Notes under the pieces: generated by a model
The model's database searches: none
Told to the model about the DNA's origin: nothing
What the model saw: only the letters and a program-made list of their open reading frames with translations
From: Limnohabitans sp.
Lineage (GTDB): Bacteria; Pseudomonadota; Gammaproteobacteria; Burkholderiales; Burkholderiaceae_C
Assembly: GCA_024642215.1 (NCBI GenBank)
Contig: JAHEBO010000030.1
Span: 1-33,041, forward strand
DNA: 33,041 nucleotides
Direction of reading: 5' to 3'
Shown: positions 1 to 33,041 of the stretch, piece after piece
How the letters are laid out: each line of letters starts with the position of its first letter
How positions within the stretch are numbered: the stretch's first letter is position 1
Translations under genes and position numbers: made by a program

Positions 1-28
1 TGAAGTCAAGGAAGTTAAAAAAGGCTAA
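1..28 (+). CDS. dnaK: DnaK C-terminal tail (partial, 5' end outside window)
   Basis: Only the last eight codons and the stop TAA (26-28) are present, reading EVKEVKKG. DnaK proteins of this group end in an acidic/lysine-rich tail with an EVK motif, and dnaK normally lies just upstream of dnaJ, which follows here 97 bp later on the same strand. The identification therefore rests on position plus a very short tail. DnaK is the Hsp70 chaperone that works with DnaJ and GrpE in the cytoplasm. An inverted repeat (AAAGGC/GCCTTT, 20-34) overlaps the stop codon. Confidence 0.65.
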
Positions 29-57
29 GCCTTTCATTCAAGGGCTTTAGCCCAAGC

Positions 58-98
58 CGCCGCGTCAGCGTATCCCTCCGGAAATCGCTTTCGCGGCG
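58..98 (+). other. Imperfect hairpin in the dnaK-dnaJ spacer
   Basis: CGCCGCG (58-64) is the exact reverse complement of CGCGGCG (92-98), and AGCG (67-70) can pair with CGCT (86-89) inside it. A small GGGC-TTTA-GCCC hairpin lies just upstream (42-53). There is no T-run, so these are more likely mRNA-processing or stability elements of the dnaK-dnaJ transcript than terminators. The role is inferred only from position. Confidence 0.35.
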
Positions 99-125
99 TT
101 CTTGTTCAAACAGTAGCAAAAAACG

Positions 126-1265
126 ATGGCCAAAAGAGACTTTTACGAAGTATTGGGTGTAGCCAAGAACGCCTCTGAAGAAGAGATCAAAAAGGCGTAT
201 CGCAAATTGGCAATGAAGTTTCACCCTGACCGTCATCAGGGCGACGACGCCAAAGAGGCAGAGGGCAAATTCAAAGAGGTCAAAGAGGCCTACGAAATGT
301 TGTCTGACGCGCAAAAACGTGCAGCCTACGACCAATACGGTCACGCCGGTGTCGACCCCAATATGCGCGGTGGCGCAGGCGGCGCGGAAGGCTTTGGCGG
401 TTTTGGCGAAGCCTTTGGCGACATCTTCGGTGACATCTTTGGCCAGCAACGCGGCGGTGGACGTGGTGGCCGTCAAGTGTTCCGTGGTGGTGACCTCAGC
501 TATGCCATGGAAGTCACTTTGGAAGAAGCCGCTGCCGGCAAAGAAGCCCAGATTCGCATACCAGGTTGGGAAGAATGCGATCCCTGTGGTGGTTCCGGCG
601 CCAAGAAAGGCACCAGCGCCAAAACATGCGGCACCTGCCAAGGTTCGGGCACTGTGCAAATGCGCCAAGGCTTTTTCAGTGTGCAGCAAACCTGCCCACA
701 CTGCCGTGGCTCAGGCAAAATCATCTCCGACCCCTGCCCTTCGTGCAGTGGCCAAGGCAAACTCAAAAAGCAAAAAACGCTCGAAGTCAAAATCCCTGCG
801 GGCATTGACGACGGCATGCGCATTCGCAGCACCGGCAACGGCGAACCGGGCACCAATGGCGGCCCGCCCGGCGATTTGTACATTGAGATTCGCCTCAAAA
901 AACACGACATCTTCGAGCGCGATGGCGACGACCTGCATTGCTCAGTGCCCATTGGTTTTAGTAAAGCCGCGCTGGGCGGAGAGATCGACGTGCCAACCCT
1001 CAGCGGCAAGGCCGCCATTGACATTCCAGAGGGCACGCAAACCGGTAAGCAATTCCGTTTGCGCGGCAAAGGCATCAAGGGCGTGCGCGCCAGCTACCCT
1101 GGCGATTTGTACTGTCACATCACGGTCGAGACCCCCGTCAAGCTCACGGAACACCAGCGCAAGCTGCTCAAAGAGTTTGACGAGTCATTGCAAAAAGGTG
1201 GCGCCAAGCACATGCCCACAGGTAACAGCTGGACAGACAAGCTCAAAGGCTTATTCGGCGCCTAA
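126..1265 (+). CDS. dnaJ: Chaperone DnaJ (Hsp40)
   Basis: Co-chaperone that stimulates DnaK ATP hydrolysis and delivers unfolded clients in the cytoplasm. The 379-residue length is normal for type I DnaJ. Visible parts in order: J domain (about 5-70) with the HPD motif at 33-35; Gly/Phe-rich linker (about 81-122); zinc-binding domain with four CxxCxGxG repeats at 151-158, 168-175, 190-197 and 204-211, giving all eight cysteines; then the C-terminal substrate-binding domains. The ATG at 126 gives the canonical MAKRDFYE start, although no strong Shine-Dalgarno is visible. It follows dnaK closely and is followed by a terminator-like hairpin, so dnaK-dnaJ probably end a heat-shock unit here. All key residues are present. 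Confidence 0.97.
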
Positions 1266-1291
1266 GCGTCACGTGTCTTTGTGGTGATCTT

Positions 1292-1321
1292 CAAGAAGGC
1301 GTCCTTTGGGGCGCCTTCTTG
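1292..1321 (+). terminator. Terminator-like hairpin after dnaJ
   Basis: CAAGAAGGCG (1292-1301) pairs perfectly over 10 bp with CGCCTTCTTG (1312-1321) around a 10-nt loop, 26 bp after the dnaJ stop. The strong stem and position support transcription termination. The run of T after the stem is missing, so it may be an inefficient intrinsic terminator or a 3'-end stabiliser. Confidence 0.55.
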
Positions 1322-1342
1322 CTGGGCAACTTGATTCAAGTC

Positions 1343-1371
1343 AAGACAAGCCACATCATCAAGTCTAATAT
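1343..1371 (+). promoter_or_regulatory. Possible promoter of the beta-CASP nuclease gene
   Basis: AAGACA (1343-1348) and TAATAT (1366-1371) are spaced by 17 bp and match the sigma-70 consensus at four of six positions each. If used, transcription would begin at about 1378, on the start codon itself, giving a leaderless mRNA. This agrees with the lack of a properly spaced Shine-Dalgarno, since AGAGG ends only 2-3 nt before the ATG. The match is weak. Confidence 0.25.
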
Positions 1372-1377
1372 AGAGGC

Positions 1378-2742
1378 ATGACCCTCAACATTCGATTTTT
1401 AGGCGGTGCCGACACAGTCACCGGTTCCAAGTACTGCGTCGAGCACGACGGCCACAGGCTGTTGGTCGACTGTGGCTTGTTTCAAGGTTACAAACAATTG
1501 CGTCTGCGCAATTGGGATGCTTGCCCCGTACCGCCTAAAGATGTCGATGCCGTGATCCTGACGCATGCGCATTTGGACCACAGTGGCTATTTGCCGCTGC
1601 TGGCGCGCAATGGTTTTGAAGGCAAAGTTCACAGCACCTCGGGCACGCGCGATCTGTGCGGCATTTTGCTACCCGACAGCGGACACATCCAAGAAGAAGA
1701 TGCCTACTTTGCCAACCGGCATGGTTTTTCTAAACACGATCCTGCTTTGCCGCTCTACACACAGCAAGACGCGAAATACTGCATGCAGCAGTTTCATGTT
1801 GAAAAAATCAACGAATGGTTTCAACCCATCAAGGGCTGGAATGCCAAGTTCAGCACCGCAGGTCATATTTTGGGGGCTGCCAGTTTGTTATTGGAAGTAG
1901 CAGGCCGACGCATCCTCTTCTCTGGCGATTTAGGCCGCCCAGACGACAGCTTGATGAACCCGCCCGATGCGCCACCTCAAGCAGACACGGTCCTCATCGA
2001 ATCCACATACGGCAATCGGAGTCACCCGGAAGAAAACGTCAATGCTGAACTTGGCGCAGCCTTGAAAAAAGTTGCTGCGCGTGGCGGTGTCGCAGTGGTG
2101 CCAGTGTTCGCAGTGGGCCGTGCGCAAGCCATTTTGCACAGCATTGCGCAACTCAAAGCAGCAGGCGAAATTCCGCATGGTTTGCCCATTTTTCTAGACA
2201 GCCCCATGGCGGTTCACACCACCGCATTGTTCAAACGCCACATGGGTGAACACCGCCTGAGTGCTGAAGAAGTCCAAGCCATGGACCACGTGGCCACCAT
2301 GATTGAGACCCCCGAGCAGTCCAAAGCGCTGATCAAACGCCACGGACCCATGGTGATCTTGGCAGCCAGTGGCATGGCCACCGGGGGGCGCGTACTCCAT
2401 CATTTGGCCAACTACGTCGGTGAACATCGGAACATGGTCATCCTGACGGGCTTTCAATCACCTGGTACCCGAGGCGCCACCTTGGCCAGCGGAGCCGCCA
2501 CGATTCGATTGCATGGCAAAGACTTACCTGTCGCGGCTGAAATTGTGCAACTCAGCTCGGCATCCGCCCATGCCGATGGCAACCAGCTGTTGGCTTGGCT
2601 TGAAAAAATGCCCAAGCCACCTTCACAGGTGTATGTGGTTCATGGCGAACTTGAGGCCTCAGACACGTTGAGACAACGCATTGAAAGAGAGCTGAAAATG
2701 CGTGCTGTGGTGCCAGAACACGCTTCGATATGGCCCGGTTGA
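1378..2742 (+). CDS. Beta-CASP metallo-beta-lactamase RNase (KH-less CPSF-73/YSH1-like)
   Basis: Predicted zinc-dependent ribonuclease of the metallo-beta-lactamase/beta-CASP family, acting on RNA in the cytoplasm. The 454-residue length is typical. Metal-ligand motifs are complete: HAHLDH (63-68), His163 in the GHILGA motif, Asp184 in FSGDLGR, the beta-CASP motif C His in SASAHAD (His398) and the late His422 in VVHGE. The insert between about 200 and 370 is the beta-CASP cap that clamps RNA. The ATG at 1378 gives the conserved MTLNIRFLGGA start. The phosphoethanolamine transferase gene starts only 27 bp downstream, so the two may be co-transcribed, but I see no functional link. Substrate RNA is unknown. 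Confidence 0.92.
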   Translation: MTLNIRFLGGADTVTGSKYCVEHDGHRLLVDCGLFQGYKQLRLRNWDACPVPPKDVDAVILTHAHLDHSGYLPLLARNGFEGKVHSTSGTRDLCGILLPDSGHIQEEDAYFANRHGFSKHDPALPLYTQQDAKYCMQQFHVEKINEWFQPIKGWNAKFSTAGHILGAASLLLEVAGRRILFSGDLGRPDDSLMNPPDAPPQADTVLIESTYGNRSHPEENVNAELGAALKKVAARGGVAVVPVFAVGRAQAILHSIAQLKAAGEIPHGLPIFLDSPMAVHTTALFKRHMGEHRLSAEEVQAMDHVATMIETPEQSKALIKRHGPMVILAASGMATGGRVLHHLANYVGEHRNMVILTGFQSPGTRGATLASGAATIRLHGKDLPVAAEIVQLSSASAHADGNQLLAWLEKMPKPPSQVYVVHGELEASDTLRQRIERELKMRAVVPEHASIWPG

Positions 2743-2769
2743 GGGGTCTAAAGCTTTAAACTTGGCGGT

Positions 2770-4431
2770 ATGACAACCCAACGCAGCAGCTTTTTAAAGT
2801 CTCCACCCAACGCATGGCACCCAGCTTGGGTTGCTGTGCTAGGCAGCCTCTGGCTTGCCAGCATTGGTAATTTTGCGCTTTGGCAGCAAGTGCACCAATT
2901 GCCAGAGGTCTCTGGCTTTCGGGGACTGGCCTTTGCACTCGGCTTTGGCGCCATCATTGCGGCCGCACTCACTGCCCTCCTGAGCATTGTGAATTGGAGA
3001 GGCCTGCTCAAACCAGTGCTCACTGTGTTCTTTTTGAGTGCAGCCAGTGGCGCTTACTTCATGGTGAGCTACGGCATCGTGATCGACAGCACCATGATCA
3101 CCAATGTGCTTCAAACCGACACCAAAGAAGCCTTGGATTTGATGAACTGGCGCATGCTCATCAGCCTTTTGCTGCTGGGCATTCTGCCGTCTTGGGTGCT
3201 CTGGAAAACGCCGCTTAAAACGCTGCGTTTAAGCCATCAGGCCTTGAGCAACACATTCACTGCGGTGGCATCGGTTGTGGTCATTGTGGCAGCCTTGTTG
3301 GCCGTGTTTCAAGACTTCTCGTCCATCATGCGCAACCACACGCAATTGCGCTACTTGGTTAACCCTTTGAACAGTTTTTACGCCATTGGCATGGTGGCTG
3401 CAAAGCCTTTTCAACGCGACAACAAGACATTGCTGCCCATTGGCCAGGATGCCAAAACCACGGCCCTCAAGCCAAGCGACAAGCCACCTTTGCTTTTACT
3501 GGTTTTGGGCGAAACAGCGCGCATGGGCAACTTTGGCGTGAACGGTTACGAGCGCAATACCAGCCCCGAGTTGAGCCAAGAGAGCATCATCAGCCTCAAA
3601 GGCGTGATGTCTTGCGGCACCAGTACAGCCACATCAGTGCCGTGCATGTTTTCACACATGGGCAAAGAAGATTTTGAAGCAAGAAAGAACAACTATGAAA
3701 GCCTGATCGATGTTTTGCACCACGCAGGCTTGGCTGTTTTATGGATCGACAACCAGTCGGGTTGCAAAGGTGTGTGCGAGCGCGTGCCGCAAGTTCTCAC
3801 CAAAGAACTCAAACACCCCAGTCTTTGTAAAGACGGTGAATGCTTTGACGAAATCATGCTGCAGCAATTGGATGAACGCATCCAAGCCTTGCCAGCAGAG
3901 CGTCGTGCCAAAGGTGTGGTGGTGGTCATGCACCAGATGGGTAGCCATGGCCCTGCCTATTACAAACGCGTCCCCGAGAACTTCAAGAAGTTTCAGCCTG
4001 AGTGCAAAAGCAATGCGCTTCAAGAATGTACTCGCGAGCAGGTGGTCAACGCGTTTGACAACACCATTCTCTACACGGATCACTTTTTAGGGCAAGCCAT
4101 TCAATGGCTTAAAAAATCAGAAGGCAATTCCGCTCCCGCCCTTTTGTACGTCTCTGACCATGGTGAGTCTTTGGGTGAAAACAACTTGTACCTGCACGGC
4201 TTGCCTTACCGTGTTGCACCCGATTTTCAAAAGCGCGTGCCCTGGATCACCTGGTGGTCGTCTCGCTTTGAGAAGCAATCAGGCTTGTCTCGAACTTGCT
4301 TGAAAAACAAAGCGCAAGCGCCACTTACACACGACAACTATTTTCACTCAGTCCTAGGCCTGATGGGTGTTAGCTCAGAGGTGTATCAGGCCAAGTTAGA
4401 TGTGCATGCGGACTGCCGCAGCAAATCATAA
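2770..4431 (+). CDS. eptA: Lipid A phosphoethanolamine transferase (EptA/MCR family)
   Basis: Inner-membrane enzyme of the YhjW/YjdB/YijP sulfatase-fold family that moves phosphoethanolamine from phosphatidylethanolamine to lipid A or a related envelope acceptor, lowering surface charge. Length 553 is usual. About five membrane helices fill the N-terminus (roughly 18-40, 50-74, 80-104, 127-145, 160-181); a periplasmic catalytic domain follows from about 235. The nucleophile is Thr249 in LGETARMGNFG; other metal-site motifs are GSHGP (392-396), SDHGESLGE (Asp463, His464) and LHGLPY (His476). Cys pairs at 282/292, 332/336 and 353/358 match the disulfides of the family. The 3' end abuts the convergent DUF1854 stop (TCATAA). 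The exact acceptor is not decided by sequence. Confidence 0.9.
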   Translation: MTTQRSSFLKSPPNAWHPAWVAVLGSLWLASIGNFALWQQVHQLPEVSGFRGLAFALGFGAIIAAALTALLSIVNWRGLLKPVLTVFFLSAASGAYFMVSYGIVIDSTMITNVLQTDTKEALDLMNWRMLISLLLLGILPSWVLWKTPLKTLRLSHQALSNTFTAVASVVVIVAALLAVFQDFSSIMRNHTQLRYLVNPLNSFYAIGMVAAKPFQRDNKTLLPIGQDAKTTALKPSDKPPLLLLVLGETARMGNFGVNGYERNTSPELSQESIISLKGVMSCGTSTATSVPCMFSHMGKEDFEARKNNYESLIDVLHHAGLAVLWIDNQSGCKGVCERVPQVLTKELKHPSLCKDGECFDEIMLQQLDERIQALPAERRAKGVVVVMHQMGSHGPAYYKRVPENFKKFQPECKSNALQECTREQVVNAFDNTILYTDHFLGQAIQWLKKSEGNSAPALLYVSDHGESLGENNLYLHGLPYRVAPDFQKRVPWITWWSSRFEKQSGLSRTCLKNKAQAPLTHDNYFHSVLGLMGVSSEVYQAKLDVHADCRSKS

Positions 4432-4902
4432 AAATCGGTCAAGCAGCTTGCGTGAGTGACGGTCCATCTGGGACAAGTCCCGAATTAAAAACTGCACACC
4501 GTGACCATCGGTGACCAGCAACACACTGCCGGACAAACGCCGAATATCCTCTTCGCCTTTCAGCAGCAAAGTGGTGGGGCCACGGTCGGTTTCGATGTCC
4601 CATGTGCTGGGCGTTACAAAACTGCTCACCTCATGCAATTTTAAAATTTGAGGCATGAATTCACGTTGGTTCATGGCCGTCAAAATATTGCAGCGCACTG
4701 TTTCCGGCAATTGGTTCAGATGGGGTATCCACAGCAACTCCTTGCCATCGATGTCCACCACCGCAATACCTTCCTCAGGTGCGGCCACCGGAAACGAACG
4801 CACGGCCATCACGTGGTCGTTCTGAACGCCATCTGCGCTCACAAAAAACCAACGACCTGATGGGCCTTGGTCAAATTGAATGTTCATCAGAATCTCGTTC
4901 AT
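4426..4902 (-). CDS. DUF1854 protein, cyanophycin-locus associated
   Basis: A 158-residue soluble protein of the DUF1854 family, whose biochemical role is unknown. The family is known to sit beside cyanophycin synthetase genes and a dedicated ABC transporter in Burkholderiales, exactly the context here. No signal peptide or membrane helix is visible. The start ATG (4902-4900) overlaps the stop TGA of the ABC gene in an ATGA, which indicates translational coupling and a shared stoichiometry. An in-frame Met six codons later is a less likely start. It runs convergently into eptA with directly adjoining stop codons, so no terminator separates them. A regulatory or accessory subunit for the ABC protein is an inference from coupling only. 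Confidence 0.85.
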   Translation of the reverse strand: MNEILMNIQFDQGPSGRWFFVSADGVQNDHVMAVRSFPVAAPEEGIAVVDIDGKELLWIPHLNQLPETVRCNILTAMNQREFMPQILKLHEVSSFVTPSTWDIETDRGPTTLLLKGEEDIRRLSGSVLLVTDGHGVQFLIRDLSQMDRHSRKLLDRFL

Positions 4903-7214
4903 GGCGTCACCGACTCTCTCAAAACAGCACCTTCCGATTCAGCTTGTCTTTGCTGTGCTTCGTACAAACGCCAGTAGGCTCCTTTGGACTCGATCAACGC
5001 ATCGTGCGTGCCTTCTTCCACAATCAAGCCTTTGTCCATGACCACCAAACGATCGGCTTTGCGCAAAGTAGACAAGCGGTGCGCAATGGCAATGGTGGTC
5101 CGACCACGGACCAAATTGTCCAAGGCGTTTTGAATTTCTTTTTCAGTTTCGGTGTCCACGGCCGAAGTGGCTTCGTCCAAGATCAAAATGCGGGGGTTGA
5201 TCAGCAAGGCCCGCGCAATGGAAATGCGCTGACGCTCGCCACCCGACAAACCTTGACCGCGCTCCCCCACCAAAGAATCGTAAGCTTGTGGCATGCGCAA
5301 AATAAATTCATGTGCGTGCGCAGCGCGGGCTGCGGCCACAATTTCTTCACGCGTTGCATCGGGCATACCATAGGCAATGTTGTCTGCAATGGTGCCAAAG
5401 AACAAAAAGGGCTCTTGCAAGACCAATCCAATGTGCCTGCGGTAATCGGCCACCTTCAATTGCTTGATGTCGACACCGTCGAGCGCAATGCGGCCTTCTG
5501 ATAAATCATAAAATCGGCACATTAAATTGACCAAGGTACTCTTACCTGAACCACTGTGCCCCACCAAGCCAATCATCTCGCCGGGTTGGATGTCTAAGTT
5601 CAAATGTTTGATGACGGCGCGGTTGCCATATCGGAAGCTGGCATCGGTGAGCGTAATGCGGCCTTCTACTTTGGGCAAAGCCACTGGGTTGACAGGTTCT
5701 GGCACGCTGGACACATGGTCCAAAATTTCAAAAATGCGTTTGGCACCTGAAGCTGCTTTTTGTGTGGTCGAGACGATGCGGCTCATGGAATCCAGGCGCG
5801 TGTAGAAACGTCCGATGTAAGCCAAAAATGCCGTGAGCACACCCACCGTTATTTGGTCTTTGGACACCAACCAAATGCCAAAGCCCCACACCACCAACAA
5901 GCCAATTTCGGTCATCAAGGTCACGGTTGGTGAGAACACTGACCACACACGGTTCAAGCGATCGTTCACCGCCAAGTTGTGTTTGTTGGCATCGATGAAA
6001 CGCTGCGCTTCACGGTCTTCTTGCGCAAAGGCTTTGACCACTCGAATACCCGGAATGGTGTCGGCCAACACGTTGGTCACTTCAGACCACACGCGGTCAA
6101 TTTTTTCAAAACCAGTGCGCAGTTTTTCTCGCACCACGTGAATCAGCCATCCGATGAATGGCAGCGGCAACAATGTGACCAAAGCCAGTGTGGGATTGAT
6201 GGAGAACAAGATGATGGCGGTCATCATGATCATCAATATGTCAGTTGCGAAATCAAGTAAATGCAGTGACAAGAAAACATTGATTCGATCGGTTTCACTG
6301 CCAATGCGAGCAATCAAATCGCCGGTGCGACGCCCTCCAAAATACTCAAGTGACAGCTTCAACAAATGTTGATACGTGGTGGTGCGCAAATCGGCGCCAA
6401 TGCGCTCGGACACCAAGGCCAGAATGTAAGTTTTAACCCACCCCAAACTCCATGCCACCAACGCTGAGCCCAGAAGGCCGAGCAGATACCATGACACGGT
6501 CACAGGGTCGATGGGTTTGCCGTTTTGATAGGGAATCAGAACATCGTCCATCAAGGGCATGGTGAGATAAGGCGGCACCAAAGTGGCAGCGGTTGACGCC
6601 AGGGTTAAGACAAAACCCAAGAGCAATTGCCATTGATACGGTCTGGCAAATCGCCAGAGCTTGAAAAGTGTCCATGTGGATGGCGGCGCTTGTTCTTTTT
6701 CAACACAAACGGGGCATTCATCATCGGCTGCATCGACCACGTTCTGACATACGGGACAAAGCACATGGCGCATGAATTGCTCAACTGCAGCCGGATCCTC
6801 ATTCAGGGATTTGCCCAGGAAAGTGGCCGTTTGCGCGGCCTGGCGTTGCTGGTTTTCAAAGCGCAACTTCCAGCGCAACACGGCAGCCTCAAGGCCCAAA
6901 GTAAACCGCCAAGCTGCCAATCGCTGGCCGCCTAAATGCAAGGCCAGTGTGCCAACCCCGGCGTGATCCAGTACGCGCAGGCTTAAATCGGCGCTAAGCT
7001 TCCAGAAATTCCAACTTTTTTGAGCTTCGTTGGTGGAGATGACCCTTTGATCGGTCAAAATAACCAAGATTTTTTTGAAGCTTAATTCATCATTCAAGTC
7101 AACCTCTAGCCAGGCTAGGACGTTTTCACCAAGGTGAACTTGAGACAACACGCCCTCCTGCCAGAACAAAGGCAATCCCAGCAAATCAGTGGGAGGATGG
7201 GTTTTGGAGTTCAT
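4899..7214 (-). CDS. ABC exporter with N-terminal zinc-ribbon module, cyanophycin-locus associated
   Basis: Half-size ABC exporter, 771 residues, longer than the usual 580-600 because of an extra N-terminal part of about 180 residues. That part resembles a bacterial PH-like beta domain (about 15-120, inference) followed by a zinc ribbon, Cys153/156 and Cys167/170 in two CPVC motifs. A six-helix transmembrane domain covers about 190-480. The nucleotide-binding domain is complete: Walker A GHSGSGKST (552-560), Q-loop Gln600, signature LSGGE (656-660), Walker B ILILDE (676-681) and switch His712. It should homodimerise in the inner membrane. It is coupled to the DUF1854 gene and divergent from cphA'. 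NCBI-type naming calls this a cyanophycin metabolism-associated ABC transporter; its cargo is unknown. No convincing ribosome binding site precedes the ATG. Confidence 0.93.
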   Translation of the reverse strand: MNSKTHPPTDLLGLPLFWQEGVLSQVHLGENVLAWLEVDLNDELSFKKILVILTDQRVISTNEAQKSWNFWKLSADLSLRVLDHAGVGTLALHLGGQRLAAWRFTLGLEAAVLRWKLRFENQQRQAAQTATFLGKSLNEDPAAVEQFMRHVLCPVCQNVVDAADDECPVCVEKEQAPPSTWTLFKLWRFARPYQWQLLLGFVLTLASTAATLVPPYLTMPLMDDVLIPYQNGKPIDPVTVSWYLLGLLGSALVAWSLGWVKTYILALVSERIGADLRTTTYQHLLKLSLEYFGGRRTGDLIARIGSETDRINVFLSLHLLDFATDILMIMMTAIILFSINPTLALVTLLPLPFIGWLIHVVREKLRTGFEKIDRVWSEVTNVLADTIPGIRVVKAFAQEDREAQRFIDANKHNLAVNDRLNRVWSVFSPTVTLMTEIGLLVVWGFGIWLVSKDQITVGVLTAFLAYIGRFYTRLDSMSRIVSTTQKAASGAKRIFEILDHVSSVPEPVNPVALPKVEGRITLTDASFRYGNRAVIKHLNLDIQPGEMIGLVGHSGSGKSTLVNLMCRFYDLSEGRIALDGVDIKQLKVADYRRHIGLVLQEPFLFFGTIADNIAYGMPDATREEIVAAARAAHAHEFILRMPQAYDSLVGERGQGLSGGERQRISIARALLINPRILILDEATSAVDTETEKEIQNALDNLVRGRTTIAIAHRLSTLRKADRLVVMDKGLIVEEGTHDALIESKGAYWRLYEAQQRQAESEGAVLRESVTP

Positions 7215-7400
7215 AAGAGTTCAAACAGCAAGAGTCAACATGTGTTGGCGGCAAACAAAAACAGCAAAAGAAGCGGCCAGGACACAGCCCATGCACCTTG
7301 TTTATCAGACGATCACTGCCAGTGTTGCAACTGGCCGGTCATTGTATCCCCGGACACGAATCGCTCCGTGCCGTCGCTCAGAATCGTCAGGCCCACGGAA
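7215..7400. promoter_or_regulatory. Divergent control region between the ABC exporter and cphA'
   Basis: These 186 bp separate the start codons of the left-going ABC/DUF1854 pair and the right-going cphA'/cphA pair, so both promoters must lie here or inside the 5' ends of the genes. I could not pick a sigma-70 pair with consensus spacing, nor a clear palindromic operator. An open frame continues from cphA' upstream through this region to a GTG at 7134, but it is not family-like and is taken as chance. Confidence 0.5.
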
Positions 7401-9578
7401 ATGAGTTCTAAAGACATCAAATTTTTAAGGATGACCCATCTTAAGGGTCCCAACATCTGGACATACCGTCCCGTGATGGAGGCTTGGATCGATATTGGTG
7501 ATCTTGAAGATAGCCCTTCCAACACCCTTCCCGGCTTCAATGAACGCCTCCAAGAAATGCTACCTGGGCTTGTGGAGCATCGCTGCAGCGTGGGAGAACG
7601 TGGCGGTTTCCTGCAAAGATTGACCGAAGGCACTTGGCCTGGTCATATCATGGAGCACGTCGCGTTGGAACTGCAAAACCGCGCAGGCATGCAAACAGGT
7701 TTTGGCAAAGCCCGCGAGGCGGGTCCGCGTGGCATTTACAAGGTGGTCATTCGCACGCGCAATGAAACTGTCAGCCGCGCCGCCCTTCAGGCGGCCCGAG
7801 ACCTGGTCATGGCGGCCATCGAAAACCGCCCTTACCCAGTCCAACAAGTCATTGCCGACCTCACCCAAATGGTCGACCAATTGTGCATAGGCCCGAGCAC
7901 TGCCTGCATTGTCGATGCCGCCGCCGAGCGCAACATACCCGCCATCCGCCTCAACGACGGCAATTTGGTTCAACTGGGCTATGGCGCCAGCCAGCGCCGT
8001 ATTTGGACGGCCGAAACCGACCAAACCAGTGCCATTGCCGAGGGTGTATCCAAAGACAAAGACCTCACCAAAAGCCTGCTGGCCAATTGCGGCGTGCCTG
8101 TTCCCGAGGGTCGCAACGTGGCATCACCTGAAGAAGCCTGGGAAGCGGCCCAAGACATTGGCCTGCCCGTTTGCGTCAAGCCCGTCGATGGCAACCATGC
8201 CCGCGGCGTTTCCCTAGAACTGCGAACTCAAGCTGAAGTTGAAGCGGCTTACCATTTGGCCGAAGCCGAAGGCAGCGATGTTTTGGTTGAACGGCACATC
8301 TTGGGAGATGAGCATCGCCTGTTGGTGGTAGGCGGCAAAGTGGTTGCAGCCAACAAAGGCGAAGTGGCCAGCGTGGTGGGCGATGGCGTCCACACGGTCG
8401 AGCAATTGATTGAGATTCAAATCAACTCCGATCCTCGTCGCGGCGAAGAAGAAGATTTCCCCCTTGATACCATCCGACTCAAAGATCACACCACTGCCGT
8501 GCTTGAGCTCAAGCGCCAAGGCCTCACGGGTGACAGCGTGCCTGAGCAAGGTCGCAGCGTCATGGTCATGCGAACTGGCAATATGGCCATCGACGTGACC
8601 GATTTGGTCCACCCCGACGTGGCCGAGTTGGCTGCCTTGGCAGCCCGCATTGTGGGCTTGGACATTGCCGGCGTCGATTTGGTGGCACAAGACATTTCCA
8701 AACCCATGAAAGCGCAAGGCGCGGCCATTGTGGAAGTGAACGCTGGCCCAGGCTTGTTGATGCACTTAAAACCAGCCACCGGATCAGCTCGCCCTGTCGG
8801 CCAAGCCATTGCAGCGCATTTGTTTGCGCCCGACTCTGAGCCGCGTATTCCTGTGGTGGGCCTGATTGGTGAAACAAACACCACCGGCACCAGCCACCTC
8901 ATTGCCTGGTTGCTGCATTTGCAAGGTTTGCAAACAGGCCTGGCCTCCGCCAAAGGTTTGTTCTTGGGCGAACGTTGTTTGCAAAGCCAAAACGGCATGG
9001 AATGGGAATCTGCCCAACGCTTGCTCATCAATCGCTCCGTTCAGGCTGCGGTATTTGAAACCACTGCGCGACACTTATTGGCTGAAGGCCTCCCTTATGA
9101 TCGGTGCCAAGTGGGCGTCATTACCTCCATGCCCAAGGCCGAAGGTCTGCAAGACCTCTACATCCAAAGCGATGCGCAAATGCCCAATGTCATTCGCACT
9201 CAAATGGATGTGGTGCTCGACACTGGCATGGCGGTCTTGAATGCCGAAGACCCCGAAGTGGCCAACTTGGCGCAATACTGCGACGGCGAAGTTACCTACT
9301 TTGCAAGCTCCGAAGATCACCCCCTCATTGCCCAACACCGCGGCCAAAATGGCCGGGTGGTGTTCTGGCGCAAAAACCATTTGGTTTTGGCACAAGGCGA
9401 TCAAGAAATTGACGCACTCAATCGCCAATTGCCGGCGATTGACAAGCTGCTTAAAAATCAACATCTCACTTGCGTCGAAGTTTTAGCCGCCTCGGCCACT
9501 GCCTGGGCACTGGGCATCAACACTGATTTGATCCGCGCAGGCATCAAGAGTTTTGGTCAAAGCCCTGGGTCTCATTGA
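7401..9578 (+). CDS. cphA': Cyanophycin synthetase paralogue CphA' with decayed Mur-ligase part
   Basis: Paralogue of CphA, 725 residues. The start ATG at 7401 gives MSSKDIKFLRM, as in family members; ATG 7431 is an alternative behind AAGG. It keeps the N-terminal domain and an ATP-grasp domain (KPVDGNHARGV about 260-270, IVEVNAGPG about 444), but the loop that reads NLSTGGTATDV in CphA is shortened to GNMAIDV here. The Mur-ligase P-loop, GTNGKTTT in CphA, reads GETNTTGTS (about 490-498) and lacks its Lys. The protein stops at the point where the C-terminal Mur lobe should begin, about 150 residues short; only 57 bp separate it from cphA, so the lobe is deleted, not frameshifted. It is expected to be non-polymerising alone, perhaps a partner or regulator of CphA. 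In cyanobacteria, CphA2 also lacks a working Mur part but polymerises beta-Asp-Arg dipeptides. Confidence 0.9.
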   Translation: MSSKDIKFLRMTHLKGPNIWTYRPVMEAWIDIGDLEDSPSNTLPGFNERLQEMLPGLVEHRCSVGERGGFLQRLTEGTWPGHIMEHVALELQNRAGMQTGFGKAREAGPRGIYKVVIRTRNETVSRAALQAARDLVMAAIENRPYPVQQVIADLTQMVDQLCIGPSTACIVDAAAERNIPAIRLNDGNLVQLGYGASQRRIWTAETDQTSAIAEGVSKDKDLTKSLLANCGVPVPEGRNVASPEEAWEAAQDIGLPVCVKPVDGNHARGVSLELRTQAEVEAAYHLAEAEGSDVLVERHILGDEHRLLVVGGKVVAANKGEVASVVGDGVHTVEQLIEIQINSDPRRGEEEDFPLDTIRLKDHTTAVLELKRQGLTGDSVPEQGRSVMVMRTGNMAIDVTDLVHPDVAELAALAARIVGLDIAGVDLVAQDISKPMKAQGAAIVEVNAGPGLLMHLKPATGSARPVGQAIAAHLFAPDSEPRIPVVGLIGETNTTGTSHLIAWLLHLQGLQTGLASAKGLFLGERCLQSQNGMEWESAQRLLINRSVQAAVFETTARHLLAEGLPYDRCQVGVITSMPKAEGLQDLYIQSDAQMPNVIRTQMDVVLDTGMAVLNAEDPEVANLAQYCDGEVTYFASSEDHPLIAQHRGQNGRVVFWRKNHLVLAQGDQEIDALNRQLPAIDKLLKNQHLTCVEVLAASATAWALGINTDLIRAGIKSFGQSPGSH

Positions 9579-9584
9579 GACCCA
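9566..9584 (+). other. Perfect hairpin overlapping the cphA' stop codon
   Basis: TGGGTCTCA (9566-9574) and TGAGACCCA (9576-9584) are exact reverse complements around a single T; a realistic fold is an 8-bp stem with loop ATT. The TGA stop (9576-9578) lies in the right arm. There is no T-run, so it is more likely an mRNA stability or translation-coupling element between cphA' and cphA than a terminator. Confidence 0.5.
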
Positions 9585-9635
9585 AGCAGCCCCTTCAATC
9601 ACCAAGCGACGCGCTTCAAACAGGATATTTGCTTC

Positions 9636-12221
9636 ATGGAAGTTTCAAGAATTCGAGCTTTGCGGGGACCCAACTTATGGAGTCGACAAACCAGCATTGA
9701 AGCCATTGTCAGCTGCGTGCCTGAAGAACGAGACATGCTGCCTGGCAACGATTTCGAAAAGAAACTGCGTCGCATCTTTCCAGCAGTCGGTCCTTTAGAA
9801 GGCTCACGCCCGGGTCAGCCCGCCAGCATGGCCCACGCCCTCGAAAAAATCACCATCAGCTTGCAAAACCAAGCGGGATGTCCCGTCACCTTTAGCCGCA
9901 CCACGGCCACTGAGGAAGAAGGCATCTTCCAAGTGGTCGTCCAATACACCGAAGAAGCCGTCGGTCGATTGGCCCTTAACTGGGCCGAAAAACTTTGCCA
10001 AGCAGTGCAAACGCAATCGGCCTTCGATCTCAATCAGGCACTCGCTGAGCTGCGCGAGCTAGACGAAGACGTTCGCTTAGGCCCTTCCACTGGCGCCATC
10101 GTCGATGCAGCAGTCATCAAAGGCATCCCGTTTCGCCGCCTCACCGAAGGCAGCATGGTGCAGTTTGGTTGGGGTTCTAAACAACGCCGCATTCAAGCTG
10201 CAGAAACCGACACCACCAGTGCCATTGCCGAATCAATTGCACAAGACAAAGACCTCACCAAGTCTTTGTTGTTGGCAGCTGGCGTGCCCGTGCCCCTGGG
10301 CCGACCCGCAAAGGATTTGGAAGACGCTTGGAGCATTGCACAAAGCATCGGCTTGCCTGTGGTGGTCAAACCGCAAGATGGCAATCAAGGCAAAGGCGTC
10401 ACAGTCAACATCACTCAACGGGACCTGTTCAATCAGGCTTATGACACCGCTGCCCGCTACGGCGAAGTCTTGGTTGAGAAATTTTTACCTGGCAGTGATT
10501 ACCGCTTGCTGGTGGTGGGCAACAAACTTGTCGCAGCTGCTCGACGTGAGCCCCCTTTGGTGGTGGGCGATGGCATGCTCACAGTTCGCGAATTGGTTGA
10601 AAAAGTCAATGAAGACCCTCGTCGCGGTGATGGCCACTCCACGTCCCTCACCAAAATCAAATTCGATGACATCGCCATTGGTCGTTTGAAGTTGCAAGAC
10701 CTCGAACCTAACTCCGTGCCAGAAAAAGGACGCCGCGTTATTTTGCGCAACAACGCCAACTTGTCCACGGGTGGCACAGCCACTGACGTCACAGACGATG
10801 TGCACGCAGAAGTTGCAGCGCGTGCCGTGTCAGCAGCACAAATGGTGGGCGTAGATATTTGCGGCGTAGATGTGGTGTGCGAATCTGTCTTGAAACCCCT
10901 CGAAGAGCAAAACGGGGGCATCGTTGAAGTCAATGCAGCACCTGGCTTGCGCATGCACATCAGTCCCTCATTTGGCAAAGGCCGAAATGTCGGCAAAGCT
11001 GTCATCGACCACATGTTTCCCAATGGGGACAATGGCCGCATTCCGGTCATTGCGGTCACAGGTACCAATGGCAAAACCACCACGGTACGCCTCACTGCAC
11101 ACCTTCTCAAGGCCAACCAATTGCGCGTTGGCATGACCAACACCGATGGTGTGTATGTGAATGGTCGTCAAATTGACGACGGTGATTGCAGCGGACCCCG
11201 CAGTGCCCGCAATGTCTTGATGCACCCTGATGTCGATGCGGCTGTGTTTGAAACAGCTCGCGGGGGCTTGCTGCGTGAAGGCTTGGCCTTTGACCGTTGC
11301 CAAGTTGCCATCGTGACCAACATGGGTTCGGGCGATCATTTAGGCTTGAATTACATCACCACCCTCGAAGACCTCTCGGTCCTCAAGCGCGTGATTGTGC
11401 TCAACGTTGCCCCCGATGGCATGGCAGTCCTCAATGCCGCCGACCCCAAAGTGGCCATGATGGCCAACATGTGCCCCGGCGACGTCACTTTCTTTGCACT
11501 CGACCCACACCACCCTGTCTTGGCCACACACCGCGCACAAGGCAAGCGTGTGGTCTACACAGAAAATGGTCACATCGTGGCGCAGCAAGGCAAGAAGTTC
11601 TTTCGCATTGCATTAACTGAAGTGCCACTGACACGACAAGGTCACATTGGGTTTCAAACTGAAAACGTCATGGCAGCCGTTGCGGCTGCATGGGCTGTCA
11701 ATGTCCCATGGGAAATCATTGCGCAAGGCTTGTCCACCTTCATCAGCGACATTCAAGGTGTGCCCGGCCGTTTCAATGTGTTTGATTACAAAGGTGCCAC
11801 TGTGATTGCCGATTACGGCCACAACCCCGATGCCATTCAAGCCTTGGTTCACGCCGTAGACAACATGCCCGCCAACAAGCGTTCGGTGGTCATCAGTGGT
11901 GCTGGCGATCGCCGCGATCAAGACATTCGCGATCAAACGCAAATTTTAGGAACGGCCTTTGACGAAGTCATCTTGTACCAGGACGCTTGTCAACGCGGAC
12001 GCAGCGATGGTGAAGTGATTCAACTCTTGCGTGAAGGCCTCAACGGTGCCACACGCACCACACATGTACAAGACATACAAGGCGAATTCAATGCCATTGA
12101 TGCAGCCTTGGCACGTTTGTCTTCTGGTGATTTGTGCCTGATCCTCATCGACCAAGTTGAAGCAGCGCTTGCCTACATCCAAGGCAAGGTCAGCGAAAGC
12201 CAAGCAAGCTTGGCTAGCTGA
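9636..12221 (+). CDS. cphA: Cyanophycin synthetase
   Basis: Makes cyanophycin (multi-L-arginyl-poly-L-aspartate), a cytoplasmic nitrogen and carbon store, by adding Asp then Arg with one ATP each. Length 861 is normal. Visible parts: N-terminal domain (about 1-160); ATP-grasp domain that adds Asp, with KPQDGNQGKGV (about 245-255), the STGG loop (about 375) and IVEVNAAPGLRMH (about 430-442); Mur-ligase-like domain that adds Arg, with intact P-loop GTNGKTTT (476-483) and C-terminal lobe with ADYGHNPDA. The start ATG has AGGA about 10 nt upstream. It follows cphA' by 57 bp in the same unit. Its 3' end overlaps the convergent acyltransferase gene by 8 bp. No cyanophycinase or isoaspartyl dipeptidase lies in the window. 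Confidence 0.97.
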   Translation: MEVSRIRALRGPNLWSRQTSIEAIVSCVPEERDMLPGNDFEKKLRRIFPAVGPLEGSRPGQPASMAHALEKITISLQNQAGCPVTFSRTTATEEEGIFQVVVQYTEEAVGRLALNWAEKLCQAVQTQSAFDLNQALAELRELDEDVRLGPSTGAIVDAAVIKGIPFRRLTEGSMVQFGWGSKQRRIQAAETDTTSAIAESIAQDKDLTKSLLLAAGVPVPLGRPAKDLEDAWSIAQSIGLPVVVKPQDGNQGKGVTVNITQRDLFNQAYDTAARYGEVLVEKFLPGSDYRLLVVGNKLVAAARREPPLVVGDGMLTVRELVEKVNEDPRRGDGHSTSLTKIKFDDIAIGRLKLQDLEPNSVPEKGRRVILRNNANLSTGGTATDVTDDVHAEVAARAVSAAQMVGVDICGVDVVCESVLKPLEEQNGGIVEVNAAPGLRMHISPSFGKGRNVGKAVIDHMFPNGDNGRIPVIAVTGTNGKTTTVRLTAHLLKANQLRVGMTNTDGVYVNGRQIDDGDCSGPRSARNVLMHPDVDAAVFETARGGLLREGLAFDRCQVAIVTNMGSGDHLGLNYITTLEDLSVLKRVIVLNVAPDGMAVLNAADPKVAMMANMCPGDVTFFALDPHHPVLATHRAQGKRVVYTENGHIVAQQGKKFFRIALTEVPLTRQGHIGFQTENVMAAVAAAWAVNVPWEIIAQGLSTFISDIQGVPGRFNVFDYKGATVIADYGHNPDAIQALVHAVDNMPANKRSVVISGAGDRRDQDIRDQTQILGTAFDEVILYQDACQRGRSDGEVIQLLREGLNGATRTTHVQDIQGEFNAIDAALARLSSGDLCLILIDQVEAALAYIQGKVSESQASLAS
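12198..12215. terminator. Possible bidirectional hairpin at convergent 3' ends of cphA and the acyltransferase
   Basis: AGCCAAG (12198-12204) pairs with CTTGGCT (12209-12215) around CAAG. It lies in the last codons of cphA and covers part of the stop codon of the convergent gene. The symmetry would act on both strands, but there is no T-run, so termination is only suggested. Confidence 0.3.
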
Positions 12222-13329
12222 GCGTCATGACTGCCGTGCAGGTGGCCACAAAAGTGGCTGCCCACTGCAGAAAAAGTCGCCAGCTGGGCAACTGACTTTC
12301 AAGCTTCGCGTGCAAATACTGCCCCAACAACAGAGACAAAACAAATGAGGCCAGCATGCCAATTGCATTGGCAGGCACACTTTCTGACCCGTTGTTAAAC
12401 ACCACCGCACTGACCAGCAAACTCACCCCAAAGTGAACAAGGAAGATGGCATAAGACGCATTGGACAAAGCCTGAATCCACCTGGCCTTAAGCCATGGCA
12501 GCGGTTTGCAATCTGAGGCTTCATACAACGCGAGCAGTACCGCAATCGCAAATGCCACTGCCAATCTGACTCTGGGTTGGTACAGCCACGCAGCAACACC
12601 CAACAACAAAATTAAAATGGCCAAGCTTTGATGCTTGATGCTCAAGCCGGTCCATCGCCATGATCCCACCCAAAGACCTAATCCGTAAGAGCAGAAAAAA
12701 TAAGTCCCCCAAATCTCACCCAAGGGATTGAGGTTCCAAACAAAGAGGGAGAGCAGTGTCAAAGTCAGCCACATGCCCAGTGCTTTTCGGATGACCGTTC
12801 CTTGGCCGCTTGCGGACTGCCAACGATGCGCAACGGCCCCACAAATCAAGGCCAAAGCAAACAACTGAAAATCAATGGCCACATACCAAACACCTGCAGA
12901 AAAGGCTTCCAGATAAAGTACATCTTGTAACAGCAAAATGTGCGCAAGAACTTGCACGGGTGTGGGTGAGTCAGACAGAGATGAATGTTCGAAATACGGG
13001 CGAACCATTGCAGTCACGGCCACAGTGAAACACAAGGCGGCCAACAACGGAATGACCAAGCGCTGGTAGCGAGCGACCAAGCGAGAGAAAAAATGGAAGT
13101 CGGCTTGCTCTAAGCCGCGAATCCAGGATTTCGCATTCAAGTAGCCGCCTACCACCAAGAAAACTTGAACGGCGAGCAATCCGTGGTCAAACAAAAAACC
13201 AATCAGGCCAGGTGCCCATTCAAAAATGACATCTGACATCGGACCATACAGGGACAAGTGATGCCAGATGATTAACACGCAGGCAAATGCCTTGAAGAGG
13301 TCAATGACCTCCGAACGCTCAGACTTCAC
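12214..13329 (-). CDS. Acyltransferase family 3 (OafA-like) membrane protein
   Basis: Predicted integral inner-membrane O-acyltransferase (about 371 residues, normal for the family) that moves acyl groups onto envelope or exported carbohydrates. The N-terminus shows the family motif DLFKAFACVLIIWHHLS, in which the His pair is thought to be catalytic, followed by about ten hydrophobic helices. I take the GTG at 13329-13327, 17 bp after the nitronate monooxygenase stop; a longer frame from 13470 would lie inside that gene and has an Arg-rich, non-family N-terminus. It is probably the last gene of the etf unit, though no metabolic link is obvious. The stop overlaps the cphA 3' end. The acceptor is unknown. 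Confidence 0.82.
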   Translation of the reverse strand: MKSERSEVIDLFKAFACVLIIWHHLSLYGPMSDVIFEWAPGLIGFLFDHGLLAVQVFLVVGGYLNAKSWIRGLEQADFHFFSRLVARYQRLVIPLLAALCFTVAVTAMVRPYFEHSSLSDSPTPVQVLAHILLLQDVLYLEAFSAGVWYVAIDFQLFALALICGAVAHRWQSASGQGTVIRKALGMWLTLTLLSLFVWNLNPLGEIWGTYFFCSYGLGLWVGSWRWTGLSIKHQSLAILILLLGVAAWLYQPRVRLAVAFAIAVLLALYEASDCKPLPWLKARWIQALSNASYAIFLVHFGVSLLVSAVVFNNGSESVPANAIGMLASFVLSLLLGQYLHAKLESQLPSWRLFLQWAATFVATCTAVMTLS

Positions 13330-13346
13330 GTCAGACCTGAAGAAAA

Positions 13347-14300
13347 TTAGAGTGCCAAACGCGCACGCGCAGCAGCGTATTCTTGCTTCAGTTTGGCGAC
13401 ACGCTCTGCCGTGCTGACGACCGCGTTGATAGCGCCGATGCCTTGACCACAGCCCCAAATGTCTTTCCAAGCCTTCTTGGCATCACCGCCAAAGTTCATG
13501 GCCGAAGGGTCAGACACTGGCAAGTTGGCCGGATCTAATCCGGCCGCTTTGATCGAAGGTGCCAAGTAGTTGCCGTGCACACCTGTGAACAAATTGCTGT
13601 AGACGATGTCGTCAGAGTTGCAATCCACAATGGCTTGTTTGTAATCTTCTGCTGCACGTGCTTCGTGTGTGGCAATGAAGGCCGACCCAATGTAGGCAAA
13701 GTCTGCGCCCATGGCTTGTGCCGCCAGAATGGCATCACCGCTGGCAATAGAGCCAGACAATGCCACAGGGCCTTGGAACCATTGGCGAATTTCTTGAATC
13801 AATGCAAACGGGCTTTTCTCACCAGCGTGGCCACCGGCACCCGCGGCCACTGCAATCAAACCATCCGCACCTTTTTCGATGGCCTTGTGAGCAAACTTGT
13901 TGTTGATGATGTCGTGCAAAACCACACCACCATAGCTGTGCGCCGCTTGATTAATGTCTTCACGCGCACCCAGAGATGTAATGATGATGGGCACTTTGTA
14001 TTTCACACACAGCGCCATGTCATGCTCTAAGCGGTCATTGCTTTTGTGAACGATTTGATTGATGGCAAAGGGTGCAGCAGGCTTATCTGGATTGGCTTTG
14101 TTGTATGCAGCAAGTGTTTCTGTGATTTCGATCAACCACTCTTCCAGCTGTTCGGCTGGCCGCGCATTCAAAGCCGGCATAGAGCCCACAATACCTGCTT
14201 TGCATTGCTCAATGACCAGTTTGGGGTTGCTGATAATGAACAAAGGTGAGGCAATCACCGGAAAAGGCAAATTGGCCAGAGCGGCAGGTAATTTAGACAT
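13347..14300 (-). CDS. Nitronate monooxygenase / 2-nitropropane dioxygenase-like flavoprotein
   Basis: Cytoplasmic FMN-dependent TIM-barrel enzyme, 317 residues, usual length. Family features include the N-terminal FPVIASPLFIISNPKLV stretch, GxVGSMPALNARP, the GADGLIAVAAGAGGHAGE phosphate/flavin motif with its conserved His, and ALSGSIASGDAILAAQAMGADFAYIGSAF near the C-terminus. The family oxidises alkyl nitronates such as propionate-3-nitronate, but many members next to fatty-acid genes have unproven substrates. GGAG lies about six nt before the ATG. It sits 45 bp after the acyl-CoA dehydrogenase in the same direction, so a role near acyl-CoA oxidation or detoxification of a nitro-acid is an inference. 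Confidence 0.9.
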   Translation of the reverse strand: MSKLPAALANLPFPVIASPLFIISNPKLVIEQCKAGIVGSMPALNARPAEQLEEWLIEITETLAAYNKANPDKPAAPFAINQIVHKSNDRLEHDMALCVKYKVPIIITSLGAREDINQAAHSYGGVVLHDIINNKFAHKAIEKGADGLIAVAAGAGGHAGEKSPFALIQEIRQWFQGPVALSGSIASGDAILAAQAMGADFAYIGSAFIATHEARAAEDYKQAIVDCNSDDIVYSNLFTGVHGNYLAPSIKAAGLDPANLPVSDPSAMNFGGDAKKAWKDIWGCGQGIGAINAVVSTAERVAKLKQEYAAARARLAL

Positions 14301-14345
14301 GTTGTCTCCAGTTATTGTTTGAATACGCTTAAAGAAGCCGTGATT

Positions 14346-16136
14346 TTAGAAAGCTTCTAGTGGCAACTCTGTCACGCACTTTGCACCATCCACAATGCTG
14401 TCACGCATGCCTGGGGCACGGCTGAGCAAATGATCAGCATAGAAACGTGCGGTGGTCACCTTGGCAGCCATGAAAGCTTTGTCATTGCCTTGGGCACTTT
14501 GCCCTAAGGCCACCAACAAGGCGCGGCCCATTTGCCAGCCCGCCATCAAATTGCCCGTCAACATCAAGTACGGCACGCTGCCGGCAAAGACGTCATTGGG
14601 GTTGGCTTTGGTATTGCCGGCCACAAAGTTGACAACGTCCAAAAACGCCAAACGAGCGGCTTTCAAACGACGCCCCACCGCTTGAGCGTCTGCATTGCCG
14701 TTGGCCAACAATTCATTTTCTGTTTGCTCAACTTGACCTGCCAAAGCATTGGCAGTTTGTCCACCATCGCGCGCCGTTTTACGGCCCACCAAGTCATTGG
14801 CTTGAATTGCAGTTGTGCCTTCGTAGATGGTCAAAATTTTGGCATCTCGGTAGTACTGCGCAGCACCCGTTTCTTCAATGAAACCCATGCCGCCGTGCAC
14901 TTGCACGCCCAGTGAGGTCACTTCCAAACTCATCTCCGTACTGTAGCCTTTAACGAGGGGCACCATGAATTCGTAGAACAGCGCATTTTGTTTGCGCACT
15001 TCTGCATCGGTGTGATGATGAGCCGCGTCGTACGCAGCAGCGGCCACTGTGGCCAATGCGCGGCAACCCTCTGTGCTGGCACGCATGGTCATGAGCATGC
15101 GCTTGACGTCAGGGTGATGAATGATGGGAGCGGAAGTGTTCATGCTGCCATCGACAGGACGACTTTGCACGCGGTCTTTGGCGTATTGCACCGCCTTTTG
15201 ATAGGCACGTTCGGCAATGGCAATGCCCTGGACGCCCACCGCATAACGCGCAGCGTTCATCATGATGAACATGTACTCAAGGCCACGGTTTTCTTCGCCC
15301 ACCAGGTAGCCTATGGCACCGCCATTGTCGCCATACTGCAGCACGGCAGTCGGGCTGGCCTTGATGCCCATTTTGTGTTCGATGCTGACACAGTGAACAT
15401 CGTTGCGATCACCCAAGCTGCCATCGGCTTTCACCATGAACTTGGGCACCACAAACAAGCTAATGCCCTTCACGCCTTCGGGTGCACCTTGCACACGGGC
15501 CAACACCAAGTGCACGATGTTGTCGGCCATATCGTGTTCACCGTAGGTGATATAGATTTTGGTTCCGAACACTTTGTAGGTGCCATCAGGCAAGGGTTCT
15601 GCACGTGTGCGAACCAGGGCGAGATCAGAACCCGCTTGAGGTTCTGTCAAATTCATCGTGCCCGTCCACTCACCTGAGATCAATTTTTCAAGATAGATGT
15701 TTTTCAAATCGTCAGAGCCCGCTGTCAACAGTGCTTCAATGGCGCCATCGGTGAGCAAGGGGCACAAGGCAAAACTCATGTTGGCAGAGTTGAGCATTTC
15801 ACCGCATGCCGCACCAATGGTTTTGGGCAAACCTTGACCGCCAAAGTCCGTGGGGTGCTGCAGCCCTTGCCAGCCGCCCTCTCCGTATTGTTTGAACGCT
15901 TCTTTGAAACCAGGCGTGGTTTTCACTGCACCATTGGCAAATGCGGATGGGTTTTGGTCGCCTTCCCAGTTCAAAGGTGCAATCACATCTTGATTCAACT
16001 TGGCGCATTCTTCCAGCACGGCTTGTGCTGTTTCTAAGCCAGCGTCTTCAAAGCCTGGCATTTGAGCGACTTGGTCTATGCGGGCCAAGTGCTCGATGTT
16101 GAAAAGCATGTCTTTGAGGGGGGCAACGTAACTCAT
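14346..16136 (-). CDS. Acyl-CoA dehydrogenase, long form with C-terminal domain
   Basis: FAD enzyme that introduces the alpha-beta double bond in an acyl-CoA and passes electrons to ETF, encoded just upstream. The length, 596 residues, marks the large AidB/DmdC-like subclass with an extra C-terminal domain. FAD-site motif MNLTEPQAGSDL is at 161-172; the catalytic base is Glu439 in IYEGTTAIQ. The ATG at 16136 has GGAGA upstream and gives the family start MSYVAPLKDML; a longer frame from 16163 lacks a ribosome binding site. 3-methylmercaptopropionyl-CoA dehydrogenase (DmdC) belongs to this subclass, but chain length and substrate cannot be told from sequence. A T-tailed hairpin separates it from etfA. 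Confidence 0.93.
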   Translation of the reverse strand: MSYVAPLKDMLFNIEHLARIDQVAQMPGFEDAGLETAQAVLEECAKLNQDVIAPLNWEGDQNPSAFANGAVKTTPGFKEAFKQYGEGGWQGLQHPTDFGGQGLPKTIGAACGEMLNSANMSFALCPLLTDGAIEALLTAGSDDLKNIYLEKLISGEWTGTMNLTEPQAGSDLALVRTRAEPLPDGTYKVFGTKIYITYGEHDMADNIVHLVLARVQGAPEGVKGISLFVVPKFMVKADGSLGDRNDVHCVSIEHKMGIKASPTAVLQYGDNGGAIGYLVGEENRGLEYMFIMMNAARYAVGVQGIAIAERAYQKAVQYAKDRVQSRPVDGSMNTSAPIIHHPDVKRMLMTMRASTEGCRALATVAAAAYDAAHHHTDAEVRKQNALFYEFMVPLVKGYSTEMSLEVTSLGVQVHGGMGFIEETGAAQYYRDAKILTIYEGTTAIQANDLVGRKTARDGGQTANALAGQVEQTENELLANGNADAQAVGRRLKAARLAFLDVVNFVAGNTKANPNDVFAGSVPYLMLTGNLMAGWQMGRALLVALGQSAQGNDKAFMAAKVTTARFYADHLLSRAPGMRDSIVDGAKCVTELPLEAF

Positions 16137-16154
16137 CTCATTCTCCGAATAAAA

Positions 16155-16180
16155 GAAAGGCACCTCAACGGATGCCTTTC
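16155..16180 (-). terminator. Intra-operon terminator/attenuator between etfA and the acyl-CoA dehydrogenase
   Basis: On the minus strand GAAAGGCA and TGCCTTTC form an 8-bp stem around a 10-nt loop, followed directly by TTTTATT and then the GGAGA ribosome binding site of the dehydrogenase. The order stem, U-run, Shine-Dalgarno fits partial termination that would lower dehydrogenase expression relative to ETF. Confidence 0.55.
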
Positions 16181-16205
16181 AAACGCACATATCAAAACAT
16201 TCACT

Positions 16206-17138
16206 TCACAAAGCGCTGACCAATTCAGGCACAGCCGCAAAAAGATCAGCTTCTAAACCGTAATCGGCCACACTGAAGATGGGTGCTTCTGGGTCTTTGT
16301 TGATGGCAACGATCACCTTGCTGTCCTTCATGCCGGCCAAGTGCTGAATGGCGCCGGAGATACCGCAAGCCACATACAACTGAGGGGCAACAATCTTTCC
16401 GGTTTGACCTACTTGCCAATCATTGGGCGCATAGCCTGCGTCAACAGCAGCACGGCTAGCACCCATGGCTGCACCCAGCTTGTCAGCCAAAGGTGTCATC
16501 ACCTCGGCAAATTTCTCAGCACTGCCCAAAGCACGGCCACCAGACACAATGATCTTGGCTGCAGTCAATTCAGGACGGTCGTTCTTGGCAATTTCACTGC
16601 CTTTGAAGGCGCTCTTGCCGCTGTCGGCCGTTGCCGCTGCTGCTTCAACGCTGGCAGAACCACCAGTGGCTGCTGCTGCATCAAAGCCAGTGGTGCGAAC
16701 GGTCAACACTTTGACAGTGTCTTTGCTTTGCACGGTGGCGATGGCGTTACCTGCATAGATGGGACGCTCGAAAGTGTCAGCAGACACCACCAAGGTGACG
16801 TCGCTCAATTGGGCCACATCCAACTTGGCTGCTACGCGAGGCGCCACGTTTTTGCCGCCTGCAGTGGCAGGGAACAAAATGTGTGTGTAGTTGCCAGCAA
16901 TGGCCAGCACTTGAGCGGCCACGTTCTCGGCCAAGCCATGGGCCAGACCTTCGGCATCAGCGTGAATCACTTTGGAAACGCCGGCAATTTGGGCAGCAGC
17001 TTGCGCGGCTGCACCGGCGTTGTGACCGGCCACCAAAACGTGCACATCACCACCACAAGCCACAGCGGCTGTGACGGTGTTCAAAGTTGCACCCTTGATG
17101 GATGCGTTGTCGTGTTCTGCAATAACCAATGAAGCCAT
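16206..17138 (-). CDS. etfA: Electron transfer flavoprotein alpha subunit
   Basis: FAD-binding subunit of the soluble ETF heterodimer that takes electrons from acyl-CoA and related dehydrogenases and passes them to ETF-ubiquinone oxidoreductase in the membrane. The 310-residue length is standard. The C-terminal FAD domain shows VSGGRALGSAEKF (about 198-210), the conserved Arg229 in ASRAAVDAG, QTGKIVAPQLYVACGISGA (about 245-263) with the flavin-contacting residues, and AINKDPEAPIF (about 278-288). AAGGAAA lies about seven nt before the ATG. It follows etfB by 69 bp, a gap holding a nested hairpin. Confidence 0.97.
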   Translation of the reverse strand: MASLVIAEHDNASIKGATLNTVTAAVACGGDVHVLVAGHNAGAAAQAAAQIAGVSKVIHADAEGLAHGLAENVAAQVLAIAGNYTHILFPATAGGKNVAPRVAAKLDVAQLSDVTLVVSADTFERPIYAGNAIATVQSKDTVKVLTVRTTGFDAAAATGGSASVEAAAATADSGKSAFKGSEIAKNDRPELTAAKIIVSGGRALGSAEKFAEVMTPLADKLGAAMGASRAAVDAGYAPNDWQVGQTGKIVAPQLYVACGISGAIQHLAGMKDSKVIVAINKDPEAPIFSVADYGLEADLFAAVPELVSAL

Positions 17139-17159
17139 AAAATTTCCTTAATCAGTTGA

Positions 17160-17197
17160 GGACAGAGCAAATTTGCTTTGCAAATCTTGGTCTGTCC
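17160..17197 (-). other. Nested hairpin between etfB and etfA
   Basis: GGACAGA (17160-17166) pairs with TCTGTCC (17191-17197), and ATTTGC/GCAAAT (17171-17176, 17180-17185) forms an inner stem with loop TTT. No U-run follows on the minus strand. It may stabilise or segment the etfBA mRNA. Confidence 0.4.
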
Positions 17198-17207
17198 CGC
17201 AAATTTA

Positions 17208-17963
17208 TTAGATTACCTTCGAAACATTCTTGAGTTTGTCAACCAATGTCGCCACATCGGGCACCTTGATACCAGCAGAGCGCTTGGGTGGCTCGGAGAC
17301 TTTGAGGGTTGTGATGCGCGGTGCAACGTCCACACCCAAGTCTTCTGGCTTGAAGGTGTCGAGTTGTTTTTTCTTGGCCTTCATGATGTTGGGCAAGGTC
17401 ACATAACGTGGCTCGTTCAGACGCAAGTCGGTGGTGATCACAGCAGGCATGCTCAAGGACAAAACTTCCAAGCCGCCATCCACTTCGCGTGTCACTTGCG
17501 CTTTGCCGTCAACTACTTCCACTTTGGACGCAAAAGTAGCTTGCGGCAAGTCCGCCAAGGCCGCCAACATTTGACCGGTTTGGTTGCAATCGTCGTCAAT
17601 GGCTTGTTTGCCCAGGATGATCAAACCAGGTTGTTCTTTGTCGACCAAGGCTTTCAACAATTTGGCAACGGCCAAAGGTTGCAATTCCAAGTCGGCGGGC
17701 GTTTCGACCAAGATACCGCGATCGGCACCAATGGCCATGGCAGTACGCAAAGTTTCTTGGCACTGTGTCACGCCGCATGACACTGCGATCACTTCTGTGG
17801 CAATGCCCTTCTCTTTCAGGCGCACAGCTTCTTCAACCGCAATCTCGTCAAAGGGGTTCATGCTCATTTTGACGTTGGCGATGTCCACGCCTGTGCCGTC
17901 TGATTTGACGCGCACTTTCACGTTGTAGTCGACAACCCGCTTCACGGGAACAAGAATTTTCAT
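17208..17963 (-). CDS. etfB: Electron transfer flavoprotein beta subunit
   Basis: AMP-binding subunit of ETF, partner of EtfA. The ATG at 17963 gives the canonical [19 protein letters not shown] and has GGAGA about eight nt upstream; the longer frame from 17996 adds 11 non-family residues. About 251 residues, the usual size. Family signature VxLKEKG...VIAVSCG, the [17 protein letters not shown] segment and [17 protein letters not shown] are present, the last being the classic beta-subunit signature. First gene of the minus-strand unit etfB-etfA-dehydrogenase-monooxygenase-acyltransferase, read from the 299-bp control region to its right. Confidence 0.97.
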
Positions 17964-18010
17964 TGCCAAATCTCCAAGATAAAAACAGGCTCGCAAACGC
18001 CTTTTGTTTG

Positions 18011-18034
18011 ATTGACGTTAACGTAAACGTCAAT
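18011..18034. promoter_or_regulatory. Perfect inverted repeat upstream of etfB (LiuR-like box)
   Basis: ATTGACGTT (18011-18019) and AACGTCAAT (18026-18034) are exact reverse complements around AACGTA, about 48-71 bp upstream of the etfB start. The ACGTTAACGTAAACGT core resembles the box described for LiuR, a MerR-family regulator of branched-chain amino acid and acyl-CoA catabolism in proteobacteria. That assignment is from memory of the motif; the repeat itself is direct. Confidence 0.65.
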
Positions 18035-18137
18035 TGTGCCTCAATTCATGATTTTCTCAAGGTCTGAAGCGTAAAAAAGCACGATCGTGCGAATTTTATA
18101 TCAAGCCATGCGGCGTGCGTTAACCGAAAACCTCGGG

Positions 18138-18165
18138 AATTCACCGACCAATCGGTTGGTGAATT
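18138..18165. promoter_or_regulatory. 28-bp near-perfect palindrome, TetR-type operator candidate
   Basis: AATTCACC...GGTGAATT forms a 28-bp palindrome centred between 18151 and 18152 with 12 of 14 pairs matching; the core is ACCGACCAATCGGTTGGT. Size and ACCGACC/GGTTGGT half-sites are like TetR-family operators that control fatty-acid or aromatic catabolism. It lies about 98 bp upstream of dctP and 175 bp upstream of etfB, so it could control either side. No regulator gene lies nearby. Confidence 0.6.
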
Positions 18166-18262
18166 GGCGTTACCATGATCATCGCAGGGTTTTAACCCTA
18201 TGCTTTCTTGCACAACCCAAGCCTGCTTGGCGTGCATCCCTTTTAATGAACGGAGTCCCTCC

Positions 18263-19279
18263 ATGAAAAAGTCGCTTTTATCCGTTGCCGCCTTGGTTTT
18301 GACTGCTTGGACTGTTCAAGCGCAAGCTGAAACGGTTTTAACAGTCTCCAGCTGGTTGCCCCCCACGCACACAGCCTCGATGGCACAAAAAGAATGGTGT
18401 GACCTGCTCGAAAACAACACCAAAGGCCGCATCAAGTGCAATATCTTGCCCCGTGGCGTGACCCCAGCACCAGGCACATACGATGCTGTGAAAAACGGTT
18501 TGGCCGACTTGTCATACACCGTGCACGGCTACACACCCGGACGCTTTGTTCACACACAAATGACTGAACTGCCTTTCTTGGGCAACAGTGCAGAAACCAT
18601 TTCTGTGGCCTTGAGCCGTGTGACTGGCAAGTACCCTGAGTTCGCAGCAGAACACCAAGGCGTCAAGGTGATCTCATTGTTCTCACACGGCCCCGGCATT
18701 GTGTTCAACGTGAAGCGCCCCATTACCAAAGTTGAAGATCTGACAGGGCTCAAGTTCCGCGTCGGCGGCGGCATGGTGAATGAGATGTCCAAAGCGCTCA
18801 ATATGAACGTCACTCTCAAACCAGCACCTGACTCTTATGAGTTGTTGTCATCCGGGGTGATGGACGGTACTTTGTTCCCTGCTGAATCGACCGAGTCATT
18901 CAAAATCGACAAGATCATCAAGCACGCGACAACCTTCCCTGGTGGCATGTACAACACCAGCTTTGTGTTCATGATGAACCAAGCCAAATACGACAAGCTG
19001 TCGGCTGAAGACAAAAAAGCCGTTGACGAGATCTCGGGCGAAACTGCTGCGCGCATCTTTGGCCGCGGCTGGGACAAAGTGGACCGTCGCGCATTTGCCC
19101 TCATGCAAGTCAACAACGTTCAGGTCACAAAAGCTGACGCCAAGTTTGTGGCAGACGTCAAAGCCAAAACTCAACCCCTGGAACAAAACTGGGTGGCCGC
19201 CTCCAAGGCCAAAGGCTTGAAAGATCCCGCCAAAGTATTGGCTGAGTTCCGCGCTGAAATCGCCAAACTCGAAAAATGA
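18263..19279 (+). CDS. dctP: TRAP transporter solute-binding protein, DctP family
   Basis: Periplasmic binding protein that captures a carboxylate-containing solute for the DctQM membrane pair. 338 residues. The ATG at 18263 follows GGAG and starts a clear signal peptide (MKKSLLSVAALVLTAWTVQAQA, cleavage after Ala22). The family Arg that salt-bridges the ligand carboxylate is Arg166 in LKFRVGGG; the downstream SYELLSSGVMDGTLFPAES segment and the long hinge helix fit DctP. Ligand identity cannot be told from sequence. First gene of a TRAP unit divergent from etfB; a strong hairpin with a T-run lies between it and dctQ. Confidence 0.95.
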   Translation: MKKSLLSVAALVLTAWTVQAQAETVLTVSSWLPPTHTASMAQKEWCDLLENNTKGRIKCNILPRGVTPAPGTYDAVKNGLADLSYTVHGYTPGRFVHTQMTELPFLGNSAETISVALSRVTGKYPEFAAEHQGVKVISLFSHGPGIVFNVKRPITKVEDLTGLKFRVGGGMVNEMSKALNMNVTLKPAPDSYELLSSGVMDGTLFPAESTESFKIDKIIKHATTFPGGMYNTSFVFMMNQAKYDKLSAEDKKAVDEISGETAARIFGRGWDKVDRRAFALMQVNNVQVTKADAKFVADVKAKTQPLEQNWVAASKAKGLKDPAKVLAEFRAEIAKLEK

Positions 19280-19316
19280 TGGCTGCCTAACGCCTCACCG
19301 CGTTTGTCATTCAACT

Positions 19317-19356
19317 GAAAGCGGTACCTGTCAAAATTGAGAGGTACCGTTTTTTT
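19317..19356 (+). terminator. Intrinsic terminator between dctP and dctQ
   Basis: CGGTACCT (19322-19329) pairs with AGGTACCG (19342-19349), followed by seven T (19350-19356); upstream A residues can extend the stem. This is a standard intrinsic terminator inside the TRAP unit. Partial read-through would give more binding protein than membrane subunits. Confidence 0.8.
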
Positions 19357-19375
19357 ATGTCGCATTGGAATATTC

Positions 19376-19861
19376 GTGAACAAATTTCTCGACAAGCTTT
19401 GCAGCCTGATCTCTGGGCTTGCACTTTTTGCCATCATGGTTTTAACCTTCTTTGATGTCACTGGCAGAAAACTCCTTGACCACTCGATTGCTGGTTCCTT
19501 AGAACTGACTGAGCTTTTCATGGTGGTGGTTATTTTTGGCGCCCTGCCCTTGGTTTCGCGCAAAGGTGAGCATGTCGTGTTCGACTCGCTCGATGGCTTT
19601 TGGCCCAAAGGTTTTGTGAAATTTCAAAAATCACTGGTCAACTTTTTATGCAGCATTGCGCTGTTGGCACTTGGTTGGCTGATGATTTCAACAGGCATCG
19701 ACTTTGCGTCCTTTGGTGAAACCACAGCCCAACTCAAAATTTCAAAAGCGCCTTTCATCATGGGCATGGGCTTCATGTGCGCGCTGGCAGGCATTGTTCA
19801 TTTGATTCTGGTCTTCCACCCCCTCAGTGAAGACGAAGAATCTGAAGGAGGTGTTCTGTGA
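19376..19861 (+). CDS. dctQ: TRAP transporter small membrane subunit, DctQ family
   Basis: Small integral membrane subunit, about 161 residues with four hydrophobic helices (near 8-28, 40-62, 85-105 and 125-145), which pairs with the large DctM subunit. The GTG at 19376 is chosen because earlier in-frame starts lie inside the terminator hairpin; GGAA about six nt upstream is a weak ribosome binding site. The LELTELFMVVVIFGALPLVSR stretch is characteristic. The stop overlaps the dctM start as GTGA, showing translational coupling. Confidence 0.92.
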   Translation: MNKFLDKLCSLISGLALFAIMVLTFFDVTGRKLLDHSIAGSLELTELFMVVVIFGALPLVSRKGEHVVFDSLDGFWPKGFVKFQKSLVNFLCSIALLALGWLMISTGIDFASFGETTAQLKISKAPFIMGMGFMCALAGIVHLILVFHPLSEDEESEGGVL

Positions 19862-21153
19862 CCGAAGCACTCATTGGCTTCATTGCCATTTTTGGATTGG
19901 CGCTCTTGCGCATGCCCTTGGCCTTTTCCATGGGTTTGGTGGGTGTGGTCGGCATTGGTCTCACAAGAGGTTGGATGCCAGCCCTTGCCAGTACGGCCCA
20001 AGTGGTGCAAGAAACTGGTTTTGCCTACACCCTGTCCGTCATTCCCTTGTTCATTTTGATGGGCAACTTTGTGGCGCGTGCGGGTTTGGCTCATGAGTTA
20101 TTCCACGCCGCCTATACCTTCATTGGCCACCGTCGTGGCGGTTTGGCGCATGCCACCATTGCTGCTTGCGCAGGCTTTGGGGCCATTTGCGGCTCTTCCA
20201 TTGCCACGGCAGCCACCATGAGCAAAGTGGCTTACCCCTCCATGAAAAAGTTGGGTTACAGCGATGCTTTGTCCACTGGTGTCATTGCGTCTGGTGGCAC
20301 CTTGGGCATCATGATTCCACCTTCTACCATCATGGTGATTTATGGGATCGTGACCGAAACACACATCGGCAAATTGTTTGCAGCAGGCGTGATACCTGGC
20401 ATCTTGACTGCTATATTGCTGATGCTGGCCGTTGTTTTAATGACCATGCGCGATCCTGAGCACGCACCTCCCGGCGAAAAATTCACCTGGTCACAGCGCA
20501 TGGAAGCTTTGCGCGGTATTTGGGGCGTTTTGCTGCTGGTCTTTGTGGTGTTAGGTGGCATTTACGGCGGTATTTTTACCGCCACGGAAGGTGCAGGCAT
20601 GGGAGCCGCAGGTGCCTTCTTGTTTGCATGGGCTCGCAAGGCACTGACATGGGACACCCTCATCAGCATCTTGGTTGAATCGGCTCGCACAACAGGCATG
20701 CTGTTCACTTTGCTGATTGCCGCCACAATCTTTGCCAACTTTGTGAACTTCACCACCATGCCGGGTGACCTGAAAGAGTGGATCACGCATTTGGGTCTCT
20801 CGCCCATCATGGTGGTAGGCGCCATGATGGTGATCTACATCATCCTGGGTACGGTGATGGAAGAGTTGACCATGGTCTTGTTGACCATTCCGCTCTTCTT
20901 CCCCATTGTGGTTCAGTTGGGTTTTGACCCCGTGTGGTTTGGTGTCTTGATCGTGATGGTGATTCAGATCGGACTCATCTCACCACCAGTGGGCATGAAC
21001 TTGTTTGTACTCAACACCCTGCTGCCCAAAGTAGGTCTGGGCACCATCTTCCGCGGTTGCTGGCCCTTTGTGGCCATGCAAGTTGTCACCTTGGCCATCT
21101 TGCTGTTCTTCCCATCTCTCAGCTTGTATCTGCCCTCTTTGATGACTTCGTAA
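19858..21153 (+). CDS. dctM: TRAP transporter large permease, DctM family
   Basis: Large membrane subunit that moves the solute with sodium, 431 residues with about 11-12 helices. Start GTG at 19858 overlaps the dctQ stop and lies just behind a near-perfect AAGGAGGTG ribosome binding site, which fixes the start. Typical DctM motifs are seen: GMPLAFSMGL-like segment near residue 20 (here RMPLAFSMG), FGAICGSSIATAATMSKVAYPSM (about 105-127), GGTLGIMIPPSTIMVIYGI (about 145-163) and the late GLISPPVGMNLFVLN. The conserved GSS/TA and PPS motifs make up the transport site region. Membrane partner of dctQ and dctP. Confidence 0.96.
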   Translation: MTEALIGFIAIFGLALLRMPLAFSMGLVGVVGIGLTRGWMPALASTAQVVQETGFAYTLSVIPLFILMGNFVARAGLAHELFHAAYTFIGHRRGGLAHATIAACAGFGAICGSSIATAATMSKVAYPSMKKLGYSDALSTGVIASGGTLGIMIPPSTIMVIYGIVTETHIGKLFAAGVIPGILTAILLMLAVVLMTMRDPEHAPPGEKFTWSQRMEALRGIWGVLLLVFVVLGGIYGGIFTATEGAGMGAAGAFLFAWARKALTWDTLISILVESARTTGMLFTLLIAATIFANFVNFTTMPGDLKEWITHLGLSPIMVVGAMMVIYIILGTVMEELTMVLLTIPLFFPIVVQLGFDPVWFGVLIVMVIQIGLISPPVGMNLFVLNTLLPKVGLGTIFRGCWPFVAMQVVTLAILLFFPSLSLYLPSLMTS

Positions 21154-21196
21154 ATCATCGCATCAGACACACCCCTTTGATTTGAAAGATCACGCC

Positions 21197-22153
21197 ATGT
21201 TGGACCCTCAAGCTCAAGCCCTGATGCAACTCATGATTGACAAGGGGGTCCCACCGGTGAACACGCTCACCCCCTTAGAGGCGAGAGCGTCTTACAGGTC
21301 TAGGCGCACGTTCACCCAGCCCGATGCCCCTGAGGTGTTCAAAGTCGAAGACAAGGTGGTATCGCACAATGGCGTGAATGTGCCAGTTCGGGTCTATCAC
21401 CCGCATGCCGCACAAACTCAAAATGCATTGCCAGGTTTGGTCTACATCCACGGCGGTGGCTGGACCATTGGCGACCTCGACACACACGATGTGCTGTGCC
21501 GAAGCTTGTGCCTTCAAGCCAACATCGTGGTCGTCTCCGTCGATTACCGCATGGGACCAGAGCACAAATTTCCTGCGGCTTATGACGATACGATTGCAGC
21601 CTTTAATTGGACGGTAAGCCACGCAAGCACGCTGGGCATAGCCCCCGCTCGCATCGCCATTGGCGGCGACAGTGCAGGTGGCAACTTGTCGGCTGCGGCC
21701 TGCATTGGACTGCGCGATCAAACTGGCCTGTCGGTGCAGCCCGCCTTTCAATTGCTGATCTATCCGGCCACCATCATGTGGCCCGACACGGCGTCATATC
21801 ACGCCAACGGCAAAGGCTACATGCTGACCCAAGACTCGATTGCGTACTACACAGAAAACTATTTGCGCAACCGTGATGATGCCAAAGACTGGCGAGCCTC
21901 TCCTCAGTTGGCGGCCAGTCATGAAGGATTACCGCCAGCGTTCGTGATGACAGCGGGCTTTGACCCTTTGCGCGATGAAGGCTTGATGTACGCCGATGCT
22001 TTGTCAAAAGCCGGCGTGCCATCTCAATACATTTGCTTTGAGCGTCAAATTCACGGCTTCATCACCATGGGCCGTGTGATGCAAGAGGCCAACACGGCTG
22101 TGAGCTTGTGCGCACAGGTGTTAAAAACACAGTTGCACCACAACGCAAATTAA
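21197..22153 (+). CDS. Alpha/beta hydrolase, hormone-sensitive-lipase type (family IV) esterase
   Basis: Cytoplasmic carboxylesterase of about 318 residues. Oxyanion motif HGGG at 85-88; catalytic triad Ser159 in GDSAGGN, Asp256 in FDPLRDEG and His286 in HGF. No signal peptide is seen. I choose the ATG at 21197 over a TTG five codons upstream; neither has a strong ribosome binding site. It lies 43 bp after dctM on the same strand, so it may act on an ester taken up by, or releasing an acid related to, the TRAP solute; this link is inference. Natural substrate unknown; family members prefer short to medium acyl esters. Confidence 0.92.
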   Translation: MLDPQAQALMQLMIDKGVPPVNTLTPLEARASYRSRRTFTQPDAPEVFKVEDKVVSHNGVNVPVRVYHPHAAQTQNALPGLVYIHGGGWTIGDLDTHDVLCRSLCLQANIVVVSVDYRMGPEHKFPAAYDDTIAAFNWTVSHASTLGIAPARIAIGGDSAGGNLSAAACIGLRDQTGLSVQPAFQLLIYPATIMWPDTASYHANGKGYMLTQDSIAYYTENYLRNRDDAKDWRASPQLAASHEGLPPAFVMTAGFDPLRDEGLMYADALSKAGVPSQYICFERQIHGFITMGRVMQEANTAVSLCAQVLKTQLHHNAN

Positions 22154-22170
22154 TTCAAGCGAATTCAAGC

Positions 22171-23445
22171 TCAACTGGACACAACACGCGTGTGAACCAC
22201 ACGCTGTGGGTAGGGAATTTCAATGCCGTTGTCATTCAGCAATTGCAAAATGCTGACATTGATTTCAGACTTCAGCGTGAGCAAGCCCGATTGCTGCTCA
22301 TCCACCCAATAATGTGCACCAAACTCTAGGCCATCGGCACCAAATGCCGACAAAGTCACAAAGGGCGCGGGTTCTTTGAGGACTCGCGGCTGCAACACAC
22401 AGGCTTGCGTTAGCAAGCCCATCACCAAGTTCACATCGCTGCCATAGGCCACCATCACCGAAGTGCTTTGCAGCACACGCGAATCGGCCAAAGACAAATT
22501 TTCTACACGGCTGTTGATGAGCATCTCATTGGGCACGATGGACTCACGTCCTGTTGGTGCACGAATGACGGTGTAGCGTGCCTTGATGTCGGTCACACGG
22601 CCCTCAAAGCCATCCACCTTGACGCTGTCGCCAATGCGCATGCTGCGCTCTGCCAAGATCACAAAACCGCTCACGTAGTTGGCGGCCAACTTTTGCAAAC
22701 CAAAGCCAATGCCTACACCCACAGCTCCGCCCAACACAGACAGGGCTGTGAGGTCAATGCCCACTGCAGACAAGGACACCATCAGGCCCACAAACATCAA
22801 CAAGGACGTGACCGCATTGCTCACAGCCTTGCGCAAAGACAACTCGCTGCCGGAAGATGTTTTAAGCAAGCGCGACTCAATCGCCGACGACATCCACAAA
22901 GAAAGCAACATCACCAAACCCGCCGTCAGACCGCCCTCAATGAGCGTTCGGACTGACAAATGCGATGCCCCCACTTTCCAATGAATTTGGTCAAGTTCGT
23001 CTAGGACCAACGGCAGCAGGCCCGTCAACCACAGCACCACAGCACCCCATGCCAGCCAAGACAAACTGCGCTCAACAGGTCGAACCCAAGCTGCTTGTTT
23101 GAAGGCAACTTGCAAAACTTTCACGCCAAGTCGAATCACCGTCAGTGAAATACAAACTGGCAATAAAAAATCGAGCAACCACAATGGATGGGATTTGACC
23201 CAAACCGTGCGAACAGCAAACACAAAACCCAGCAGCAAGCTTGGAAACAGCACCCCATCCACTAGCTTGCGACCCAACAGGACCGACAACTCCCATTGCG
23301 GTGTTGACGTTCTCAATGCCCACACCAAGGACCAAGCCAAGCCGATGCAAGCTGCAAACAGCATGCCCTCTTGCAAGGCTTCAAAGGCGTTCAATCGGCT
23401 CCACCACAACAGGGGATCGTTCATCATCAAGGGTGCTTGGGACAC
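22171..23445 (-). CDS. MscS-family mechanosensitive ion channel
   Basis: Inner-membrane channel of the MscS family, larger than E. coli MscS (286) at 424 residues because of extra N-terminal helices, like MscK/YbdG-type members. Several hydrophobic segments precede the pore-lining TM3 region, AVGVGIGFGLQKLAANYVSGF, followed by the beta domain ERSMRIGDSVKVDGFEGRVTDI and the RAPTGRESIVPNEMLI segment. It protects against osmotic downshock. The listed start is a GTG; an ATG six codons later (23427) is equally possible and no clear ribosome binding site decides. It follows the histone-deacetylase-like gene by 18 bp. The 3' end faces the hydrolase with 17 bp between stops. Confidence 0.92.
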   Translation of the reverse strand: MSQAPLMMNDPLLWWSRLNAFEALQEGMLFAACIGLAWSLVWALRTSTPQWELSVLLGRKLVDGVLFPSLLLGFVFAVRTVWVKSHPLWLLDFLLPVCISLTVIRLGVKVLQVAFKQAAWVRPVERSLSWLAWGAVVLWLTGLLPLVLDELDQIHWKVGASHLSVRTLIEGGLTAGLVMLLSLWMSSAIESRLLKTSSGSELSLRKAVSNAVTSLLMFVGLMVSLSAVGIDLTALSVLGGAVGVGIGFGLQKLAANYVSGFVILAERSMRIGDSVKVDGFEGRVTDIKARYTVIRAPTGRESIVPNEMLINSRVENLSLADSRVLQSTSVMVAYGSDVNLVMGLLTQACVLQPRVLKEPAPFVTLSAFGADGLEFGAHYWVDEQQSGLLTLKSEINVSILQLLNDNGIEIPYPQRVVHTRVVSS

Positions 23446-23463
23446 TGTGCAAACTTTCTGAAA

Positions 23464-24417
23464 TCAAACATCGGCCAAAACGCGAATGTGCGCTTCGACA
23501 CTGCGCGACAAGGCGCTGAGGTTGTAGCCGCCCTCAAGGCAACTGACAATGCGGCCTTTGGCGTATTGGGTCGCAACATCTTTGATGCGCTGCGTGATCC
23601 ACACGTAGTCTTGTTCGACCAAGCCCAACTGCCCCATGTCGTCTTCACGGTGCGCGTCAAATCCAGCGCTGATGAAAATAAGTTCTGGCTTGTGCGCCTC
23701 CAACCGGGGTATCCAAATCATGTCGATCAACTCGCGAATGTCCATGCCCTTGGTATAGGCCGGCACAGGCAAATTCACCAAGTTGGCATCGCTTTTCAGT
23801 GCGCCCCCTTCAGGGTAGAACGGGTGCTGGTAAAAGCTGACCATGAGAATGCGTTCGTCGCCCGCCACAATGTCTTCAGTGCCGTTACCATGGTGTACAT
23901 CAAAATCGACAATGGCCACGCGCTTCAAACCGTGCCGCTCGAGGGCATATTTGGCGGCAATGGCCACGTTGTTGAAAAAACAAAATCCCATGGCTTTGTC
24001 ACGGCAGGCATGGTGCCCTGGCGGACGGATGGCGCAAAAAGCATTTTCCATTTCACCGGCCAACACCGCATCCGTGGCTTCTAAAGCAGCACCGGCCGAG
24101 CGCAATGCGGCTTTCCATGTGTGCGCATTGATGGATGTGTCAGGGTCGAGGGCACTGTGCGTGGGCCCTCCCGCTTGCATGTCCTCAATAAGGGCATCAC
24201 TTAAACCGCGCAGAGAAGCCACATACATGCGGCCATGAGCCAACTCAATGTCGGCCAAGGAGGCCGGTGCAGCCTCCTTTCGGGTCAGGGCATGGTCTAA
24301 ACCCGTTATCAGCAATCGGTCTTCAATGGCATCGAGTCGTTGCGGACATTCAGGATGCCCCTCGCCCATTTCATGAAGCCGACAATCCGAGTGTGTGAAA
24401 TAGCCTGTAGCGCCCAT
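23464..24417 (-). CDS. Histone deacetylase family (class II, HdaH-like) amidohydrolase
   Basis: Zinc-dependent deacetylase of the arginase/deacetylase fold, 317 residues. Family motifs: GHPECPQRLDAIEDRL (20-35), RPPGHHA with the active-site His135/His136, zinc ligands Asp173 and His175 in DFDVHHGNGTED and Asp254 in AGFDAHRED, and the catalytic-loop Tyr298 in LEGGYNL. Bacteria lack histones, so the substrate is probably a small acetylated amine, such as a polyamine, or acetyl-lysine in proteins; the sequence does not decide. It is the first gene of a two-gene minus-strand unit with mscS and is divergent from mltB with only 88 bp between. Confidence 0.93.
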   Translation of the reverse strand: MGATGYFTHSDCRLHEMGEGHPECPQRLDAIEDRLLITGLDHALTRKEAAPASLADIELAHGRMYVASLRGLSDALIEDMQAGGPTHSALDPDTSINAHTWKAALRSAGAALEATDAVLAGEMENAFCAIRPPGHHACRDKAMGFCFFNNVAIAAKYALERHGLKRVAIVDFDVHHGNGTEDIVAGDERILMVSFYQHPFYPEGGALKSDANLVNLPVPAYTKGMDIRELIDMIWIPRLEAHKPELIFISAGFDAHREDDMGQLGLVEQDYVWITQRIKDVATQYAKGRIVSCLEGGYNLSALSRSVEAHIRVLADV

Positions 24418-24505
24418 GGATCACTTTGCAAAAGTTGGGGTCGAATACCCTAGGTTTCCAGCTTATCACGACACCCCGCCCCAATTCAAAGGCTAAACTC
24501 AAGGG

Positions 24506-25597
24506 ATGCGCATTTTGTCGACCTTTTTAGCCCTTCTGCTCTTGTGTTTTTCATTGGGCGTGCACGCCGCTGACGGCAAGAAAAAGAGCAAATCCAAAAC
24601 AGCCAAAGCCAGCACCGCAAGCCCTGCAACAGGACCGTCCTACGCCAAACGCAAGGACGTGAACGAGTGGGCTGAGCAAGTGGCGCAAGCCAACCAACTC
24701 GACGTCAAATGGGTCAAAGCACAATTGGCACAGGCACATCTGATTCCCAGCATTTCCAAGTTGATTTTGCCCCCCACCCAAAGCAGCAAGAAAAACTGGA
24801 GTGCATACCAAGCTCGCTTCATTGAACCCAAACGAATTCAGGCAGGTGTGCAGTTTTGGAAAGAAAACCAGAGCACCTTGGATCGCGCAGAACAGACCTT
24901 TGGGGTTCCGCCTTGGCTGGTTGTGGGCATCATCGGTGTTGAAACTTTTTATGGCCAACACACAGGCAATTTTCGGACTTTGGATGCCCTGAGTACATTG
25001 ACCTTTGACTTTCCCAAAGAACACCCGCGTGCCACAGAACGTCAGGCGTTTTTCTCCAAAGAACTGGCGCAGTTTTTAATGCTTGCGCACAAAGAAAAGG
25101 TCAAACCCAGCAGCATCAAGGGCAGTTATGCAGGTGCTTTGGGCTTGCCTCAATTCATGCCTTCCAGCTGGGCTAAGTTCGCCGTTGATTTTGATGGCGA
25201 CCAACACATCGATTTGTTCGCCAACAAGGCGGATGTCATTGGCTCGGTGGCCAACTACTTCAAGGCATTCCAATGGCAAAGCGGCATGCCTACCCACTAC
25301 CCCGTGGCTTTCAATCGGGAACTGCTGGACATGGACGCACTGATGGCGCCCGACATTTTGCCAAGCTTCAGCATCGCCAACTTTACGGCCAAAGGCGCTG
25401 TCATCGAAGGCGAAGCTCTTGCACACAAAGGCCCACTGGCTTTGATTGAATTGCTGAATGGCGATGACACGCCCAGCTATGTGGCTGGCACCGAAAATTT
25501 CTACGCCATCACGCGCTACAACTGGAGCAGTTATTACGCGATGGCTGTGATTGAGTTGGGGCAAGCCGTGGAAAACAAGATCAAAGCCAAACCTTGA
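24506..25597 (+). CDS. mltB: Lytic murein transglycosylase B family
   Basis: Periplasmic lytic transglycosylase that cleaves the MurNAc-GlcNAc bond of peptidoglycan with 1,6-anhydro-ring formation. 363 residues. A Sec signal peptide (MRILSTFLALLLLCFSLGVHA) is followed by a Lys-rich linker; there is no proper lipobox, so it is probably soluble rather than a lipoprotein. The catalytic Glu is Glu146 in GVETFYG; the GSYAGALGLPQFMPSSW motif of the SLT_2 domain lies at about 209-225, followed by the DFDGD segment that resembles the family EF-hand-like calcium site. All family hallmarks are intact. The start ATG follows AAGGG. A small gene begins 11 bp after its stop. Confidence 0.94.
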   Translation: MRILSTFLALLLLCFSLGVHAADGKKKSKSKTAKASTASPATGPSYAKRKDVNEWAEQVAQANQLDVKWVKAQLAQAHLIPSISKLILPPTQSSKKNWSAYQARFIEPKRIQAGVQFWKENQSTLDRAEQTFGVPPWLVVGIIGVETFYGQHTGNFRTLDALSTLTFDFPKEHPRATERQAFFSKELAQFLMLAHKEKVKPSSIKGSYAGALGLPQFMPSSWAKFAVDFDGDQHIDLFANKADVIGSVANYFKAFQWQSGMPTHYPVAFNRELLDMDALMAPDILPSFSIANFTAKGAVIEGEALAHKGPLALIELLNGDDTPSYVAGTENFYAITRYNWSSYYAMAVIELGQAVENKIKAKP

Positions 25598-25608
25598 GCG
25601 GATGCACC

Positions 25609-25830
25609 ATGAATCCTCTCAACCCCAAAAAATTAAACCTGACAAAGTGGACAGCCGTCAAACCTGTCGCAAAACAAAAACACTTCCTGGTCAGCAAAGT
25701 CATCCAACCTGATTTGCCCAACGCGCCAATTGAATTTGTAGAAATAGAGTCTGTTTTCTCTAAAGCAACTCAGATCATTCCATGGCGGGAATTACAAAAC
25801 GATGAGGCATGGCGGCAAGGTTGGGTCTGA
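25609..25830 (+). CDS. Small TIGR02450-type protein
   Basis: A 73-residue soluble protein, starting MNPLNPKKLNLTKWTAVKP and carrying the family pattern KWTAVxPxxKxKHFLVSKV and a Trp-rich C-terminus (IPWRELxNDEAWRQGWV). This fits the TIGR02450 group of tryptophan-containing small proteins of unknown function. I prefer the ATG at 25609; a TTG at 25594 overlapping the mltB stop would add five residues. Its close position after mltB suggests co-transcription. Its 3' end faces a convergent ABC ATPase gene with a hairpin spanning both ends. Confidence 0.8.
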   Translation: MNPLNPKKLNLTKWTAVKPVAKQKHFLVSKVIQPDLPNAPIEFVEIESVFSKATQIIPWRELQNDEAWRQGWV

Positions 25831-25858
25831 CCCTAAGGATGCAGCATGCAGGTCAGAC
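25825..25858. terminator. Bidirectional hairpin between convergent genes
   Basis: GTCTGACC (25825-25832) and GGTCAGAC (25851-25858) form a perfect 8-bp stem around an 18-nt loop that contains a smaller TGCA/TGCA pairing. The stem includes the stop codons of both converging genes, so a symmetric 3'-end element for both transcripts is likely. No long T-run is present. Confidence 0.5.
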
Positions 25859-26395
25859 ATGATCCAATGAAATGAGGTTGCACCATTGCAATCTGCTGTC
25901 CGCTTCATAATCTGCTATCAACCAAGCCCTCGACGAGTTGTCAGCCATGTCATTCAAAAATTTGCACAACACATTGATGGAAGCCTGGTCCAAAGCCGCA
26001 AAGGGCTGATCAAGACAAGTGATCGTTGAACCGCTGGCCAACAATGCCAGCAAACCAACTTTGCGACGGCTGCCTGTCGAAAGCATGTCTAGGCGCTTGT
26101 CCAAATGCTGCGTCATGCCTAGCGCCTCACACAAATCAAGGCACAAAGCTTCATGCCAGCGAGGACAAGGATTGCGCAAGTGCGCCCATACTTCCAAGGG
26201 TGTTTGTAAGTTGTACTCGGGTAATTTGAGGTCAAGGCAGAAGGCATCCGCAAGGGAATCTGACAACTGTCGCAGCAAACGGGTTTTACCGCTTCCTTCA
26301 TCGCCAGTCACTGCATTCAAGCCGGCGGCAATGCGCAGGCCCTCGAACTCGGCAACGACATGGGCTGATGTGTTCAGTAAGTTTTGAACGGGCAT
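25853..26395 (-). CDS. Small ABC-type ATPase with altered catalytic residues
   Basis: A 180-residue stand-alone ABC ATPase, closest in layout to short CcmA-like ATPases. Walker A GDEGSGKT is at 31-38, the signature appears as LSTGSRRK (105-112) and Walker B as TITCLDQ (124-130) followed by the D-loop ALD. The catalytic Glu is Gln130, and the switch His position after the last strand reads LIADYE without His. ATP binding is likely but hydrolysis may be slow or absent. There is no permease gene next to it; on its upstream side lie the alpha-E and ATP-grasp genes, 50 bp away, in the same direction. The function is unknown; I cannot name a family beyond ABC ATPase. Confidence 0.8.
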   Translation of the reverse strand: MPVQNLLNTSAHVVAEFEGLRIAAGLNAVTGDEGSGKTRLLRQLSDSLADAFCLDLKLPEYNLQTPLEVWAHLRNPCPRWHEALCLDLCEALGMTQHLDKRLDMLSTGSRRKVGLLALLASGSTITCLDQPFAALDQASINVLCKFLNDMADNSSRAWLIADYEADSRLQWCNLISLDHV

Positions 26396-26445
26396 GTTGC
26401 CATGTTACCAAGCCTGCAGGATAGAACTCGGCTTCTGAAAGATTT

Positions 26446-27477
26446 TCAGCCCACCTGTGGCATCAAAAACTCGCGACTGATTCTGCCGCCCAACACATTG
26501 ACGCGCTCCAAGAACTGCGTCAGATAGGCATGCAGGCCCGTGGCCAAAATTTCATCAATTCGGCCATAAGCCAAATCTGCACGCAATTTACCCGCATGTC
26601 GCAAAGTTTCGCTTTGCATGTTGCCTGTCACTGCTTCTAAATTGTTGACCACCTCGTTCAAACTGGCGTGCAAAGAACGCGGCATGTCGGGTCGCAAAAT
26701 CAGTAATTCCGCAACACGGTCTGGGCGAATCACATCGCGGTAAACCTTGCGGTAAATTTCAAAGCCACTGACGCTGCGCAAGATGGCGCTCCAGTGATAG
26801 AAGTCAAACTCTTGCGAGCCATCCAAAGCCACTTCAGGCACCATGCCTTGCGCTTGCATTTGAGACGTCAACGCAGGCGACATGATGGGTGACACAGGCA
26901 ACGCGCCAAATCGATCGTTTTGTGCCGCATGAAACTTCACATCGACCAAACGCGCGGTGTTGTCGGCACGCTCCAAGAAAGTACCTAGGCGCATAAAGTG
27001 CAAGGACTCGTCCATCAACATGGTGCCTACAGTTACGCCGCGTGACAGATGTGATCTGAACTTGACCCATTCAAAAAATTTGCCTGGATCTGCATCAAAC
27101 TCACCCGAGCGAATCATGCGATTGACTTCCAACCAGGTTTGATTTTGGGTTTCCCAAACTTCGGTGGTGAGGGCACCGCGAACAGCACGTGCGTTTTCTC
27201 GTGCAGCACGCAAGCAAGAAATGATGGAGGAAGGATTATTGGGGTCCATCACCATGAACTGCATCACATGGTGCGGCGTCACCTCCCCATGTAACTGGGT
27301 GTAGGCAGGCAGCAATTCACTGATGGACAGCAAGCCTTCCCAGCCCGATTGCACAGTGGCACTGGACTGTGGCAACAAGGAGGTTTCATAGCTCACATTC
27401 AACATGCGTGCGGTGTTTTCGGCGCGCTCTGTGTAGCGCGACATCCAAAACAAGTGATCTGCGGTACGGCTTAGCAT
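26446..27477 (-). CDS. Alpha-E domain protein (DUF403)
   Basis: All-helical protein of 343 residues with the family start MLSRTADHLFWMSRYTERAENTARML and internal motifs MxFMRLGTFLERADNTARLVDVK (about 175-198) and YRKVYRDVIRPDRVAELLIL (about 242-261). Comparative genomics of ATP-grasp systems places alpha-E proteins with circularly permuted ATP-grasp and transglutaminase-like genes in a predicted peptide-forming or peptide-tagging system, whose chemistry is unproven. It lies 52 bp after the ATP-grasp gene, consistent with an operon. Only a weak AAAGA ribosome binding site is seen. No catalytic residues are known. Confidence 0.93.
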   Translation of the reverse strand: MLSRTADHLFWMSRYTERAENTARMLNVSYETSLLPQSSATVQSGWEGLLSISELLPAYTQLHGEVTPHHVMQFMVMDPNNPSSIISCLRAARENARAVRGALTTEVWETQNQTWLEVNRMIRSGEFDADPGKFFEWVKFRSHLSRGVTVGTMLMDESLHFMRLGTFLERADNTARLVDVKFHAAQNDRFGALPVSPIMSPALTSQMQAQGMVPEVALDGSQEFDFYHWSAILRSVSGFEIYRKVYRDVIRPDRVAELLILRPDMPRSLHASLNEVVNNLEAVTGNMQSETLRHAGKLRADLAYGRIDEILATGLHAYLTQFLERVNVLGGRISREFLMPQVG

Positions 27478-27529
27478 GAGTCGTCTTTCAAATTCTTAAA
27501 GTGTGTGCAATGGCTGGCGATGGTTTAGA

Positions 27530-28981
27530 TCAAGCCTGCAAGATCCAGGTGTCTTTGGTACCACCGCCCTGCGACGAATTGACCACCAAGGAGCCTTCTT
27601 TCAAAGCCACACGGGTTAAGCCACCCGGTACCATTTGCACGGTGCGACCGCTGAGCACAAAGGGTCGCAAATCAATGTGCCGTGGGGCCACGCCACTTTC
27701 GACGTACGTGGGGCAACTCGACAAACTCAAGGTCGGTTGTGCAATGTAGCCAGAAGGATTGGCCAACAAAGCTGCGCGGAAGTTTTCAATTTCGGCTTTG
27801 GTCGATGCCGGCCCCACCAACATGCCGTACCCCCCTGCCCCGTGCACCTCCTTGACCACCAAGTCTTTCAAATTGGCCAAGGTATAAGCCAAGTCGTCGG
27901 GCTTGCGGCACATGAAGGTCGGCACGTTGTTCAAAATGGGTTTTTCGCCCAAATAGAACTCGATCATTTGCGGCACGTAGGGGTAGATCGATTTGTCGTC
28001 AGCCACGCCTGTGCCAACGGCATTGCAAATGGCCACGTTGCCCGCCCGGTAAGCATCCATCAAACCTGCACAACCCAAGGTCGAGGTAGGCCTGAAAACT
28101 TGAGGGTCCAAGAAGTCGTCGTCAACGCGGCGGTAAATGACATCCACTTTTTTAGGACCCCGAGTGGTGCGCATGTACACAAACTGATCTTTGACAAACA
28201 AGTCTTGACCTTCCACCAACTCCACACCCATTTGTTGCGCTAGGAATGCGTGCTCAAAATAAGCGCTGTTGTACATGCCGGGCGTGAGCACCACCACAGT
28301 GGGCTCTGCAGAAGAAACCGGGCTGGAGGCCCGCAAAGTTTCTAGCAACAAGTCGGGGTAATGCGCCACAGGCGCCACCCGGTGACGACTGAACAATTCG
28401 GGGAACAAACGCATCATCATCTTGCGGTCTTCGAGCATGTAGCTCACGCCGCTGGGAACGCGCAAATTGTCTTCGAGCACATAGTACTCGCCCTCACCTT
28501 GTGCATTGGGCGCTCGCACAATGTCAATGCCGCTGATGTGTGAGTAAATTTGGTGCGGCACATCGACGCCCACCATCTCGGGGCGGAACTGCGCATTGTT
28601 CAGAATTTGATCGGCAGGAATGATGCCCGCTTTGATGATTTCTTGATCGTGGTAAACATCATGAATGAAGCGATTCAGGGCGGTGACGCGTTGCACCAAG
28701 CCCTTTTCCATGCTTTGCCACTCATGGGCTGGAATGATGCGGGGAATCAGGTCAAACGGAATGAGGCGCTCTGTGCCAGAGCCACTCTCGTCTTTGTCAC
28801 CATACACGGCAAACGTAATGCCCACCCGCCGAAAAATCATTTCGGCTTCTTCTCGCCGTGCCAGCATCGAGCTGTCGGTCTGCCCTGCTAACCACTCCGC
28901 ATAAGCTTTGTAATGGGCTCTGACAGGACTGCCCGGCTGGGTGGCCGACGCCTGAATGTACATTTCATCAAATTGCTGCAT
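27530..28981 (-). CDS. Circularly permuted type 2 ATP-grasp protein (DUF404/DUF407)
   Basis: Predicted ATP-dependent carboxylate-amine ligase, 483 residues, cytoplasmic. Family signatures include RLIPFDLIPRIIPAHEW (about 90-106), YYVLEDNLRVPSGVSYMLEDR (about 180-200), VDVIYRRVDDDFLDP, and the late VVKEVHGAGGYGMLVGP glycine loop that forms part of the permuted nucleotide site, followed by HIDLRPFVLSG. The start ATG is preceded by AGGAG at about nine nt. It probably leads a unit with the alpha-E gene and perhaps the ABC ATPase. By established comparative analysis the family partners alpha-E and transglutaminase proteins, the latter being present here beyond comEC. Substrate is unknown. Confidence 0.95.
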   Translation of the reverse strand: MQQFDEMYIQASATQPGSPVRAHYKAYAEWLAGQTDSSMLARREEAEMIFRRVGITFAVYGDKDESGSGTERLIPFDLIPRIIPAHEWQSMEKGLVQRVTALNRFIHDVYHDQEIIKAGIIPADQILNNAQFRPEMVGVDVPHQIYSHISGIDIVRAPNAQGEGEYYVLEDNLRVPSGVSYMLEDRKMMMRLFPELFSRHRVAPVAHYPDLLLETLRASSPVSSAEPTVVVLTPGMYNSAYFEHAFLAQQMGVELVEGQDLFVKDQFVYMRTTRGPKKVDVIYRRVDDDFLDPQVFRPTSTLGCAGLMDAYRAGNVAICNAVGTGVADDKSIYPYVPQMIEFYLGEKPILNNVPTFMCRKPDDLAYTLANLKDLVVKEVHGAGGYGMLVGPASTKAEIENFRAALLANPSGYIAQPTLSLSSCPTYVESGVAPRHIDLRPFVLSGRTVQMVPGGLTRVALKEGSLVVNSSQGGGTKDTWILQA

Positions 28982-29041
28982 CTGACTTCACTCCTGTTTC
29001 TTGAAAAGCAAGATGCATACCCGCACCCCTGCACCCAAACC

Positions 29042-31600
29042 CTAGTCTTCTGGCGCCTTGAAATGCCAGTAGCGTCGCCTGACATCACGCTCACAGTCTA
29101 GCCGTTGCGGCCACTGGCTTTGCCAATAGGCTGCGCCGCAGACCGTTGACTGGGCCAGGGGCACCCCCAATTGGGCATACCGCGAGACTACTTGTGGCGC
29201 CGGATGGCCATATCGATTGCGATAGCCCGCTTGGACCAGGGCCCATTGCGGCTTCAGCGTTTGCACAAAGTCAAAGGTCGACGATGTTTGGCTGCCATGG
29301 TGTGGCACCAACAAAAAGTCGACAGGAAGAAGCCCATTTGCGTGCAACAAGGCCAACTCCTGCGGCGCCTCAATATCGCCTACCAGCAAAGCACTGCCGC
29401 CCTGTGCATCATGCCCTTGCGGCGAATGATTGCCTTGACTTGCGTCAACTCTCAAGACACAACTGAGCCCATTCGACGTTTTGGCTTGCTTGTAATCGTC
29501 AGGGGTTGGGTGCAACACTTCAAATCGAACGCCATCCCATGTCCATTGCTGTCCCGCAGCGCATCGATGCACATCGCGCATTTGTAACAGAGGGTGCCCG
29601 TCCTCCAACGAAGCCCACAAATCAGCATGCAGATGCGCCGCCAAGACTGATGTTGCACCGCCTGTGTGATCGCTGTCGCGGTGGCTCAACATCAAACGGT
29701 CTAACACAACACCCATGCGCGCCATGAAGGGCACCAGGACCCGCTGACCGGCGTCAGCATTCTCATCCCATGCCGGTCCTGTGTCGTACAACAAGCTATG
29801 GTGTGCCGTTCTGAGCAAAACCGCGTTGCCTTGACCAATGTCGAGTGCCCACACATCAAACTGGCCCCATGCCGGCTTGGGCGCTTGCCACAAGCAAACA
29901 GGCACCAGCCACAACACCCCCCAACAGCGAACAGCCCAAGGCCACGCCTGGAAACAAGTCAATCCACCCAACACAGCCAGCAGTGTCAGCGCCAAGGGTG
30001 CTTGCGCGAAGTGCCATACCCCTGCAGGCCATTCGGCAAGCCATACCAACAAACCCATCAAAGGTTGAAATGACGCCGCTGCCACTTGCCACAGGGGATG
30101 CCACACCAAGCCAGCCAGAGCCAAGGGCGTGACACACAAGGTCACCCACGGAATGGCGACCAAATTGGCCAACAAACCTGACAAAGACAGCTGGCCAAAA
30201 AACAAAATGGACAAGGGCGCCAAAGCCACGGTCACCACCCATTGTTCGCGAGCCAATGATTTCAAGTGCGCCAGCAGGGATGTGACCATCATGATGCGAA
30301 ATGATGCAAATCGATCTTTGCGCACCAATTCAGTGTCTAGATCAGCCAAATTGGTGCGCACATGGACCGGCCGAGGTTCTGAAAGAATCAGCGCCCCCAC
30401 CGCGACAAAGCTCAACCAAAAACTGGCTTGCAACAAAGCCCATGGATCCCAGAAAGCCACTCCCCACAAGGCCCATCCCCAGACCCAATACCAAGGCCAT
30501 CGCAAACCTAGCCCTCGCAGCAAGCTCATCACCCACAACATCAGGATGGTGCGCTGTGCTGGCAGGCCCCACCCACAAAAAATGGCATACCCACTGGCGA
30601 TCATCACGCCCCCGATGGATGCCACAAGGGGCGCTGGAATGCGCAGGCAAAGCCAGGTTCCGCGACTTGCAGACCAACGCCAGATTCGTGCAATCAGCAC
30701 AGACGCAAGCCATGCCAGCATGGTGATGTGCAAGCCTGAGATACTCATCAAATGCGCAACGCCGGTATTTCTAAAGGTCTGCCAATCGGCAGGGGCAATG
30801 GCCGCTTGATCTCCCATCACCAAGGCAGCGATCAAGCCCGCAGACGCGTGTGGTCCAAACGAACTTGTGCGCAATGTTGACGCTATTTGAGCCCGGACGT
30901 GATGGCGAAGTTGAGCCACCGGGTAGCGCCATGAGCTGCTGAGCTTGCGTGGCGGCAGCTGACTTTTACCAGCGCGAATGCTGCCAGTGGCCATGATCCC
31001 CTGCTCCCATAAGCGCAACTCTTCGTCAAAGCCCCCTGGATTGAGACTGCCATGCGGCAATTTGAGCCGAACCTGAAACTGCCATTGATCGCCAGGGGCA
31101 AGGCTTTGCCACAGCGGCAAGTCCATGCTGGTGGGAGCCTCCCACTCGGACCATGTGAGTTCAAGCCATTCAGGCACTTTGACCTCTGCATTGGAGCCTA
31201 CTGTGTAGGCACGCAGTGCCCTGCCCTGAAACTTCACACCGTGGTTGCCATCGTGCGGCAGTGACGCCACTTCCACCACCATGCGCAAGTCTTGCCCCTC
31301 CAGGAGAGGGTCTAGGGCATCCTGCATTTGATACCAACATCGAAGGTTGACAAAAGACATTGAAAGCAATGCGATGGCGCTGCAAACCGCCAGTCGAAAT
31401 AAGACCGTGCGCACGGCTTGCCAAGTACGAAGCCACCCTGAACGGGCAAGCCAATGGGCCATTGCAAGCAAACCCACAGCAACAGCGGCGCCCCCCAAAC
31501 TTGATGACAAACGCCACACGTTGGCCTGCTGCAATTGCAAGACCGTTCCTAAGAGCCAGGCCCCCACCCACCAGGGCACCCACTGCCAAACGTGCCCCAT
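29042..31600 (-). CDS. comEC: DNA uptake channel ComEC/Rec2
   Basis: Inner-membrane protein that carries single-stranded DNA into the cytoplasm during natural transformation. About 852 residues. Order: N-terminal helices and OB-like DUF4131 segment (about 1-200), the Competence domain with many helices including the GVAHLMSISGLHITMLAW motif (about 255-272), and a C-terminal metallo-beta-lactamase domain with DIGQGNAVLL (about 587) and the metal motif SHRDSDHTGG. The ATG at 31600 follows GGAG and starts MGHVWQWVPWW; a longer frame from 31624 lacks such a site. Its presence suggests competence, though no other com or pil genes are in the window. It is placed between the ATP-grasp and transglutaminase genes and divergent from the latter. 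Confidence 0.95.
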   Translation of the reverse strand: MGHVWQWVPWWVGAWLLGTVLQLQQANVWRLSSSLGGAAVAVGLLAMAHWLARSGWLRTWQAVRTVLFRLAVCSAIALLSMSFVNLRCWYQMQDALDPLLEGQDLRMVVEVASLPHDGNHGVKFQGRALRAYTVGSNAEVKVPEWLELTWSEWEAPTSMDLPLWQSLAPGDQWQFQVRLKLPHGSLNPGGFDEELRLWEQGIMATGSIRAGKSQLPPRKLSSSWRYPVAQLRHHVRAQIASTLRTSSFGPHASAGLIAALVMGDQAAIAPADWQTFRNTGVAHLMSISGLHITMLAWLASVLIARIWRWSASRGTWLCLRIPAPLVASIGGVMIASGYAIFCGWGLPAQRTILMLWVMSLLRGLGLRWPWYWVWGWALWGVAFWDPWALLQASFWLSFVAVGALILSEPRPVHVRTNLADLDTELVRKDRFASFRIMMVTSLLAHLKSLAREQWVVTVALAPLSILFFGQLSLSGLLANLVAIPWVTLCVTPLALAGLVWHPLWQVAAASFQPLMGLLVWLAEWPAGVWHFAQAPLALTLLAVLGGLTCFQAWPWAVRCWGVLWLVPVCLWQAPKPAWGQFDVWALDIGQGNAVLLRTAHHSLLYDTGPAWDENADAGQRVLVPFMARMGVVLDRLMLSHRDSDHTGGATSVLAAHLHADLWASLEDGHPLLQMRDVHRCAAGQQWTWDGVRFEVLHPTPDDYKQAKTSNGLSCVLRVDASQGNHSPQGHDAQGGSALLVGDIEAPQELALLHANGLLPVDFLLVPHHGSQTSSTFDFVQTLKPQWALVQAGYRNRYGHPAPQVVSRYAQLGVPLAQSTVCGAAYWQSQWPQRLDCERDVRRRYWHFKAPED

Positions 31601-31701
31601 GTTTGCTCCTTTTCGCCTGGCCAAGCATGGCGCGGCTTTTGCTAGTTTAGACAGCCCGAGCTGCTATTTCGATGCAGCCGCTGTTGCGCTTACTTGCATT
31701 T

Positions 31702-33041
31702 ATGTCCATACACGTCGCACTGCACCACGTTACGCACTACCGTTACGACCGCCCCGTTCAATTGGGCCCGCAAGTCATTCGCCTGCGACCCGCTCCGCAC
31801 AGCCGAAGCCACATCCTGTCTTACAGCCTAAAGGTTGAACCCACAGAGCACTTCATCAACTGGCAACAAGACCCTTTCTCCAATTACCAAGCACGCCTGG
31901 TCTTTCCGAAAAAAACCACCGAATTCAAAGTGACCGTCGATTTGGTCACCGAAATGGCCGTCTTCAATCCCTTCGACTTTTTCTTGGAACCCAGTGCCGA
32001 GCATGTGCCCTTGACATATGCACCCGCTTTGAAAGAGGAACTCAACAGCTATTTGGAAAAGCTGCCACGCACCCCGCTGTTTAAAAAATACCTGTGCTCG
32101 CTGGACAGACGTCGCCAAAGAACCATCGACTTTTTGGTGCAAATCAACCAACGGGTCTACACCGACATCGGCTACCTCATTCGCATGGCACCAGGTGTGC
32201 AAACTCCCGATGAAACCTTGCGACTCAAGAGTGGTTCATGCCGTGATTCCGCGTGGCTGCTGGTGCAACTCATGCGCCACATGGGCTTGGCCGCACGCTT
32301 TGTGTCAGGTTACTTGATTCAACTCACACCCGACGTGAAATCGCTCGATGGCCCCAGCGGTACAGAAGTTGACTTCACAGATTTGCATGCGTGGTGCGAA
32401 GTGTATTTACCGGGTGCAGGCTGGGTCGGCTTAGACCCCACTTCAGGTTTGTTGGCTGGGGAAGGCCATATTCCTTTGGCATGTACACCACAGCCTTCTG
32501 GCGCGGCGCCCATCGAAGGTTTGATGGATGAAGCCGAGGTTGAATTCAGCCACGAAATGGCCGTCACGCGCATTTACGAATCACCCCGCGTCACAAAGCC
32601 TTACTCCGAAGAACAATGGTCAGACGTGCTGGCACTGGGTGAACAAGTCGACGAACAGTTGATCGCGGGCGATGTGCGCCTGACGATGGGCGGCGAGCCC
32701 ACCTTTGTGGCCACAGAAAATCGTGATGCTGCAGAATGGAACACTGATGCCTTGGGACCGACCAAACGCGGCTTGGCCACAGAATTGGTCCACAAACTGC
32801 GTCAGCAATATGGCCAAGGTGGGTTTCTGCATTTTGGCCAAGGCAAGTGGTATCCGGGCGAACAACTGCCGCGTTGGGCGCTCAGCATTTATTGGCGTGC
32901 AGATGGTCAGCCATGCTGGCAAGATCCCACACTGTTTGCAGATGAGCGTGAAGCGCATCATTACACGCCGCAAGACGCCAAGCGATTCTTAACAGGCCTG
33001 GCCACTGAACTGGGCGTCTCGACTGGTCACATCACACCCGG
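31702..33041 (+). CDS. Transglutaminase-like/DUF2126 protein (3' end outside window)
   Basis: The first 446 codons are present and the frame is open to the edge. The N-terminal beta domain (MSIHVALHHVTHYRYDRPVQ, about 1-110) is the bacterial transglutaminase N-terminal domain; the papain-like core has Cys180 in SGSCRDSAW, His229 in FTDLHAWCEVY and Asp245 in GLDPTSG, a full triad. From about 290 (VTRIYESPRVTKPY, later LTMGGEPTFV and FGQGKWYPGEQLPRWAL) it enters DUF2126; full-length family members reach about 1,100 residues. Such proteins accompany alpha-E and circularly permuted ATP-grasp genes, as here, and are predicted peptidases or amide-bond enzymes. The ATG at 31702 matches family starts but has no visible ribosome binding site. 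The 101-bp spacer to comEC must hold both promoters. Confidence 0.94.
   Translation, partial: MSIHVALHHVTHYRYDRPVQLGPQVIRLRPAPHSRSHILSYSLKVEPTEHFINWQQDPFSNYQARLVFPKKTTEFKVTVDLVTEMAVFNPFDFFLEPSAEHVPLTYAPALKEELNSYLEKLPRTPLFKKYLCSLDRRRQRTIDFLVQINQRVYTDIGYLIRMAPGVQTPDETLRLKSGSCRDSAWLLVQLMRHMGLAARFVSGYLIQLTPDVKSLDGPSGTEVDFTDLHAWCEVYLPGAGWVGLDPTSGLLAGEGHIPLACTPQPSGAAPIEGLMDEAEVEFSHEMAVTRIYESPRVTKPYSEEQWSDVLALGEQVDEQLIAGDVRLTMGGEPTFVATENRDAAEWNTDALGPTKRGLATELVHKLRQQYGQGGFLHFGQGKWYPGEQLPRWALSIYWRADGQPCWQDPTLFADEREAHHYTPQDAKRFLTGLATELGVSTGHITP

Follow-up and report, generated by a model that had tools for sequence, protein, structure and literature searches.

Two neighbouring cyanophycin synthetase-like genes, cphA' and cphA, lie in the stretch of DNA analysed here, a 33,041-nucleotide sequence from Limnohabitans sp. 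that is referred to below as the window. They are flanked by genes already named by NCBI as cyanophycin-associated (NF052233 and NF052234), and the relevant features are the following.

4426..4902, minus strand: gene for a "cyanophycin metabolism-associated DUF1854 family protein" (NF052234)
4899..7214, minus strand: gene for a "cyanophycin metabolism-associated ABC transporter" (NF052233), divergent from cphA'
7401..9578, plus strand: cphA', 725 aa, from the ATG at 7401 to the stop at 9578; proposed primer-making (endo-cyanophycinase) subunit
7584..7658, plus strand: intact N-domain metallopeptidase motif of CphA', C62-x19-H82-xx-E85-H86, placed by alignment to 7LG5
7881..8843 (approximate boundaries), plus strand: G (ATP-grasp) domain of CphA', with several ATP-site residues and the H267 equivalent retained
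8580..8585, plus strand: N394-M395 of CphA', in the G-domain large loop (LSTGG), part of which is missing
8757..8759, plus strand: Leu453 of CphA', aligned with and replacing the aspartate-binding Arg458 (role of Arg458 as given in the accessible part of PMC9427784)
8844..9575 (approximate boundaries), plus strand: Mur core remnant of CphA', without lid
8868..8894, plus strand: degenerate Mur P-loop of CphA', GETNTTGTS
9579..9635, no strand: 57-bp spacing between the co-oriented cphA' and cphA
9636..12221, plus strand: cphA, 861 aa; proposed polymerising subunit, with most G and M motifs retained and Gln in place of His267
9780..9848, plus strand: broken peptidase site in the N domain of CphA, lacking the Cys with its neighbouring residues and having Lys for the second His

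Residues 7-721 of CphA' align to Synechocystis CphA1 (7LG5) and its relatives with an E value of 8e-140, and the alignment stops where the Mur lid starts; the CphA2 structures 8fxh and 7ta5 (the latter presumably a CphA2) rank sixth and seventh among the PDB alignments. Against TIGR02068, the CphA1 equivalog model with a cut-off of 850 bits, CphA scores above the threshold at 974.5 bits and CphA' below it at 706.7. The broader PRK14016 subfamily model places CphA' above its cut-off (996.6 versus 877). Automatic annotation is therefore likely to go on naming this protein a cyanophycin synthetase.

The original prediction described CphA' as a protein that had lost its Mur-ligase P-loop and C-terminal lobe beside an intact CphA, and the alignments bear out each of the losses that it listed. 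GTNGKTTT in the Mur P-loop of CphA aligns with GETNTTGTS in CphA', which lacks the Lys. The ATP-grasp loop is shortened, with RNNANLSTGGTATD in CphA against RTGNMAID in CphA'; the LSTGG region is five residues shorter, and the Asn of the large loop is still present. The Arg of APGLRMH in CphA (Arg458) is Leu in the GPGLLMH of CphA'. Finally, CphA' ends early, 57 bp before cphA, with its terminus aligned at about residue 703 of CphA, so that it lacks about 155 residues belonging to the Mur lid. Published work on CphA1 describes Lys499 as an ATP contact of the M domain and Asn394, in the large loop, as a contact of the incoming aspartate, whose recognition requires Arg458 (accessible part of PMC9427784). 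Because of the losses in the Mur P-loop, in LSTGG and at Arg458, addition of Arg by CphA' is very probably dead, and addition of Asp probably so.

One point had been overlooked: CphA' retains, and CphA has lost, the N-domain zinc-peptidase motif Cx19HxxEH. By alignment to 7LG5, C62, H82, E85 and H86 of CphA' correspond to the N-site residues C59, H79, E82 and H83 named for SuCphA1 (PMC9262961), and H60, F70, R73, E90 and Y113 match H57, F67, R70, E87 and Y110. The CphA of the window lacks the stretch bearing the Cys and has Lys for the second His. In other CphA1 enzymes, an N domain with Cx19HxxEH makes primers by cutting (PMC9262961). The endo-cyanophycinase activity of such a domain yields about 4-mers from (beta-Asp-Arg)n. 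The N domain of CphA' thus retains the residues of a site shown to be catalytic in a different CphA1, and the protein is not simply a pseudoenzyme. Where the original prediction had offered "a pseudoenzyme partner or priming/regulatory subunit", it is the priming role that these residues appear to support best, and the simple pseudoenzyme that they speak against.

A first scan of genome contigs found 203 relatives, among which the best 80 loci were retained and checked. Within these best 80, the motif was present in 81/81 CphA' (window included), and the site was absent in all 75 partner CphA that were read; the CphA of L041, which is in two pieces, was left out of this alignment. With the window excluded, the same 80 loci yielded 79 complete CphA', 71 of them truncated (719-742 aa) and 8 full-length, and a CphA' of exactly 725 aa recurred in 28/80 loci. 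Assembly error as the cause of the short protein is ruled out by this recurring truncation.

Since one of the first-scan patterns (WPGHIMEH) sat on the N site, a possible source of bias, the survey was repeated with the G and M part of CphA alone (residues 139-861, without the N domain) in 399 genomes of the same order. Matches were obtained in 147 genomes, 138 carrying the pair and 9 a single copy. The loci taken were the best 135 CphA places together with L253, with their upstream DNA. The resulting 139 CphA rows include one CphA' fragment at a contig end (L172) and two pieces of the L253 CphA, and the N region is in view in 137 CphA (136 loci and the window). The 134 CphA' rows comprise 133 loci and the window, one of them (L180) a fragment lacking the N site; contig ends remove all or part of CphA' in L172, L180, L190 and L219. 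The cphA gene is split over two frames at both L253 and L041, possibly through assembly error.

In this order-wide survey, Cx19HxxEH was intact, spacing included, in 133/133 CphA' that cover the region, as against 0/137 partner CphA (window included in both), counts that are not independent because CphA and CphA' each form one clade, so that a single old event may account for the complementary loss. The equivalents of H57, F67, R70 and E87 were likewise kept in 133/133 CphA'. Residual N-site residues persist to different extents in CphA: H79 in 120/137, E82 in 97/137, H83 in 9/137 and the Cys in none of the 137. The synthetase sites have the opposite distribution. S396-G399 are missing in 134/134 CphA' rows, two of which have no residue in the loop region at all; a loose STGG text pattern matched a single CphA' (L216), whose aligned row has no residues at S396-G399. 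Arg458 occurs in 0/133 readable CphA' rows, Lys499 of the Mur P-loop in 44 of the 132 rows having a residue there, and the Mur lid is absent in 124/134, one of these being a contig-cut fragment. CphA keeps S396-G399 in 137/139 rows and both Arg458 and Lys499 in 138/139, the remainder being fragments. The CphA' equivalents of H267 and Arg309 are kept in 131/133 and 133/133 rows, respectively, and both are present in the window. CphA itself lacks Glu215. At the position of the catalytic His267 it has Gln in 135/137 cases, a replacement that may mean altered chemistry or an altered substrate. Truncated CphA' is therefore not specific to one genome: it is widespread in Burkholderiales, being the usual condition in one of two sister clades there.

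Single-copy synthetases served as a control. Nine of the 147 matched genomes lack CphA' and have a single full-length CphA1 of a different type; all four N-site residues are present in 8/8 of these proteins, the ninth (genome G212) being split over contigs. A class-wide sample gave matches in 21/370 genomes, 18 of them outside the order, and the loci of those 18 were taken. Thirteen are single CphA1, all 13 with the four N-site residues; two are divergent proteins without them (L284 and L285). The single-copy total is thus 21/21, with a spacer of 19 residues in 6 and of 21 residues in 15, which makes this control looser than the main result; the 21-residue form is not known to cut. A Mur-ligase-like protein without N and G parts adjoins the single-copy CphA1 at many loci (L258, L260-L264, L267, L272, L276, L277 and L279-L283), and most single-copy CphA1 next to it have the 21-residue spacer.

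The three remaining loci outside the order, all from one family (f128: L268, L269 and L270), have the cphA'-cphA pair as well, which may have been acquired by transfer of the whole unit. Here CphA' has the motif in 3/3 despite a decaying ATP-grasp site, and CphA is without it in 3/3; the CphA' of L270, at 661 aa, has a large deletion in the G domain. Because these proteins keep the motif despite ATP-grasp decay, the N site is the feature retained in every readable CphA' row. A CphA1 with a dead N domain can also exist alone, as in the primer-dependent Tatumella enzyme TmCphA1 (PMC9262961). Five genomes of the order, all from family f7, have extra CphA1 copies (nine proteins) without the N site, and all five also carry the pair. 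The extra cphA locus (L255, L256, L257, L265 and L266) lies near a cyanophycinase gene, has two CphA1 genes in opposite orientation in 4/5 cases, and encodes Gln267 in all nine proteins.

For the phylogeny, a quick IQ-TREE run (LG+G4) was made on 130 rows, consisting of every third locus, all loci with full-length CphA' and controls. CphA and CphA' fall on separate sides of a branch with support of 100, and for this reason the pair probably stems from one old duplication; the long branches of the CphA' of L269 and L270 meet, and their exact place is unsure. Over the 55 CphA' rows the N-site residues undergo 0 changes, as do the ATP-grasp K of VKP and R309. The M domain of CphA' changes 4 times at K499, 8 at T500, 8 at D585 and 6 at H586, and its Mur lid at least 4 times (6 losses if no regain is allowed). 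Mapped on a tree, as the original prediction had proposed, the lid is thus repeatedly lost, the Mur P-loop drifts, and the N site stays constant within CphA'.

Conservation is distributed accordingly across the two proteins. Over 132 loci, the share of columns at least 98% constant in CphA' is 21.9% in N, 24.0% in G and 5.1% in M; in CphA it is 11.0% in N, 28.1% in G, 26.5% in M and 30.9% in the lid. The dN/dS of CphA' among 18 close sequences, a set in which dS is near saturation (median 1.37), is 0.042 overall, with 0.045 in N, 0.037 in G and 0.042 in M; a second set of 9 sequences gave 0.059. The CphA values of the "mid" set were not used, codons being unaligned across indels. CphA' is therefore under purifying selection, in keeping with the expectation that so long and clean a frame would not be a simple pseudogene, and a dN/dS of about 0.04 in all three domains rules out a decaying pseudogene. 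Gene order is constant, cphA' standing first and on the same strand in 132/132 pairs; the gap has a median of about 40 bp in the 122 pairs measured by a simple start rule, and the two genes may well be co-transcribed.

We consider it likely, from the residues of the two proteins, that the cphA'-cphA pair is a naturally split CphA1 in which CphA builds and CphA' makes primers by cutting. CphA would add Asp through its G domain and Arg through its M domain; alone, it should be primer-dependent, since its N-domain zinc peptidase is lost. CphA' would no longer ligate Arg, and probably not Asp either, while keeping the N-domain peptidase, and would cut the growing cyanophycin into segments of roughly four units that become new primers. 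The two proteins would act together, probably in a mixed oligomer, or close by. Such a division of labour has been achieved by engineering: a SuCphA1 heterodimer of N-G+M+ and N+G-M- chains makes cyanophycin. When no primer is added, heterodimers with split sites show somewhat lower activity than heterodimers in which a single chain bears every site, and the primer-dependent TmCphA1 can dispense with primer in the presence of a SuCphA1 whose N is live but whose G and M are dead (PMC9262961).

Several known systems may be compared with the pair. Synechocystis CphA1 (7LG5) has the same N, G and M domains and the same Cx19HxxEH residues as CphA', but carries all three sites on one chain, whereas here the cutting and building sites would lie on two proteins. 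The engineered heterodimer has the same spread of live and dead sites over two chains as is proposed here; it is, however, a laboratory construct of one gene, and the present pair is an old natural one. Ralstonia eutropha H16 CphA' probably belongs to the same clade, the Ralstonia and Cupriavidus loci in our survey having full-length CphA' without LSTGG, and differs in that its lid is retained. Adames et al. reportedly noted in 2013 that Ralstonia eutropha CphA' lacks the G-domain loop; to our knowledge, the N-site split was not discussed there. In the open-licence literature searched we found no description of an N-site split between CphA' and CphA. A cyanophycin synthetase made of two subunits that have lost complementary active sites would be a probably new form of a known enzyme. 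Two neighbouring cphA copies, which may correspond to such a pair, are evenly expressed in Accumulibacter (PMC10687191), a betaproteobacterium.

Some observations fit the split synthetase poorly. Constant columns are almost as frequent in the G domain of CphA' as in that of CphA (24.0% versus 28.1%), which suggests that this domain of CphA' still does something, perhaps in binding ATP or polymer or in assembly, and the invariant K of VKP and R309 would not be needed by a pure peptidase. The Gln at the catalytic His267 position of almost all CphA (135/137) is a further difficulty, as is the report that the R. eutropha H16 genes, when expressed, gave no detectable cyanophycin (accessible parts of PMC8560796 and PMC11362209).

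These points lend some weight to other readings. An unlikely one is that CphA' is a non-catalytic scaffold or regulator holding CphA in the right oligomer, its N site being a structural zinc site or a polymer-binding surface. In its favour, strong constraint persists in the G domain despite the loss of the aspartate-binding residues, and the N domain of known CphA1 also binds polymer (PMC9262961); but the general base E82, dispensable for a structural zinc site, is invariant in 133/133 CphA' against 97/137 CphA, and the f128 CphA' keep the N motif while lacking the ATP-grasp site. We give still less credence to a product other than bulk cyanophycin, with another side chain or in the form of short soluble oligomers that the neighbouring ABC transporter might export. 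The Gln for His267 and the missing Glu215 of CphA, the failure of the R. eutropha genes to yield cyanophycin (in the same parts of PMC8560796 and PMC11362209), and the ABC transporter and DUF1854 neighbours that accompany the pair would all agree with it. Against it, the remaining tested G and M motifs of CphA are kept, and CphA scores 974.5 against the NCBIfam cyanophycin synthetase cut-off of 850.

That the G domain of CphA' re-polymerises beta-Asp-Arg dipeptides in the manner of cyanobacterial CphA2, which joins such dipeptides with a single active site, is very improbable. The Mur P-loop and lid are missing in both (CphA2 as defined in the accessible part of PMC9427784), and His267 and Arg309 equivalents are kept in 131/133 and 133/133 CphA'; however, CphA2 has no N-site motif (PMC9262961), and the STGG residues are lost in 134/134 CphA' rows and Arg458 in 133/133 readable ones. 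The original prediction had set CphA' apart from CphA2 because of the altered ATP-grasp loop, and with the N-site motif present in the one and absent in the other, CphA' indeed does not look like a plain CphA2 analogue. A decaying duplicate on its way to a pseudogene, as the repeated lid loss (at least 4 changes, 6 losses without regain) and Mur P-loop drift might suggest, is hardly credible in view of dN/dS of about 0.04 in all three domains, a length conserved in near relatives, and one clade spanning many genera.

The split synthetase may also bear on the degradation of cyanophycin. A cyanophycinase scoring over the TIGR02069 cut-off was found in 12/138 pair genomes versus 9/9 single-copy genomes (Fisher p 4e-9, with relatedness ignored), and in 5 of those 12 the strongest copy lies near an extra cphA locus. 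Neither peptidase S51 nor asparaginase-2 (IaaA family) gave a match in the genome of the window, which is 92.8% complete. This low count agrees with a published gap: in the accessible part of PMC10206079, cyanophycinase is listed for 2.8% of 903 cphA1-bearing beta-proteobacterial genomes versus 70-100% in the other groups of the table, and Sharon and Schmeing describe the scarcity (3%) as unanticipated and suggest cyanophycinases of unknown kinds.

Two further genes travel with the pair. DUF1854 (NF052234) occurs in 137/138 pair genomes, 0/9 single-copy genomes and 0/252 others of the order sample, and the ABC transporter lies divergently upstream in 71 of the 72 loci with enough flank among the best 80 of 203 relatives. 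Together with CphA' and CphA, the transporter and DUF1854 seem to form a single module, and these two proteins might, for instance, export oligomers.

Sharon et al. pointed out that with building and cutting on one CphA1 chain, expression cannot set the balance between them (PMC9262961). More tentatively than the split itself, and as a possibility that we hold to be less than probable, CphA' may be the missing beta-proteobacterial cyanophycinase, a separate cutter through which building and cutting could be set independently and which would both make primers and mobilise or trim the polymer. The absence of CphB would then be explained, since CphA' as the cutter might also mobilise polymer or trim it for the ABC transporter.

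A large group of bacteria thus appears to have separated the building of cyanophycin from its cutting, and CphA' becomes a concrete candidate for the cyanophycinase lacking in beta-proteobacteria. If this is true, many proteins named cyanophycin synthetase would not be synthetases, and primer independence may be miscounted in this group where it is predicted from motifs.
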